Below, one piece after another: positions 1 through 64,000 of a DNA stretch of 64,000 bases. The stretch comes from Haloglycomyces albus DSM 45210. GTDB taxonomy: Bacteria > Actinomycetota > Actinomycetes > Mycobacteriales > Micromonosporaceae. Both the position numbers and the translations under genes were made by a program. Under the pieces are notes generated by a model that was given only the letters and a program-made list of their open reading frames with translations, was not told where the DNA came from and did no database searches. The stretch spans positions 186,001-250,000 of the forward strand of contig NZ_AZUQ01000001.1 of the NCBI RefSeq assembly GCF_000527155.1, in the 5' to 3' direction. The stretch's first letter is position 1. Each line of letters begins with the position of its first letter.

Positions 1-190
1 ACGAGCCAACTGGCGAGCCGCTAACAACGCGCGCAGCGCGTGCGCAGCGGCGGTAGAGCTGGAGAAGAGCTCAGGTTGTTCCAGGTGCTGCAGATTTGCG
101 CGAGGAGGATTCATCGCGACCTTCAGGTCGTGAGAATCCCCCGCAGCGTAAATATGGAGTGCCTGGGGCAAGCTGAGCGGTCACCTACCA
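1..190 (+). ncRNA. Repeated structured RNA element, copy 1
   Basis: This is the first of three good copies of an intergenic element; the others are at 6709 and 42229. Visible helices are GCCGCT (17-22) with AGCGGC (46-51), GAGCT (56-60) with AGCTC (68-72), a ten-pair stem 76-85 with 162-171, and GGATTC (107-112) with GAATCC (134-139) enclosing CGACC (117-121) and GGTCG (126-130). The ten-pair stem and the 5' variable stem need G-U pairs that form only in the + transcript, so I assign the + strand. It ends in GCGGTCACCTACC, running into the 3' end of maf. The left boundary may lie outside the window. Function unknown; an omega-RNA-like guide scaffold is a hypothesis only. Confidence 0.72.
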
Positions 191-775
191 CAAAGTGGTG
201 ATGTTGGTTTCTACTTCCCCTAGCATCTCTCGCAGTAGGGGCATCGACAGCCCGATCACCGTTCCCGGATCACCCTCGATCTTCTTGATGAAGGCCGAAC
301 CGTATCCGTCCAGGGTGAACGAACCGGCGACGTGCAGCGGTTCGCCGGTCTCGACGTAAGCGGCGATCTCGGCGTCGGAGACTTCGGCGAAATGCACCGT
401 AGTAGCGGCGGTCTGGACGATCGTCCGATCCGCCGTCCGGTCGATGAGGCAATGACCGGTGTACAGCACGCCGACTTCGCCACGCATGCGCTTCCAACGC
501 GATACGGCCTCCTCGGGACCGTCCGGCTTACCTAGAATCTCACCGTCGAAGTGAAGAACCGAATCACAGCCCATCACGAACGCGTTGGACGGTGTCTGTG
601 GCGCCACTGCCGTCGCTTTCAATTCGGCTAGGGCCGCAGCCAATTCGTTGGGGTCGGAACCGGCGACTTGGCTTTCGTCGACGCCCGACACCACGACCTC
701 TGGATGGATGCCCGCCGCTTCCAGGAGACGGCGACGGGCTGGGGAGGCGGAAGCCAGAATGAACGGGCGCGTCAT
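185..775 (-). CDS. maf: Maf-family nucleotide pyrophosphatase
   Basis: Maf proteins hydrolyse non-canonical or modified nucleoside triphosphates in the cytoplasm and have been linked to division arrest. The N-terminal SASPARRRLL signature (about residues 9-18), the GCDSV segment near 69, GKPDGPEEA, and the C-terminal GDPGTVIGLSMPLL segment match the family, and the 196-residue length is usual. I chose the ATG at 775 because the protein then begins MTRPFILASASP as in homologues; a longer reading adds an unconserved tail. The start shares one base with the stop of the upstream epsilon-subunit gene, so the two are translationally coupled. Its TAG stop lies in the end of the repeated RNA element. 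Confidence 0.93.
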   Translation of the reverse strand: MTRPFILASASPARRRLLEAAGIHPEVVVSGVDESQVAGSDPNELAAALAELKATAVAPQTPSNAFVMGCDSVLHFDGEILGKPDGPEEAVSRWKRMRGEVGVLYTGHCLIDRTADRTIVQTAATTVHFAEVSDAEIAAYVETGEPLHVAGSFTLDGYGSAFIKKIEGDPGTVIGLSMPLLREMLGEVETNITTLW

Positions 776-1005
776 TACCGCTCCATCCCGCGCCGCGCCG
801 GAATGGCCGTGTCCCGCCAACTCCGACGAACTCGCAGTTTAAGTCCGGGATCGGACCAGCTCGGCGTTCGCCGAACCGCCGGCTCGTCGTCACCGGATCC
901 GGCCAAGGAGTACAGCAGGGCGGTGATGACCGCTGTTTCCTCAGCGGTGGGATTGCCCCGGGTGACTCTGATTCCGACGTCTTGGGTATCGGTGTCGGTC
1001 GTCAT
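775..1005 (-). CDS. Acyl-CoA carboxylase epsilon subunit
   Basis: A 76-residue protein of the small actinobacterial epsilon-subunit family, which stabilises the complex of biotin-carrying alpha and carboxyltransferase beta subunits of acetyl-/propionyl-CoA carboxylase. The family signature is visible as IRVTRGNPTAEETAVITALL (about residues 12-31), followed by a poorly conserved tail with the usual W-R-x-S element. It lies between maf and a NYN-domain gene; the beta subunit gene is 1.2 kb upstream on the same strand. The TAA stop overlaps the maf start by one base. The function follows from the family and from the nearby beta subunit. Confidence 0.88.
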   Translation of the reverse strand: MTTDTDTQDVGIRVTRGNPTAEETAVITALLYSLAGSGDDEPAVRRTPSWSDPGLKLRVRRSWRDTAIPARRGMER

Positions 1006-1069
1006 CTTCCCTCATTTCTGGCGATTGGGTGATCGTGTTCAGTCGGGTATCCGCTGTTTTCGTCTGAGG

Positions 1070-2110
1070 CTAATCGTCTGCGACGTCGTCGATTTCGATG
1101 TCGAATTCACGGTGAACTCGTTCCCAGAATCCGTCGCGCACCCAGATCCGAGCGTCGGGGTGGTCTCGTAGAGAATACCCGAGTTCCTTTTCCGCCTCGA
1201 CGAGCAGTTCCTTGTCTATGACGGTAGGCAACTGCGGACCGGGCAGTAGATCGGCGATATTGTCGAGACCGCGGGTCAACAGCCACTTGTGTCCGACGTA
1301 TTCGCCGATTCCGCGTACTTCCTCGCTGTCGAGTTTTCCGGAGGCGGCGGACGACTGCTTTGAGTTGTTGACGTATTGTGGCCGAGCTGACTCGGCGGCT
1401 TCCAAGGCGTCTGCGGCGGTCATCGTGACCGCTACCGATTCACGCCGCCCAAAAACGGCCGCCGGGGACGGAACGCTCTGCGTGGGTTCAGCCATGGGGG
1501 CGCCCGCGATCTTGTGTGCCGCTACGGCCGCCGGGTTGTGCCCGGCCCGGGTAAAATACGGGCGCAATTCGTCGGGGGTCAACGTTTCCTTGGTATCGGA
1601 TTCCCATACCAGGCGTTCACTCTGGTTGGTCGCGTACAGAGGTTCGACGCCCCACAGGTGAATCCGCACCCCGTAGGCCTGTGCGATTTCCACGGCGGGG
1701 ACCATGTCTTCATCGCCGGCGAGGAGGATGGCTTCATGGATGGCACGGTGTCGCGCGAGTTGTTCCAGATCCGTCCGAATCATGGCGTCGACGCCCTTTT
1801 GCTGTCCACGGGAATTGAGGTTGCCCAACCGGACTTTGACGTATTCCATCTGAGCGATGACCCTTTGGTCAACGGTGGGTACCCGGTCTCGGGCCGCATC
1901 GAACCAATACATACGCAGGAGTTCGCCGTTGGAGACCAAACCGTGCGCTCGGTCAATGAGGCTTCCAATCAGTTTCTCGGCATCCACTCGGTAGTCGCGA
2001 CGCGAATTGGCGTCCAGAAGTATTTCTGCGGCCGCCGCGTAGAGATACCCCACATCAACCAGAACGGCATACCGTTTACCTGGCCATACACCCTCATATC
2101 CCATAGACAT
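1070..2110 (-). CDS. NYN-domain (PIN-like) putative ribonuclease
   Basis: A 346-residue protein with an N-terminal NYN domain (LabA/DUF88 group, PIN-like fold), expected to be a metal-dependent nuclease. Candidate acidic site residues are D19 in the VLVDVG strand, D108 in KGVDAMIRTDL and the GDEDMVPAVE segment at 132-141. The C-terminal half, after about 190, looks low in conservation and ends acidic. I start at the ATG at 2110 because GGGGGA lies 7 bases upstream; an in-frame ATG at 2104 is also possible, while an extension to 2206 encodes an unconserved tail. It is inserted between the epsilon and beta carboxylase genes. The substrate is unknown. Confidence 0.8.
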   Translation of the reverse strand: MSMGYEGVWPGKRYAVLVDVGYLYAAAAEILLDANSRRDYRVDAEKLIGSLIDRAHGLVSNGELLRMYWFDAARDRVPTVDQRVIAQMEYVKVRLGNLNSRGQQKGVDAMIRTDLEQLARHRAIHEAILLAGDEDMVPAVEIAQAYGVRIHLWGVEPLYATNQSERLVWESDTKETLTPDELRPYFTRAGHNPAAVAAHKIAGAPMAEPTQSVPSPAAVFGRRESVAVTMTAADALEAAESARPQYVNNSKQSSAASGKLDSEEVRGIGEYVGHKWLLTRGLDNIADLLPGPQLPTVIDKELLVEAEKELGYSLRDHPDARIWVRDGFWERVHREFDIEIDDVADD

Positions 2111-2245
2111 CCCAGTGTCCCCCAATACGCAATAGTGAGAAATATAGTGCGGGCGATGGGGGTGCCGCTGTGTGCACCCCCATCTACTCGCTTCGCAATA
2201 TTTCAACCGTACCGGAGGAGCCGGTGCAATACTATTCCTGCGCTG

Positions 2246-3817
<1,572 letters not shown>

Positions 3818-3858
3818 GTTCGGATCGTATCGCTTCGCTTTGAGGCTAACGTTGGTGC

Positions 3859-4656
3859 ATGGCCGGACAGCTACGAAAACCACTCTCCGAAACTTCCCTA
3901 AGGACGAAAATTCATAATATTTCGGACTTTTGGAACAGGATATCTGTAGTAGATATCACACATTCGACACAGGATGACGTGCTGGCCGAAGCACGTAGCG
4001 GCGCTCCCGACCCTCGTGTACTGCTGGCCGAAACCCAGCTGGCCGGGCAGGGTCGACGGGGACGTACCTGGTCGGCTCCGGCTCGCTCGAGCATTATGAT
4101 GTCGCTGTTGCTGCGGCCTCGGCGTCCGACGGAACAATGGAGCATGCTCAGCCCCCTGGTCGCTGTCGCCCTGTGCGATACCCTACGGTCGGTCGCCGCA
4201 GTGAACGCCACTGTGAAATGGCCCAATGACGTCCTCGTCGACGGGGCGAAGATCGCCGGTATTCTAGCCGCCGTCGCGGACGGTTCCGTAGTAGTCGGCA
4301 TGGGCGTCAACGTGTCGCATAACCAGGACGATCTCCCCATTTCCTCAGCCACCTCCGTTGCCTTGGCCAATGGTTCGCAAACCGACCGCGAAACTCTGAT
4401 CGTGGACTTCCTCCGTCGATTCGAAGAGCGCTACACCGAATGGGAGCACTCCGGAGCGTCGTCGATCGTGGCGGCCTGGCGCGAGCGTTCGGCAACGCTG
4501 GGACAGACCGTCCGAGTCGAACTACCCGGCGGTGAATTTCTCGACGGACAGGCGACCGACATCAACGACCTCGGCGGACTGCTCATAAAGGACGGCAAGG
4601 GTACCGTTCACACCGTTACTGCAGCCGAAACCGTTCACCTACGCCCCAGCACATAA
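3859..4656 (+). CDS. birA: Biotin--[acetyl-CoA-carboxylase] ligase
   Basis: A 265-residue biotin protein ligase that activates biotin with ATP and attaches it to the carboxylase biotin carrier. The LPL/AAtL catalytic domain shows the biotin-adenylate loop [10 protein letters not shown] (62-71), KWPNDVL (120-126) with the lysine of GAKIAGIL (131), and a C-terminal SH3-like domain from about 215. There is no N-terminal helix-turn-helix, so it is a monofunctional ligase and not a repressor. Its position head to head with pccB supports a shared control region of about 41 bp. The ATG at 3859 is the first in frame with a plausible N-terminal helix. Confidence 0.92.
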
Positions 4657-4825
4657 TGTCCCATCCGGATACCGACACTTGCACAACCGTTTCGTGCTGG
4701 GAATCCTTCCGCCGTTCCCCGAACCACTACGGGCGACGGTGTTGTAGTCTGCTAAGGAAGGAACGACCTGTTCCGTGCAGTAATAACCAGTAATCTGCCC
4801 CGGTACAAGACTTTTGGAGGTCACA

Positions 4826-5347
4826 GTGAGTTTTCCCGATGACGTTCTGGCCCGAAACGAAGAGGTGAAACTCCATACCCGCCAGCATTGGAAAGACGCT
4901 ATCGCCCCAGTGCTGTGGTTTGTCGTATTCCTTTTGATCGCCTCGATTCTGATTTACCTGGTGCCGGAAAGTTGGGGCAGCGCCCAACTATACGTTCGCC
5001 TGGGAATTGTGGCCGTGTTTGTAGGTCTGATCGTATGGCTTTCGGTGCTGCCCTGGATTCGTTGGCAAAGCACCCACTACGTCCTCACCAACCAGAGAGT
5101 CATGTGGCGCGAAGGAATCGCACAACGCGAAAGCACGCACGTCATGCTTAACCGCGTCAATTCGGTGACCTACAGCCAGTCCATTTGGGAACGCCTGTTG
5201 GGATTCGGCACCTTGACCATCTACACGGCCTCCGACGATGTGGACGTGGTTTGGCGTGACATTCCCCGGGTCGACAAGGTCAAGACTCAGCTCTACCAGC
5301 TCATGCAGGACGATAAGCAAGGCGAAGACGTCAGCGAAGCCCGCTAG
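4826..5347 (+). CDS. Membrane protein with bacterial PH domain
   Basis: A 173-residue protein with two transmembrane segments (about 30-52 and 60-80) followed by a cytoplasmic YdbS-type bPH2 domain (about 85-165) containing the family pattern HYVLTNQRVMWREGI and RVNSVTYSQSIWERLLGFGTL. The start is the GTG at 4826, with an excellent GGAGG six bases upstream (4816-4820). Such proteins sit beside pccB/birA in many actinobacteria, but the role is unknown. It is transcribed in the same direction as birA with about 170 bases between, so it probably has its own promoter. Confidence 0.85.
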   Translation: MSFPDDVLARNEEVKLHTRQHWKDAIAPVLWFVVFLLIASILIYLVPESWGSAQLYVRLGIVAVFVGLIVWLSVLPWIRWQSTHYVLTNQRVMWREGIAQRESTHVMLNRVNSVTYSQSIWERLLGFGTLTIYTASDDVDVVWRDIPRVDKVKTQLYQLMQDDKQGEDVSEAR

Positions 5348-5495
5348 GTTCATATGGTCGGTTGTCCGGAACGTGACAGTCGAACATAATGCGTTTCAGG
5401 CGGAGCCGCAGAATTTACGGCTCCGCCCAATCGGCATCCAGGCCCTGTATAAAAACCCGTCGCACTTTTTCCTCTCATGCCGCAAAATCTGTCAT

Positions 5496-6524
5496 ATGCA
5501 TAACATTGACATCGTCCCACTGGATCCCACCGACATCTCTCATATTCGCGGCGTCACCGAATTGACCCATTCAGTCCGAGAGCACAACCTCTCTCCGTGG
5601 CCTCGTTTTCCAGCCGTAATGGAACTGGCAACACGCTTCTTTACCACCCGGTACAATAAGAAGATCGAATACCTTGCCGTCTCTGAGCAATCGGTGGTCG
5701 GTGCGTCCCACGCAGCATTGTCCACTGACGACAATCAGCACCTGGCAATGTTGGAAGTCATGGTTCACCCGGAATACCGACGCCAGGGCATCGGTTCACA
5801 GCTACTGCAAGTGACTGAGAAGCGACTGCAGGATGAAGGACGTCATACCTTCATCGCTAGTTCGATCGAAGGCTACCCCGATGGTGAAGCGATGGACGAA
5901 TCCGGTCTGGCCTTCGCACATCACCACGGCTACCACACGTCTCTCATAGAAGTCCAACGGCGTAACGACCTGTTTGCAGTAGACGAGCGGGAATTGGACG
6001 ATCTCCTCGCCGACGCCTGGAAACATGCCCAAGACTACGAACTCATCCAGTATTACAATTCGGCTCCGGAAGACCTGGTCGAAGGCCTGTGCGTATTGCA
6101 CGAAGGCATGTACACCGATGTTCCGCTCGGCGATACCGATATCCGCGAGGTCGATTTCACGCCCGAACGACTCCGGGCCCGTGAACGCGCCAGCCTCGAA
6201 CGGGGCGTCGTCCAGCCGCACTCGGTCATTCGGCATAAAGCGAGCAAAGAGATCGCCGGATTCAGTGTCATCAATGTGTTTCCCGGGTCCGAAGACATCG
6301 CTTACCAGGATGACACCATCGTCCACAAGACCCATCGTGGCCACCGCCTCGGAACCATCCTGAAAATCGCCAACCAGCGTGAGCTGCGGCGTATTCGCCC
6401 TCAGCTACGTTACATAGACACATGGAACGCCGAGTCGAACGAGCACATGATCGCGATCAACGAAGCCATAGGCTACCGGAAACTGTGTCGCGAACACGAA
6501 TTGCAGAAGAAGCTCAGCGAATAA
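5496..6524 (+). CDS. GNAT N-acetyltransferase with two tandem GNAT domains
   Basis: A 342-residue protein built of two GNAT folds. The N-terminal domain keeps the acetyl-CoA loop as VHPEYRRQGIGSQLL (about 90-104); the C-terminal one has the weaker KTHRGHRLGTILKIAN (about 270-290). Double-GNAT proteins are common in actinobacteria and include the mycothiol enzyme MshD and antibiotic acetyltransferases, but the substrate here cannot be read from the sequence. I start at the ATG at 5496; the open frame extends upstream to 5238 only by overlapping the PH-domain gene. It ends just before a block of repeated RNA elements. Confidence 0.85.
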   Translation: MHNIDIVPLDPTDISHIRGVTELTHSVREHNLSPWPRFPAVMELATRFFTTRYNKKIEYLAVSEQSVVGASHAALSTDDNQHLAMLEVMVHPEYRRQGIGSQLLQVTEKRLQDEGRHTFIASSIEGYPDGEAMDESGLAFAHHHGYHTSLIEVQRRNDLFAVDERELDDLLADAWKHAQDYELIQYYNSAPEDLVEGLCVLHEGMYTDVPLGDTDIREVDFTPERLRARERASLERGVVQPHSVIRHKASKEIAGFSVINVFPGSEDIAYQDDTIVHKTHRGHRLGTILKIANQRELRRIRPQLRYIDTWNAESNEHMIAINEAIGYRKLCREHELQKKLSE

Positions 6525-6619
6525 GGTGCTCTTACACATTCGTGCCCTCGAATCCAAGTCGCCCGGCCTCTAATCGGTAGCCACATATCGCACGAACACC
6601 TGAACGGCGACCACCCAGG

Positions 6620-6700
6620 AAGACTAACCAGCGAGCCGTAGGCGCGTGTGCAACGGCGGTAGAGCTGCCTGTGCTCCCTAAAGAGCTGCCGTCACTCCAT
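6620..6700 (+). ncRNA. Degenerate or partial copy of the structured RNA element
   Basis: Immediately before the second full copy, this stretch contains GCCGT (6635-6639) pairing with ACGGC (6653-6657), then GCGGTAGAGCTG as in the other copies, but the rest diverges. The paired change from GCCGC/GCGGC to GCCGT/ACGGC keeps the helix, which supports an RNA structure. It may be a decayed copy, a shortened relative, or half of a tandem duplication. Boundaries are approximate. Confidence 0.5.
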
Positions 6701-6708
6701 CCCCAGGG

Positions 6709-6892
6709 ACGAGCCAACTGTCGAGCCGCTAGCACTGAAAGTGCGACGCGGCGGTAGAGCTGGAGACGAGCTCAGGTTGTTCCAGGTACTTCAGATTTGC
6801 GCGAGGAGGATTCGTCGCGACCTCCAGGTCGTGAGAATCCCCCACAACGCAAATATGGAGTGCCTGGGGCAAGCTGAGCGGTCACCCACCAA
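6709..6892 (+). ncRNA. Repeated structured RNA element, copy 2
   Basis: It aligns with copy 1 along its full length. Differences fall mostly in loops or in the variable 5' stem, where GCACT/AGTGC replaces the GC-rich hairpin of copy 1. Shared helices are GCCGC (6725-6729) with GCGGC (6748-6752), GAGCT/AGCTC around a GGAGACG loop, TTGTTCCAGG with CCTGGGGCAA, and GGATTC/GAATCC enclosing CGACC/GGTCG. The end GCGGTCACCCACC overlaps the last codons and stop of manA on the other strand. The gap between the GNAT gene and manA is filled by this element and the degenerate copy before it. Confidence 0.75.
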
Positions 6893-8036
6893 CATGCGCA
6901 ACGAAGATGGTGCCTGTACCACCTAGTGACATTGGTCCTGATTCGGCTCGGGAGAACGCGGCCTGGCCGGCGCGTAGTTGTTCTTCGCCGTCCTTGTCGA
7001 TGCCCTGTACGGCTCCTTCGACGGCGAGAAGGATACGTGGTCCCGGTAGGTCGATGGTGACTTCGTTTCCGGACAAGGTGACGCGGTGCAGCTGAAAATC
7101 GTCGACGGGGACGGGCCAGGTGCGAACGGGACCGTCGTCCTCGTGAGGTTGTAGCGGATCGGTCATCGCGCGGAAGTCGAGGACGCGCAGTAGTTCGGGT
7201 ACGTCGACCTTCTTACCCGTCAGTCCCCCGCGAAGCACATTGTCACTGGCGGCCATGATCTCCACTCCGAAACCGCGCAGATAGGCGTGCATGTTTCCCG
7301 CCGGCATGTAGACCGCCTCGCCGGGGCTCAGCACCAGGTGGTTGAGGAGGAGACTGACCAATACTCCGGGGTCGTTCGGGTAGGTCTTGGCAAGTTCGAC
7401 CAGCATTTCGAACTCTGGTTCCGTTCGTCCTCCCGCCGCTTTCGCCGCCTGGTCGACCAGGGTGTTGTGGTCGCCCAGGTCGGTCGTGAGGACGTGGGAG
7501 ACGGCTCGCCGCAGGGACCCTTCTCCACTGCGAAGCAGTTGTGCGAGGTCTTTGAGACCTTCGACTTCCAGGGACTCCACATCGCGAGCCGCTTCCAGCG
7601 GATCGCGGAATCCGCAGAGAGCTCGGAATTCGCTCAGGGCGACCAGCAGTTCGGGTTTATGGTTCGAATCCACGTAGTTTCGGGAGGAGAAATCCACTCC
7701 CATGCGACGTTCGCGTACGTAACCGGCGTGCGCCTGGCGCGCGTTCGGGTGCGCTTGCAGGGAGAGGGGACGTGCGGCCGCCAACAGTTTCATCATGAAC
7801 GGCACTCGCGCTCCGTAGCGGTTGAGAACCTCGTCCCCCAGCATTGGCTTAGGGTCGATTTTCACGGCCGTGTCCAGGGAGCGCCCGTCGGCTAGGAACG
7901 ACGGAGCGGTCGGGTGCGCTCCAAACCACTCTTCGGCTTCAGGAAGTTCGGTGGGATACGCACGCCCCTGCATCCGAGCAATATCAACTTGCGATCCCCA
8001 GGCGTAATTGCGGATGACGCCTTCCAGTTCCTGCAC
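6882..8036 (-). CDS. manA: Mannose-6-phosphate isomerase, class I
   Basis: A 384-residue zinc enzyme interconverting fructose-6-phosphate and mannose-6-phosphate, the entry to GDP-mannose for mannolipids and glycoprotein. The zinc ligands are visible as Q94 and H96 in SLQAHPN, E129 in HKPEL, and a later histidine in the PAGNMHAYL segment. Together with manB, manC and the SIS-domain gene in this window it makes a nearly complete mannose-activation route. Its last codons and TGA stop fall in the conserved end of the repeated RNA element. A hairpin separates it from the upstream SIS gene, so it probably has its own promoter. Confidence 0.95.
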   Translation of the reverse strand: MQELEGVIRNYAWGSQVDIARMQGRAYPTELPEAEEWFGAHPTAPSFLADGRSLDTAVKIDPKPMLGDEVLNRYGARVPFMMKLLAAARPLSLQAHPNARQAHAGYVRERRMGVDFSSRNYVDSNHKPELLVALSEFRALCGFRDPLEAARDVESLEVEGLKDLAQLLRSGEGSLRRAVSHVLTTDLGDHNTLVDQAAKAAGGRTEPEFEMLVELAKTYPNDPGVLVSLLLNHLVLSPGEAVYMPAGNMHAYLRGFGVEIMAASDNVLRGGLTGKKVDVPELLRVLDFRAMTDPLQPHEDDGPVRTWPVPVDDFQLHRVTLSGNEVTIDLPGPRILLAVEGAVQGIDKDGEEQLRAGQAAFSRAESGPMSLGGTGTIFVAHVGG

Positions 8037-8395
8037 GCCGACTCCCCTTCTGTCATCTTTCCCGTTGAGAACATTTGTGTCCGCAATATGCGGGGCGCTG
8101 TGCGGTCAGATTGTTCCAATTCTCGTCCATCGAACATGAACGGCGGATATCCACCCGGATTACGTTCCGCGCTGTGACGCATCCATATTCGGCTCCATAC
8201 TCTACTCGACGCACACTGGTCGTCGAGAAAGGCGGAGCCTCGTCGTAAAGCCGAGGGCCACGCCAGGCACCTTGTGACGCCCCCATAGGCCGCCTGACCA
8301 CATGCGTCAACGATATCGCGCCACCCTACCCGGTGCCGCGACATGTCTACCGCACCGACTACGGTGCCGCTCACACTCGTGTCATCGTGCTCCCG
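8037..8395. other. Intergenic region upstream of manA
   Basis: About 360 bases between the manA start and the hairpin after the SIS-domain gene. Short open frames here have no recognisable family and differ in composition from real genes. It presumably carries the manA promoter on the minus strand, but I see no convincing -35/-10 pair. Confidence 0.4.
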
Positions 8396-8435
8396 GGCAG
8401 GAATCACCGGTCACATGGCTCGAGTGATCCCTGCC
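8396..8435 (-). terminator. Hairpin downstream of the SIS-domain gene
   Basis: A 12-base inverted repeat (8396-8407 with 8424-8435, one mismatch) begins eight bases past the SIS-gene stop. There is no clear T-tract, as is usual for actinobacterial terminators. Confidence 0.6.
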
Positions 8436-8442
8436 ATGGCGG

Positions 8443-9615
8443 TTATTCACCACGCTGTACCACTATGTCTTTCATCTCGGCCACAGCGGGAACCTTCATG
8501 GGGTCGAAACCGTGGGCGAAGGCCAAGTAAATCGAGGTGAAGTCGGGTATAGCGATCAAGGAGGCCAACCGTTCCAGAGCACATCCGCCTTCCGCGTTCA
8601 CCACGGTGACCGGGAGGTTACGCTGTTGCGCCAAATCCACGATCGCGTCGGCACGCCGTGTGTCCGGTTTCGGGATGGTGTCGTCGCCTTCCAAACCGTC
8701 GTCGCGCAATACGATCAGTCGCAGGCGAGCGGCGGCGTCGTCTTCATCGGCGAAGATATCGCGTTCGAGGAGGGACCCGAACGGGCCGTCGAGGAGGCCG
8801 ACTCGACCGCGACCCGCTTCGGCGAGCTCGCCTGCCACGACCGGATAGCGGGCGTTCGCCGCAAGCATGTCGCCGAACCGCCATGCCGCCACTCCCGCCA
8901 GCGGGCTGGATCCCCACACGACCGGAATGGTGCCGGACAGGTTCATGGCCATTTCCTTGGCGGGATTCACAAAGGAGTCCGCATCGGGACGGCAGCGTTC
9001 GGCGTCGTCGTCCAGCCGCTGTGCGGTCTCGGCGATGTCGGCTTCGGTCACCGGCACCAGACCGAGGGCGCGTCCCGCCAGTAGCACCGGTATCGCCAAG
9101 GCCCACAGGCTCTGTAGTGCCGGAGCTCGACGGGGAACCGCTACGAACGGCGCGCGTGCCCGTTCCGCGACGGCTTGCAGTTCGGAGTCCGGTGCCCCGA
9201 TCGCCACCAGGCGTGCTCCGCGCCGAGCGGCCGCTTCGGCTGCGGCCAGAGCTTCGGGAGAATGCCCTGATCCACTGACGGCCAACACCACGTCCCCCGC
9301 ACCGACCCAACCGGGAATTCCGGCCGAACGGTGGGGAACGATCGGCACCGGACACCGTGGTCCGGCTACCGTGGAGAGAATGTCACCGGTTCGGGCCGCG
9401 GTCCCGACACCGGCGAGAACGACCGCCCGCGGCCGTCCGTCCCGAGCGAGTTCGGACAGATCCGCTTCCGCGCTGAGCGCTGCGGACTCCCGCAGGTTCG
9501 GTCCCGCGTTCGCCAGTGCCCACAGCGGTCCGCCGAGTTGACTTTGTTCTTCCAGGTTGCCTTCCAGACGGTCTTCGTCGGCGTGTGCGTCCCCAGTGAT
9601 CTTTTCGCCGGCCAT
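8443..9615 (-). CDS. SIS-domain sugar-phosphate isomerase-like protein
   Basis: A 390-residue protein with two sugar isomerase (SIS) domains; the first carries the typical LAVSGSGHSPE loop (about 111-121) that binds sugar phosphate. Relatives are the archaeal-type bifunctional phosphoglucose/phosphomannose isomerases and the actinobacterial protein conserved next to manA and manB. The activity is inferred from fold and neighbours. The ATG at 9615 is preceded by GAGGAGGAG and gives the expected N-terminus; a longer frame to 9804 adds arginine-rich, unconserved sequence. It follows the Trm112-like gene by about 105 bases and probably belongs to the manB operon. Confidence 0.85.
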   Translation of the reverse strand: MAGEKITGDAHADEDRLEGNLEEQSQLGGPLWALANAGPNLRESAALSAEADLSELARDGRPRAVVLAGVGTAARTGDILSTVAGPRCPVPIVPHRSAGIPGWVGAGDVVLAVSGSGHSPEALAAAEAAARRGARLVAIGAPDSELQAVAERARAPFVAVPRRAPALQSLWALAIPVLLAGRALGLVPVTEADIAETAQRLDDDAERCRPDADSFVNPAKEMAMNLSGTIPVVWGSSPLAGVAAWRFGDMLAANARYPVVAGELAEAGRGRVGLLDGPFGSLLERDIFADEDDAAARLRLIVLRDDGLEGDDTIPKPDTRRADAIVDLAQQRNLPVTVVNAEGGCALERLASLIAIPDFTSIYLAFAHGFDPMKVPAVAEMKDIVVQRGE

Positions 9616-9719
9616 CTCTCCTCCTCGGATTGCTCTTGCGGTTGTCCACGTATCTTCGACCGGGATTTCAACAGCCCCGGCATCGTCACGCCTTGCCAGG
9701 TCCGGACGGCACGGCCCGT

Positions 9720-9911
9720 CTAGCCGTCGTCGGTCGTGCCCTGGTCTTCGTCGGTGGTCAACATGTCGGGGATGTTGTCTTCCACAGGGTAGGAAGTGCC
9801 GCACTCGGTGCAGACGAGGGCGTTGTTCTCCTCGTCGTAATCCAGTTTGGCCATATCGGCTGGGCAGCGGAGGAGTTCGAAGAGGATGGCTGGCAGTTTC
9901 TCGTCTGGCAT
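9720..9911 (-). CDS. Trm112-family small zinc-ribbon-like protein
   Basis: A 63-residue protein of the Trm112/UPF0434 family. In eukaryotes Trm112 activates methyltransferases; the bacterial role is not settled. Family features are the start LPAILFELLRCPAD, the pair CTECG near residue 34-38, and the ending YPVEDNIPDML. Cysteines at about 16, 34 and 37 remain, so metal binding may be partial. A GAAGGA ribosome site precedes the ATG. It sits between manB (29 bases upstream) and the SIS-domain gene, a conserved actinobacterial arrangement. Confidence 0.88.
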   Translation of the reverse strand: MPDEKLPAILFELLRCPADMAKLDYDEENNALVCTECGTSYPVEDNIPDMLTTDEDQGTTDDG

Positions 9912-9939
9912 GGCGTGTCCTTCGCTATTCGGAGCCGCT

Positions 9940-11331
9940 CTAGGCTCGGATGTGGGTCAAAATTTCGTCCCGGATTCGTTGCATCGTTTCAAGGCTCGGG
10001 CCTTCGACGTTCAGGCGCAGCAACGGTTCGGTGTTGGAGGGCCGGATATTGGCCCAAGTGCCGTCCTTGTAGGCAATGGTCAATCCATCCAGGAAATCCA
10101 GGTCCACATCGCATTTGGTGCCGTAAATCTGCTGCAACTCTTCCAGCTTTTCGTTCGGATCGGTGACGGTGGAGTTGATCTCACCGCTGGCGATATACCG
10201 TTCGAAGTCCGCCGCCAAGTCGGACAGTGGACGGTCTCCATATCCCAGTGCCGCCAGCACGTGTAGAGCGGCCAGCATGCCCGTGTCGGCGTACCAGAAT
10301 CCCTTGAAGTAATAGTGCGCGGAGTGTTCACCGCCGAACAGCGCATCGTTTTCGGCCATCGTGGCCTTTATGTACGAATGCCCCACTCGGGTGCGCACTG
10401 CGTTTCCACCGTTTTCGGCGATGATTTCGGGAACGGCGCGGCTGGTGATCAGGTTGTGCACGATCGTGGCTCCGGGCTGCTCACGCAGTTGACGTTGCGC
10501 AACGAGCGCCGTAATGGCAGACGGGGAGACGGGTTCACCGTCGGCGTCGACCACGAAACACCGGTCGGCGTCCCCGTCGAAGGCAAGTCCCAGGTCGGCG
10601 TCGGTCGAACGTACTCGCTTCTGCAGGTCGACCAGGTTGGCCGGGTCGAGTGGATTGGCTTCGTGATTGGGGAAGGTACCGTCAAGTTCAAAATAGAGCG
10701 GATCGACGGTGATCGGCAACGGCGACAGGTACTCGTCCCCTAGGACGGCCGGGACGGTGTATCCAGCCATCCCGTTTCCCGCGTCGACGACCACCTTGAG
10801 CGGCCGCATTCCGCTGAGATCTACCAGATCACGTAGGTAGTTGGCGTATTCCGGGAGATATTCGCGTTTCAACAGTTCGCCGCCCTGATCGGGCCATTCG
10901 GCTCCATCGAGCAGTTCCATCGCCCGATCGCGGATGTCGGCCAGACCCGAGGTCATACTGATCGGCTTGGCACCGGGTAGACACATTTTGAGACCGTTGT
11001 ACGAGGCCGGGTTATGGCTGGCGGTAAGCATCGCACCGGCCAGGTCGTAGCTGCCGGAAATGAAATACAGCATGTCGGTCGCGCACAGACCGGCGTGTGC
11101 GACATCGCCTCCGGCCCGATTGACCCCACGGGCGAAGGCCTCTGCGAGTTCGGGGCTGGAGGCACGCATATCGTGGCCGACCGCCCAGTTGGACAATCCG
11201 GTGACTTCCGCCGACGCACAGCCCAACGCCTCGAGGACACGCGGAGTCAGCTGGCTGTCCACCAGGCCCCGGATGTCATAGGCCTTGACGATTTTCTGCA
11301 GTTCTTCGGCATCGCTGTGGTGCACTGTCAC
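9940..11331 (-). CDS. manB: Phosphomannomutase/phosphoglucomutase
   Basis: A 463-residue alpha-D-phosphohexomutase converting mannose-6-phosphate to mannose-1-phosphate. All four family motifs are intact: the phosphoserine loop TASHNP (103-108), the magnesium loop DGDADR (252-257), the sugar-binding GGEHSAHY (333-340) and the phosphate-binding RPSNTEP (430-436). Length is typical. It lies in a run DUF3499 - manB - Trm112-like - SIS isomerase on one strand, with a 31-base gap from DUF3499, consistent with one transcript. Its product feeds ManC, encoded 3 kb away. Confidence 0.95.
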   Translation of the reverse strand: MTVHHSDAEELQKIVKAYDIRGLVDSQLTPRVLEALGCASAEVTGLSNWAVGHDMRASSPELAEAFARGVNRAGGDVAHAGLCATDMLYFISGSYDLAGAMLTASHNPASYNGLKMCLPGAKPISMTSGLADIRDRAMELLDGAEWPDQGGELLKREYLPEYANYLRDLVDLSGMRPLKVVVDAGNGMAGYTVPAVLGDEYLSPLPITVDPLYFELDGTFPNHEANPLDPANLVDLQKRVRSTDADLGLAFDGDADRCFVVDADGEPVSPSAITALVAQRQLREQPGATIVHNLITSRAVPEIIAENGGNAVRTRVGHSYIKATMAENDALFGGEHSAHYYFKGFWYADTGMLAALHVLAALGYGDRPLSDLAADFERYIASGEINSTVTDPNEKLEELQQIYGTKCDVDLDFLDGLTIAYKDGTWANIRPSNTEPLLRLNVEGPSLETMQRIRDEILTHIRA

Positions 11332-11362
11332 GGTTTGCCCTCTCGGCTCAAGCGGTTGACGG

Positions 11363-11758
11363 TCAACGGCGAGAATCGTCCTCAGCTTGGACCACCCTCA
11401 AATGGCCGCGAGTGGTCGTATCCCCACGTTTTGACCGTGGAGCTCCAGCGTCGTCGGTCTCGCCGTCCTCCATGGTCTCAGGTTCGTTGTTCGCCGCTTC
11501 ACGAACGGCGTTCGCCAATGCGACCAAATCATCGTCGCTAGGCATCGGGGCGTTATGGTCTCCCTTGTGCCGAACCAGTTCCCATCCGCGCGGAGCGGTC
11601 AATCGACCGGCATGTAGAGAGCAAAGGTCATAGCTGTGCGGCTCGCGGGCAGTGGCAAGTGGGCCCACCACTGCCGTGGAATCCGCATAGACATACGTCA
11701 ACGTAGCCACCGCCGGCTGGCGACAACCGTTTCGGGAACAACGACGATCCGACCTCAC
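11363..11758 (-). CDS. DUF3499 family protein
   Basis: A 131-residue actinobacterial conserved protein of unknown function. It starts RRCSRNGCRQPAVATLTYVY and contains a second cysteine-histidine element, YDLCSLHAGRLTAPRGWELV (about 43-62); these suggest a small metal-binding domain. After about residue 70 the sequence is acidic and probably disordered. It is divergent from the zincin-fold gene with about 64 bases between the starts, as seen in many actinobacteria near whiB and manB. Confidence 0.85.
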   Translation of the reverse strand: MRSDRRCSRNGCRQPAVATLTYVYADSTAVVGPLATAREPHSYDLCSLHAGRLTAPRGWELVRHKGDHNAPMPSDDDLVALANAVREAANNEPETMEDGETDDAGAPRSKRGDTTTRGHLRVVQAEDDSRR

Positions 11759-11822
11759 ATGACGAAACTACCACTATTGGCCGACACTCGGTGTTTCGAT
11801 TCCGGCGGTTTACCCTAGATTT

Positions 11823-12251
11823 ATGCTTAGGGATCGACATGGGCGCGGTTTGCGTGGCCCGCTAATGCCAAGTGTTCTGCCTGCTCGAAAGACATCGCGT
11901 CAGTACTTCGACGAATTGGCCATGGCAGTGGTGACCCGAATCGAGCACCAGGTTTCCGCCAGTCTCAATACAGAAGTCAGTAGTCTTCGTCACATTGAGT
12001 TCGCGGTGGCGGACATTCCGCCGGAAGTCACTCCCTTTGACGCCGACATAGTGGAGGACGCAGGCGTCCCTTTGGCCCGACTTTTTCCCGCCCAGCCGGG
12101 GACCGTCGCCGCTGCCCCGCGCATCGTCCTTTATCGGCGGCCGATTGAAATGCGATCCGCCTCGCTTGCCGAAAAGGAACTTCTCATACAGTCCGTTCTG
12201 GCCGAACAACTGTCCGGCCTCCTCGGAATCAGCCCGGACGAAATGGACTGA
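11823..12251 (+). CDS. Zincin-like metallopeptidase family protein lacking the HExxH motif
   Basis: A 142-residue protein matching the small actinobacterial zincin-like family: the start LRDRHGRGLRGPL, the VEDAGVPLARLFPAQPG segment and PRIVLYRRPIEMRSAS are all recognisable. Where peptidase members have HEIAHHFG, this protein reads AEQLSGLLG (about 128-136), so the zinc ligands and catalytic glutamate are missing. It is therefore probably not a protease; a similar loss is, to my knowledge, seen in other actinobacterial homologues. It is divergent from DUF3499 and convergent with whiB. Confidence 0.8.
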   Translation: MLRDRHGRGLRGPLMPSVLPARKTSRQYFDELAMAVVTRIEHQVSASLNTEVSSLRHIEFAVADIPPEVTPFDADIVEDAGVPLARLFPAQPGTVAAAPRIVLYRRPIEMRSASLAEKELLIQSVLAEQLSGLLGISPDEMD

Positions 12252-12303
12252 ACGGGGCCGGGGAAACGTTCGCGGCCGTCGCAACGTCCGGCGCTCAACG
12301 CAA

Positions 12304-12343
12304 AGCACTGCGGCCGTAGGTACTAACCCACAACCGCAGTGCT
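12304..12343. terminator. Bidirectional terminator hairpin
   Basis: A perfect ten-base inverted repeat, AGCACTGCGG (12304-12313) with CCGCAGTGCT (12334-12343), lies between the convergent zincin-like and WhiB genes. Confidence 0.7.
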
Positions 12344-12397
12344 CTCGACCGTGCAACGCTCGGACTCCGTGGGAGCGTGGTAGCACAGGTCAACCGT

Positions 12398-12880
12398 TTA
12401 TACGCCTACTGGTATTCGCTGATCCTCAACGGGAACGGTCGGCTCGCCGACTCCGTCCTGTCGCGAAACATGGTTATCGAATTCCGTGATCACCGATTCA
12501 TAGTGCGGTTGCGGAACAATCCGGTTGGCATTGATGCTTTGCGAACCTATTTCGGGGTTGATCATGGGAGTGGATCCGGAAATCACCAAGGGACGGAACC
12601 GGTCTCCCCTCATACGCGCCACTTCACGTGCTTGACGCTTGATTTTGCGACGTTCACGTTCGGACAGTCCACCCCAGATTCCAAATCGCTCATCGTGTTC
12701 CAGGGCGTACTGCAAACAATCAGTGCGCACTTCACAGCGTGCACAGATGCGTTTAGCATCACGGGTGGAACCACCCTTCTCCGGAAAGAATGCCTCCGGG
12801 TCCGTCTGTGCGCAGAGGGCACGCGTCTGCCAACCTTGTAGGGTGCCCAATAGCTCCGATAGGTAATCCCGACTTTCCAT
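12398..12880 (-). CDS. WhiB-family iron-sulfur transcriptional regulator
   Basis: A 160-residue WhiB-like protein. The four [4Fe-4S] ligands are C23, C46, C49 and C55, followed by the GIWGG turn (67-71) and a basic ERERRKIKRQA stretch for DNA contact. Core sequence and neighbours (DUF3499, manB) resemble WhiB2/WhmD, which controls septation with its partner WhiA. An AGGAGG ribosome site precedes the ATG. The C-terminus is about 70 residues longer than usual for this subgroup, with no family I recognise. The upstream 640-base gap suggests a long leader. Confidence 0.9.
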   Translation of the reverse strand: MESRDYLSELLGTLQGWQTRALCAQTDPEAFFPEKGGSTRDAKRICARCEVRTDCLQYALEHDERFGIWGGLSERERRKIKRQAREVARMRGDRFRPLVISGSTPMINPEIGSQSINANRIVPQPHYESVITEFDNHVSRQDGVGEPTVPVEDQRIPVGV

Positions 12881-13521
12881 ACGCTCCGCCTCCTGTTATT
12901 GCACCGAAAAACCGATGCGCTACTGCGGGAACCACGATCGTGCCGCGGACGACGAACCTCATTGAGACGAGCCTGCTGACTCTTAGGCCACTGCCGACGA
13001 TCGCGCTGCTCTCACACTGCTGCGCCGTCTACAACGCTCGATCCCCACCGCTGTCCCGCGGGTGACGTCGGACTGTGCCTTGTATATGGTTCTTCCGTTG
13101 CCGCTCAGTTGTATACGCGTACGACCTGGGATACCGTCGCGTCTGAGAACCGACGGGCCGATCCATAGCGATGTCATACATCTATGTATGGCACATTCTG
13201 GATTCCTATCCAGCACCACTTCCGTTTGGCCTGTGTCGGTTCGTCGCGCGCTACGCGGTTCTCCTTCCTCTATATGTCAACGACCGAGTCGCCGGTTGGT
13301 CACGCCCCCACCTTGAGATGTCCATCCGGTCCATTGACCCCATCGATGGACACGAGCCCCACTCAAAAGACCGTCGACCGTTCACTTGTTATTCGAAGCG
13401 GTCGTTGCGCCTCCCTCACAGAGACGAGCTCGACACGGACCTACACCTTGATCCAGCGCCACTGAAGGCCCGCCCCACCTGCGGCACGGGCTGGATCTCA
13501 TGCCACAACGGACATTCACGG
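12881..13521. other. Long intergenic region upstream of whiB
   Basis: About 640 bases without a gene I can support. The open frames on the + strand (for example 13171-13536) have no recognisable domains or good ribosome sites. The region probably holds the whiB promoter and leader. A perfect palindrome at 13175-13190 is described separately. Confidence 0.45.
13175..13190. promoter_or_regulatory. Perfect palindrome, possible operator
   Basis: CATACATCTATGTATG is a perfect inverted repeat of seven-base arms around CT, in AT-richer DNA within the whiB upstream gap. It has the form of a dimeric-regulator site, but no regulator is identified. Confidence 0.35.
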
Positions 13522-14133
13522 TCAATGACACGATGACACCAAACGATAGCGCAAAGTAACAATTTGGGCAATACCCACTAAAGGTGGAAGATAGTCGAGG
13601 CGCGATGGCTTCGCTGTTAACGAGGCTTCGCTGTGACCGCTGTTATCGGAGATGCGCCGGGACGTGACCCATACCCAGAGGCTCAGAGCCACCAGAAGAT
13701 ACGCCGATTGCACGACCAGAGTCCAGGCGGCGTCGCCGGAGTGGATCCACACTTTGCCCGTGTCGGCCAACTGTGTGTCCGCGTCGAAACCGTACAGCGC
13801 CGCCGACGCCGCCAAGGGAATTCCCAGGGCCAAATACGCGGCATAGCACCATTTGGCGATCTTTCGCACTCGCAGAGTCGGTCTCAAGTACACCGCTACC
13901 GCCGGGGCCAACAAGGGTAGGGCGCTGAACAGGATCTCAGGGGAATCGTCCGAGAAACCGATTTGAGCCGCTCGCGCGAGAACGGTGTCGCGGGGATCAG
14001 TTCCGACCGCATACAACCACTGCATGCCGGCGGAAACGATCAGAGCGGGAGCGGCCAGCAACAGCACCGCAACAAGCGCTTGAGTCGAGCGGCGGCCGAA
14101 TCTTCGGTGTTTGTCCTCGTCGGTGTGGGCCAT
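13522..14133 (-). CDS. Four-helix integral membrane protein of unknown function
   Basis: A 203-residue protein with a charged N-terminus and four predicted membrane segments (about 18-40, 66-84, 92-112 and 138-157). No family motif is recognised. Its start lies one base from the stop of manC, so the two are probably cotranscribed and translationally coupled. It could serve cell-envelope mannosylation, but only its position suggests this. Confidence 0.75.
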   Translation of the reverse strand: MAHTDEDKHRRFGRRSTQALVAVLLLAAPALIVSAGMQWLYAVGTDPRDTVLARAAQIGFSDDSPEILFSALPLLAPAVAVYLRPTLRVRKIAKWCYAAYLALGIPLAASAALYGFDADTQLADTGKVWIHSGDAAWTLVVQSAYLLVALSLWVWVTSRRISDNSGHSEASLTAKPSRLDYLPPLVGIAQIVTLRYRLVSSCH

Positions 14134-14134
14134 G

Positions 14135-15220
14135 CTAAACCAAATCGTTCCTACCCTTGGATTTCAGTTCCTCCACCACAAGTTTGACCTCTTGAGCTCG
14201 ATCTCGTGGAGCCACCAGGACGGCGTCGTCGGTGTCCACCACGATCGCATCGTCGACGCCGATCGTGGCGATCAATCGATCGCCGGCCGATACGACGACA
14301 TTGCGTTTGGATTCGTTGAGAAGGGGTTCCGGGCCGGAACCGGAGTTGAGGACGACATTGCCGAGACCGTCGCCCTTGATCACCTTTCCCAAGGTGTCGA
14401 AATCACCGACGTCGTCCCAAGAGAAACGCCCGGGCACGACCCCTACCATGCTCTCGGCCGCTGCCGGTTCCATGACGGCGTAGTCGACGGAGATTTTTTC
14501 CAACGTCGGCCATAGTTGCGAGAACAGCGACTCTCGCTGTGGCGAGTCCCAGGCTTCCGCCAGTCTCCGTACCGTCTGATGCAGTTGCGGTTTACGTTTG
14601 GCCAATTGGTCCAGGAAGACGTCCACACGCCAGGTGAACATACCGGCGTTCCATAGGTATTGGCCTGAATTGACGTATTCCACGGCAGACACCTGATCGG
14701 GTTTCTCGACGAAAGCATCAAGCTTATAACCGGGTCCGATGTTGTCGCCGATGCGCAGATACCCCAGCCCGGTGTCGGGTCCGCTGGGGGTGATGCCGAT
14801 CGTCATGAGAAATCCTTGATCGGCCAGGTCCATGGCCTTCTCCACCGTCTGAGCGAACGCCTCATGGTCGGGCACGAGGTGATCGGCGGCGAACGACCCC
14901 ATGATGGCCTTGGGATCACGCTCGGCGATGACGGCGGCGGCCAGCGAAATCGCTGCCGCGGAATCCCGGGGGGACGGCTCGACGAGGATGTTGTCGCCGG
15001 GAACCTGCGGAAGCTGTCGGGCAACGTCCACCGCATGCGCCGACCCGGTGACCACATAGGTGTGGTCGACCGCCGACAATCGCCCCAGACGCTCTACGGT
15101 TGACTGAAGCAGGGACTGGTCGGAACCGGTCAACGGCAGTAGAAATTTCGGTCGCTGTGACCGCGACAGGGGCCAGAGACGGGTACCGGACCCGCCGGCA
15201 GGAACAACCGCATGCAACAT
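14135..15220 (-). CDS. manC: Mannose-1-phosphate guanylyltransferase
   Basis: A 361-residue nucleotidyltransferase making GDP-mannose from mannose-1-phosphate and GTP. The signature VVPAGGSGTRLWPLSRSQRPK (6-26) carries the nucleotide-binding loop and catalytic lysine, and DAFVEKPD and YLWNAGMFTW identify the mannose-1-phosphate family. There is no fused isomerase domain; that step is done by ManA, encoded elsewhere in the window. It is followed directly by the four-helix membrane protein and preceded by nucS with about 80 bases between. Confidence 0.95.
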   Translation of the reverse strand: MLHAVVPAGGSGTRLWPLSRSQRPKFLLPLTGSDQSLLQSTVERLGRLSAVDHTYVVTGSAHAVDVARQLPQVPGDNILVEPSPRDSAAAISLAAAVIAERDPKAIMGSFAADHLVPDHEAFAQTVEKAMDLADQGFLMTIGITPSGPDTGLGYLRIGDNIGPGYKLDAFVEKPDQVSAVEYVNSGQYLWNAGMFTWRVDVFLDQLAKRKPQLHQTVRRLAEAWDSPQRESLFSQLWPTLEKISVDYAVMEPAAAESMVGVVPGRFSWDDVGDFDTLGKVIKGDGLGNVVLNSGSGPEPLLNESKRNVVVSAGDRLIATIGVDDAIVVDTDDAVLVAPRDRAQEVKLVVEELKSKGRNDLV

Positions 15221-15303
15221 ACTTCCAGTCTAGCGATTGCCTGCCGTGCTTTCGTCGCACTCCCTCCGCTACGTCACCATCCGCCGGTGTCGGATCGATT
15301 GTG

Positions 15304-15969
15304 CTAGAAGAGTCGCGGCTGATTTTCGTCTTCGGCCCCGCGCATGTCGTCGTAGTCGAGCACGACGCAGCGGATACCTCGATCCTCCGCCAGGACCCGG
15401 GCCTGTGGCTTGATGATCTGAGCGGCGAAGACTCCGGTGACCGGCCGTAGGAGCGGATCCCGATTCAACAGTTCGAGGTACCTCGTCAACTGTTCCACTC
15501 CGTCGATCTCACCGCGTCGTTTGATCTCCACCGCCACGTGTGCGCCGCCGTCATCACGACACATGAGGTCCACCGGGCCGATGGCGGTCGGATATTCCCG
15601 TCGCACCAGACTCCAACCGTCGCCGAGCGGGGTGGTGTCCGCCGCCAGCAGCTTCTGCAGGTGTGCTTCGACACCGTCTTTCTGCAGCCCGGGATCGACA
15701 CCAAGGTCGTGCGTGACGTCTTCGAAGATTTCTTCGATGCGTATGGTCAACCGATCTCCCGATTTCTTGGACGTCACCGTCCACACCTCATCGTCCTCCT
15801 GGATCGTGCAGGGTGGAGTCATCCAGTTGAGCGGCTTGTACGAACCTCCATCGGAGTGGATGAGCACACTTCCGTCCCCCTTACACATGATGAGCCGTTT
15901 GGCCATGGGGAGATGGGCGGCGAGTCGGCCGGTGTAGTCCACCGAGCAACGGGCGACAATCAAACGCAT
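15304..15969 (-). CDS. nucS: Mismatch-specific endonuclease NucS (EndoMS)
   Basis: A 221-residue nuclease that performs post-replicative mismatch repair in actinobacteria lacking MutS/MutL by cutting both strands at G-T, G-G and T-T mismatches. The RecB-like site is visible: D134 in PVDLMCRDD and E148-x-K150 in [12 protein letters not shown], with the following [10 protein letters not shown] helix. The C-terminus ends QPRLF (217-221), a beta-clamp-binding motif as in mycobacterial NucS. Length is typical. It lies between manC and gtrA on the same strand. Confidence 0.95.
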
Positions 15970-16034
15970 GCGGAGAATTGTACGGAAGAGCCTCGGTGAT
16001 TAACGAAGGCGCGGTGGTGAGGTGATCACGCCGT

Positions 16035-16562
16035 TCACGCTCGTTTGGGGCTGAACACCCATGTGCGATAGGCGTAGAAGCGGAACCCGGACGCCAGGGC
16101 GACCCCCACGACGTTGGCGGCGATGTTTTTGGCCAGGACGGTGTCGAAGTGGCTCGGCCAGACCATCGCCAGGCCGAAGTTGGCCCAGAGGCAGAGCAAC
16201 GAGATCAGCAGGCCGATGCCGTTGAAAAAGAAGTATAGAAAGTACTGGCCGGCCGCCTGTCGTGAGGTTTCCGATTCCGCCAGGTTGTGCCGCCAGGTCC
16301 AGTAGCGGTTCCCCAGGAACGCCCCGGTGGTCGCGATGATCATCGAAACGGTCTTGGCGACTCCCGAGTTCCATTCGAAGCCGATCAGGAACACGTTGAA
16401 GAGCCCGACGTCCACGAGAAAGGCCGTTCCTCCCACGCTGAGGAAGCGAACCAACTCTCCGAACCTGTCGTAGAGCCGCCGTATGAGCCCGATGGGCCGC
16501 TGTGAGCTCGGGTCCACCTGTTCGTCGTCATCGCAGCGAACAGGGGTGGAGCTGTGCGACAT
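16035..16562 (-). CDS. GtrA-family membrane protein
   Basis: A 175-residue GtrA-like protein with four membrane helices (about 40-60, 70-87, 104-125 and 142-162) and the family pattern FLSVGGTAFLVDVGLFN, with GNRYWTW after helix 2. GtrA proteins are thought to flip polyprenyl-linked sugars across the membrane; in actinobacteria some act in arabinan or mannan synthesis. Near manC this could serve polyprenyl-phosphomannose handling, which is inference. It is downstream of the fused sigma-factor gene on the same strand. Confidence 0.88.
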   Translation of the reverse strand: MSHSSTPVRCDDDEQVDPSSQRPIGLIRRLYDRFGELVRFLSVGGTAFLVDVGLFNVFLIGFEWNSGVAKTVSMIIATTGAFLGNRYWTWRHNLAESETSRQAAGQYFLYFFFNGIGLLISLLCLWANFGLAMVWPSHFDTVLAKNIAANVVGVALASGFRFYAYRTWVFSPKRA

Positions 16563-16631
16563 GTCGTTCCTCAGGTTGCGGCGTGGGCGTGCCGGTGTGA
16601 CGCCACGACCGGCACCGTGGACGCCTCCACT

Positions 16632-18989
16632 TTAGTCGGGCTCGCTCGCTACCGCCACCATACCTAGCAATACAGGTGGTTTAGCCTGGTGGAAGCGCAT
16701 ATCCTCGCTTCCGTCAAGGGTGAACTCCTGCCGTCCGGTATCGACGCCGAAGGTATACCAGCCGTCACCGTTCAACGCGCCCCGCGCACGGGACATGCAC
16801 GGTGAAGGTCGTGCGTCCTCTCCGACGAACCAGGTCAAATCGTGGTTATAGGAAGACCCGCCCCAGACGGTGTAGGCGACCGTGGTTTCTCCGGCCGGCA
16901 GACTCAACTCGTAATCGGCCGGGGAGCCGATGTCGTACAGCGCTATCTCCCGGTCCGGTTCCCCCGGGGCGCGGTATATGACGGTCATTCCCCAACCGGC
17001 CCATCTCAGGTCGCATTTGCCGCATTTGGCGCTGGGAAGATCGGCCCGGTTGGACGCGGCCCAGACCTCGCGGTCCGGCGACACCAGATGAGTGACGTCG
17101 GCGTGAGCCTGCGAACCGTGTTGGGATTGTGCGATCCCGGTGGCGTCGACGGTAGCCCATTGCGAACCATCCCAGAGGCGGACCGATTGCGGAGCCTGTT
17201 CCACGCTCCCCCAGTACAATTCCGCTCGCACGATCTCGGCACCCTCCGGTAGCGGCATCGCCGCCCCGGACATGGAGTGTCCCAGCAGCGGGAACGGTGC
17301 CACCGGATCGCCCAGGCGATACCGGTACGCTCCCATGGGCCATTTGTCGCCGTGTCCGTTCTGGGTCTTCTCCACGCAATTGAAGGGTCGACACGACATC
17401 CACGTGTTTCCGATCGAGTCCACGCCGCTGGCTTCGGTCGTGGCGAACAGTGCGGAACTGCCTTGTGGGGCAATGGCGATACGCAGCTCTTCGGTACCGC
17501 TGACCGCTCCCGTCGTCTCTATGACGAAGGTCTGATATCCGGTTACGGTCGGCGGAATGTCGATCATGAGCGTCACCAGATAATCGAAGTCCTCCGGGCT
17601 CTCACATTCGGCACCCTGTTCGGTCTCCGCACACTCCCAACCTTCCGGCGTCTCTTCGTCCGCCAAGGTGATCCCCTCGGGGAAATCGGCCGCGAGGGAA
17701 ACCGTCGCCCCCTCTTCGCCGGCCTCCGGTCCGCGCAGGCTGATCGGAAGTTCGTTGGTTCCTCCGGCGCGCAGTCCACTCTCGCCCAGGCTGTGGCTGA
17801 TAGCGACCGGTACCGGATCCGGTTCCGGCTCCTTCGGGTCGGGTTCCTCTTCCGGAGGGTCGTCCTCTTCCTCCGGCTCGTCGGCGGGCGGAGGAGGGGG
17901 ATCATCGGCCGGGGATTCCTCTTCCGGCTCATCCTCCTCTTCGGCGGGCGGTGAGTCGGGCGGCTCCTGCGCGGCGGGAGGCGGCTCCGGCTCGTCCTCC
18001 GGTTCGTCTTGGTTCATGGCGACCATGATGGCCCCGGCGACCACGGCGGTGGCCGTCCCGGCGGCAATGGACCCCTTGGTGCCCAATTGTTGGAAGAGCC
18101 GCCGCACCCAGTTACCCACTGCTTTGAACGGCGACCACAGGACTGCCAGAACACCGCCGAAGGCCGTTCCCGCCGCCGCGGCCGAACTCGCTCCCAGATA
18201 GGGGGCGGCGACCGCACCCAGCATGATCGGAGCCAGCACGCCGCGCAACGAGGAGTTCACTTCGGCCAACTCGACGACCAGGATCTTACATGCGGCGCAT
18301 TCGTTCAGATGGTTGTCGACCTTCTGCGACTCACGGGTGGCGAGGCGGCCCCGGACGTGAGCGCCCAGGCGTTCCACCGTCCAATGACATTGCGCGTCAG
18401 GAGAGTCGGCTATGTGCTCTTGGAGAAACAACTGCCGCAGGCGTTCACGCGCACGATACGCGAGCGCCGCGACCCCGTTGGCCGTCATTCCCAGCAATGG
18501 GGCGATGGAGGCGGGAGAGTCGTTTTCCACTTCGGTGTGCCACAGGACCATTTGCCAGCGTTCAGGAAGTTTGCTGAAGGCATTGGAGGCGTAGCGTCGG
18601 TCCATTTTCGCTACGGTCGCGTCGTCTTGGGTTTCCCCGGATTCGAGGACCGCCGCGTCGTCGGTGAACGTGACCTTCTTGTCTTTGCGCAGGCGGTCGT
18701 AAAAGACGTTGCGCATGCTGCGGAGGAGATAGGGGCGGAAGGAAAGGTCGGGGCCCTTGCCTTCCTGCATCGCTTGGAGGATCTTCGCGAAGGTTTCCGA
18801 TACCAGGTCGTCGGCGGTGGCCGCGTCCGAGGTGAGGATGCGGGCCAGTCGGTTCGCCGCAATGTAGTGGCGTTCGTAGAGCTGAGCGTAGGCGCCCGTA
18901 TCGCCGTCGCGGGTGGCTTTGATCAGTTCCGGATCGGATGTTTCGACGTCGGGGGTGTGGGAGTGGGGCTCGGACGTGGCCTGTTCCAC
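16632..18989 (-). CDS. ECF sigma factor fused to zinc-finger, membrane and extracellular domains
   Basis: A 785-residue protein. Sigma region 2 (about 22-110) and region 4 (about 130-190, with the SPASIAPLLGMTANGVAALAYRAR helix-turn-helix) are complete. A zf-HC2 anti-sigma-like motif follows: H211, H227, C231 and C234. Hydrophobic stretches at 250-285 and 306-325 come next, then a proline-glutamate-rich linker (328-395) and a secreted C-terminal part of about 390 residues with paired cysteines. It resembles ECF groups carrying their own anti-sigma and extracytoplasmic extension. The GTG at 18989 is chosen because GAGGAAAGGA precedes it; a start at 19109 adds unconserved sequence. It is divergent from a sensor kinase. 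Confidence 0.85.
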   Translation of the reverse strand: MEQATSEPHSHTPDVETSDPELIKATRDGDTGAYAQLYERHYIAANRLARILTSDAATADDLVSETFAKILQAMQEGKGPDLSFRPYLLRSMRNVFYDRLRKDKKVTFTDDAAVLESGETQDDATVAKMDRRYASNAFSKLPERWQMVLWHTEVENDSPASIAPLLGMTANGVAALAYRARERLRQLFLQEHIADSPDAQCHWTVERLGAHVRGRLATRESQKVDNHLNECAACKILVVELAEVNSSLRGVLAPIMLGAVAAPYLGASSAAAAGTAFGGVLAVLWSPFKAVGNWVRRLFQQLGTKGSIAAGTATAVVAGAIMVAMNQDEPEDEPEPPPAAQEPPDSPPAEEEDEPEEESPADDPPPPPADEPEEEDDPPEEEPDPKEPEPDPVPVAISHSLGESGLRAGGTNELPISLRGPEAGEEGATVSLAADFPEGITLADEETPEGWECAETEQGAECESPEDFDYLVTLMIDIPPTVTGYQTFVIETTGAVSGTEELRIAIAPQGSSALFATTEASGVDSIGNTWMSCRPFNCVEKTQNGHGDKWPMGAYRYRLGDPVAPFPLLGHSMSGAAMPLPEGAEIVRAELYWGSVEQAPQSVRLWDGSQWATVDATGIAQSQHGSQAHADVTHLVSPDREVWAASNRADLPSAKCGKCDLRWAGWGMTVIYRAPGEPDREIALYDIGSPADYELSLPAGETTVAYTVWGGSSYNHDLTWFVGEDARPSPCMSRARGALNGDGWYTFGVDTGRQEFTLDGSEDMRFHQAKPPVLLGMVAVASEPD

Positions 18990-19460
18990 TGTTTTCCTTT
19001 CCTCTGGGTCCAACCGGCGGCATGGCTGGTCTGTGACCACTGGACACGGCGATGATGGGGCTGCCGGGATGCGACGACCTCGCCTGTCACCTGTTCCAGT
19101 GTGATTCACCCGAATCGTCGTGGGACTTCGTGCTACCGGAGGAAATATCCCAGATCACGACGGGGGAACCGAGTTCGTCGTCTCAGCCAACCGATCATTT
19201 CGGGCTTCGCATATCTGCACTCTATGCGAAGCCTGCTACCTCGCCAGTCGTTGCCGTTCGCCAATGCCGTTCAGCAACGAGCATCTGTGTTCCTTAACGA
19301 TGTGGCCGGGCTTTGGTTGCGGGGTTCATAGACCTCGATCGTTCCATCCGCCAACACTATTGAAACGTGAAGGGGTGGCGATACCTTATTAAGATACAAA
19401 TATTAGCGATTTCTGATTCTTGCCTACCGGAGTGAGATCGGGGGCATAGGGGGTGGCCCG
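18990..19460. other. Divergent intergenic region between sigma-factor and kinase genes
   Basis: About 470 bases between two divergent starts. It should hold both promoters; I see no confident -35/-10 pair and no supported gene. The part near 19370-19400 is AT-rich (ATTAAGATACAAATATTAG) and is the likeliest promoter zone for the kinase. Confidence 0.4.
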
Positions 19461-21479
19461 GTGGAGGCACGTCACAATTCCGACCCGAGGTACCTGGGCG
19501 ACTATGCGGTTCTAGGACGAATAGGCAAGGGCGGCATGGGAATGGTCTACCTAGGATCAAACCCCGACGGCACGCTCGTCGCTCTCAAGGTGGTCCGCGA
19601 GGAATATCTGGAGGACAAGGAATTTCGCCACCGTTTTCGACGTGAAGTATCCAATTCCCAGAAAGTCAACGACAGTGCGCACACCGCGGCGGTGTTGGAT
19701 TCCGACGCCGAGGCTCGTATTCCCTGGCTCGCCTCGGAATTCTTCTACGGCCCAACCCTTCTCGACATCCTGTCCGGAAAACCCCTACGCGATGGCGCGT
19801 GGATGTCCCTGGCCACCGGCTTGGCTCAAGCATTGGAGACGATTCATGCCGCGGACGTGATCCACCGCGACCTCAAACCCTCGAACATTCTACTGACCGA
19901 AGACGGACTCAAAGTCCTTGACCTGGGCATCGCTCGCGCCACTGAATCGCACACCTACTCCACTTTGACGCAGACCAATCAACGAGTCGGCACCGCGGCG
20001 TACATGTCTCCCGAACAGGCCATCGGCGATCGTTTGTCTCCCCAGAGCGATGTCTTTTCCCTCGGAACGATCCTGTTCGAGGCCGGCACTGGACGCAACC
20101 CCTTTCTGCGCGACGGCGGTGCGATCCAAACCATGTTCGCCATCGCACAGAACGACCCCGATTTCTCGGACGTGCCGAAACGGCTGTCGACCGTGATACG
20201 TCCGTGTTTGGAGGGCGATCCCGCCAATAGACCGTCTCCAGCGGAACTGCTCACCCAACTTCAACGACTCCCCATGGCGCAGGGGTCCTGGCCGGACCGC
20301 GTCAGCTCGTTGACTCGGCGCCAGAAAACCCAAGCCGACTATTTGCGGCGCCGAGCACAAGGCACGAGCAAGCGCCCCGGTGGCCCCACCGCGCCGAATT
20401 ACGCCAAGGGCCGATACACGGCTCCCACGGCCGGCGCGAACCCCGGCGACACCCATAAGTTCGCCTCGTCCCATGCCGGTTCGAACGATTCACGGCGGAA
20501 GGCCTCCGCCGACGGCGGTGCCTCGACTCCTCCGAAAACGCCGCCTCCAAACAAGCCGGACGACAAGAAAACCACTCCTCCGCCCCGCGATCCGCTGAAT
20601 ACGGGCGGCAAGATCGTTCTCAGCATTGCCGCCGCCGTACTGCTGTTGTGGTTTCTCTCCGACGCCGACTTCAACGACTCTTCTGCGGACTCGAATTCCC
20701 CCGACGACGGCCCTACCACGACAACTCCAGTCAAGCAGCCCGCAGACAACGATGACGATACCGACCCAGACGACGACACACGGCCCGAGCCTGAACTCAG
20801 TGATATCGAAAAGGCCACGGCAGGAGACTGCTTTGTCAACACCGGCACCTACGACGATCCCGATTTGAGCGCGCGTAGCTGCGACGACGGCATGTACGAA
20901 GTGGCCAAGGTCGTCAACGGAAGCGGCAATCATTCCCGCTGCGACAGGGCCGCCGATCTCACCCGTTCACTGTCGTATTCGTCTTACGACCTTACTCTGT
21001 GCCTGAGTTACCGGCATTCGGCGGGCAACGCCTACCACGCCGAGGCCGACGATTGCTTTTACGGCCCCCCGGGAGAAAACGAACCGAAAAATCTCACCGA
21101 TTGCGGCACAGGAGTTTTTCGGGTATTGAACCGATTCGAGGGGACCACCGATACTTCTCGGTGTGACAAGGGAACGTACTACACCGGTTGGCAGACCTTT
21201 ACCACGGGCGTGGACGAGCTCAACGTTCTCCTCTGCACCTCCATGATCTACCCGGACGACGCGGGTTACGCCTCGGTCGACCACTGCATGTACCGCACCG
21301 GGTCGGGCGACGACATGTCCTTCACCTTCTCGAACTGTTCCAGCGCCAACGCGATCATCACCGGTCGGTCGGGAAGCTATGGCGATCAGGGCATGTGCGG
21401 AAATCACGGTTGGTATACCTGGCGCCACGGCGAATACGACGGATACGAATATACGATCTGTTACCGCGATTACCCCTGA
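19461..21479 (+). CDS. Transmembrane Ser/Thr protein kinase with cysteine-rich triple-repeat ectodomain
   Basis: A 672-residue Hanks-type kinase. The kinase domain (about 14-270) has the glycine loop GRIGKGGMGMVY, K43, HRDLKPSN (135-142), DLG (154-156) in place of DFG, and the APE-like YMSPEQA. A proline-rich juxtamembrane stretch leads to one membrane helix (383-400). The outside part is acidic, then has three repeats of about 60-65 residues (from about 460), each with four cysteines and ending L/I-C. This is not a PASTA domain; it loosely recalls LppU-type domains. The GTG at 19461 is the only sensible start. It is divergent from the fused sigma factor. Confidence 0.88.
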   Translation: MEARHNSDPRYLGDYAVLGRIGKGGMGMVYLGSNPDGTLVALKVVREEYLEDKEFRHRFRREVSNSQKVNDSAHTAAVLDSDAEARIPWLASEFFYGPTLLDILSGKPLRDGAWMSLATGLAQALETIHAADVIHRDLKPSNILLTEDGLKVLDLGIARATESHTYSTLTQTNQRVGTAAYMSPEQAIGDRLSPQSDVFSLGTILFEAGTGRNPFLRDGGAIQTMFAIAQNDPDFSDVPKRLSTVIRPCLEGDPANRPSPAELLTQLQRLPMAQGSWPDRVSSLTRRQKTQADYLRRRAQGTSKRPGGPTAPNYAKGRYTAPTAGANPGDTHKFASSHAGSNDSRRKASADGGASTPPKTPPPNKPDDKKTTPPPRDPLNTGGKIVLSIAAAVLLLWFLSDADFNDSSADSNSPDDGPTTTTPVKQPADNDDDTDPDDDTRPEPELSDIEKATAGDCFVNTGTYDDPDLSARSCDDGMYEVAKVVNGSGNHSRCDRAADLTRSLSYSSYDLTLCLSYRHSAGNAYHAEADDCFYGPPGENEPKNLTDCGTGVFRVLNRFEGTTDTSRCDKGTYYTGWQTFTTGVDELNVLLCTSMIYPDDAGYASVDHCMYRTGSGDDMSFTFSNCSSANAIITGRSGSYGDQGMCGNHGWYTWRHGEYDGYEYTICYRDYP

Positions 21480-21501
21480 CTCGAAGGACTCCGCACACAC
21501 G

Positions 21502-21520
21502 CCGGACATCGCCTGTCCGG
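21502..21520 (+). terminator. Terminator hairpin after the kinase gene
   Basis: CCGGACA (21502-21508) pairs with TGTCCGG (21514-21520) around a five-base loop, 22 bases past the kinase stop. Confidence 0.6.
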
Positions 21521-21859
21521 GGGATACCGTGCGTTCAATTCGCCACGTTAAAATGAATTTTCTTCCTATGAAGTACACGCTTTGTATTCCCGGTCCGGCC
21601 GCCGAGCTCATCAGTACTGGTCAATCACGCCCCTGAGACCTTCGCCGCCACAAAAGGCAACCTCAACAGCCACAACTACAAAAACAGGGCCACTCACCAT
21701 GCAGTATCTTCATTAGGTAGGTCCGCGCGTTGGGACGTATTCCTCATGCTGAATACCTTTATCCATATCGGGTAGACGGTTGGAGGCGACGTCACCGGTT
21801 TTGCGGTTCGACCTATGGCTGGACCGGAGCAAAGTCGATAAGCAGAAGGGAGTGCGGAC
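21521..21859. other. Intergenic region before the SepX-like gene
   Basis: About 340 bases with no supported gene; short frames here lack recognisable domains. It should hold the promoter of the sepX-like/trmB pair. GAGTGCGGAC just before 21860 gives at most a weak ribosome site. Confidence 0.4.
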
Positions 21860-22666
21860 ATGCCTGCATCAGTACTGTTGGCACTGTTGACAGTCACCTG
21901 CCTCGTCGCACTCACCCCCGCATTGGTGCGTCGCTATGACAAAGACGAACGCCTCCTTGCCGATCGACTCAATCAGCCCGCGCGAGTTCTGGATCGCGAA
22001 GACGACCCTCGAACACCACTGGAAACACCCGCTCCCACCACAACAATCGAACACGACACCGATACGTATCCCAAAACTGACACGCGTTCATGGTGGAGCC
22101 GACACGGCAAAAGGGCCGGGCGCTCGGTACGGTTGAGTGAACCCCGTACTTCTGACGCTGAGGGCCAAGAGATGAATGACTGGGAGACAAATGAAACGAG
22201 GCGCCGCCTGTGGTGGCAGGGCCGCCACCGACGTGTCCTCTATATCCTCCTGGCCTTGAATTCGCTGCAGGCCACCGGAGTCGCCGTCATCGGCCCCGGC
22301 TTCTGGGCCGGGCTGGTAACGTCGTTCGTCCTTCTGGCCGCCTTCGTCGTCTTCCTGCGTCAACGCGCCATCCGGATCCAGCACCAGCATCGTCGTACCG
22401 TCCGGCGAAGTCGGGTGGCACCCGCCACCACCGAGGTTGCCGACGAAGATCTCGACGATGTTTACGTTCCCGAGCAGAACGCCACGTATGAGGATGTCGA
22501 AATGGAACCTCCGGAGGACGAACCCGACCTGGAGGTCGAGGAGAGAGGCTCATACCTTTTCGGTGACGGCACCATGGCCGACACTCCACGCAGTGAAGTA
22601 CGCCGCGATTCCGGCAACGGCATCCGTGGTCGATCCTATGAGACCCCGGCTAGACTGGACCGGTGA
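21860..22666 (+). CDS. SepX/GlpR-like divisome membrane protein
   Basis: A 268-residue protein with an N-terminal membrane helix (about 4-22), a cytoplasmic stretch, two close membrane helices (about 125-142 and 146-166), and a basic then acidic C-terminal tail. This layout and the RRRLWWQGRHRRVLYILL lead-in match the actinobacterial SepX/GlpR divisome protein that supports SepF and FtsZ ring assembly. Conservation is mostly in topology, so the assignment is moderate. Its TGA stop overlaps the GTG start of trmB, so the two are coupled. Confidence 0.62.
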   Translation: MPASVLLALLTVTCLVALTPALVRRYDKDERLLADRLNQPARVLDREDDPRTPLETPAPTTTIEHDTDTYPKTDTRSWWSRHGKRAGRSVRLSEPRTSDAEGQEMNDWETNETRRRLWWQGRHRRVLYILLALNSLQATGVAVIGPGFWAGLVTSFVLLAAFVVFLRQRAIRIQHQHRRTVRRSRVAPATTEVADEDLDDVYVPEQNATYEDVEMEPPEDEPDLEVEERGSYLFGDGTMADTPRSEVRRDSGNGIRGRSYETPARLDR

Positions 22667-23367
22667 CAGACCGCAGCCCGAACTCCACGACTTCGCGACA
22701 CCGCCACATCCTGACGTTCAACTTCCGCCAAGGCCGGAAGAAGGCTCGCCACGATGAGGCCGAACAGCTCCGTCCGCGCTACGAGCTGGCCTGGTCGCCG
22801 GAGGACGGGCGGCTGGATCTGCCGGAACTGTTCGGTCGCAATGCTCCCACCGTACTGGAAATCGGCTCGGGCAACGGCGAAGCCACCCTGGCCATGGCGG
22901 AGGCGGACCCGGCGCGCGACATTCTCGCCGTAGAGGTCTATCCGCAGGGAGTCGCCGATTTGATGATTGGAGCGGACGAGCGCGGGATCGACAACGTCCG
23001 CGTGTACAACGGTGATGCGCTTCCGCTGCTGTGGGAGGGTCTCGAACCGAATTCGCTGGACGAAATCCGGGTCTACTTCCCCGACCCGTGGACGAAGAAA
23101 AGACACCACAAACGCCGCATCATTCAACCCGATCACGTCGCGACCATGCGTGAGCTGCTGCGCATCGGCGGTCGCCTCCACACCGCCACCGACATCACCG
23201 ACTACGCCGAGCACATGCTGGAAGTCATGACCGCCGCGAACGGCCTGGAAAACGACTACGCGGGGTTCGCCCCACGACCCGACCATCGCCCGGTCACCAA
23301 ATTCGAACGTCGCGGGCAAGGAGCCGGACGCGACATCTTCGATCTGCTGTTCACCAAGACCGGCTGA
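22663..23367 (+). CDS. trmB: tRNA (guanine-N7-)-methyltransferase
   Basis: A 234-residue SAM-dependent enzyme that makes m7G46 in tRNA. Visible are the SAM loop VLEIGSGNGEATLAMA (about 63-78), the acidic turn after LAVEVY, and the catalytic and tRNA-binding stretch VYFPDPWTKKRHHKRRI (about 139-155) unique to TrmB. The N-terminal HILTFNFRQGRKKARH matches the family's RSFVLRQGR region. The GTG start forms a GTGA overlap with the preceding gene. It is convergent with smpB with only six bases between the two stops. Confidence 0.94.
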   Translation: MTDRSPNSTTSRHRHILTFNFRQGRKKARHDEAEQLRPRYELAWSPEDGRLDLPELFGRNAPTVLEIGSGNGEATLAMAEADPARDILAVEVYPQGVADLMIGADERGIDNVRVYNGDALPLLWEGLEPNSLDEIRVYFPDPWTKKRHHKRRIIQPDHVATMRELLRIGGRLHTATDITDYAEHMLEVMTAANGLENDYAGFAPRPDHRPVTKFERRGQGAGRDIFDLLFTKTG

Positions 23368-23373
23368 ATTCGG

Positions 23374-23886
23374 CTAACCGCCGCGTTTCGCGGCACGTCC
23401 GAGCGCCCGCTCGATTTCCCGATCCGCCTCGCGTTTGGCGAGGGCCTGACGCTTGTCGTGTCGTTTACGCCCCCGGGCGAGCCCGAGTTCGACCTTCGCC
23501 CATCCGTCGTTGAAATACAGCGACAGGGGAATGAGGGTCAGACCGACTTCGGCCAGTTTGGGCTGAAGTTTGTCGATCTCGCTGCGATGCAGCAGCAGCT
23601 TACGGATTCGGCGCGGCGGATGATTAGTCCACGTACCGTAGTCGTATTCCTGTATGTGCAGGTTGTGGATACGGGCCTCGCCGTTGTGAATCTCTCCGAA
23701 GGCGTCGTTGAGGTTGCCACGCCCTTGACGCAGCGCCTTGACTTCCGTTCCGGAGAGCACCAGCCCGGCCTCATAGGTGTCCAGGATGTCGTAGTCGTAC
23801 CGCGCTTTGCGGTTGGTCGTGATGACACTGCGACCGGGGCCGGCATGTTTCAAGCCGTTGTCTGTGGATTTCTTTTTCTTGGACAC
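23374..23886 (-). CDS. smpB: SsrA-binding protein
   Basis: A 170-residue RNA-binding protein that carries tmRNA to stalled ribosomes. The OB-fold core is well conserved: [40 protein letters not shown] and the basic C-terminal tail [24 protein letters not shown] that inserts into the mRNA channel. It starts with GTG at 23886. In actinobacteria smpB usually sits beside ftsX, often with ssrA nearby; here an M23 hydrolase gene intervenes and I found no tmRNA in the window. Confidence 0.95.
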
Positions 23887-23937
23887 CAGGCAAGTTTAAC
23901 GGTCGCACGCGAACGATGTCGAATCCCTTTTGCCGCG

Positions 23938-25173
23938 TCATCGGCAGAGGCAGGAGGGCAGGTACCCGACGGGGTCAACTTGACTGCCCTGCCGACGCAC
24001 CTCGAAGTGCAGGTGTGGACCGGTGGACTGACCGGTCGAACCGACCGACCCGATCGGCGCATTGGCGGACACCCGCTGTCCTCTGGAAACGTGGATATCG
24101 GACTGGTGCCCGTAACAGGTCGCCAAGCCGCCCCCGTGATCGATGCAGGTCAGCAGGCCGTAGCCGCCGTTCCATCCGGCGTAGACGACCGTCCCCGAAC
24201 CGGCGGCGTAGATGGTGCTTCCCGACCCGGCGGCGAAGTCGACTCCACCGTGGTAGGTCTTCGTTCCGAACATCGGGTGGGTGCGCCAACCGTAGTTCGA
24301 CGATTTCCAGCCGTTGACGGGCACGAGAAACCGTCCGTCGCCCGCGGACGGCTGCGACGGAGGATCCGGCTGTTTCGGTTCCGAGGCCTCACGAATCTGC
24401 CGGGCGAGTGCGTCCGATTCACGCTGCAGCTTGTCATAACGATCTTGGAAGTCATCGCGGTACTTCTCCGCCGTCGCCAGAGCATCCTTCTGCTCCTGTT
24501 TCAACGACACGAGGGAATTGTAGGCGTCTTCGGCCGCGTCCCGTTTCTGCCGGGCCAGATCAGCCAGGCGTTCGGCTTCGTCGGCGGCGTCCTCGGCGGC
24601 CTGTGCCGCGAGCGACGCTCGGTTACGGGCGTTCGACGCCTCCGTCCGCTTCAAAGTGACCTCTTCGACCGCGTCCTGTCTGCTGGCGGTAACGAGGTCG
24701 AAGTAGCTCAGCCGGTCGACCAGGTCACCCAGCTCCTCGGCCTCCAGAGAGCTGGACAGGGTCGACAGTTCCACTCCACGGTAGGTGGCACTGAGAATAT
24801 CGGCTCGTTCCTCGCGGGCTGTGTCAACGGCGTCTTGAGCGTCCTGACGCACCTCGACCGCCGTGTCCAACTCGTCGGCGGCCTTTTCCGCCTCACGCTG
24901 AGCCTCGGCCTCTCGAACCTCGGCGGCGGCCGCCTTCCCTCGAGCGTCCGAGAGCTCGTCCTCGGCGTCGGGGATGGCAAGCTCCGTCTGAGCGAGAACG
25001 TCCCCCGCCTCTTTGACCTCTTCGGAGGCGCCTTCCAGGCTCGCGGCCACTTCGGCCTTGCGTTTCTCGACCGCGTCCAGTTGAGCCTGCGGCGATTGCG
25101 GCACAGCGGGCTCACCGGCCAGCAGGATGACCACGGCAGAACAAAAAACCACAAAAGCCTTCACAATCGTCAA
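23938..25173 (-). CDS. Secreted coiled-coil M23 peptidoglycan hydrolase
   Basis: A 411-residue protein with an N-terminal export signal (1-22), a long coiled coil (about 30-270) and a C-terminal LytM/M23 domain with intact zinc site: H308 and D312 in YHGGVD, and H387/H389 in HLHFEV. The layout is that of EnvC and of FtsEX-dependent hydrolases, whose coiled coil is bound and opened by FtsX. Its location directly downstream of ftsEX supports that role in septal peptidoglycan splitting. A perfect 21-bp hairpin separates it from ftsX. A possible lipobox (LLAGEP) lacks cysteine, so it is probably secreted. Confidence 0.9.
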   Translation of the reverse strand: MTIVKAFVVFCSAVVILLAGEPAVPQSPQAQLDAVEKRKAEVAASLEGASEEVKEAGDVLAQTELAIPDAEDELSDARGKAAAAEVREAEAQREAEKAADELDTAVEVRQDAQDAVDTAREERADILSATYRGVELSTLSSSLEAEELGDLVDRLSYFDLVTASRQDAVEEVTLKRTEASNARNRASLAAQAAEDAADEAERLADLARQKRDAAEDAYNSLVSLKQEQKDALATAEKYRDDFQDRYDKLQRESDALARQIREASEPKQPDPPSQPSAGDGRFLVPVNGWKSSNYGWRTHPMFGTKTYHGGVDFAAGSGSTIYAAGSGTVVYAGWNGGYGLLTCIDHGGGLATCYGHQSDIHVSRGQRVSANAPIGSVGSTGQSTGPHLHFEVRRQGSQVDPVGYLPSCLCR

Positions 25174-25264
25174 ATCTAGGCCAAGCGAGAGTTTCTGTCG
25201 GGTATTTGCCCAAGTTTGTCGAAAAAGCGCGAACGTTGCTATTCACCTCGGCATGTGGGAAACC

Positions 25265-25312
25265 ACCGGCCCCGTGAGGCTGACAGGTGAATGTCAGCCT
25301 CACGGGGCCGGT
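25265..25312 (-). terminator. Very strong perfect 21-bp hairpin after ftsX
   Basis: Arms 25265-25285 and 25292-25312 are perfect complements around a six-base loop GGTGAA. It begins 32 bases beyond the ftsX stop and ends about 90 bases before the M23 gene start. It is the longest perfect hairpin I saw in the window and lacks a clear T-tract. Confidence 0.75.
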
Positions 25313-25343
25313 GCAGTATCTCCGGAAGCCGAACGGCTCCGGG

Positions 25344-26219
25344 TCACACTCGTATGTTGAACCTCAGTGTAATCCAGGCGGTCACCGCACTGATCGCGGC
25401 GGCCACCCCGGCCAAAATCGGCAGCAACATCAAAATGGTCGTCCACTCGATGTTCGGCATGAGGTTGAACACGGCTTCGAACTTGCCGTCGATGACGAAC
25501 ACCTTCGCCGCCAGCAGGGTTCCGAAGGCGATGAACGCACCGATCAGACCGGCGAACACGGCTTCCAGCACAAACGGAGCCTGGACGAACCAGTTGGGCG
25601 CGCCCACCAGCTTCATGATCGCCACCTCCCGACGCCGGGAAAAGGCGGCGACCTGAATAGTGTTGGCCACCAGCATCAAAGCCGCCAGACCCTGTACGCC
25701 GGCCAGCACCAGGCTCAGTTTCTGACCACCGTCAAGGACATTGAAGACGTTCTGCAGGACTTCCTTCTGGTTGGTTATCTGTGCGACGTCCTCGTGGTCG
25801 GCGTATTCGTCGATCAATTCATCCGCTCGGGTGATGTCGGTGAGCTTGATCCGGAACGCCGACGGAAGCACGGAGGCGTCCACACTGTCGATCAGCTCCG
25901 GGGAGTCCTCAAAGGTTTGCTGGAAACGTTGCCAGGCGTCTTCCTGACTCTCATAGGTCAGCTTGTCCACCAGAGGATTTTGATTGAGATCGGACTCCAT
26001 CTGTTTCTCTACCTCTTCATCGACGTCGCGATTCAGGTAGATGACGACCTCAAGGTCGGTCTGATACTGCTCTTCCAACTCATTCACCTGGTTGTAGAGC
26101 AACAGAGCGGCACCCAGCATGGAGAGCGACACCGCCATGGTGATGATCATGGCGACGGTCATGGAGATATTACGCCAGAGACCGAGGAAGACCTCAGACA
26201 ATACATATTTCGCGCGCAT
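25344..26219 (-). CDS. ftsX: Cell division permease FtsX
   Basis: A 291-residue membrane component of the FtsEX complex, which couples ATP hydrolysis at the Z-ring to peptidoglycan hydrolase activation outside. It has one N-terminal helix (about 20-42), a periplasmic domain (about 45-160) that contacts the hydrolase, and three C-terminal helices (about 165-190, 210-238 and 258-282). The REVAIMKLVGAPNWF segment is the FtsX coupling region. The start MRAKYVLSEVFLGLWRNISMT is the typical N-terminus. ftsE lies 37 bases upstream. Confidence 0.94.
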   Translation of the reverse strand: MRAKYVLSEVFLGLWRNISMTVAMIITMAVSLSMLGAALLLYNQVNELEEQYQTDLEVVIYLNRDVDEEVEKQMESDLNQNPLVDKLTYESQEDAWQRFQQTFEDSPELIDSVDASVLPSAFRIKLTDITRADELIDEYADHEDVAQITNQKEVLQNVFNVLDGGQKLSLVLAGVQGLAALMLVANTIQVAAFSRRREVAIMKLVGAPNWFVQAPFVLEAVFAGLIGAFIAFGTLLAAKVFVIDGKFEAVFNLMPNIEWTTILMLLPILAGVAAAISAVTAWITLRFNIRV

Positions 26220-26256
26220 TGGCGTTGCTTTCTACCTTCCGTCTTACTCGGTTCGA

Positions 26257-26937
26257 TTAACCGTACACACCGCGGGACTGGTCGCGAATGATCTGCCCGC
26301 CTTCGATTTCAATGACGCGCCGCCGCATCTGGTTCACAATGTTGGAATCGTGCGTCACCATCAGAATCGTGGTTCCGGTGCGACTGATGCGGTCGAGCAA
26401 ACGCATGATCTCAATCGAGGTGTCGGGATCGAGGTTCCCGGTCGGCTCGTCGGCGAGCATGATCAAGGGGCGATTGACAAACGCCCGGGCCACTGCCACA
26501 CGCTGCTGCTCACCACCGGAGAGTTCGTCGGGGTAGCGGTGCTCCTTACCGCCCAGACCCACAAGCTCCAATACTTCGGGAACCACCCGCCGGGCCACGT
26601 TCTTCGGTTTACCGATGACTTCCAAGGCAAAGGCCACGTTCTCGGCCGCCGTGCGGTTCGGCAGCAGACGAAAGTCCTGGAAGACGCAACCGATCGTGCG
26701 GCGATACGCCGGAATCTTCCAGCGCCGCATTTTCGTTACGTCCTTGTCGTTGACATAGACCTTCCCCTTGTCCGGAACTTCCTCCCGCAGCAAGAGTTTG
26801 ATGATAGTAGATTTACCCGCTCCGGTTGGCCCGATGAAGAAGACAAACTCACCCTTGTCAATGGTGACGTCAATATTCTCCACTGAGGGTCGGCTGGACC
26901 GTCGATACTGCTTCGTTACGTCTTCTAGGCGAATCAC
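26257..26937 (-). CDS. ftsE: Cell division ATP-binding protein FtsE
   Basis: A 226-residue ABC ATPase partner of FtsX. Walker [10 protein letters not shown] (36-44), signature LSGGEQQR (139-146), Walker B with DEPTGNLD (about 163-170) and the switch histidine in MVTHDS are intact. I chose the GTG at 26937, which gives the family N-terminus beginning [10 protein letters not shown]; no good ribosome site lies upstream and a start at 26979 adds unconserved residues. prfB lies about 200 bases upstream on the same strand, the common actinobacterial prfB-ftsE-ftsX order. Confidence 0.94.
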
Positions 26938-27139
26938 GTGAAGAAGTCTAGTCATCCGGTCCAAACCCCGCACGGGCACCCGCCCCGAAAGCGGCTTTTC
27001 GCCACCCTGTCAAGCTGCCAAAACCAACCGTGCACTCAGCATGTACACATTGAATTCGTCCGAACGGCGGAGGCCACTCCAACCGCACATAGGATCGATA
27101 TTCCCAGTAGGTAGGTCGACCGGGTGGAGGTCACCGCCC

Positions 27140-28258
27140 TTACGAACCGTCCTGGTTGTCCTTGCTCTTACGCCAGCGAATGCCCGCCTCCAGGAATCCG
27201 TCGATATTTCCGTCGTAGACCCCCTGCACGTCGCCGGTTTCATAGCCGGTGCGCAGGTCTTTCACCATCTGATACGGATGCTGCACATAGGAGCGCATCT
27301 GGTCGCCCCAGGAAGCGGTCACCGATCCCCGCAGAGAGTCGATCTTCGCCTTCTCCTCGTCGCGGGTGATCTGCAGCAGCTTGGCACGCAGAATCGACAT
27401 CGCCGTGGCTCGGTTCTGCAACTGCGAGCGCTCGTTCTGACAGGCCACCGCGATGCCGGTGGGTGTGTGGGTGATGCGTACCGCCGAGTCGGTGGTGTTG
27501 ACACCCTGTCCTCCGGGGCCGGAGGCGCGGAAGACGTCGATGCGGAGATCTTCGTTGGGGATGTCGATGTCGTCGGTCTGTTCCACCATGGGGACGACCT
27601 CCACTGCCGCGAAGCCGGTCTGTCGACGCCCTTGATTGTCGTATTTGCTGATGCGGACGACGCGGTGGGTTCCTTGTTCGACCGAGAGCGTGCCGTAGGC
27701 GTAGGGGCCGGATACGGCGAAGGTGGCGGATCGGATTCCGGCTTCTTCCGCGTAGGACACGTCGTAGACTTCGGTGCCGTAGTCGTGGGCTTCGGCCCAG
27801 CGCAGGTACATGCGCATGAGTTGCTCGGCGAAGTCGCAGGCGTCGGCTCCGCCCGCCCCGGATCGTACGGAGATGACCGCGTTGCGCTCGTCGTATTCGC
27901 CGGAGAGGAGGGTCTGGACTTCCAGGTCGTCGATGGCTTTTCGTACGGCTGCCAGTTCGCCGTCCGCTTCGGCCGCGGAGGAGGGGTCGTCTTCGGCGAC
28001 GGCCAGTTCGCTGAGCACTTCGATGTCGTCCAGCCTGGCGTGCAGGTCGTTGATGCGCCGGAGTTGCGTCTGTACATGTGACAGCCGCGAGGTGACCTTT
28101 TGAGCGTGCGCGGGATCGTCCCATAGCTCGGGGTCGGCCGCTGCCGCCTCCAATTCGGTTTCTTCTCTGCGAAGGTTGGGGAGGTCGAGTACCACCTCAA
28201 CACTGTCGAGCGTCTTACGGAGTTCGCTTAGGTCGGCTGATACGTCATGACTGGTCAC
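27140..28258 (-). CDS. prfB: Peptide chain release factor 2, with SKY replacing the SPF tripeptide
   Basis: A 372-residue class I release factor. The catalytic GGQ motif (249-251, in [10 protein letters not shown]) and the domain order are intact, and length and N-terminus are normal. The codon-reading tripeptide of RF2, SPF, would fall at 204-206; here the sequence reads [11 protein letters not shown], so serine is kept but proline and phenylalanine are replaced by lysine and tyrosine. The gene position beside ftsE marks it as the sole housekeeping RF2, not a paralogue. No +1 frameshift site is present. TGA stops are common in this window, so it must still read UGA. Confidence 0.92.
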
Positions 28259-28420
28259 AAGATCCTAGCTTACGTTATCGGTCAAACCCTGTTGTGATTG
28301 AGGAGAACGGCGCTTGTGGAGCGCGGCGACGTTTTCACCGGGCAATTTCGGTGTGCGCGGGAAATGTAAATCCAGTCACGTTGAGCAGGCAGAAAAAGAA
28401 CAAAAGCGATGACCGCGCAC

Positions 28421-28457
28421 AAAAGGGGCATCATTCCCAGTTTGTGGGAAGATGCCC
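28421..28457 (-). terminator. Rho-independent terminator after the first padR-like gene
   Basis: An arm at 28426-28439 pairs with 28445-28457 (one bulged base) and, on the minus strand, is followed by CCTTTTG. It lies 18 bases beyond the stop of the PadR-like gene. Confidence 0.75.
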
Positions 28458-28474
28458 GGATGGTGGTGTCACCG

Positions 28475-28978
28475 TTAACGTTTTTTGAGCCAGTTGAGAG
28501 CCGAGCGGTGGTAGCCGACGGCGAATTCCATGGCGGCCGATGCTCCCGGGTCTTCCGTCGAGTATTCCTTGACGAGGCTACGGGCGTGCGACATCGCTTC
28601 TTGGTGCTGTTCGGTCGCGTCGTCGTAGAGCTCGGCACGGGCGTCGTCGGACATGGCGTCGGCGAAAACGGTCTTGAGGGCGATCGGGTCCCGGAGCAGG
28701 CCAATACGTGAGGGCTCGTTTAGCCAACGGGTGAAGGCCCGTTTTCCGGCTGCGGAAATGGTGTAGGGAACGGAGGCACGCGGCCCGGGCTTTCCGACCC
28801 GCACGTAGCCGGCCTCGGCCAGCGCGGGAAGCTCTCGGTACACTTGGCTTCGCGTCATGGTCCAAAACGGCCCGAGTCGTCGACTCGCTTCGGCCATGAG
28901 TTGGCCCCCGGTCATTGATCCTTCGTGCAACAGCCCCAAAAGTGCTGCGGACGTTGCGTTCAGTTCTTTTCCTGCCAT
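28475..28978 (-). CDS. PadR-family transcriptional regulator
   Basis: A 167-residue protein with an N-terminal winged helix (about 1-85) of the PadR type: LNATSAALLGLLHEGSMTGGQLM, the recognition-helix region SQVYRELPALAEAGYVRV, then the wing PYTISAAGKRAFTRWL. The C-terminal half (about 95-165) is a helical dimerisation domain as in the Vir-like group. I start at the ATG at 28978, which gives the family N-terminus; the frame extends to 29152 without conservation. It stands alone between prfB and a kinase gene, so its targets are unknown. Confidence 0.85.
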   Translation of the reverse strand: MAGKELNATSAALLGLLHEGSMTGGQLMAEASRRLGPFWTMTRSQVYRELPALAEAGYVRVGKPGPRASVPYTISAAGKRAFTRWLNEPSRIGLLRDPIALKTVFADAMSDDARAELYDDATEQHQEAMSHARSLVKEYSTEDPGASAAMEFAVGYHRSALNWLKKR

Positions 28979-29184
28979 GTGAGAGAGAATGCCACGTCCC
29001 TTCACATTTTGCAAGTGGACTGAGCCGATACGTCGATGTCTGCGACTAGCTTTTGGACTGTACTTTTTCCAAATTTGTTGGGACACAATAGATAATCTCG
29101 GACAGGACGTTGTGGACGGCGGGAGTTTCGAGAATTGCAATCCTGTCACCACCCGCGATCAGGTAGTCCAATGCGGAGCCCGGT

Positions 29185-30477
29185 TTAACCATGATTGCCG
29201 GGAAGTGGGCTTCCCAGGTGCTCTTCGCCGGGTACCTGATCCGTATCGTCCTCATTGTCCGGTTCTTCGCTCGGTTCAGGCTCGTCCGTCTCAAGAGGTT
29301 CTTCCGATTCGGACTCCCCAGGATCCTCGCCACCTTCCGGACCGTCGCTCGCCGGCTCGTCCGAGGAGGGCTGCGGCTCCCTCGGTGTTTCCGACTCCTC
29401 CTGGCTCGACGCCGGGTCCGGAGAGGACTCTTCCACCGAGACGGACGGCTGATCGTCCCCAGCGGTCTCCTCCGCGTCTCCGCGAGGGAAGAACAGCAAG
29501 GCACCCACCAGCGACAGTCCAACGGCGATTCCCGCTGCCAAGGTAACCGTCGCCGTGCGGGTGTGCCGTCCTCCGTCGGCAGGGGCGGCGACAGCGACCG
29601 GGGGTTGCGGCGGCGTCGGCTCCATCGCCGGGGCGAGCCGCCGATCGACGAGCCGGTAGTGGGTGACCGCTCCCGCCGCACGGGAAAGTCGCGGCGCTAC
29701 CGCACGCAGCCCTTGGGCGAACTGCGCCGCGCTGGGGCGTTCGTTCGGCCGCACGGTGAGCGCGGCGGCCAGTAGGTTCCACAGTTGCCCGTCGACGTCG
29801 ACGGGGCACGGAGGGATCTGATCGACGTGGCGGCGCAGGACGGTCTCGACGTCGCCTCCTCCGCGGTACGGATTACCTCCGCTCATGCACTCGAAGAGCA
29901 CCACGGCGAGCGCGTACACGTCGCTCGCACCGCTCACCGGCTGCCCGAGGGCTATTTCGGGGGCGGCGTATTCGGCGGTTCCGTGGGAGGGCGGGCGCGG
30001 GTCGTCGTGCGGGCGGACGGTACCGAAGTCGATCAACTTGGCCTGGTAGTCCTCCCCCAGCAGAATATTGCCGGGCTTGACGTCGCCGTGAATCAGGCCG
30101 GTGTCGTGCACGTGGGCGAGGGCTTGAGCGACGTCGGCGCAAAGCAGCGCGGCGGAGTGTGGGCTGAGCGGGCCGTCCTGACGTACCCGGTTTTTGAGGT
30201 CGCCGTTGGGCACATGTTCCAGCACCGTGGCGGCGATGTCGTCGGTGACGATGAAGTCTTTGACTTCGACGATGTTGGGGTGGGAGAGTTCGGCCAGAGC
30301 CTCGGCCTCGGCGAAGAAGGCCTCGACGCTGTCGGTTTCGGCGCGTAGCCGTGGGTGGAGGACCTTCACCGCCACCGGCTCTTCGGTAACCTGGTCGACT
30401 CCCTGCCAGACGGCTGCGGCTCCTCCGCCGGCGATCTCGGACTGTAGTTCGTAGCGTTGCGCGAGTATCCGGGTCAT
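29185..30477 (-). CDS. Transmembrane Ser/Thr protein kinase with acidic ectodomain
   Basis: A 430-residue Hanks-type kinase: glycine loop AGGGAAAVW (about 16-24), K38, HGDVKPGN (130-137) where canonical kinases have HRD, and DFG (150-152). A single membrane helix lies at about 308-330. The C-terminal about 100 residues are strongly acidic and proline-serine rich with no domain, so the outside part may be a spacer rather than a sensor. It faces a PP2C phosphatase gene divergently, a classic kinase/phosphatase pairing. HGD in place of HRD is seen in many active bacterial kinases. Confidence 0.87.
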   Translation of the reverse strand: MTRILAQRYELQSEIAGGGAAAVWQGVDQVTEEPVAVKVLHPRLRAETDSVEAFFAEAEALAELSHPNIVEVKDFIVTDDIAATVLEHVPNGDLKNRVRQDGPLSPHSAALLCADVAQALAHVHDTGLIHGDVKPGNILLGEDYQAKLIDFGTVRPHDDPRPPSHGTAEYAAPEIALGQPVSGASDVYALAVVLFECMSGGNPYRGGGDVETVLRRHVDQIPPCPVDVDGQLWNLLAAALTVRPNERPSAAQFAQGLRAVAPRLSRAAGAVTHYRLVDRRLAPAMEPTPPQPPVAVAAPADGGRHTRTATVTLAAGIAVGLSLVGALLFFPRGDAEETAGDDQPSVSVEESSPDPASSQEESETPREPQPSSDEPASDGPEGGEDPGESESEEPLETDEPEPSEEPDNEDDTDQVPGEEHLGSPLPGNHG

Positions 30478-30782
30478 CGTCTGTCCTCTTCCGCTGGGCT
30501 GAGTCTGCGTCCCAGCTTAGGCGCGCTCGAAAGCGTTATGGAGTACGGCGACGGGTTTTGGCACAAGTTCGGGATTCACGCTCCGGACCGATTCCACCGC
30601 CGGGTGCAATCAATGTAATTCGATGTCATCATGCGCCGTTTTACGCCTCGTATGGTCTGCTGCCCAGGTCAAAAGGCAGTCGGACATCATACACAAGTAT
30701 GACCGCTGTGACTCCGGGGCCGACTGCACTACACTGGCTTCCATGTCCCTCTATTCCGAGCAACAGGCTGTAGTGGTGCCTC
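30478..30782. other. Divergent intergenic region between kinase and PP2C genes
   Basis: About 305 bases with no supported gene. It must contain both promoters. No clear operator or hairpin is visible. Confidence 0.4.
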
Positions 30783-31592
30783 GTGTCTGATCTACGTTGG
30801 AATTATGGTGCCCGTACCGACGTAGGCGGAGTACGCGACCACAACGAGGACGCCTATCACGCCGGGAAGCGGCTCATAGCGGTCGCCGACGGCGTCGGAG
30901 GTGCGGCCGCAGGCGAAGTAGCGAGCGCATTGACCATCGGCGAGATCGCCCGTCTCGCCCGACACGATCCGGCGAACGCGGCGGCGCAGTTCAATGCCGC
31001 GATCGACAACGCCCGTTCCCAGATTCGGGATCATATCGAGAACAATCCCGAGTCGACCGGAATGGCCACGACGTTGACGGCCCTGTGGATCAAAGACGCC
31101 GAGGCGCACCTCGTTCACATCGGTGATTCCCGGGCCTACCTGCTCCGAGACGACGATTTCGTACAGATCACCACTGACGACTCCTATGTGCAGCATTTGC
31201 TGGACGAGGGTGCGATCACCAAAGCCGAAGCGGCCAAACATCCGTATCGTTCGGCGGTGACTCGGGTCATCCAGGCCAACGAGCTTCCGCACGCGTATTT
31301 CACCCGCCCGGTGCGGGAGGGCGATCGAGTCGTCGTGTGTTCGGACGGAGTGACCGACTACGTGTCCGAGGAGCTCCTCGAGAGCACCCTGCGCAATTGC
31401 GAGCTGCCCCAGGACGCGGCGGACGCGCTGGTAAAACACGCGTACACCGAGGGCGCGCCCGATAATGTCACCGCCGTGGTGGCCGATGTCGAATCGACCC
31501 CCTCACGGCTTGGGCGCCTACTGCTGGCCGCGGGAGCGACGCTGGGCATCGCCGCCGTCGTCGCCGTGGTGTGGTTTTTGCTTCGCGGTTGA
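30783..31592 (+). CDS. PP2C-family Ser/Thr protein phosphatase, membrane-anchored
   Basis: A 269-residue PPM phosphatase. Metal-binding motifs are present: RDHNEDAY (about 18-25), VADGVGG (34-40), GDSRAYL, SDGVTDYV, and the final DNVTAVV. A membrane helix at the C-terminus (about 246-266) tethers it, with the catalytic domain inside the cell. It would reverse phosphorylation by the kinase encoded divergently next door. It begins with GTG at 30783. Confidence 0.9.
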   Translation: MSDLRWNYGARTDVGGVRDHNEDAYHAGKRLIAVADGVGGAAAGEVASALTIGEIARLARHDPANAAAQFNAAIDNARSQIRDHIENNPESTGMATTLTALWIKDAEAHLVHIGDSRAYLLRDDDFVQITTDDSYVQHLLDEGAITKAEAAKHPYRSAVTRVIQANELPHAYFTRPVREGDRVVVCSDGVTDYVSEELLESTLRNCELPQDAADALVKHAYTEGAPDNVTAVVADVESTPSRLGRLLLAAGATLGIAAVVAVVWFLLRG

Positions 31593-31600
31593 CCAAGGAC

Positions 31601-31636
31601 GTCGGTCGGGACCGTCTCCACACGATCCCGACCGAC
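31601..31636. terminator. Bidirectional terminator between PP2C and peptide transporter genes
   Basis: A perfect 11-base inverted repeat (31601-31611 with 31626-31636) lies between two converging genes. Confidence 0.75.
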
Positions 31637-31642
31637 GACTTA

Positions 31643-33136
31643 TCAGCGCATGAGGCGTTCCAGTTTAGGAGTCATCACCGCCAGGGCCGCTCCCGCGATC
31701 AGGGCGCAGAACCCGAGGGCGTAGAAGAAGCCGACCTCACCGAACCGGGGTTCCATCCACCCGTACAGCAGTCCACCGAGCGGTGAACCGACCGCGAGCG
31801 AGAGGTACCACAGGCCCATCATCTGTCCCTGCAGCTTCTGGGGAGCCAGTTGCTGGGTGACGCTCAGGCCAACCGGCGACAGGGACAGTTCGCCCCACAC
31901 GATCAGCAGGAACACCAGAACCATCCATGCCAGGCCGATGGTCTCGCCGTCCGTGATTCCGCCCTTGAGCCAGCCCAGGACGAGGTAGGGAACGGCGATG
32001 AGGAACAGCGCGGCGGTGAATTTACGGACGGCGGTGAAGCCGCTGCCCAGCTTGACCCAGAGAGCCGCGAATACCGGGGAGAACGCCAGAATGAAGATGG
32101 TGCTCATATTGGTCACCACACCGGCGGGCAGTTCGAGGCCGAACAGGACCCGGTCGACCGACTCGTCGACGAACACCATCACCGAACTGAAGATCTGGAA
32201 GTAGAGCATCCAGAACACCACCGACGCCAGGAACAGGCCGATGTAGGTGTACATGCCCGAACGTTCGGAGGCGCTGACGTCGCCGGCCTGCCGGAAGATG
32301 GTCACGAAGTACCATACGGCGATGGCGAGCGCCGCGAACGTAATGATGTTGGGCAACCATGACGGGTCAAAGGTTCCGCTGGCAACCCAGAGCCCGAACA
32401 GCGCGGCCACGACGGCCACGACGATTCCGACGAGGCGGCCGTATTTCGACTTCTCTTCCGACGACAGCGGACGTGTCGGAGCGGTGCCCGCGTTTTCGAG
32501 CTTGTTCCAGCCGAGCCAGTACCAGATCAACCCCACGGCCATTCCGATGGCGGCGGCGCTGAAGCCCAGGTGCCAACGCGTATCGCCCGCTAGGAACGGC
32601 GTCACGGTCTGTCCCAGGAAGGCACCCAGGTTGATGCCCATGTAGAAGATGGAGAATCCGGCGTCGCGTCGGGAGGTGCCCTCTCCGTCGTAGAGTTTGC
32701 CCACCATGGTGGAAATGTTGGGTTTCAACATTCCGGACCCGGCCACGATGAGGGCCAGACCCAGGAAGATGAATACCCCCGAGCTGACGGGCACGGCCAT
32801 GGAGATATGGCCGAACATAATAATGACCCCGCCGATGAACACCGATTTGCGGGCGCCGAAGACGCGGTCGGCGAGCCAACCGCCCGGCAGGGAGGTCAGG
32901 TATACCAGCCCGGAGTAGATCGAGGATACGGCGACCGCGTCGGCCGTATCCATTCCCAGGCCGTTGCTGGCTATATCCGCTCCGAGGAACAGAACCAGGA
33001 TTCCCGACAGACCGTAGAAGCTGAAGCGCTCCCACATTTCTGTTCCGAAGAGTACAGCGAGACCTTGTGGGTGGCCGAAGAATTTCTTCTCGCTGCGCAC
33101 TTCGTTGAGCTCAGATTGTGTCACGATACTCCTCAT
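31643..33136 (-). CDS. POT-family proton-coupled oligopeptide transporter
   Basis: A 497-residue major facilitator protein with about 14 membrane helices. The POT signature ExxERFxYYG appears as EMWERFSFYG (33-42), whose glutamate and arginine couple protons, and the family segment GTSRRDAGFSIFYMGINLGAFLGQ includes the conserved FYxxINxG motif. It imports di- and tripeptides driven by protons. It stands alone on the minus strand with its own upstream gap of 290 bases. Confidence 0.92.
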   Translation of the reverse strand: MRSIVTQSELNEVRSEKKFFGHPQGLAVLFGTEMWERFSFYGLSGILVLFLGADIASNGLGMDTADAVAVSSIYSGLVYLTSLPGGWLADRVFGARKSVFIGGVIIMFGHISMAVPVSSGVFIFLGLALIVAGSGMLKPNISTMVGKLYDGEGTSRRDAGFSIFYMGINLGAFLGQTVTPFLAGDTRWHLGFSAAAIGMAVGLIWYWLGWNKLENAGTAPTRPLSSEEKSKYGRLVGIVVAVVAALFGLWVASGTFDPSWLPNIITFAALAIAVWYFVTIFRQAGDVSASERSGMYTYIGLFLASVVFWMLYFQIFSSVMVFVDESVDRVLFGLELPAGVVTNMSTIFILAFSPVFAALWVKLGSGFTAVRKFTAALFLIAVPYLVLGWLKGGITDGETIGLAWMVLVFLLIVWGELSLSPVGLSVTQQLAPQKLQGQMMGLWYLSLAVGSPLGGLLYGWMEPRFGEVGFFYALGFCALIAGAALAVMTPKLERLMR

Positions 33137-33270
33137 AGAACGGGGGCCGAGTTGGGTATCCGCGACGCTGAGCGCCGTTTATCGGTCAGTCTCGTCCCGA
33201 GCGCGGCTCGACCATCCCCACATGACGGCCGCGCTTCAGGGATTCGGATACTCGTCGACCCCGTATGTTC

Positions 33271-33289
33271 GCCCAGTTGTCGACTGGGC
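33271..33289 (-). terminator. Hairpin after the ppx gene
   Basis: GCCCAGT (33271-33277) pairs with ACTGGGC (33283-33289) around a five-base loop in the gap after ppx. The rest of 33137-33427 holds the transporter's promoter region and no supported gene. Confidence 0.5.
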
Positions 33290-33427
33290 ACATCCACACA
33301 TCGTGCGCCGTCGGTGTGGACTAAGTGAATATAGCTCGACAATCGTGTTAAGTTTTCCTCACCAAAAGTGAGGTCGCGGTCACGTAACCAAGTACACAGG
33401 AACGTTTCTTTCCAGTTCATAATGCGT

Positions 33428-34357
33428 TCATGGCCTCTGAGCGGCTGAGATCGTGATCCCATCCAGAATGTCGTGCTCGCTGACGAGCATGGTCGCCAGA
33501 CCGGCGCGCTCCATAATGGTCCGAAGGATGAGTGCTCCACCCACGATGACGTCCGCCCGCCCCGGGTGCATGACCCCCAGCGCCGACCGCGCGGACACGT
33601 CCATCGCCGCCAACTCCTGCGTGACCTCCTCCACCTGGGAATAGCTCAAACGGGTGCCGTCGATGACGGCCGGGTCGTAGCGATCCAGTCCGAGCGCCAC
33701 TCCGGCCAGGGTCGTGGCCGTGCCCGCCACGGCTACGAAGTCGTCGGGGCCGTGGTCGGTGGACACCTCCGCAAGCGCCTCGTCCACCGCGGTGGAGATG
33801 TCCAGGAGCGCCGCGTCCAATTCCGCCGAGCTGGGCGGATCGGTGCGGAAGTGCCGTTCGGTCATGCGCACACAGCCGATCTGGACCGATCGCGAGGCGA
33901 TGACGTCCTCGCCTTCCCCGAGTACGAACTCGGTCGATCCTCCCCCGGTATCGACCAGCAGCCGGGGCGCGTCGGTCGGCGGCAATCGGGACATCGCCCC
34001 GGTATAGGAGAGTTCGGCCTCTTCCCCGCCGCTGATGACCTCGGGTTTGATACCGATCGTGGATTCGACGAGCGCGGTGAACTCCGCGGAGTTGGACGCG
34101 TCGCGTGTCGCGGAGGTCGCCACCATTCGGACGGCTTCCACGCCATGGTCGGACATGTCGGCGGCGTAGGATTCCAAGGCCCGACGGGTGCGTTCCAATG
34201 CCGCCGGGGACAGACGTCCGGTCTCGTCGACCCCTTCGCCCAGGCGAACAACCTCCATGCGCCGCACGACGTCCTGGGCCACGCCGTCCTCGTCCACATC
34301 GGCGATCAGCAGACGGATCGAATTCGTTCCACAGTCGATTCCCGCTACCCGTGACAT
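33428..34357 (-). CDS. Ppx/GppA-family phosphatase (exopolyphosphatase)
   Basis: A 309-residue actin-like ATPase-fold hydrolase that degrades polyphosphate or pppGpp. Phosphate-binding loops are seen as AGIDCGTNSIRLLIAD (5-20) and LLVDTGGGSTEFVLG (about 134-148), and ISGGEEAELSYTGA carries the catalytic glutamate region. The length fits the short actinobacterial Ppx1 type without the helical C-terminal domains. It follows DUF501 directly, and with DUF501 and divIC forms the conserved eno-divIC-DUF501-ppx order. Confidence 0.9.
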   Translation of the reverse strand: MSRVAGIDCGTNSIRLLIADVDEDGVAQDVVRRMEVVRLGEGVDETGRLSPAALERTRRALESYAADMSDHGVEAVRMVATSATRDASNSAEFTALVESTIGIKPEVISGGEEAELSYTGAMSRLPPTDAPRLLVDTGGGSTEFVLGEGEDVIASRSVQIGCVRMTERHFRTDPPSSAELDAALLDISTAVDEALAEVSTDHGPDDFVAVAGTATTLAGVALGLDRYDPAVIDGTRLSYSQVEEVTQELAAMDVSARSALGVMHPGRADVIVGGALILRTIMERAGLATMLVSEHDILDGITISAAQRP

Positions 34358-34927
34358 CTATTCCTCCTCATGAACGTCAGCGGCGCACTCGTCCGCGCAG
34401 GACACCGTCTTCCACCAGTGCGGCAGCATCTCCAATGCCTCGTCCCCCAGTGGATTCGCGCCGGGACCCGCCGCCAGCGAATGTCCGACCAACGCGTGCA
34501 GGCACTTCACTCGTTCCGGCATCCCTCCGGCCGTGACGCCGTCGATTTCGGGGACGTGCCCCAGGCGGTCCCGTCGCCGCAGATAGTCCTCATGAGCAGC
34601 GGTGTAGGCGGCCGCGAGTTCGGGGTCGTCGGCCAGTCGGGCGTTCATGTCCTTCATGACTCCCCCGCCCTCCAGACGACCGATCGCGGACGCGGCCTTG
34701 GGGCAGGTCAGGTAGTAGGTCGTGGGGAACGGGGTTCCGTCGTCCAGCCGAGGTTTGGTTTCCACCACCGCCGGCTGGCCACAGGGGCAGCGCCAGGCGA
34801 CGGCGTTCACGCTGCGGATGGGGCGGCCGAGCTGACGGCTGACCGCGGCTTCATCGTCGGCGGTCGGCGTTTGCGGGTCCGTGGGCGCGAAATCGTCGCG
34901 CTGCGAGCGTTGCGATGGGGAAGTCAA
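34358..34927 (-). CDS. DUF501 family protein
   Basis: A 189-residue actinobacterial protein of unknown function. Family features include VSRQLGRPIRSVNAVAWRCPCG (about 29-50), TYYLTCPKA, and MPERVKCLHALVGHSLA with the conserved histidines (about 136-151); cysteines in CPCG and CP may bind metal. It lies in the fixed order eno - divIC - DUF501 - ppx, with its start overlapping the end of divIC and its stop adjacent to the ppx start. The first about 28 residues are variable. Confidence 0.88.
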   Translation of the reverse strand: MTSPSQRSQRDDFAPTDPQTPTADDEAAVSRQLGRPIRSVNAVAWRCPCGQPAVVETKPRLDDGTPFPTTYYLTCPKAASAIGRLEGGGVMKDMNARLADDPELAAAYTAAHEDYLRRRDRLGHVPEIDGVTAGGMPERVKCLHALVGHSLAAGPGANPLGDEALEMLPHWWKTVSCADECAADVHEEE

Positions 34928-35445
34928 TCGTCTGCATCCTCAGGTTCGTTGGAGTCGGCGTCGTCAAAGGTATCCAATAGGTCGTCGAACCACTCTTTTT
35001 CGGGGCCCGTGTCACTATCGGGATCGGGCAAATTCTCGTTGTCGTCTTCCCCTAGGACCTTGACGAGTTCCTCGCCCGGCTCGACCAGTCCAAGGCGCTC
35101 TCGGATTTGGGCGGCGACGTATTCATCGTCGTTCCACTTCGCCCGTTCCTTCTCCAGGTCGGCGATCGATTCGATCTGCCGGGCCCGTTCCTGTTCCAGG
35201 TTGTTGATCTCAATGCGTTGTTCCACGAAGGTACGCAAGGGATAGGCGTAGGCGAGCGCGAGGAGGGACAGCACGAGTGCGAGCACGGCGGCTCGGCGTG
35301 ACATCCGACGCGGCGGTCGGACACGACGACGCTGCACGGCCGGTACCGTTCCGGTCGTGGTCTTGCGTTGTCTACCTGTGCGGCTGCGGCCGGGACCGGA
35401 TCCACCCCGGCCGGCCCCCGGGCGCGAAGGACGTCGAGAACTCAC
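34924..35445 (-). CDS. Septum formation initiator family protein (DivIC/FtsB-like)
   Basis: A 173-residue bitopic membrane protein: a basic, glycine-rich cytoplasmic tail (1-50), a membrane helix (about 52-70), then a short coiled coil (IEINNLEQERARQIESIADLEKE) and the family's RERLGLVEPGEEL element. The C-terminal about 45 residues are very acidic. FtsB/DivIC links FtsL and FtsQ in the divisome. I start at the GTG at 35445, which gives a basic N-terminus typical of actinobacteria; the frame continues to 35595 without support. It overlaps DUF501 by four bases and lies downstream of eno. Confidence 0.85.
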   Translation of the reverse strand: MSSRRPSRPGAGRGGSGPGRSRTGRQRKTTTGTVPAVQRRRVRPPRRMSRRAAVLALVLSLLALAYAYPLRTFVEQRIEINNLEQERARQIESIADLEKERAKWNDDEYVAAQIRERLGLVEPGEELVKVLGEDDNENLPDPDSDTGPEKEWFDDLLDTFDDADSNEPEDADD

Positions 35446-35554
35446 ACTGAGAAGTCTAATGGCTTCGTTACGAGCGGGTTGAAGCCTCCTCAAAGTCGGG
35501 TCCCCACAATCCGGTCGGTGGACCCGGGACGCGGCCGAGGAGACGACGAGAGCT

Positions 35555-35601
35555 AAAAGCGTGTCCCGGTTGGACATTGCTTCGGCACTGTCCAACCGGG
35601 A
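35555..35601 (-). terminator. Terminator after eno
   Basis: A perfect 13-base inverted repeat (35564-35576 with 35589-35601) starts 12 bases past the eno stop, and on the minus strand is followed by CACGCTTTTAG. It implies partial or full separation of eno from divIC. Confidence 0.75.
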
Positions 35602-35612
35602 TTAAAACGACG

Positions 35613-37215
<1,603 letters not shown>

Positions 37216-37830
37216 GTGAAAACCCGTATCCCCGCCATGCTCTGTTGGCTGGCGACTCCGCTCGTACTGGCCGGATGTCTCTTTAGCGCCGATCAGGGCG
37301 GCTCCGAATCCCGCGTCATTCTGTCGGAGATCGCCTCCCGACTCGATTCCGACGAGATCGGTTCCTACACCGCGACCTACCGTCTCCAGGACGGCAGCGA
37401 ATTGACCGTGTCGATCGACCCCGACATGGGGCGGGCGGCCGTCGTTCGGGACGACCAGGCCTCGCTCTGGACGCGGGAGGACAATTCGGAATCGCTGCGG
37501 CTGTGGCTGAAGGTGGAGCTGCACAATATTCTCCCGACGGGTCGTTCCGTGCAAACCTGGTTGGAAGCGGCGACGACCGACGACAAGGCGAAGGTGGAAT
37601 TCGACGACGTCACCCTGGCGGGCGAGCGTTCCGATTGCATCCACATCCAGGGTGCCACCGACTCCGAGGTGGAGAACTTCAACGTCTGCGTCACCGCCAT
37701 CGGTGTCATCACCCGAGTGGACGCTCGGACCCCGCAGGGACAGTACAGCGCGACCCTGGTCGACTACCGCGACGGAGTCGGCGAGGAGTGGTTCCGTGAG
37801 CTGGAGGAAGACCCGGACACGCAGCGCTGA
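37216..37830 (+). CDS. Putative secreted lipoprotein
   Basis: A 204-residue protein with a lipoprotein signal: basic start, hydrophobic stretch and lipobox LVLAGC (cysteine near residue 19). The mature part has two further cysteines (in SDCIH and NVCVT), probably a disulfide, and no recognised family; its size and spacing recall actinobacterial LppX/LprG-like or LpqN-like lipoproteins, but I would not claim this. The GTG at 37216 has GGAGA upstream (37204-37208). It lies between eno and tRNA-Glu, apparently alone. Confidence 0.75.
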   Translation: MKTRIPAMLCWLATPLVLAGCLFSADQGGSESRVILSEIASRLDSDEIGSYTATYRLQDGSELTVSIDPDMGRAAVVRDDQASLWTREDNSESLRLWLKVELHNILPTGRSVQTWLEAATTDDKAKVEFDDVTLAGERSDCIHIQGATDSEVENFNVCVTAIGVITRVDARTPQGQYSATLVDYRDGVGEEWFRELEEDPDTQR

Positions 37831-37928
37831 ACGTGTCCCACAGCATAAGTGGGAGTCCGCGAAAACGGCTCGTGGTGGATCAGGTAGAGTAGTAGTCGTT
37901 CGCGAGGCGAAAGCGCGAACACAGGCTT

Positions 37929-38001
37929 GCTCCCGTCGTCTAGGGGCCTAGGACGCCGCCCTCTCAAGGCGGAAACGGCGGTTCGAATCCGCTCGGGAGT
38001 A
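37929..38001 (+). tRNA. tRNA-Glu (anticodon CTC)
   Basis: A 73-base cloverleaf: acceptor GCTCCCG with CGGGAGT, anticodon stem CCGCC/GGCGG enclosing CTCTCAA, and T-arm GGCGGTTCGAATCCGC. The anticodon CTC reads GAG. The 3' CCA is not encoded (ACA follows). It is the left border of a small accessory stretch with a kinase-like gene and TnpB. Confidence 0.95.
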
Positions 38002-38013
38002 CAAATAAGTGAC

Positions 38014-38040
38014 GAGGCCAGCTAGTTTGTAGCTGGCCTC
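38014..38040 (+). terminator. Terminator after tRNA-Glu
   Basis: A perfect 11-base inverted repeat (38014-38024 with 38030-38040) around GTTTG, 12 bases beyond the tRNA. It may serve both strands, as the small ORF ending at 38039 abuts it. Confidence 0.75.
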
Positions 38041-38239
38041 AAGTCGTATCATCGGGCCTCCCAGTACGCCGTGCCGATTCGAACCAGTTGTCCTTGTCGC
38101 AGACGGTGAAAATGAGTTTCGCCCGGTGGAATCTCGTGTCCAGGTGGGGGAACAACAGCGCGACAGGCACGTCCGTCGCGGCGTCAGACTCGTCATTCCG
38201 GTATTGGACGATCCGATGCCGGAATGCCTTAGACACCAC
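38039..38239 (-). CDS. Small ORF overlapping the end of the kinase-like gene
   Basis: A 66-residue frame with GTG at 38239 (or 38236), overlapping the last codons of the kinase-like gene and preceded by GAGGGG, so it could be translated by coupling. The sequence (VPVALLFPHLDTRFHRAKLIF in the middle) looks protein-like but matches no family I know. It ends at the tRNA-Glu terminator. Whether it is expressed is uncertain. Confidence 0.35.
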   Translation of the reverse strand: MVSKAFRHRIVQYRNDESDAATDVPVALLFPHLDTRFHRAKLIFTVCDKDNWFESARRTGRPDDTT

Positions 38240-39125
38240 CGCCCCTCATCGCCTGGAGGGTCTCCAGAATGGCCGGCATATCCGGTGTCCTGTCGGATTG
38301 ATCCGTCCGGACCGCTCTTTGAACCAGCGACGCGATGCCAGGGGCTTTCTGTTCGATCGAACAGGGAATACCACGTTGGAGACCTCCTGCCACCGCCGCG
38401 CATTTCTCCGCGAAGGCGGCTCCTTCCGGATACGGAGTCAAGGTCTGCCCCGTCAACAGGAAGTAGGCGACGGCCCCAAAGGAATACACTTCCGACCGTT
38501 CCGTTGGAACAAGATCACGCGACCGCTCCGGCATGCGGGCCGCGATCTCCGGAGCGACGTAGTGGACCAGTGCGCCGCCGTAGTCATCGTTCCCGCCGAT
38601 GGCGACGGAGACGTCGAAGTCTATAAGCTGTAGACGACCGTCGAAGTCCCGCACGAAGTGCACAGGTTGGAGATCACCGTGCAGATATCCTCGCTCGTGC
38701 AGATCTTTTACCGCCGACGCCATGTCGATGAGGGTATCCAGGAGCCGGTCAAGACCGAATTCTCCGACCTCTTCGCGTCGAAGGCCGTCCGTTTCATCCC
38801 AGACAGTCGTGTCCCCGATCCACGGCTGGACAGACCACGCTTCGGTTTCATCGAAATGGGATGCCAGCAGCCGAGTTCCTCCTCCCCAAGGAAGTTGGTC
38901 GAGAACCCGTGCTTCCCGCCGCAGGCCCTCATATCGGATCGTGGAACGCTGAACGTCGTCGGTGACGGTTACGTGCTTTAGAAGGTAACGGTGCTTCTCC
39001 CCTTCCAATCTGCGTACCGTTCCAATCCTCGACGTGATCGGCTGGCCGAATGTCACTGTGGGGTCCGTCTGCCGGAACGTATCGCGGATGATGCGTTCGG
39101 TCTCGGTGGTCAATGGTTCTGCCAT
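38229..39125 (-). CDS. Protein kinase-like protein, soluble
   Basis: A 298-residue protein with a kinase fold but no membrane segment. The catalytic-loop equivalent is HGDLQPVHF (about 149-157), the metal site is LIDFDVS (DFD for DFG), and APE is seen as YVAPEIAARM. The glycine loop is degenerate (TSRIGTVRRLEGEKHRYLLKH, with K50 as the likely ATP lysine). It could be an active atypical kinase or a phosphotransferase of small molecules. It lies between tRNA-Glu and tnpB in an accessory segment, with a small ORF coupled to its end. Confidence 0.72.
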   Translation of the reverse strand: MAEPLTTETERIIRDTFRQTDPTVTFGQPITSRIGTVRRLEGEKHRYLLKHVTVTDDVQRSTIRYEGLRREARVLDQLPWGGGTRLLASHFDETEAWSVQPWIGDTTVWDETDGLRREEVGEFGLDRLLDTLIDMASAVKDLHERGYLHGDLQPVHFVRDFDGRLQLIDFDVSVAIGGNDDYGGALVHYVAPEIAARMPERSRDLVPTERSEVYSFGAVAYFLLTGQTLTPYPEGAAFAEKCAAVAGGLQRGIPCSIEQKAPGIASLVQRAVRTDQSDRTPDMPAILETLQAMRGGGV

Positions 39126-39185
39126 GGTGCACTCCGTCTATGAAAGAGCAGCCGGAAGGCCGGCGCGGCTTGCCAGAATGTACTG

Positions 39186-39252
39186 AATTGACGTCCTCGT
39201 TTCCCTGAGGGGAAAGCGATTCCCGGCTTGGCTTCCAGTGTGGCTGGAAGCT
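39186..39252 (-). repeat. Right end of the TnpB element, candidate omega-RNA 3' part
   Basis: Directly after the tnpB stop are two hairpins: GCTTCCAG/CTGGAAGC (39231-39238 with 39244-39251) and TTTCCC/GGGAAA (39200-39205 with 39210-39215), then, on the minus strand, ACGAGGACGTCAA. This resembles right ends of IS200/IS605-type tnpB elements, where the guide RNA scaffold ends and the flank supplies the guide. The boundary near 39189 is my estimate. Confidence 0.5.
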
Positions 39253-40509
39253 CTACGGGTGGGTTACTGCTTCGACGCGCTGTGCCGGGACTGTCCCGGT
39301 CTTACCTGCGCTCCACGAGTCGTTTTGGGTGTCCGCAGGTCCTGCGGCCACCAGACGCCTACCTTCGCGCCTAATGTTGATTTCAGCGTTGGCATCCCGG
39401 TCGTGGGACGCCCCGCATCCGCACTCCCACCGGCGGACGGCTAGGCCTTCCAGGCCGGTCGGTCCCGTCAAGGCCCCGCAGTCGGAGCACAGGCGGGTGG
39501 AGGGGAAGAACCGGTCCACCGTCACAAACGTCCGTCCGGTCCGCTGGGATTTCGATTCCAGGCGGGAGAGGAACATCCCGAACGCCGCGTCGTGGACCGA
39601 CTTGGACATACGGGACCGCTGCAACCCCTGAACGTTGAGGTCTTCTGCATAGACAGCTTGGTTCTCGCTGACGATGCGGTGGACCTGTTTGTTTATCCAG
39701 TCGCTGCGGGAGTTTTTGATCTTTTCGTGGACCTTCGCCACACGGAGGCGTGCTTTGGCCCGGTTGTTCGAGCCTTTCTGTTTGCGCGACAGTGACCGCT
39801 GTGCCTTCCTGAGTTTCCGCTCCAGGCGTGTGAAGAACTTCGGGTTGTCGATAGTCTTGCCGCCACGCAACACCGCGAAGTCCTTCAACCCCAGGTCGAT
39901 CCCTGTCTCAGCGTCGTCGGGCAACGGATCGTGGAGGTCGACGCCGTCGTCGGCGGTGACCACGAACGACGCAAAGTACTTGCCCGTCGGGGTTTTGATG
40001 ACCGTGACGCTGGACGGGTCGGAGGGAAGTTCTCTGCTCCAGGCGACCGTGACGTCTCCGATCTTGGGCAGCCGCAGCCGCCCATTGCCAAGTACGCGGA
40101 ACCGGGCGGCTTTGGTGAACCGAGCCGTCTGGGTGTTCGACCGGCGTTTCCACCGCGGTGGGCCGACACCCGGCCCCTGTCGCCGTCCGGTGAGAGAATC
40201 GAAGAAGTTCTTATACGCCCGGTCGCAGTCCCGCAGCGCCTGCTGCAGCACGACTGCCGAGACCTCGGCCAGCCACTCGCGTTCGGGGGTTTTCTTCGCC
40301 TCGGTAATCAGCGTCTTCGCCAGCAACACCGACGACGGATACTTCCTCCCGGCGGCGTAGGCCGCTCTCCGGGCCGCGATGGCATCGTTGTGCACCGTCC
40401 GTACACACCCGAACGTCCGCGCGAGCTGCCGCCGCTGCGGGGCCGTCGGATAGAGACGAAACCGGTACCTCAAATGCACAAGAGAAAGCGTAACGGGAAC
40501 GTCTGACAT
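39253..40509 (-). CDS. tnpB: TnpB-family RNA-guided nuclease (IS200/IS605 or IS607 type), orphan
   Basis: A 418-residue TnpB. The RuvC-like catalytic residues are D205 (TGIDLGLKD), E289 (VYAEDLNVQGL) and D372 (SHDRDANAEINI). The zinc finger has C341, C344, C363 and C365 (CSDCG...CGCG). The N-terminal helix-turn-helix region begins LRYRFRLYPTAPQRRQL. Nothing is broken, so it may be active. I use the ATG at 40509; a GTG at 40479 is possible. No TnpA transposase is adjacent. TnpB cuts DNA guided by an RNA made from the element's right end and favours element retention. Confidence 0.9.
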   Translation of the reverse strand: MSDVPVTLSLVHLRYRFRLYPTAPQRRQLARTFGCVRTVHNDAIAARRAAYAAGRKYPSSVLLAKTLITEAKKTPEREWLAEVSAVVLQQALRDCDRAYKNFFDSLTGRRQGPGVGPPRWKRRSNTQTARFTKAARFRVLGNGRLRLPKIGDVTVAWSRELPSDPSSVTVIKTPTGKYFASFVVTADDGVDLHDPLPDDAETGIDLGLKDFAVLRGGKTIDNPKFFTRLERKLRKAQRSLSRKQKGSNNRAKARLRVAKVHEKIKNSRSDWINKQVHRIVSENQAVYAEDLNVQGLQRSRMSKSVHDAAFGMFLSRLESKSQRTGRTFVTVDRFFPSTRLCSDCGALTGPTGLEGLAVRRWECGCGASHDRDANAEINIRREGRRLVAAGPADTQNDSWSAGKTGTVPAQRVEAVTHP

Positions 40510-40887
40510 AGCTATTGCAAACCAACCAGCCTCCAGAAAGGCGCTACACCTCCACCCTAAAGGGAGCACTGCGCCTGAAAACGGTAGCGGTATCGTCCCG
40601 TCAGTGTTCGCGAGTTGGCCTCCTCCTCACGGCTAAAAGTCGGGGGAGTCCAATCCAGTATTCCGAGAACTTCGGCACGAACCCAAATCATCCTATGACC
40701 GGTTCATCGGTCAACCTGTTTTGATAACAGAGTGCGATTATTAAGTGCCCCATAAACATCAACAGCCCAAACATTTAATATTCGTAATGCATTCCACCGT
40801 AGATAATCCTCACGCACTATGCGAGACTTTATCTCGTGTGTGTCAAGTCGACACGCAGTTTCAGGAGTCCTATTCAAAAGGGGATCT
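40510..40887. other. Intergenic region between tnpB and livK
   Basis: About 380 bases. The part near tnpB has an imperfect hairpin (about 40620-40650, CCTCCTCACGGC with GTCGGGGGAG), which could be a left end or the remnant right end of another IS605-like element. The part from 40730 on is AT-rich and should hold the liv operon promoter; TAGATAAT at 40799 is a possible -10. Confidence 0.4.
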
Positions 40888-42060
40888 ATGCGACTCAAAG
40901 CTGCCGGATTGGCGGCGTCAACATTGCTTTTGACAGCCGCTTGTGTCCAAGAATCATCCGGCCCTGAGAAATCCGACGACGCCCTGGTCGGTTCGGGGTC
41001 GGGTTCCAATTGCAACATCGATCGAGTCGTCCGGGTCGGTGCCACACTGAGCCTCACCGGTGGCGCCGCTTTCGCGGGCGAGTACCAGCAGCAAGGCCTC
41101 CAGCTGGCCATCGACGAACTGAATCAAGAGTCCGGAGTCTCGTACGAATTGGTCGTCGAGGACGACGAGACGGATGTCCAAAGTGGTCTTACTGCCTTCG
41201 AGAAGCTCATCGAGCGCGATGAGGTCAGTGCGTTGATCGGCCCAACTTTGTCCAATGTAGCCTTTTCCACCTATGAGGAATCCCAGGACGCCGGGGTTCC
41301 CACCATCGGTATTTCCACCACCGCGAACGGAATTCCCGAAATCGGCGACTACATCTACCGCGTCTCCCTCCCCGAGGAGGTCGCACTCGCCGAGAGCATC
41401 CCGGCTTCTTACGATGCCCTTGACTATAAAGACGTCGCGGTCATGTACGACAACGAAGACGAGTTCACCGCCTCCGCCTATGAGTCCATGATGCTTGAAC
41501 TCGAACGTCTTGACGTGGATCTCGTTTCCGAGGAAACCTTCCCCACCGATGAAAGCGACTTCCGTTCTCAGTTGACTAAAGTGGCGGAAACCGAACCTGA
41601 CGTACTCGTCCTGTCCGCGCTTCCGGCCGCCACGGCACCATTGGTTAAGCAGGCACGTGAAATCGGCTTGGACGTCCCCATCGTGGGTGGTAACGCGTTC
41701 AACTCCCCGGTCATGATCGACAACCTCGGCGACAGCGCCGAAGGCCTCATCGTGGGCGGCGCCTGGAGCTCGTCGGCCATGACGACGGGTAACCAGGAGT
41801 TCATGGACTCGTTTGAACAGACGTACGACCGTGCTCCCGACCAGTTCGCGGCGCAGGCCTACACTTCCGCTCACGTCCTGGACGCGGCCATCCGTGACAA
41901 CTGTGACGCCAACCGTTCGGCGATCCGCGAGGCTCTGGGACGCATCGACGCCCACGAAACCGTTCTCGGACCCGTTACCCTGGCTCCGCACGGCGAAATC
42001 ACCCAGGACGCGTTCGTTCAGATCATTAAGGACGGAGAATTCACTCCGATCGGCGAGTAA
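40888..42060 (+). CDS. livK: Branched-chain amino acid ABC transporter substrate-binding lipoprotein
   Basis: A 390-residue type I periplasmic-binding-fold protein with a lipoprotein signal (lipobox LLTAAC). It contains GATLSLTGGAAFAGEYQQQGLQLAIDELN, the usual ligand-binding start, and a C-terminal lobe with AAQAYTSAHVLDAAI. It would present leucine, isoleucine or valine (or another amide or amino acid) to LivH/LivM. The ATG at 40888 has AAGGGG upstream; a start at 40819 would lose the signal. It heads the liv operon, with a 358-base gap containing a hairpin and the third copy of the RNA element before livH. Confidence 0.92.
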   Translation: MRLKAAGLAASTLLLTAACVQESSGPEKSDDALVGSGSGSNCNIDRVVRVGATLSLTGGAAFAGEYQQQGLQLAIDELNQESGVSYELVVEDDETDVQSGLTAFEKLIERDEVSALIGPTLSNVAFSTYEESQDAGVPTIGISTTANGIPEIGDYIYRVSLPEEVALAESIPASYDALDYKDVAVMYDNEDEFTASAYESMMLELERLDVDLVSEETFPTDESDFRSQLTKVAETEPDVLVLSALPAATAPLVKQAREIGLDVPIVGGNAFNSPVMIDNLGDSAEGLIVGGAWSSSAMTTGNQEFMDSFEQTYDRAPDQFAAQAYTSAHVLDAAIRDNCDANRSAIREALGRIDAHETVLGPVTLAPHGEITQDAFVQIIKDGEFTPIGE

Positions 42061-42153
42061 ATCCCCGTTCGGAACAGTGGCCGAGCCACATACGTCCGAG
42101 ATGCTTAGCGATAAGCACTGGATTTCGTTGCATTCGATACCGCTCCAGTCAAT

Positions 42154-42182
42154 CCGTCAGCGCACCTCAGGTGCGCTGACGG
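42154..42182 (+). terminator. Intercistronic hairpin after livK
   Basis: A perfect 12-base inverted repeat (42154-42165 with 42171-42182) around CTCAG, about 95 bases after livK. Such hairpins let the binding-protein gene be expressed above the permease genes. Confidence 0.7.
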
Positions 42183-42228
42183 CATGCTCATAAAACCGGT
42201 GTTCTGGCCAGGTCGAACATCATCAGTC

Positions 42229-42391
42229 AAGCCGCGAGCGTAGCGATGCGGCGGTTGAGCTGGAGAGGAGCTCAGGTGCCGCACGGTACGTCGAACAGGG
42301 TTGTTCGCAGGTTCCAGGCGTGCTCCAACACGTCGGGTTCTACGAAGGACGCTGGACAACGTGCTGTGCGGGAGCTGAGCGGTCACCCACC
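42229..42391 (+). ncRNA. Repeated structured RNA element, copy 3
   Basis: It shares the ends and core blocks with copies 1 and 2: GCCGC (42231-42235) with GCGGC (42248-42252), GAGCT/AGCTC around GGAGAGG, CTCAGG, and the terminal GAGCTGAGCGGTCACCCACC. The interior differs: the long stem is made by CCGCAC (42279-42284) with GTGCGG (42366-42371), where copies 1 and 2 use an unrelated pair. It sits inside the liv operon, 30 bases before livH, in the same orientation. Confidence 0.7.
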
Positions 42392-42419
42392 CACAAAAAC
42401 CTAGTGAGACAACCATCCT

Positions 42420-43295
42420 ATGTTGGAACAAATCACCAACGGCCTTTTCACAGGCTCTATTTACGCGCTATTCGCCATTGGATTCACCCTGGTATTCGGT
42501 ATCCTTCGGCAGCTCAATCTGGCGCACGCCTCGATCTTCACCGCCGGTGCGTTCATTGCCATCGGACTCATCGACGGGGGTACTCCGGCCTGGTTGACCT
42601 TCGTATTGGTCGCCATCGCCGGTGTGATCGTGGGACTGTGCCTGGAGTTCGTCGCCTTCCGACCCCTCACGGGTCGACCGGACGAACACTTTGCGGGACT
42701 GATTTCCTCCGTCGCCTTCGGAGGAATGGTCATTGCCCTGCTGCGTGCCTACTTCGGTTCCGAACCACGCAGCATTCCCGCCGATACCTTGCCCGCCACG
42801 AACTGGGAGTTCGCCGGGATTACCGTCACCTTCGTGCAGGTGCTGATTTTGACGGTATCGCTGGTGCTCATGCTGGCCCTCGCCTGGCTGGTCGGGCGCA
42901 CCACCTTCGGTAGCGCCATGCGTGCGGTCGCCGAGAACCCCGATGCGGCTCGCATTCTGGGGGTCAACGTCAAACAGGTCACCGCCTCCACGTATGCCCT
43001 GTCGTCGGCTCTGGGAGCCACCGCCGGAGTGCTCATGGCGGTGAACGTGGGGCAGGCCAATTTGGAAATGGGCCTGTCGATCGAATTGACCGGTTTCGCC
43101 GTCATCATTCTCGGCGGGCTCGGCTCGCTCTGGGGTGCGATGACGGCCGGTCTGGTGCTCGGCCTGGCCGAAACGTTTACCGTGCAGTACATCGATTCTT
43201 CCTGGAAAGACGTCGTTGCCTTCGGTCTACTCTTCGCCATTCTCCTATTCCGCCCTCAAGGCCTGTTCGGCTCGATGAAAACCCGGGAGGTGTAA
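42420..43295 (+). CDS. livH: Branched-chain amino acid ABC transporter permease LivH
   Basis: A 291-residue permease with about eight membrane helices. It has the typical start LEQITNGLFTGSIYALFAIGFTLVFGILRQLNLAH and the conserved cytoplasmic loop with GSAMRAVAENPDAARILGVNVKQV that contacts the ATPases. It pairs with the LivM part of the next gene, whose ATG follows its stop immediately. It is separated from livK by a hairpin and the RNA element, so part of its expression may come from readthrough. Confidence 0.93.
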   Translation: MLEQITNGLFTGSIYALFAIGFTLVFGILRQLNLAHASIFTAGAFIAIGLIDGGTPAWLTFVLVAIAGVIVGLCLEFVAFRPLTGRPDEHFAGLISSVAFGGMVIALLRAYFGSEPRSIPADTLPATNWEFAGITVTFVQVLILTVSLVLMLALAWLVGRTTFGSAMRAVAENPDAARILGVNVKQVTASTYALSSALGATAGVLMAVNVGQANLEMGLSIELTGFAVIILGGLGSLWGAMTAGLVLGLAETFTVQYIDSSWKDVVAFGLLFAILLFRPQGLFGSMKTREV

Positions 43296-44955
43296 ATGTT
43301 CGCTGGATATGAGAGCCTACTGATCACCATCGCTCTGGCCGGCATTCTGGCCTACTCTTTCTATGCCGTCTTGCTGGCCGGACAGCTCAGTCTGGGGCAG
43401 GCGGGCTTTGCCTCCCTGGGCGCCTATGTATCCACTTTGGTGGTTCCGGAGACTCCCCTTTTCGGAAGTCTCAGTCCGGTCCTTGTCGGCATACCCGTCG
43501 GAATGGCCGTCGGAGCATTCGCGGCGTTCCTTTTGGGACTTCCCGTACTACGCCTCCGCGGCGTATTTCTGGCAATCTCGACGATCGCCTTTTCCGAGGT
43601 CGTGCGGATCTTCATCCTCAACGCCGAATGGACCGGTGGAGCCAGAGGTCTACGCCTCGACAAATGGGTCACCGTGGACTTGGCGTGGATCGTCCTCGCC
43701 CTCATCGCCTACTGTTTCTGGCGGTTCGGCCCCTCCCGGACCGGTCGCGCCTTCGCCGCCGTACGGGAGGACGAAATCGCGGCTCAGTCGATGGGGATCA
43801 ACGTGGCTCGTACCCGCATGATCTCCTTCGTCACGTCGGGGGCCATCGCCGGTCTCTACGGTGTCATGTTCGCCTACTTCACCCGCTTCATCGAACCGTC
43901 CAACTTCGACTTCTCCTTGATGCTCGACGGGCTGATCTCCGCCATCGTCGGAGGTATCGCCCTCTTCATCGGTCCGATTCTGGCGGCGGCGTTCTTTACT
44001 CCCCTGCCCGATATCATGTCGGGCATGGGCGTGGAAGCCGGCTGGATTCCCTCCTTCGTCGCCGCCGCGATTCTGCTGCTGGTGATTCTCTTCCTACCAG
44101 GCGGGCTGTCGAGTCTCCTGACGAAGCTGAAGCCGAACCGTCCGGTGTCGGTCAGTGCCGAGCCACCTGAGCTGGCACCTCTACCGCAGGCCGGCAGCAG
44201 TTTGATCGAATTGACCGGGATGTCGAAACATTACGGTGGGGTCAAGGCCATCGACGGAGTCGACCTCCACCTCGCCGCCGGTGAGGTCCTGGGAATCGTG
44301 GGCCCCAACGGGGCGGGTAAGACCACGCTCATCAATCTGGTGAGCGGTCACGTGGCCCCGACCAGCGGACAGGGTAGTGTGCTCAACACTCCGTTGAAGG
44401 CCAAGACCGCCGTACACTCGGTGGCCAAGGCCGGTTTGAGCCGGACGTTCCAGCACTCCAAACTCTTCGACCGCCTGAGCGTTCTGAACAACGTCCTGGT
44501 CGGCACCCACAGCCTGGCACGTTCGACCTTCCTGCGTCGTCTGGTCTGGATTCCTTCGGCACGCCGCGATGAAGCCGCGCTGAAGGCACTGGCCTACCGG
44601 CAGCTGGAGCGCGTCGGCCTAGGCGACAAGGCACACCTTCCCGCCGCACAGCTGTCGTACGGAGACCAGCGCCGTCTGGAGATCGCCCGAGCGTTGGCGT
44701 CCCATCCCTCGGTCCTGATTCTGGATGAACCGGCAGCGGGGATGAACCCCAGTGAAGCCACCGAGTTGGCCGAACTGATCGAGTCGATTAAGAACGAAGG
44801 TGTAGCCGTCATACTGATCGAACACCGTATGAGCATGGTGGCCGACCTGTCCGACCGCATCATGGTTCTGGACTTCGGCAAGGTCATCGCCGATGACGAG
44901 CCGGACGCGGTGTTGAACAACGAGCAGGTCGTCGAGGCGTACATGGGGAGTGCAG

Positions 44956-44963
<8 letters not shown>
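43296..44963 (+). CDS. Fused LivM permease - LivG ATPase
   Basis: A 555-residue fusion. Residues 1 to about 275 are LivM: eight or more helices, LSLGQAGFASLGAYV, and the EAA-like loop GRAFAAVREDEIAAQSMGINVARTR. A proline-rich linker (about 276-300) leads to a LivG ATPase with Walker A GPNGAGKTT (about 332-340), the LSYGDQRRLEIA signature and Walker B ILDEPAAGMNP. The ATG directly follows the livH stop, and the end overlaps livF by eight bases. LivM and LivG are usually separate genes; fused forms are known in some actinobacteria. Confidence 0.93.
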
Positions 44964-45666
<703 letters not shown>

Positions 45667-45673
45667 CACTCGA

Positions 45674-45705
45674 GGGTCGGGTATCAACGATGCCCGACCC
45701 TTATT
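45674..45705 (+). terminator. Terminator of the liv operon
   Basis: GGGTCGGG (45674-45681) pairs with CCCGACCC (45693-45700), followed by TTATT. Confidence 0.8.
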
Positions 45706-46019
45706 CCTTGCCATCCAATCATTCCCCTTCACGCTTGGTTCTATAATGGATATACGGATTCACACTTCACTTGGGACATAACTCTCCTCTCCCTCCGTAT
45801 CGATCCCGACACCACAATCGGTAAACACTCCTGGTGAATATCGCAGCAATCGGAGACGACTGGGATTTGCACCGCTCGGGCTCAACTGGTACTACTAACG
45901 AGTAATTTTTTCGTATTCGTGTCATGGTTTGTTAACGGTTTTGTACCTCGACCGTTGGCTTGGCGCGCTTTGCTGGCCATGACGACATACGATCACCCGA
46001 GAACAATACAGGTGAATAC
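45706..46019. other. Intergenic region upstream of the Ugp-like operon
   Basis: About 315 bases with no supported gene. AT-rich stretches near 45735-45760 and 45900-45940 (including TTTGTTAACGGTTTTG) are the likely promoter area. The GTT-rich repeats loosely recall PHO boxes that control ugp in actinobacteria, but the match is too weak to claim. AGGTGA before 46020 is the ribosome site. Confidence 0.4.
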
Positions 46020-47390
46020 ATGAAAGCCAACCGGATTGCCCTGGCGGCCACCGCCGCCGTCTCCGTTGCCGCAACAGCGGCTTGTTCCGATTCCGGCGAT
46101 GCCGCACCCGACGGTGAAATCGACGTCTGGATCGCCTTTACCGACTACCGCCTGGACTGGATGGAAGACCTCGCCGAGGACTTCTCCGAAGAACACCCCG
46201 ATTACAACGTCAACATTACCGGCTACGACAACTACGAGCCGTTGTTCGACGCCGTCAACACCGCCTCCGAACAGGGCGACCCTCCGGCCCTCGTGCAGTA
46301 CTTCGAGGCCGCCACTCAAAAGGCCCGCGACGCGGTCAACGCCGACGGTGAGCCGATGTTCACCTCCATCGAATCGGCCATCGACGGCCGTGACGAGGTC
46401 CTCGGCGAGCCGGTGGTTCTCGATGACGTGGTCGACTCGGTGAAGAACTACTACACCATCGACGGTGAGTTCTCCTCCATGCCGTGGAACACCTCCACCA
46501 CGCTCATGTTCAGCAATGACTCGCAGCTATCGGCCGCCGGCGTCGACGAGGTTCCCGAAACCTGGGAGGGCATCGAAGCCGCCTGTGACGACATCATGTC
46601 GGCCGACGACGCCCCCGAACACTGCATCACTCTCCCCAACCACAGCTGGTTCGCCGAACAGGCCGTGGCCCAACAGGGTGGCCTGTTCGTCAACAACGAC
46701 AACGGACGCTCCGACCGGGCCGACGAAGTGAACCTCGACTCGTCCGAGATGGTCAACTACGTCGAGTGGCTGCAAGAGCTACAGGACAAGGACTACCTGT
46801 ACTACTCCGGTAAGCAGAACGACTGGACCGGTCCTTTGAACGCCTTCAGCGCGCAGAAGAGCGCCTTCTTCCTCACCTCCTCCGGGGAAGCCACCGACAT
46901 CGTCAACACCGGAGCCGACGCCGGATTCGACGTCAACGTCAGCCGCACCCCCTACAACTCCGAAACCGAGTTCGCCGGGAATCTCATCGGCGGTGCCACG
47001 ATGTGGATGACCAACGGCCTCAGTGAGATCAACGAGGACGGTGCTCTGGCGTTCATGCAGTACCTCAATAACCCGGAGAACGCCGCCGACTGGCACAAGA
47101 CCACCGGCTACATCCCGATCACCTACTCCGCCGAGGAGCGCCTCGAAGAGGAAGGCTGGTTTGAGGAGAACCCGTACCAGACGGTCGCCAATGAGCAGCT
47201 CGCGTTGGCCGACGACAGCCCCGCTTCCTCCGGAGCGCTCGTCGGATCGTTCGTATCCATCCGCGAAGAGGTCACCGCAGCCGTCGAAGCCGTCCTCGTC
47301 TCGGGCGATTCACCCGAGGAACGCCTGAGTGAAGCGCAAGAGAAGGCCCAGCAATTGCTGGACGACTACAACAAGCTCTACGTCGACTAG
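46020..47390 (+). CDS. UgpB-like ABC transporter substrate-binding lipoprotein
   Basis: A 456-residue type II solute-binding protein with a lipoprotein signal (AATAACSD around residue 25). Family marks for UgpB are the MPWNTSTTLMFSN hinge segment, the NDWTGPLNAFSAQKSAFFLTSSG region and the late KTTGYIPIT motif. The likely substrates are glycerol-3-phosphate, glycerophosphodiesters or a sugar. It heads an operon with two permease genes; ligand identity is inferred only from family resemblance. Confidence 0.85.
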   Translation: MKANRIALAATAAVSVAATAACSDSGDAAPDGEIDVWIAFTDYRLDWMEDLAEDFSEEHPDYNVNITGYDNYEPLFDAVNTASEQGDPPALVQYFEAATQKARDAVNADGEPMFTSIESAIDGRDEVLGEPVVLDDVVDSVKNYYTIDGEFSSMPWNTSTTLMFSNDSQLSAAGVDEVPETWEGIEAACDDIMSADDAPEHCITLPNHSWFAEQAVAQQGGLFVNNDNGRSDRADEVNLDSSEMVNYVEWLQELQDKDYLYYSGKQNDWTGPLNAFSAQKSAFFLTSSGEATDIVNTGADAGFDVNVSRTPYNSETEFAGNLIGGATMWMTNGLSEINEDGALAFMQYLNNPENAADWHKTTGYIPITYSAEERLEEEGWFEENPYQTVANEQLALADDSPASSGALVGSFVSIREEVTAAVEAVLVSGDSPEERLSEAQEKAQQLLDDYNKLYVD

Positions 47391-47416
47391 CGGAAACAAC
47401 TGAAAACTCGATAATC

Positions 47417-48799
47417 GTGCCTATTTATCCGATAATGCCGCCGCTGTTCGCGGCGGCCGTCATCGCGGGCGCGGCGATTGGTTGGGTGGCGTGGAAACGC
47501 GCCACCCTTCCGCGCGCATGGTTGGGGGGCCTCGTCGGCGCTTTCGCCGGTGGCCTCGGCCCCTTGCTGACCATGGTTCCGCTGCAGGCCTGCACCTTCG
47601 AACCTGAACGTACCGGACTGGACAACGGCATCGGCGTGGTGGCGTTCTTCCTACCCGCCGCTTTCGCCATCGCCGCCTCGGTCTGGGTCGGACGAGCGAT
47701 CGCCTCCCCCGGTGGACTGTCCAATCTCGATTCCGGAGACAAGGGCGGTACCTTCCGGCATGGAAACACCACCGCCTGGGCGTTCCTTCTCCCCACCCTG
47801 GCCGTATTGGTGCTCTTCCTCTACTGGCCGTTGCTGGAGACCTTCCGGCTGTCGACCCAGCTGACCATGCGGGGAACCGCTCAGGAACGCTTCATATGCG
47901 TCGACAACTACACGAAGTTGATCGATCCGACCCTGGAATGGTGGGCGATCGCGCTGGTGGCCGCCGCTCTCCTGGCCACCCTGATCACCCTGGTCTCCAA
48001 GCGGATCTGGAGCGACCCCCATACTTCGCCCGCGCCCAAACTGCACCGCGTGCAGCGGCTGGTGACCCTGGCGGCCGTCATTGCCGTGGCCGCCGCATTG
48101 TTCGGAGACGAGTACCGAGGCGTCTTCATTACGACGTTGATCTTGACGTCCGGAACCATCCTCACCGCACTGGCGGCCGGCCTGGGGATCGCTCTGTTGG
48201 TCTCCCAACCGATTCGAGGTAAAAGCGTCTACCGGGTGCTGTTGGTCTGGCCGTTCGCCATCAGTCCGCCGATCGCCGGTATCCTCTTCTTCGTCATGTT
48301 CGACCCCACCACCGGCATCGTCGGTCATGTGTGGGAGTTCTTTACGCCGTGGGAGATGCCCAACTATCGGACCGACGCATTCCTCGCTCGACTTCTGGTC
48401 ATCGCGGCCAGCGTTTGGAAGACACTGGGATTCATCATCGTGTTCTACATAGCGGGTTTGCAGAATATCTCGCAGGACATGCTGCAGGCGGCTCGACTGG
48501 ACGGAGCGAACGCCTGGCAACGACTCCGGTACTTCATCGTCCCCAGCTTGGCGCCGATTACCTTCTTCCTGATCATCACCACCGTCACCTTCGCGTTCTT
48601 CGAAATCTTCGGAACGATCGACTACCTGACGCGAGGCGGACCGGACGGTGCGACCACCGATGCCATGACGTCGGTGGTACTGAACCAGGAATGGATCGGA
48701 GACGGCGCGGCTCGCTCGCTGATCCTGTTCACCATCGTGCTGGCGATAACCGCCTGGCAGTTCCGTTCCACGGGAAGGAAGGTGCATTATGGTCGCTGA
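47417..48799 (+). CDS. UgpA-like ABC transporter permease with extra N-terminal helices
   Basis: A 460-residue permease. The conserved part (from about 115) has the MalF/UgpA fold with the EAA loop DMLQAARLDGANAWQRLRYFIVPSL and a fused soluble or membrane insertion around 175-240. The first about 110 residues add three hydrophobic segments not present in ordinary UgpA, so the protein is about 150 residues longer than usual. GTG at 47417 is the first start after the binding-protein stop. It overlaps the next permease gene by 11 bases. Confidence 0.85.
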   Translation: MPIYPIMPPLFAAAVIAGAAIGWVAWKRATLPRAWLGGLVGAFAGGLGPLLTMVPLQACTFEPERTGLDNGIGVVAFFLPAAFAIAASVWVGRAIASPGGLSNLDSGDKGGTFRHGNTTAWAFLLPTLAVLVLFLYWPLLETFRLSTQLTMRGTAQERFICVDNYTKLIDPTLEWWAIALVAAALLATLITLVSKRIWSDPHTSPAPKLHRVQRLVTLAAVIAVAAALFGDEYRGVFITTLILTSGTILTALAAGLGIALLVSQPIRGKSVYRVLLVWPFAISPPIAGILFFVMFDPTTGIVGHVWEFFTPWEMPNYRTDAFLARLLVIAASVWKTLGFIIVFYIAGLQNISQDMLQAARLDGANAWQRLRYFIVPSLAPITFFLIITTVTFAFFEIFGTIDYLTRGGPDGATTDAMTSVVLNQEWIGDGAARSLILFTIVLAITAWQFRSTGRKVHYGR

Positions 48800-49631
48800 G
48801 AGGACCGTAGTCGCGCGTAAACCACGGCGACAGACGTGGCACTTTCACGTGGCACTCGTTTTGATCTGCATAGTGCTGTGCGCGCCCATCGCCTACGCGT
48901 TCCTGGGCGCGACACAGAACAACGCCCAACTGCTGAATTTCCAGCTGTATCCCGGCGACAAGTTCGCCGATAACCTGGCGGTGGTCTGGCTGGACCGGGA
49001 GTTGTGGCGCTACATGATCAACTCCTTCATCATGTCGGCCATCATCGCCGTCGGCAAGGTGGTCACCGGGGTGATGGCGGGTCTGGCGTTCGTCTATTTC
49101 CGCTTCCCCGGGCGCTGGGTGGTGTTCTTCTTCGTACTCGTCACCCTCATGATGCCCACCGAGGTGTCCATTCTGGCCCTGTTCCAGATCGTGGACGACT
49201 TGGGCATGTCGAACAACCTGGCGGGTTTGACCGTGCCGTTCCTCGCCTCGGCGACGGCCGCGTTCCTGTTCCGGCAGCATTTCGCCAACCTGCCCGCCAA
49301 CCTGGTGGAGGCCGCGCAATTGGACGGAGCCAATCCCTTCCAGTTCCTCACGCGGGTATTGATCCCGTTGTCGTGGAACGTTATCGGTGCGCTGGCAGTA
49401 CTGCAGTTCCTCTTTGGCTGGAACATGTACCTGTGGCCGCTGCTGTCGGTCACCGAGCGCGACCAACAGGTCGTCCAGGTCGGTCTGGGAACCCTGCAGC
49501 AGGCGGGAGAGGGACAGATGTACGGACCGCTCCTCCTCGGCGCGCTCCTGGCGTCCATTCCGCCGATCATCGTGTTCCTGGCCCTGCAGAAGCCCTTCAC
49601 GTCGGGCATGGCCATCAACCCCGACAAGTAA
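48789..49631 (+). CDS. UgpE-like ABC transporter permease
   Basis: A 280-residue permease with six membrane helices and the EAA loop NLVEAAQLDGANPFQFLTRVLIPLS, the usual contact for the ATPase. It forms a heterodimer with the preceding permease. The operon carries no ATP-binding gene; in actinobacteria a shared ATPase of the MsiK/UgpC type often serves such systems. A terminator hairpin follows. Confidence 0.9.
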   Translation: MVAERTVVARKPRRQTWHFHVALVLICIVLCAPIAYAFLGATQNNAQLLNFQLYPGDKFADNLAVVWLDRELWRYMINSFIMSAIIAVGKVVTGVMAGLAFVYFRFPGRWVVFFFVLVTLMMPTEVSILALFQIVDDLGMSNNLAGLTVPFLASATAAFLFRQHFANLPANLVEAAQLDGANPFQFLTRVLIPLSWNVIGALAVLQFLFGWNMYLWPLLSVTERDQQVVQVGLGTLQQAGEGQMYGPLLLGALLASIPPIIVFLALQKPFTSGMAINPDK

Positions 49632-49638
49632 TCGGTCG

Positions 49639-49668
49639 CTCGGACGTCGCCACGGCGCGGCGTCCGAG
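49639..49668 (+). terminator. Terminator of the Ugp-like operon
   Basis: CTCGGACG (49639-49646) pairs with CGTCCGAG (49661-49668) and is followed by a CTCCTTT run. Confidence 0.7.
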
Positions 49669-49730
49669 ACCTCCTTTAACGGCTCGCCCAGAGCCGTCGA
49701 GACGCCTTCGGCAGAAACTCGCTTCAGAGC

Positions 49731-50174
49731 TTAGACGGAAGCGGTCAATGCCGCGATCAGAAGTAGAAAAGCGGCGAAGCCCAAGACGGAGACACTCACG
49801 ATCAATCCCGTCAACGCCATTCCACGCCCTTTGAAGGCGTCCGGCTGGCGCTTCAACTCGCGCAGCGATCGAATCGCCACCACCAGACCACCTGTCGACA
49901 ACAGCACGGCCGTACTGGCGACCGTCAAGGTGAAAATCAGACTTCCGATGATCGTGGCGATGAGCTCCATAAACATGAATGGAGCCGCCAGAATCCCCAG
50001 GCACATGGAAGCCACGGCTTGACCGGATACCAGGCGCCGATACTTCGGCCACACCAGAACGAATCCGTCAGCCGCCCCGGCGAGGTTGTTTGGGCGAGGA
50101 GGCCACGGCAACGGTCCTTGGTGGGGACCGCGCGGCGGCGCCGGCTGGAAGGACGAATTATTCACGTTCCCCAT
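49731..50174 (-). CDS. DUF4190-like membrane protein
   Basis: A 147-residue protein with a proline-rich cytoplasmic N-terminus (1-45) and two or three membrane helices (about 55-75, 78-100 and 118-142), spaced by a basic loop SLRELKRQPDAFKGRGMALTG. This is the layout of DUF4190/TM-containing actinobacterial proteins. Function unknown. It is alone on the minus strand. Confidence 0.72.
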   Translation of the reverse strand: MGNVNNSSFQPAPPRGPHQGPLPWPPRPNNLAGAADGFVLVWPKYRRLVSGQAVASMCLGILAAPFMFMELIATIIGSLIFTLTVASTAVLLSTGGLVVAIRSLRELKRQPDAFKGRGMALTGLIVSVSVLGFAAFLLLIAALTASV

Positions 50175-50216
50175 GGTAACGGTTCATCGCCGCGACCGTG
50201 GCTCGAGGTTTGGTCG

Positions 50217-50253
50217 CGACCCGACAACACGACGGTGTCGAATCGTCGGGTCG
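50217..50253 (-). terminator. Terminator after the DivIVA-like gene
   Basis: CGACCCGAC (50217-50225) pairs with GTCGGGTCG (50245-50253), ten bases after the small gene's stop. Confidence 0.65.
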
Positions 50254-50262
50254 TGTAAGCAC

Positions 50263-50484
50263 CTAACCGCCTCCGACGCTATCGGCGATGTCGTCGAAGT
50301 ACTGGTCCACTTCCTTGGTGTTGTAGCCACGAAACGTCATCTGGAATTCCAAACTCAACAGTGAATCGGGGTGCGGCGGCCTCCCGATGTCGATGGCACT
50401 GCGAACGCGCTCAATCGCACGATCAACCTGGTGTTTGTCATAGCCGCGAAACTGGGTGGAAAAATAGGGGGTCTCCATATCCAT
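50263..50484 (-). CDS. Small protein with two DivIVA N-terminal-type motifs
   Basis: A 73-residue protein (ATG at 50484, GGGA eight bases upstream). It contains two copies of the DivIVA membrane-binding motif: QFRGYDKHQVDRAIERV (about 9-25) and TFRGYNTKEVDQYFDDIA (about 50-67), with a short linker and no long coiled coil. DivIVA-domain proteins mark curved membrane and growth poles. A protein made only of two such heads is unusual and could act as an adaptor or regulator of Wag31. Function is inferred from the motifs. Confidence 0.72.
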   Translation of the reverse strand: MDMETPYFSTQFRGYDKHQVDRAIERVRSAIDIGRPPHPDSLLSLEFQMTFRGYNTKEVDQYFDDIADSVGGG

Positions 50485-50569
50485 AGAGTGTCCCATAGGC
50501 AAGCCCAAATGCGCAACTTATACTCATATTTCATTGGGGCCGTGCGCTGGAGCGATCTTGCCTAGGAAT

Positions 50570-50585
50570 CGACGGCACGCCGTCG
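50570..50585 (-). terminator. Hairpin after cysG-like gene
   Basis: CGACGGC (50570-50576) pairs with GCCGTCG (50579-50585), about 45 bases past the stop; the loop is tight. Confidence 0.5.
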
Positions 50586-50629
50586 GTGACCGCTCCACGC
50601 CAACCCTGACCGTACCTGTTGGGCGCTCC

Positions 50630-51823
50630 CTATCGGCTCAGCCGCACGCGTCCGGCTACCGCGCCCACGACGATCACCGCCGGAGACGATACGTCGACTT
50701 CCGGTAGTTCGGCCAAGGTCAGCGATAGATCCCGTTGATCCGTGGTCGTCGCCTTTTCCACGACCCGCACCGGGGTGGCGGCGGGTTTTCCCGCCTTCAT
50801 GAGCCGCTTGGCTATCGCGGCTCGGTTTTTGACGGCCATGAGCATTACCAGAGTCCCTGTCGATGCCGCCAGGGAATCCCAGTCGGTGAGACTGTTCGGG
50901 TGTTCCGGCGGCACATGCCCGGACACCACGGTGAAGTCGTGGACGATGCCTCGTTCGGTGACCGATATCCCCGACGAGATCGGCCCGGCCAGCGCCGAGG
51001 AGACTCCCGGGATGACACGCACGGGTACGTCCGCCTCCACGCAGGCGTCGATTTCCTCGGCACCGCGCCCGAATACGAAGCCGTCGCCACCTTTGAGGCG
51101 AACGACGCGACGGCCCGCTCGGGCATGGTCGATGAGAAGTTGATTGATGGTTTCCTGGCTGGTCTGACGGCCGTAGGGGATCTTGGCCGCGTCGATGACG
51201 TCGACGTCGTCGTCCAACTCGTCCAGAAGTTCCCCGGGTACCAGGTGATCGGTGATGACCACATCGGCCCGGTGCAGAGCACGGCGACCGGCGACGGTAA
51301 TGAGCCCCGGGTTTCCGGGACCGGAACCGACGAGGGCGACGTCGGCGTCTCCGCCGCTCGTGCCGAACGGTAGCGTCCCGTTGGTCAAGGCCTGCTCGAT
51401 TCCATCTCGGACGACAACGGCCCGTTTCGGATCGCGAGAGGCGTTGACGCCGACGGTGATTCCGTCGGCCTCGGTGGTGGCCGACATCCACGCCTCGGAG
51501 TCGGGAGCGGAATCGGATCGAACGCACCAGAGACGATGGTCGTGGGCTTCGGCGGCCACTGTGGAGTTGACGTCGGCGTCGTCGGTCGCCGCTATGATCA
51601 GCCACGCCTCGGCGGTGTCACCGGATTGCCATGGACGTCGAATCCATTCGATTTTTTCGTCCCGCCACATCGACTCGATCATGGCCGTGGTTTGGGGAGC
51701 GATGACCCGTACCAAAGCTCCCGCTCGCAGTAGTTTGGTGATACGGCGAGCAGCGACCGTTCCGGCTCCCACCACGACGACGCGTTTGGCGGTCAGGTCC
51801 AGGCCCATGGGCAGAATACTCAC
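50630..51823 (-). CDS. Siroheme synthase: fused precorrin-2 dehydrogenase and uroporphyrinogen-III C-methyltransferase
   Basis: A 397-residue two-domain protein. The N-terminal part (1 to about 150) is a Rossmann precorrin-2 dehydrogenase (VVVVGAGTVAARRITKLLRAGA). The C-terminal part (from about 160) is the methyltransferase with VALVGSGPGNPGLITVAGRRAL, the VRLKGGDGFVFGRG active-site loop and VIPGVSSALAGP. It makes siroheme for sulfite or nitrite reductase from uroporphyrinogen III. The arrangement resembles CysG, though with the reductase domain shortened. Transcription is on its own with a divergent PBP gene upstream. Confidence 0.92.
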   Translation of the reverse strand: MSILPMGLDLTAKRVVVVGAGTVAARRITKLLRAGALVRVIAPQTTAMIESMWRDEKIEWIRRPWQSGDTAEAWLIIAATDDADVNSTVAAEAHDHRLWCVRSDSAPDSEAWMSATTEADGITVGVNASRDPKRAVVVRDGIEQALTNGTLPFGTSGGDADVALVGSGPGNPGLITVAGRRALHRADVVITDHLVPGELLDELDDDVDVIDAAKIPYGRQTSQETINQLLIDHARAGRRVVRLKGGDGFVFGRGAEEIDACVEADVPVRVIPGVSSALAGPISSGISVTERGIVHDFTVVSGHVPPEHPNSLTDWDSLAASTGTLVMLMAVKNRAAIAKRLMKAGKPAATPVRVVEKATTTDQRDLSLTLAELPEVDVSSPAVIVVGAVAGRVRLSR

Positions 51824-52033
51824 AATGGCGATCCTTCATATTCGTCGTTGCCTCATTAGCCTAAGCGACCGTCGGCGGTCGTACGATGGCCGCCGTGACG
51901 GGAGTGAAGCATTCGAGGACACCGCGTCAGCATGGGTTTGGCACCTCGTGAGCGCGATGTTTTAGCGGCCCGGTAACAAAAAATCGTCGTGTTTTACCTT
52001 ACTCGAATCGGCTATGGCTACTAGACTTGACAT

Positions 52034-54202
52034 ATGCGCCATCGTCCCCGAAATCAGACAAATCGGCTCAGCCCGCAGGATCGCGCCGACGCGACTAAAC
52101 GGCGCGCCGAAGCCGTCTACGCCTTGCTGCGGACGTCTCTGTTGACCGGAGTCGCGGTCGCGGCACTCGTCCTACCCATTGCGATGTTGGGAGGCCTCGG
52201 CGCCAAGGCCGGGTTCGAAGCCATGGACGAGCTTTCCGCCGAGCTGGTGGAGACCAATCCGCCATTGACCTCGTATGTTTATGCCGACGATGGCGAAACG
52301 TTGCTGAGCCTTTTCTACGACGAATTCCGCCGTGAGGTCAGCCTCGACGAGATCTCTCCGATCATGCGGCAGGCGATGGTAGCCGCCGAGGACACGCGTT
52401 TCTACGAGCACAACGGGGTGGATTATCGCGGTGTTATGCGTGCGGCGGTCGCCAATCAGACGTCCGGAAAGGTCACACAGGGGGCCTCGACGATCACCAT
52501 GCAATACGTGCGGGGCGCGCTGCAGCTCAACGCGGAGAGCATTGCCGACGTTGTCGACGCTTCCGAAAAGAGCGTGGGGCGTAAACTTCGCGAAGCACGA
52601 TTGGCCATGTCGGTGGAAGAGCAGCTGACCAAGGATGAGATCCTCGAGCGTTATCTCAACCAGGCTTACTTCGGCCACAACGCCTATGGGATTTTCGCCG
52701 CCGCCTACATCTATTTTTCCAAGCATCCCAGTGAATTGAACCTCGAGGAGTCCGCTCTTCTCGCCGGTCTGGTGAAGTCTCCTTCGGAGTTCGACCCCAC
52801 AACGTCCGGGCAGGAAGCCGCCCTGGATCGGCGCAATTGGGTACTCAATCGGATGATCAAGCTGGACTATATCTCCCATGCCGATGCTTCCGAAGTGGTT
52901 GGGGCACCGATTAAGTTGAAAAGCTCCGACGCGCCCAACTCGTGTATGACCAATTCGGGCGTGCCCAGTGAATACGGTTTCTTCTGCGATTACCTCCGCC
53001 TGTGGTGGCGACAGCAGGAGGCCTTCGGTGACACTCCGGACGAGAGAGAACGAGAGCTGCGCCAGGGCGGCTACACCATCATTACCTCGCTGAACACGAA
53101 GACCCACAAGGAGACCAACCAGCGCCTGCGCGATAAGAAGGACGACGAGTCTCGGCACGCCTTCGGCTCGGTGGTTATGGAGCCGAATACCGGCCGTATC
53201 AAGACGCTGGGGCTCAATCGCCAGTTCTCGTACAATCAGACCAACAACGCGGTTCACTCCAATCCGAGTGTGCACCGGAAGGGAAATCACCCCAATACCG
53301 TTAACGCGCTGCTCGGTGGGGGTTCCAGTTCCGGTTATCAAGCCGGGTCGACGTTCAAGATCTTCACGCTTCTGGCCGCTCTCGACGACGGTTACGACCT
53401 GAGTTACAGCTTGAACTCGCCGCACCGGGTGGCCACTTCGTTCGTCACCGCTCCCGGACCCGCCTCCTGCGGGGGGCGTTGGTGTCCGTCCAACGCGAAC
53501 TCCGATATGGCCGGAAACCGCACCATGTGGTCGGGGTTCGGTATGTCGGTCAACACCTTCTTCGCTCAATTGATCGACAATGTCGGAGCGGATAAAACCG
53601 TGGAAATGGCCGAACGGATGGGGCTGCAATGGCGAACCGATGTTGACAAACGCCTCGCAAAACCGGAAAACCGGACGGGATGGGGACCGTTCACGCTCGG
53701 AGTGTCCGACGCTCAGCCCATCGAGCTGACCAACGTATACAACGCTTTGGCGGGCAATGGACAGTTGTGTGAGCCACTCCCCGTCAATCGCATCATCGAC
53801 CGCAACGGACAGGACTCGGCGGCGGCTTCGCCCAGTTGCCACCAAGCCGTCGACGAAGACGTGGCGCTGGCCGCCACCGACGCCGGTCGGTGCGTGACGG
53901 AAACCGAACGTAGCGGGGTCGACTGCGGAGCGTGGGGTACGGCCCGCGAGGTCGGCGATATCGTGGGACGGCCCGTATCCGGTAAGACCGGTACGACCGA
54001 CTCCAACCGGGCCTCATGGTTCATCGGATTCACTCCCGACGTGACGGTGGGAGTCTTCCAGGCCGACCCGGACTACATGTTCAATAACGTACCGCTCAAC
54101 GAATTGATTTACGCGCGTGAGACGGCCGCCGAAATCATGAGCGACTACCTCGAGGGGGTCGATCCCACGCCGTTCGAACCGCCACCGCAGTCCATTCGTT
54201 AG
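52034..54202 (+). CDS. Class A penicillin-binding protein (transglycosylase/transpeptidase)
   Basis: A 722-residue bifunctional cell-wall enzyme with an N-terminal membrane helix (about 33-55). The GT51 domain has EDTRFYEHNG (119-128) and KVTQGASTITMQYVR. The transpeptidase has all three motifs: S439-T-F-K442, S505-V-N507 and K651-T-G653 (SGKTGTTD). It polymerises glycan strands and crosslinks peptides outside the membrane. There are no C-terminal PASTA domains. It is convergent with the SURF1 gene, with their ends overlapping by four bases. Confidence 0.95.
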   Translation: MRHRPRNQTNRLSPQDRADATKRRAEAVYALLRTSLLTGVAVAALVLPIAMLGGLGAKAGFEAMDELSAELVETNPPLTSYVYADDGETLLSLFYDEFRREVSLDEISPIMRQAMVAAEDTRFYEHNGVDYRGVMRAAVANQTSGKVTQGASTITMQYVRGALQLNAESIADVVDASEKSVGRKLREARLAMSVEEQLTKDEILERYLNQAYFGHNAYGIFAAAYIYFSKHPSELNLEESALLAGLVKSPSEFDPTTSGQEAALDRRNWVLNRMIKLDYISHADASEVVGAPIKLKSSDAPNSCMTNSGVPSEYGFFCDYLRLWWRQQEAFGDTPDERERELRQGGYTIITSLNTKTHKETNQRLRDKKDDESRHAFGSVVMEPNTGRIKTLGLNRQFSYNQTNNAVHSNPSVHRKGNHPNTVNALLGGGSSSGYQAGSTFKIFTLLAALDDGYDLSYSLNSPHRVATSFVTAPGPASCGGRWCPSNANSDMAGNRTMWSGFGMSVNTFFAQLIDNVGADKTVEMAERMGLQWRTDVDKRLAKPENRTGWGPFTLGVSDAQPIELTNVYNALAGNGQLCEPLPVNRIIDRNGQDSAAASPSCHQAVDEDVALAATDAGRCVTETERSGVDCGAWGTAREVGDIVGRPVSGKTGTTDSNRASWFIGFTPDVTVGVFQADPDYMFNNVPLNELIYARETAAEIMSDYLEGVDPTPFEPPPQSIR

Positions 54203-54990
54203 ACCTGAGCGCGCTTGTCGGAGCTTTCGGCCGTGTTGACGAAGGCGTCGCGATCCACTACTTCGGATGGCGACGTCTTCGTTGTGTCACGTCGCTTCTC
54301 CTTACGCACCAAAACAAACCAACCCAACGGGATCATCAGGGCAAACAGAGCCCACTGACCGGCGTAGGAATAGTTCATCCACGATTTGAACGTCGGTGCG
54401 GCGATCGGCTCCAGCCCTTCGGCCGTCGCGGTCAGACCCACGTAACCGGACCGCAGTTCAAGGCCGCTCTCCTCCGATAGATCAGCGGTATTGATGCGCC
54501 GCGACTTCAGCACCCCGTCCTCCGTGCTGACCTCTCCCCCGCTCGGTTCGGATTCGAAGAGTCGGCCGGTCACCGTCACTTCGCCGTCCGGAGGCGGCGG
54601 CGCTGCATCGGCGTCGGTGGTGAAACCGCGATTGACCAGCACGCTGGTGCCGTCGTCGAGCTCCAAGGGAGTCACCACTTCGACGCCCTGACTACCTTCC
54701 AGCGAGCGCAGACGAACCACCATGTCCCGCTCCGCGTAGGTGCCGGTGACTTCGACGAGTTTCCAGCGGTCGTCGTCGGCGGGGGCGCCGTCCTGCGGCA
54801 GGATCGAGTCCAGCGCGACCACTTCGGTCGTGTTTTCGACCCGATGATTGGCCTCGCTGCGGTCGACCGCGCGATTCCACTGCCAGCGCGACAGCAGCGC
54901 GCACACCACTATGCCGATGACGGCCGCGATCGTGAGGACCACGATGCGCCGTGAGGAACTTGACCGGTCTTGCTTCGCCACGTCTCCCAT
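54199..54990 (-). CDS. SURF1-family protein
   Basis: A 263-residue protein with two membrane helices (about 15-35 and 210-230) and an outer domain containing VEVTGTYAERDMVVRLR, GVEVVTPLELDDGTSVLVNRGF and the closing SYAGQWALFALMIPLGW, as in SURF1 proteins that help assemble cytochrome c oxidase with heme a. The C-terminal tail is extra and hydrophilic. It is divergent from the M20 peptidase gene. Confidence 0.9.
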   Translation of the reverse strand: MGDVAKQDRSSSSRRIVVLTIAAVIGIVVCALLSRWQWNRAVDRSEANHRVENTTEVVALDSILPQDGAPADDDRWKLVEVTGTYAERDMVVRLRSLEGSQGVEVVTPLELDDGTSVLVNRGFTTDADAAPPPPDGEVTVTGRLFESEPSGGEVSTEDGVLKSRRINTADLSEESGLELRSGYVGLTATAEGLEPIAAPTFKSWMNYSYAGQWALFALMIPLGWFVLVRKEKRRDTTKTSPSEVVDRDAFVNTAESSDKRAQV

Positions 54991-55017
54991 CCTATCGACC
55001 GGCTAATATCAGTACAC

Positions 55018-56358
55018 ATGAGTGAAGTCGTAAAGGCGGTGCGCGCCTCAATGCCGAGCGTGCGGGCCGATCTCGAGAAGCTGGTCACCATTCCCTCGGT
55101 CGCGTTCGAAGGCTTTGACCATTCGCATGTGCGCCGTGGTGCCGAGGCCGTGAGTGAACTACTGTCCGAGCTGGGTGCGGAGATCCGTACCGTTCAGCAC
55201 GGCGAGGGGCAACCGTCCATCATCGCCCGATTCCCGGCTCCCGAGGGACAGCCGACCATCTTGCTGTACGCGCATCAGGACGTACAGCCTGCCGGTGATC
55301 TGGACGCGTGGGACCAGGAGGACCCGTTCACCGTGGAGGAACGCGACGGGCGCCTCTACGGGCGTGGGGTGGCCGACGACAAAGCCGGGATCATGGCGCA
55401 TATTGCGGCCCTGCGCGCTTACGACGGCAAGCCTCCGATCGGGGTCACACTGCTGATCGAGGGTGAGGAGGAGTACGGCTCACCTACTCTGGACGACCTG
55501 CTGATGGAACATCGCGATCTTCTACGCGCCGATGTGGTGGTGATCGCCGACTCCGCCAACTGGTCCACCGATATTCCCGCCCTGACGACGTCGTTGCGGG
55601 GTATGGTCAATTGCTACGTCGAGGTGAAGGCGCTGAAGAGTGCCGTCCACTCCGGTCTGTTCGGCGGTCCCGTCCCGGATGCGTTGACGTCCTTGACGCG
55701 TCTTTTGGCGACGCTGCACGACGACAAGGGAAACGTGGCCGTCGAAGGGCTGGTGTCGTCGGAGAAGGCGGAGTTGGACTACGAGCCCGAGACTTTGCGG
55801 GAGGAGTCGGGCATGCTTCCGGGCACCGAATTCGTCGGTTCCGGGCGTTTGACCGACCTGTTGTGGAACAAACCGACCGCGACCGTGCTCGGGTTCGATG
55901 GACCGCGCGCGGCCGAGGCGGCGAACGCACTGCAGCCGACCGCACGCGCCAAGGTGTCGTTCCGTATCAGTCCGGATCAGAAGGCCGATGAGGCTTGGGA
56001 GGCGGTCAAGGCTCACTTTGAGTCGCACACCGAATGGGGCACAGAAGTGTCGGTCACGCTGGATTCCGCGCTTGGCGATCCCTGCTCGATCGATGCGACC
56101 GGGCCGCAGTTCGACGCCGCCTGGGAGGCCTTCGCCGAAGCGTGGGACGGTACTCGAGCCGTAGAGATCGGCGTCGGTGGTTCGATTCCCATGATCGCGA
56201 CCTTCCAGGAGCTGTTCCCTGACGCCGCGATCCTGGTGACGGGTGTGGAAGATCCGTCGTCGCAGGCTCATGGCCCCAACGAATCGCTCGACATAAAGAT
56301 GTTCGAACGGGTCTGTGTGGCGGAGACGCTACTGCTGCAGAAGCTCGCGCAAGGCTGA
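55018..56358 (+). CDS. M20-family dipeptidase
   Basis: A 446-residue zinc peptidase. The first zinc ligands are in YAHQDVQPAG (His and Asp), the metal-bridging aspartate in GRGVADDKAG, and the catalytic glutamates in IEGEEEYGSP. A dimerisation domain (about 195-320) is inserted. The C-terminal zinc histidine lies in SSQAHGPNESL. It resembles actinobacterial carnosinase-like or M20A dipeptidases that process intracellular peptides. The ATG at 55018 gives the expected N-terminus. A perfect hairpin follows its stop. Confidence 0.9.
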   Translation: MSEVVKAVRASMPSVRADLEKLVTIPSVAFEGFDHSHVRRGAEAVSELLSELGAEIRTVQHGEGQPSIIARFPAPEGQPTILLYAHQDVQPAGDLDAWDQEDPFTVEERDGRLYGRGVADDKAGIMAHIAALRAYDGKPPIGVTLLIEGEEEYGSPTLDDLLMEHRDLLRADVVVIADSANWSTDIPALTTSLRGMVNCYVEVKALKSAVHSGLFGGPVPDALTSLTRLLATLHDDKGNVAVEGLVSSEKAELDYEPETLREESGMLPGTEFVGSGRLTDLLWNKPTATVLGFDGPRAAEAANALQPTARAKVSFRISPDQKADEAWEAVKAHFESHTEWGTEVSVTLDSALGDPCSIDATGPQFDAAWEAFAEAWDGTRAVEIGVGGSIPMIATFQELFPDAAILVTGVEDPSSQAHGPNESLDIKMFERVCVAETLLLQKLAQG

Positions 56359-56362
56359 TCTC

Positions 56363-56395
56363 GTGTTCCCTGGGCGGATTCCGCCCAGGGAACAC
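56363..56395. terminator. Bidirectional terminator between M20 and M48 genes
   Basis: A perfect 15-base inverted repeat (56363-56377 with 56381-56395) around ATT, between convergent genes. Confidence 0.8.
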
Positions 56396-56413
56396 CGTCA
56401 TCGGCGTGGTCGA

Positions 56414-57385
56414 TCAAAACTGGTCGCGCAGTTTGCGCAGCATGCGCGCCAAGGGGTCGGAGGATCGGTCGAACAGTTCCCGGTACGACTGGGCGGCGGC
56501 CTTGGCGTCGTGGGAGATCGAGGTATCACCGTCGTCGGCGCGGCGTGGGTATTCCCCCGCCAGGTAGCCAAGGTAATCTCCCTCGTCTATCCAGTCTTTG
56601 AGGGTGGCGGCGCGCGCCACGGAGAAGTCGTGTGAGCGCCCTTCCAGCATCACGAGTTTCAGGAAGCTGTCACGTAGATCGCCTCCCGCTTCGAATTCCT
56701 TTGCCTGGGCGAGGAACGCGGTGGTGTCGACGTCGGTCAGGTCGCCGCCTCCCGCCAGTTTGGCCATGACTCGAATGGCGGCGGCGGGGTCCTGCACTGC
56801 CAGCGCTCCGGCGCGATCGGCGGAGAGTTCGGATTTCCGGCTCCATTCCATGAGCCCGGCGATGATGACGCGCAGCCCCACCGCCCCGACGGGTATCCAG
56901 GCGAGGCTGGTGGTCAGACGCATGAGGGTCATGAGCATGGTGCGATACAGCCCGTGGTCGGACAGGGCGTGCCCGAGTTCGTGAGCGAGGAGGAACCGCA
57001 GTTCCGGTTCGTCCAGAACGTCGAGGGTTCCGGAATTGATCACGATGATCGGTTTGTCGATACCGACGCACATGCCACCGAGATCGGGATTGCGCACGAT
57101 ATACAGTTCGGGCACTTCAGCGGCGTCGAGGACCACTGCCACCTGCATGTAGGCATCGTGGACCCGGCTGAACTGGTGCCGATCCACCTTGATGCCCGAA
57201 CCGAGGTAGGTGAGGCGGATAGACCGCTCGCTGAGCAGCCCCGATACCTTCCGCATCATCGTGTCGAAGCCGCGTAGTTCCCGAAGCGCGGTCAAGGCGC
57301 CTCGGTCGGCGGGGTGCTCCCAGGCTCGCGTGGAGATACCGCTGAGGGTGACGGGATCCCGTGAGGACGGGGTTTCTTGATCCAT
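56414..57385 (-). CDS. M48-family zinc metalloprotease
   Basis: A 323-residue protease with HELGH (135-139) and the third ligand E186 in the SELSADRAG motif. One or two membrane segments lie between them (about 148-180). The family includes HtpX-like proteases; this one is of the short actinobacterial kind with an N-terminal domain preceding the site. The ATG at 57385 has GTAGGAG upstream; a start at 57550 lacks conservation. It is convergent with the M20 gene and lies 260 bases from tRNA-Arg. Confidence 0.9.
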   Translation of the reverse strand: MDQETPSSRDPVTLSGISTRAWEHPADRGALTALRELRGFDTMMRKVSGLLSERSIRLTYLGSGIKVDRHQFSRVHDAYMQVAVVLDAAEVPELYIVRNPDLGGMCVGIDKPIIVINSGTLDVLDEPELRFLLAHELGHALSDHGLYRTMLMTLMRLTTSLAWIPVGAVGLRVIIAGLMEWSRKSELSADRAGALAVQDPAAAIRVMAKLAGGGDLTDVDTTAFLAQAKEFEAGGDLRDSFLKLVMLEGRSHDFSVARAATLKDWIDEGDYLGYLAGEYPRRADDGDTSISHDAKAAAQSYRELFDRSSDPLARMLRKLRDQF

Positions 57386-57642
57386 TCTCGCTCCTACCCT
57401 GAGGTGAACATCGGTGTTCGCTGTACGGCCCCGCTTGGGCCTTTTCTCGACTACCTCAACAGGACCCAGTTGTAAGTGTGCCACACGTTGGTTAACTAAT
57501 ATGGTCGTGCGGTCACCCGCGCGAAGCCCTACAATGCCCTCAGGTTCCACCGTGACAGCGCCCCTCTTCTGCGCTCAGGAAACGGGGAAGGTATCCTGAG
57601 CGAGGGTGTTACCGGTATATCGATACCATCCGGTTATGGCCG

Positions 57643-57716
57643 GCGCCAGTAGCTCAGCTGGATAGAGCACCGGACTTCTAATCCGACGGTCGCAGGTTCG
57701 AATCCTGCCTGGCGCG
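57643..57716 (+). tRNA. tRNA-Arg (anticodon TCT)
   Basis: A 74-base cloverleaf: acceptor GCGCCAG with CTGGCGC, D-arm GCTCAGCTGGATAGAGC, anticodon loop CTTCTAA with TCT, and T-arm CGCAGGTTCGAATCCTGC. It reads AGA. CCA is not encoded. Confidence 0.96.
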
Positions 57717-57842
57717 CATCGACCTCCTGTTCAATCAGGAAATTGTCGCGTTCTACTCAGTCTGAAACCAAATGTCCGGCGGTCGGCCCGTGGGGTCGTC
57801 TACAATGAGCCGACCGCGGGTATCGGGATGCGGTCCCTATGA

Positions 57843-59027
57843 CTACCGCCGTTTCGCCTCGGCGAGCGCTTCAATAATCTCCACCGCTCGTCGCGTGCCG
57901 CCTTCGCGTTGTGTGTCATGGGCAAGTTGGACAGATCGCTCCTTGACCGTAGCGTCATGCGTCAGTTCGGTGACGGCGTCGCGCAGGGTCTCGGGAGTTA
58001 CCTCCTCGGTGTCAATGCGTCGGGCGATTCCCAGTTCGACAAGTCGGTCGGCATTCATGAACTGGTCGACTGCTTGCGGTACCGCGACCATGGGGGTGCC
58101 GGAGAGAAGCCCTTCGGAACTGCCACCCATACCGGCGTGTGTAATGAACGCGTCGGCATGGGTGAGCATGGCTCGCTGAGGGATCCAGTTATGGATTTCG
58201 ATGTTGTTGGGGATGGTGCCGAAGTCGTCGGCGGTAAGGTGTTTGCCGATTTGGAGAACGACGTGCCATTCGGGTAGGTCACCAAAGGCACTGATGCATG
58301 CACGGTAGAAGTCCGGTTGGCGGGTGAATGCCGATCCGAGCGAGATGACAAGGAGGCGTTTGTCGTCGTGCGGTGGTGTCCATTGTTCGTCGTTGTCCAG
58401 TGAAAAGCACGGTCCTACGAACGAGACTCGGTCGCGATCGACGAGGTCGGCATGCGGTTGCATCGCTGAGGGGATGACGGCGACGCAACGGTCGGGGTTG
58501 GCGGGGAATTCCCCGGCGTCAGTGGTGGTGGCACCGGACGTCGTCAGCCAGTGTTCGAATTTCGTGCGGTATTCGGTGGCTCCTGGCAGCTCCCACAGCT
58601 GGGCGAGCATTTCTTCGGTGTAGCCTTTCCACCCGACGACGGCGGGGGAAATTTGCAGGCTGGGACGTCCTTGCGTTTCCGCGAGGACACGTCCGGGATA
58701 TCCGCCGATGTCGTACATATAGAGGTCGGCGGGGGTTTCGGTGTAGAAATCGCGGACCTGTGAGTAGGCATTGATGGAGTTGGTGAGGAACGTGTCCATC
58801 TGTCCGATGGGATCTTCGGGCCAGTCATTGTCAGCGACGGGCAACGAGGAATCGTACGGAACCAGTGTCGCGCCCGTATCTTCGATGATGTCGCGAACGG
58901 AGGGGTCATTCGCGTAGGTCACGTGGTGCCCTTGGGAGACGAGTTCACGGATGATGTCAATACTGGGCAGGATATGGCTGATGGCGGGGACACCGATCAT
59001 CGCGATGTGGTGGCGGGTGTTATTCAT
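57843..59027 (-). CDS. Macrolide-type UDP-glycosyltransferase (GT1 family)
   Basis: A 394-residue GT-B glycosyltransferase of the MGT/OleD type. The C-terminal UDP-sugar motif is seen from VEIHNWIPQRAMLTHADAF to THAGMGGSSEGLLSGTPMVAVPQAVDQ (about 285-325). The N-terminal acceptor half starts HIAMIGVPAISHILPSIDIIREL. Such enzymes inactivate macrolides by glucosylation or glycosylate natural products. It stands beside tRNA-Arg with no partner genes, as is common for acquired detoxification genes, but no att repeat is visible. Confidence 0.88.
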   Translation of the reverse strand: MNNTRHHIAMIGVPAISHILPSIDIIRELVSQGHHVTYANDPSVRDIIEDTGATLVPYDSSLPVADNDWPEDPIGQMDTFLTNSINAYSQVRDFYTETPADLYMYDIGGYPGRVLAETQGRPSLQISPAVVGWKGYTEEMLAQLWELPGATEYRTKFEHWLTTSGATTTDAGEFPANPDRCVAVIPSAMQPHADLVDRDRVSFVGPCFSLDNDEQWTPPHDDKRLLVISLGSAFTRQPDFYRACISAFGDLPEWHVVLQIGKHLTADDFGTIPNNIEIHNWIPQRAMLTHADAFITHAGMGGSSEGLLSGTPMVAVPQAVDQFMNADRLVELGIARRIDTEEVTPETLRDAVTELTHDATVKERSVQLAHDTQREGGTRRAVEIIEALAEAKRR

Positions 59028-59308
59028 GGCTGCACCTATTACTTATTGTGAGGGACCTCGAAAACGTCACGAGAATTCTAACGGAACATGCCTTGGAGCG
59101 CATGCTGATTACGGTGCAACCGCTCAATAACGTCGGATGCGGCGCTGGCATAAAGTTCCGCCGGTTACGCGGTGTAAAGTAGTGGAGGAAATTCGGACAC
59201 GGTTTCTGTACCGATTCGTGAGTTTCAGTTCGAACACCGTTTTCCCGGCAGGACTTATCTCCGGTTTCCGGACAGCCAATGTCACCCCCGTTCAGGAAAG
59301 GGAAGCCC
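59028..59308. other. Divergent intergenic region between glycosyltransferase and LysE genes
   Basis: About 280 bases with no supported gene; it must contain the promoters of both genes. GGAAAGGGAAG before 59309 is the ribosome site for lysE. No clear operator is visible. Confidence 0.4.
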
Positions 59309-59932
59309 GTGGACCTTATCAGTTTGGGCGTGTTCATCGGTGCCCTGTTCATTAACGCCGGTACGCCTGGCCCCAGCGTGGTGGCGCTGGTGTCCCGTGT
59401 CATCAGCAACGGCTGTCGCGAAGTCCTCCCGTTTACTCTCGCCATGTGGATCGGCGAAGTCCTGTGGTTGACCGTCGCTCTGGCGGGACTGTCCACCATC
59501 GCGCTGAAATTCCACGTCGCCTTCCTGGTTTTGAAATGGGCAGGCGTCGCCTATCTGTGTTGGTTGGCCGTGGCAATGTGGCGGCGAAAAAGCTCCCCGG
59601 ACGAAGACGATGACGAATCCATTCCCCGCCGTCGCACGTCTACGGCCATGTTCGGTGCGGGCATGGCCCTCACCCTGGGAAACCCCAAGATCATGGTTTT
59701 CTATGTGGCCTTGCTTCCCACCCTTATCGACATATCGCATCCGGGTGTCGCGACCTGGGCCGTCCTTGCCGCAGCGACAGCCACGACACTTGCCGTCGTC
59801 GACGTGACGTGGATGGCGGTGGCCAGTCGGCTTCGGCTGCTCCTCCGGTCGCCCCGGATGACCAGACTGGCCAATCGCGTCAGCGCCATGGCACTCGGTG
59901 GAGCCGCCGCCGTCATCGCCACTAAACACTAG
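59309..59932 (+). CDS. LysE/RhtB-family amino acid exporter
   Basis: A 207-residue exporter with about six membrane helices. The family motif GPSVVALVSRVISNGCREVLPFTL (about 20-43) and the GMALTLGNPKIMVFYVALLP segment (about 116-135) are clear. It exports amino acids such as threonine or homoserine. I chose the GTG at 59309, with a strong GGAAAGGGAAG upstream, over ATG at 59279. It is convergent with the SnoaL-like gene. Confidence 0.88.
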   Translation: MDLISLGVFIGALFINAGTPGPSVVALVSRVISNGCREVLPFTLAMWIGEVLWLTVALAGLSTIALKFHVAFLVLKWAGVAYLCWLAVAMWRRKSSPDEDDDESIPRRRTSTAMFGAGMALTLGNPKIMVFYVALLPTLIDISHPGVATWAVLAAATATTLAVVDVTWMAVASRLRLLLRSPRMTRLANRVSAMALGGAAAVIATKH

Positions 59933-60040
59933 AACGTTCGGTTACGGGCACCCGCGCATCCATTCCGAAGGGGAACCGGAACGCTCCTCACCGAAAACGT
60001 CCATCGTGCCGCGAGAGGAGCGCCGCCGGACGGTACCGCT

Positions 60041-60071
60041 CGCCTGGCGGGATTGAAGAACCCGCCAGGCG
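60041..60071. terminator. Bidirectional terminator between LysE and SnoaL-like genes
   Basis: A perfect 11-base inverted repeat, CGCCTGGCGGG (60041-60051) with CCCGCCAGGCG (60061-60071). Confidence 0.8.
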
Positions 60072-60095
60072 TGAGACCACTTGGGGCGAGAGCGG

Positions 60096-60512
60096 TCAAG
60101 CGGCGTCGGGTCTGGGAGACCGACGGGTGTTGTGGAAGGAGGCGAACTTCCAGTGTTCGCCGTCTCGCACGGCGGTGAAGGAAACGATGGACTCCCTCTC
60201 CGGCGGCACTCCGGCCCCCACGTCCACTTCCACACCACCGGTTGAAATCACCACTGCGACGTCAGGCGACAGCATCTTGATGTTCGTCTCCCCGGCGTCA
60301 TCCATCCGAGAGCCTTTGAGCGGACCCTCGAACAGGTAACGGTGAGACTCCTCGATCGCTTTGCGCCCACGGAAACGCTGCCCGAAAAAGGTGATGTAGT
60401 CGGCGTCGGCGGTGAATTCGTCGGCATACGCTGTAGCGTCACCTTGGTTCCACGCTTCCGCCAGCCGCTCCAGTCCTGCTCGTATTTCGTTCTTCTCTTC
60501 GTCGTATCGCAT
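60096..60512 (-). CDS. SnoaL-like / DUF4440 (SgcJ/EcaC) family protein
   Basis: A 138-residue cone-shaped alpha+beta barrel of the NTF2 superfamily: LERLAEAWNQGDATAYADEFTADADYITFFGQRFRGRKAI is the typical start, ending SFTAVRDGEHWKFASFHNTR. Members of this SgcJ/EcaC group act in polyketide or enediyne pathways or have unknown roles; here the gene is isolated, so no pathway can be assigned. The ATG at 60512 is chosen; a frame to 60743 lacks conservation. Confidence 0.82.
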   Translation of the reverse strand: MRYDEEKNEIRAGLERLAEAWNQGDATAYADEFTADADYITFFGQRFRGRKAIEESHRYLFEGPLKGSRMDDAGETNIKMLSPDVAVVISTGGVEVDVGAGVPPERESIVSFTAVRDGEHWKFASFHNTRRSPRPDAA

Positions 60513-60664
60513 GTTCCGTTTCCTACTCCTATAGGTCGGAGCGCTGCGAGCGCCGACGGCGGTTATGGTGGTGAATGAACGAATCACCGGGGCCGCCCGC
60601 ACTTGCTGCGCGTGTCGTCTCGGTTCGTGGGGTGCGGCGGACGTGGCAGCGCCCGTCGTACCCG

Positions 60665-61255
60665 TTACTCGGGCAGTGGAGGTAGCTCCGCAGCCCAGGT
60701 CACGTTCCCTGTATTCATGTGCTCTATCAGCTGCTCCGTCCACGTGAGTTCGGCGTTGTCGCGATTTCTTTCGAATTCGACTTCCAGCGCCGGAAGCCGG
60801 GGCAGACCTGCCTCGGCCATCTCGGCGAGGGTTCGGTCGGCCTCGTTGACGAGTTCGCGCAGTGAGTCGGCCCGTACTCGTAGGGAGTTCTTCGCTTCGT
60901 GTAGCGGTAGGGCTCCCATGAGCGATAGGGCCGCAACGGTTGGCGTGGAATCGCGGTCCACGGTTTCCAGTAGGCTCTTCAGCCGTCCGACCAGATCACT
61001 GCGTCCGTCGTCGGTGATTTTGTATACGGTCCGCTCCGGGCGGTTGCCGTCCTTGACCGTTTCGACGGGTGCGATGCGGCCGGAGTCGCTGAGTTTGCGG
61101 ACGGCGTGATAGAGGCTGCGTGGCAGTCCTTGCACGTAGTCCTTATGTGTGACAGCGATGAAGCGCAGCATGCCGTAGGCGTGCCTCGGCCCTTGCGTCA
61201 GCAGCGCCAATACGGTGAGCCCCACTAGGTCCCGCTCTGATTTGCGCCCCGCCAT
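60665..61255 (-). CDS. PadR-family transcriptional regulator
   Basis: A 196-residue regulator with the PadR winged helix (about 8-90: LVGLTVLALLTQGPRHAYGMLRFI, then the LPRSLYHAVRKLSDSGRI recognition region) and a helical C-terminal dimerisation domain (about 110-190). The ATG at 61255 has GGAGAG upstream. A 19-bp perfect palindrome lies 29 bases upstream of the start, where an autoregulatory operator is expected. It is next to, but separated by a terminator from, mshB. Confidence 0.88.
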   Translation of the reverse strand: MAGRKSERDLVGLTVLALLTQGPRHAYGMLRFIAVTHKDYVQGLPRSLYHAVRKLSDSGRIAPVETVKDGNRPERTVYKITDDGRSDLVGRLKSLLETVDRDSTPTVAALSLMGALPLHEAKNSLRVRADSLRELVNEADRTLAEMAEAGLPRLPALEVEFERNRDNAELTWTEQLIEHMNTGNVTWAAELPPLPE

Positions 61256-61283
61256 GATCTCTCCGTAGATGATGCAGAAATTA

Positions 61284-61302
61284 ATAGTGCAATTTGCACT
61301 AT
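61284..61302. promoter_or_regulatory. Perfect 19-bp palindrome, probable PadR operator
   Basis: ATAGTGCAATTTGCACTAT is a perfect inverted repeat of nine-base arms around a central T. It lies 29 bases upstream of the second padR-like gene, in AT-rich DNA typical of a promoter. Autoregulation by binding between -35 and -10 is known for PadR; that this is the site is inference. Confidence 0.72.
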
Positions 61303-61373
61303 ACAGGAAGACACGCCTCGCTACAAGCCGATTGTCCCGTGAGAGGAAAGTTCTCCAGTCGATCCGCGCGGTT

Positions 61374-61391
61374 GGCGACGCGGGCGTCGCC
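61374..61391 (-). terminator. Terminator after mshB
   Basis: GGCGACG (61374-61380) pairs with CGTCGCC (61385-61391), 18 bases past the mshB stop. Confidence 0.6.
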
Positions 61392-61408
61392 CCACACTCC
61401 ACCACCCC

Positions 61409-62290
61409 TCAGGACAGTAGGTCACCTTCCCAGTCGTACGGCCCGCTTCCCTGGCCTCTGTCACCCTTGACCAGGCGGTAGTACTCCGTGGTGCGCGTAT
61501 CGTCGCCCAAGGTGGCCGTCAGCACCCAGAGCCAGTCGTTCTCCGCGATCTGCGTACGGTACGCCCGCATGGCCTGCAACTTGCGTTCCCCATTGTCGGA
61601 AGTGGTTCGAATCCGTGCGGAGATGTCCGCGTCAGGGGTCGCAAAGGGAACGTCTTCTGGGGCTTCAACCTCCGCAAAGGGGTTGTCGCTGGAATTGTGG
61701 AGCTTGTCGAAACCGATTCGCATGACACTGTCGGGCAAGGCTTTCCAGTAGATCTTACGAATCTCGTGCGCCGCCCCCAGTTCGGGACTCCAATTCGGAT
61801 CAGCGGCCAGCTCAGCGGCACGCATCGCGACGCGATGCGCCTGGATATGGTCGGGATGCCCATAGTCGCCATTGGGGTCGTAGGTAATCAGAACCTCGGG
61901 TTGCCGCTGTCGAATCACCCGTACGAGATCGAATGCGGCGTAGTCGACGTCGGCTTTCCAGAAACAGTGCGGATGGTCGTTGGTGCGCTCGCCCATCATT
62001 CCCGAATCACGCCAGCGACCGATACCGCCGAGGAAGTGCCAGTCGTCCACCCCGAGTGCGTCCATCGCTTGGAGATATTCGCTCAACCGCCACCCTCCTA
62101 GCTGATCGGAGGCGTGGGCGGCCAGGCCTTGGAGTTCAGGAACCCTGACTTCGCCCTCCTCCCCCAACGTGCAGGTAACGACGGTGACGTCTACCCCAGG
62201 GCGATTGGCGTAATGAGCGATCGTGGCACCGGTGGCGACCGTTTCATCGTCCGGGTGGGCATGGACGAACAGGATTCCCTCGCTAGACAT
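61409..62290 (-). CDS. mshB: N-acetyl-1-D-myo-inosityl-2-amino-2-deoxy-alpha-D-glucopyranoside deacetylase
   Basis: A 293-residue LmbE-fold zinc deacetylase of mycothiol synthesis, acting on GlcNAc-Ins. Zinc ligands are in AHPDDE (11-16; H12, D15) and GHPDH (144-148). The family segment TLGEEGEVRVPELQGLAA and the conserved GRWRDSGMMG identify MshB over Mca, whose sequences are longer. Mycothiol is the main low-molecular thiol of actinobacteria. It is transcribed alone, with a terminator after it, and is divergent from the sdh operon. Confidence 0.92.
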   Translation of the reverse strand: MSSEGILFVHAHPDDETVATGATIAHYANRPGVDVTVVTCTLGEEGEVRVPELQGLAAHASDQLGGWRLSEYLQAMDALGVDDWHFLGGIGRWRDSGMMGERTNDHPHCFWKADVDYAAFDLVRVIRQRQPEVLITYDPNGDYGHPDHIQAHRVAMRAAELAADPNWSPELGAAHEIRKIYWKALPDSVMRIGFDKLHNSSDNPFAEVEAPEDVPFATPDADISARIRTTSDNGERKLQAMRAYRTQIAENDWLWVLTATLGDDTRTTEYYRLVKGDRGQGSGPYDWEGDLLS

Positions 62291-62397
62291 GCGTCTACGC
62301 TAGCCCAGTCGCCGCCTCACGTGCGTATTCCGAGGTGAAATTTGTCGACCGAACCTCACTATGACATGAACATATTTCACTTATGTGACATACCCCA

Positions 62398-62426
62398 TTG
62401 ACATAGATCATACTAGAGACGATATT
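62398..62426 (+). promoter_or_regulatory. Probable promoter of the sdh operon
   Basis: TTGACA (62398-62403), a 17-base spacer and GATATT (62421-62426) form a good vegetative promoter. TGACAT repeats upstream (62362-62400) could bind a regulator. The ribosome site AGGAG lies just before the ATG at 62465. Confidence 0.65.
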
Positions 62427-62464
62427 CTGCGCCAGAGGACGACTTACGCACATAGGAGTGCCAG

Positions 62465-63268
62465 ATGACCAAAGCCGAGCCCGCCGTCACATCCCCACCT
62501 CGAGCCGAGATACCGCAGCCGCAACTGCGTCGCGATCGTTGGTGGATCGGTCCAGTCCTGACTGTCCTGGGACTCACCGCCTGGGTCGCCTACGCCACGG
62601 CGCGAGTTTTCTACCAGGGCCACTATTTCGTCGCCGACTACCACTACCTCACGCCGTTCTACTCCCCCTGCGTCTCCACCGGCTGCGTCCCGGAATCCTC
62701 CCTGTTCGGTCAGTTCATCCCCAACCATCCCCTCATCCCCTTCGCGGCGATCTCGCTGCCGTTCCTGCTACTGTTCCGGTTCACCTGCTACTACTACCGG
62801 CGCGCCTACTATCGTTCCTTCTGGATTTCTCCACCCGCCTGCGCCGTGCCCGACGGACATGCCTCATATTCCGGGGAATCGAGATTCCCGCTGATAGGAC
62901 AGAATCTTCACCGTTATTTCTTCTACGCCGCCTTCGCGATTGCCTTGATCAACACCGCCGATGCCGTCATCGCCATGCAGTCGCCCAGTGGATTCGGTTT
63001 CGGGCTCGGCAACATCATCCTGTGGGCCAACGTGATCCTGCTCTGGTGTTATACCTTCGGATGCCACTCCTGTCGCCACATCATGGGCGGACGCATCAAT
63101 CACTTCTCCCGCCATCCGGTGCGGTATCGCTTGTGGACGATTGCTTCCGCGTTGAACACCCGCCACATGTTCTTCGCCTGGATCACCCTGCTGTCACTGG
63201 CCGTCGCCGACTTCTACGTCATGGCCGTCGCCGCGGGCTGGATCAGCGACCTGCGACTCATCGGATAG
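62465..63268 (+). CDS. Succinate dehydrogenase (Sdh1-type) membrane anchor subunit
   Basis: A 267-residue membrane protein with about five to six helices, matching the cytochrome b-like anchor of actinobacterial Sdh1 (Rv0249c-like). The pattern of histidines in the helices, for example in NLHRYFFYAAFAIA, HSCRHIMGG, and the long periplasmic loop with YSPCVSTGCVPESS, is characteristic of that group. It anchors SdhA/SdhB and passes electrons to quinone. It is followed by sdhA after 34 bases, with a clear promoter upstream. Confidence 0.88.
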   Translation: MTKAEPAVTSPPRAEIPQPQLRRDRWWIGPVLTVLGLTAWVAYATARVFYQGHYFVADYHYLTPFYSPCVSTGCVPESSLFGQFIPNHPLIPFAAISLPFLLLFRFTCYYYRRAYYRSFWISPPACAVPDGHASYSGESRFPLIGQNLHRYFFYAAFAIALINTADAVIAMQSPSGFGFGLGNIILWANVILLWCYTFGCHSCRHIMGGRINHFSRHPVRYRLWTIASALNTRHMFFAWITLLSLAVADFYVMAVAAGWISDLRLIG

Positions 63269-63302
63269 CCCCACCACGCCAAGACGACAACTGAGGAACC
63301 AC

Positions 63303-64000
63303 ATGATCACTCAATACGATATTGACCGCTTGAACTGCGATGTCCTGGTCATCGGCTCCGGCGGAGCCGGATTGCGAGCCGCCGTCGAAGCCCGCCTCGA
63401 AGGGGCGGACGTCCTCGTCATATCCAAGTCCCTCTTCGGCAAGGCCCACACGGTCATGGCCGAAGGCGGTGCGGCCGCCGCCATGGGCAATGTCAACTCC
63501 GGGGACAACTGGGAAGTGCATTTCCGTGACACCATGCGAGGCGGAAAGTTTCTCAACAACTACCGCATGGCCGAACTGCATGCCAAGGAGGCACCGCAAC
63601 GGATCTGGGAATTGGAAACCTACGGAGCTCTGTTCGACCGCACCCCACAGGGAAAAATCAGCCAGCGCAATTTCGGCGGACACGAATACCCGCGCCTCGC
63701 ACACGTCGGTGACCGCACCGGCCTGGAACTGATTCGCACGCTCCAGCAGAAAATCGTCGCCCTGCAACAGCAGGACGAACGCGACGGCAGCGACGCCACG
63801 ATCCGTATCCTGGACGAGACGACCATAACCGAACTGATTAAAGAAGACGGCGGTGTGGCCGGTGCCTTCGGGTATCGACGCGATACCGGACGATTCCTGG
63901 CCATCGAATCCGCCGCCGTCATCATGGCGACCGGCGGGATCGGACGGTCGTTCAGCGTGACCTCCAATTCATGGGAATACACCGGCGACGGCCATGCCTT
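63303..64000 (+). CDS. sdhA: Succinate dehydrogenase flavoprotein subunit, 5' part (runs off the window)
   Basis: The first 232 codons of an open frame starting ATG at 63303 and continuing past the window. The FAD-binding dinucleotide fold is seen as VLVIGSGGAGLRAAVEARLEGA (about 14-35), then SKSLFGKAHTVMAEGGAAAAMG with the histidine that carries FAD covalently in this family, and the GDRTGLELIRTLQQ segment. It oxidises succinate to fumarate. It belongs to one operon with the membrane subunit upstream; sdhB should follow outside the window. Confidence 0.93.
   Translation, partial: MITQYDIDRLNCDVLVIGSGGAGLRAAVEARLEGADVLVISKSLFGKAHTVMAEGGAAAAMGNVNSGDNWEVHFRDTMRGGKFLNNYRMAELHAKEAPQRIWELETYGALFDRTPQGKISQRNFGGHEYPRLAHVGDRTGLELIRTLQQKIVALQQQDERDGSDATIRILDETTITELIKEDGGVAGAFGYRRDTGRFLAIESAAVIMATGGIGRSFSVTSNSWEYTGDGHA

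Follow-up and report, generated by a model that had tools for sequence, protein, structure and literature searches.

REPs are often restricted to a single species and occupy sites downstream of genes, where the adjoining ORFs converge or run in the same direction; their stems carry alternative complementary residues with G-T pairs, and their ends often give the flanking ORFs a stop codon (PMC3733652). The GTAG REP families described there come from the Proteobacteria, Cyanobacteria, Chloroflexi, and the PVC group, and the Actinobacteria are unmentioned (PMC3733652). Here, we describe an actinobacterial element that, like the REP/BIME elements mobilized by RAYT (TnpA-REP) and tagged with GTAG or CGTC (PMC3733652, PMC8266576, PMC6006769), is species-restricted, extragenic, and hairpin-forming. 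It shares with REPs a location mostly downstream of genes, between ORFs that converge or point the same way, the alternative complementary stems, the wobble pairs, the stop-supplying ends, and a GTAG sequence 5′ of the hairpin, and the many extragenic palindromic copies per genome that define REPs have their counterpart in its 55 copies. However, a REP is a single hairpin of 20 to 40 bp with GTAG or GGAG at its foot, whereas the element is ~180 nt long with a ~110-nt hairpin and GTAG ~12 nt away; it also differs in having modular arrays and three swappable long hairpins and in residing in a genome in which no Y1/RAYT gene was found. The element works like a REP or MITE, but its size, the spacing between GTAG and the hairpin foot, and the missing RAYT place it outside the RAYT-REP family.

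Bacterial MITEs such as Correia/NEMIS, ERIC, and RUP (PMC2229807) are likewise non-autonomous, 100 to 200 bp long, and mostly intergenic, and form long stem-loops as RNA, but the element differs from them in having neither terminal inverted repeats nor TA termini nor a detected target duplication, and in being strand-asymmetric. With IS200/IS605 ends and TnpB omega-RNA it shares a hairpin near a fixed 3′ end, the lack of target duplication, and asymmetry of the insertion strand, although Y1 transposase was not found and the genome's own TnpB 3′ ends are different. Mycobacterial MIRU repeats are also actinobacterial, occur as tandem units, and have TGA stop codons at their junctions, all of which the element resembles; it differs from MIRUs, to which we liken it by description only, in size and in its strong strand-specific fold. 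The explanation that we favor, by a little over even chances, is that the element is non-autonomous and REP/MITE-like, traveled in the form of a folded single strand, and came to rest at stop codons.

Three Copies in a 64-kb Window

The window, the whole 64-kb stretch of DNA that was analyzed, comprises bases 186001 to 250000 of a 3,535,419-base (3.5-Mb) actinobacterial chromosome. Its copies of the element and the genes beside them are as follows (window coordinates):

1..190, + strand: copy 1, type I hairpin; hp1 ~15-51, B unit 54-185, tail 179-190
185..775, − strand: Maf-family nucleotide pyrophosphatase gene (PF02545, 1e-54; gene call)
5238..6524, + strand: GNAT acetyltransferase gene (PF00583), left neighbor of copy 2, convergent with manA
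~6630..6708, + strand: short A module, comprising hp1 and a short hp2, arranged in tandem with copy 2 on its left side (from sequence; nhmmer A-module score 47)
6709..6892, + strand: copy 2, type I hairpin; hp1 ~6717-6754, B unit 6755-6886, tail GGTCACCCACC from 6880
6882..8036, − strand: manA, mannose-6-phosphate isomerase (TIGR00218, 4e-67)
39253..40569, − strand: TnpB gene, weighed as a possible partner (NF040570, 3e-94); its own 3′ end is unlike the element
40819..42060, + strand: ABC transporter substrate-binding protein gene, left neighbor of copy 3 (PF13458, 2e-51)
42229..42393, + strand: copy 3, type III hairpin; hp1 ~42230-42254, B unit 42255-42387, tail to ~42393
42420..43295, + strand: ABC transporter permease gene (branched-chain/urea type), right neighbor of copy 3 on the same strand (PF02653, 4e-44)

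The original prediction of three copies of a structured element in this window was confirmed with a covariance model, which found all three on the + strand with the architecture described. Copy 1 matched the model at 54-185 (146.3 bits), copy 2 at 6755-6886 (143.8 bits), and copy 3 at 42255-42387 (100.5 bits), and each folds far better than shuffled sequence, with z scores of −8.8, −5.6, and −5.1, respectively. Copy 1 is truncated by the window start, so that its upstream modules fall outside the window; by BLAST this copy spans genome positions 185992-186190. The TAG stop codon of the Maf-family gene (185-187) falls inside the copy 1 tail, and the TGA stop codon of manA (6882-6884) is part of the GGTGACC end of copy 2. 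The site of copy 3 is flanked by the substrate-binding and permease genes of a branched-chain-type ABC transporter. The copies had been thought always intergenic and always on the + strand: the first does not hold for copy 2, the last bases of which are the manA stop codon, and the second is true of the window but not of the genome, as the following counts show.

Copy Number and Phylogenetic Range

A BLAST search of the genome with copy 2 returned 55 matching stretches, well beyond the three in the window, with ~40 copies among them at identities of mostly 75 to 96%. A covariance model built from the repeats (R1; 132 positions, 49 pairs) found at E < 0.01 a total of 55 distinct copies in the same genome, 29 on the + strand and 26 on the − strand, when overlapping matches on opposite strands were counted once; the weakest, at 315390, has an E value of 0.002. 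The wide spread that had been surmised from the window is thus real within this genome, and it ends there among the relatives searched: BLAST of 60 relatives gave no match to the element, and the covariance model found no copies in 300 genomes from the bacterial family to which the organism belongs (44 genera, including its own), which were scored at their best candidates only, so that very diverged relatives may escape detection. A laxer model search of 38 relatives produced only two weak matches (E = 0.23 and 0.72), which we read as chance. A scan of 84,980 species genomes for the conserved 18-base scaffold pattern gave nine single matches, each in an unrelated organism, which is approximately what chance would produce; viral contigs gave four single matches. 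Plasmid and phage searches detected no element.

Rfam models, including the HEARO model that the original prediction had in mind, gave nothing for the whole window, its three copies included, at the gathering threshold, nothing for copy 2 at E ≤ 10, and nothing plausible for full-length copies in four loci at the loose threshold of E ≤ 5, and we found no description of this element family in the literature. The element is so far known from one lineage only; as this organism alone represents its genus among the searched genomes, the family may extend across the whole genus.

Modular Anatomy and Hairpin Types

Read from left to right on its own strand, the element consists of zero to four tandem A modules followed by one B unit. 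An A module is ~85 to 100 nt long and contains hp1 and, in the best examples, a short hairpin, GGTAGAGCTGCCTGTG...GAGCTCTACC. The B unit contains, in order, hp1, the conserved sequence GGTAGAGCTGGAGARGAG, the ~110-nt hairpin, and the end CGGTCACC, which is often followed by CACCAACCAAA. The stem of hp1 is GAGCCGC...GCGGC or GAGCTTC...GAAGC, i.e., alternative complementary stems, and the conserved GTAG lies 5′ of the hairpin (GGTAGAGCT), separated from the base of the long hairpin by ~12 nt. Mean scores of the A modules drop with distance from the B unit (45, 33, 26, and 10), and the left ends of the element are ragged because old modules decay. What had been taken for a short variable 5′ part on a fixed scaffold is therefore a tandem series of decaying modules, with no guide. 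At genome positions 1488123-1488203 the tail GAGCGGTCACCCACC is duplicated, occurring four times with a 22-bp period.

The long hairpin occurs as three sequence types on one scaffold. Type I is found in most copies; type II (GCGAATTCGTGCG...) is found in approximately nine copies and has wholly different basal stems; and type III is found in approximately thirteen, including copy 3 of the window. The B unit is 132 or 133 nt long across all three types, except in two type III copies with an inner deletion and a few slightly departing copies.

Covariation and Strand Asymmetry

On its own (+) strand, the element folds into the small hairpin hp1 followed by the long hairpin, which is paired over most of its length and includes conserved wobble pairs. 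In an alignment of 35 sequences, 92.6% of cells are paired compared with 80.6% after shuffling, a figure that is favored by the structure having been derived from the same 35 sequences; the double changes and pair types are better evidence. Changes on both sides are seen in 32 of the 49 pairs of the long-hairpin structure in these sequences, and the covariation score is 0.357, compared with 0.136 for shuffled alignments and 0.05 to 0.09 when the structure is shifted by one to three columns. Covariation of this strength upholds the view that the repeats form a real nucleic acid structure and are more than a plain DNA repeat.

The claim that G-U pairs work on one strand only was also borne out. 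A tandem U-G/G-U step is conserved in 34 and 32 of the 35 sequences, respectively, in all three types; strand-symmetric scoring counted 258 G-U against 79 A-C; and per column, any G-U was present in 23 pairs and any A-C in 7 (p = 0.005). Folded as RNA, the + strand is more stable than its complement in 53 of 55 copies (−79 versus −63 kcal/mol). Since the copies are related, neither the strand-stability nor the wobble counts can be treated as independent observations, but the bias appears in each of the three types and points to selection acting on the + strand, either as RNA or as single-stranded DNA.

A few copies look corrected or internally inverted (1098038, 3212246, and 3407962). Two of them, at genome positions 3407962-3408093 and 3212246-3212378, score on both strands because the interior of the hairpin is an exact inversion or nearly a perfect palindrome, a sign of template switching or of inversion within the hairpin.

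Placement at Stop Codons

Genes flanking the 55 copies were called by a codon-usage script trained on the window. The right neighbor is an opposite-strand gene in 40 copies (p = 0.0004 against a window-derived baseline of 49%), and in 29 copies the stop codon of this facing gene lies between −12 and +7 nt from the GGTCACC right end. In 12 copies the stop codon of the facing gene is the TGA of the element's own GGTGACC. Many of the genes beside the copies look like housekeeping genes. The assignments of Maf and ManA rest on profile matches and those of isocitrate dehydrogenase, RecR, UDP-glucose dehydrogenase, and L18 on solved structures of relatives; others we take, from reading their sequences, to be DnaA, RecN, ClpC, citrate synthase, a sigma factor, thioredoxins, and polynucleotide phosphorylase. 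Compared with these structures, RecR and L18 terminate at the very last residue, isocitrate dehydrogenase ends within approximately one residue of it, and UDP-glucose dehydrogenase ends no more than four residues from the end of the chain. The match of these four termini to those of relatives indicates that the genes are intact and that the element abuts the native stop codon.

A reading frame enters the element by 63 nt in the polynucleotide phosphorylase-like gene and by 115 nt in the gene at 1967281. In the former (genome 2350107-2352524), the element would add ~20 C-terminal residues. By eye, the right ends of copies 2838317-2838448 and 1344712-1344843 abut, in place of a stop codon, an apparent terminator U-tract of an opposite-strand transcript, and copy 2838317-2838448 lies shortly before a TPP riboswitch (positions 1796-1900 of its scanned locus).

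No target-site duplication was found: matches between right and left flanks averaged 5.04, compared with 5.08 in the permuted control. Inspection also revealed no terminal inverted repeats, and nothing on the left side corresponds to the GGTGACC end. Assuming that oriC lies at dnaA, the element strand is opposite to fork direction in 39 of 55 copies, a count that is confounded by gene orientation.

The main rival to a mobile element is a 3′-UTR role, in which a cis-acting 3′-end element terminates, processes, or stabilizes the transcript of the gene that it touches, or blocks antisense read-through, and has been kept for that. This reading, which we regard as a minority possibility, would account for the 29 copies at or near a facing stop codon, for a hairpin that is very stable on both strands, and for the many neighbors that read as housekeeping genes. 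However, the wobble pairs favor the strand antisense to the touching gene, which would thus transcribe the weaker-folding strand; a facing gene is absent at 15 copies, several others are 100 to 500 nt from one, and many copies away from stop codons are equally well conserved. Both the strand preference and the conservation away from stop codons argue against the simplest 3′-UTR role. Separate terminator-like hairpins are, moreover, still visible by eye beside many copies, and the element is absent from the 300 family genomes, which are expected to share these housekeeping genes.

Candidate Machinery in the Genome

Profile searches of the genome for an enzyme that could move the element gave no match to Y1 transposase/RAYT (PF01797), with the control positive in five genomes, and none to reverse transcriptase (PF00078), with the control positive in three, although a degenerate or atypical reverse transcriptase could escape. 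No Y2 transposase (IS91-type) was found, but the control was silent, and the IscB N-terminal domain (PF14239) had no match either in this genome or in any control genome. The tyrosine-recombinase profile PF00589 matches six ORFs, all of them more than 10 kb from any listed copy, and visual inspection of the base of the hairpin showed no integron attC boxes (GTTRRRY/RYYYAAC). A longer autonomous relative of the element was not found. A retron or group II intron was rejected, as reverse transcriptase was not found, and a REP mobilized by Y1-RAYT was rejected for want of a Y1 gene.

The genome encodes five TnpB genes, one in the window (39253-40569, − strand) and the others at genome positions 1508041, 3052731, 3168399, and 883746. 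They fall into two sequence groups with the conserved 3′ ends GGGGAGGARGTCAA and GGGAAACGAGGAYGTCAA, and downstream of all five is an ending ...GAGGAGGTCAA or similar, without the element scaffold. With no Y1 TnpA found, these are orphan TnpBs, perhaps retained or domesticated. A tRNA-like gene was noted by eye shortly past the 3′ end of the TnpB gene at 3168399. As the element scaffold is absent from the 3′ ends of the five tnpB genes, a TnpB guide RNA (omega/reRNA) was rejected. The omega-RNA scaffold of HEARO/IscB type put forward in the original prediction also finds no backing: there is no Rfam match, the TnpB 3′ ends are different, and the search for IscB was empty, albeit with a silent control.

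Discussion

We infer mobility, insertion at stop codons, and growth of arrays at the right end from static copies, and transcription likewise. A non-autonomous REP/MITE-like element of this kind would have spread as a folded single strand, in the form of either lagging-strand DNA or an RNA copy, would be recognized through its hairpin, and would be attached to the target through its 3′ end (...CGGTCA). Where it entered at TGA or another stop codon, the insertion may have persisted because it provided or retained the stop. Subsequent rounds would have added new units at the same end, and older units would have lost the long hairpin and decayed. The enzyme may have been lost, may be encoded elsewhere, or may be of neither the Y1 nor the reverse-transcriptase kind. 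A bolder form of this explanation, which we put forward tentatively and hold to be distinctly less probable, is a new class of single-strand mobile element in which a scaffold carries exchangeable long hairpins, is moved by an enzyme of non-Y1, non-reverse-transcriptase type, targets stop codons, and grows in arrays at the gene end.

A DNA repeat in which quasi-palindrome correction by template switching, and not structural selection, keeps the hairpins self-complementary is improbable: the perfected or internally inverted palindromes described above are what such correction would leave, but most copies share the same one-strand wobble imperfections, which correction alone would erase, and correction alone would give no strand bias. 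Less probable still is a trans-acting structured RNA family (guide or scaffold) served by a protein encoded elsewhere, such as TnpB or an IscB-like nuclease, for although the strand-specific structure, the fixed 3′ scaffold end followed by a variable flank, and the presence of five TnpB genes where no Y1 TnpA was found would suit it, the TnpB genes bear their own, different 3′ ends, neither an Rfam omega-RNA match nor IscB (control silent) was found, and the last codons of an intact opposite-strand gene often make up the flank past the element.

The REP/MITE-like element proposed here belongs to a large and well-behaved family, with 55 copies, strong covariation, and a sharp right end, and it makes the origin of bacterial extragenic hairpin repeats testable in an organism with none of the known REP transposases among the genes found. 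Its tight fit to the stop codons of housekeeping genes is unusual and yields a clear targeting prediction. If the element is an RNA, it would represent a structured family absent from Rfam.
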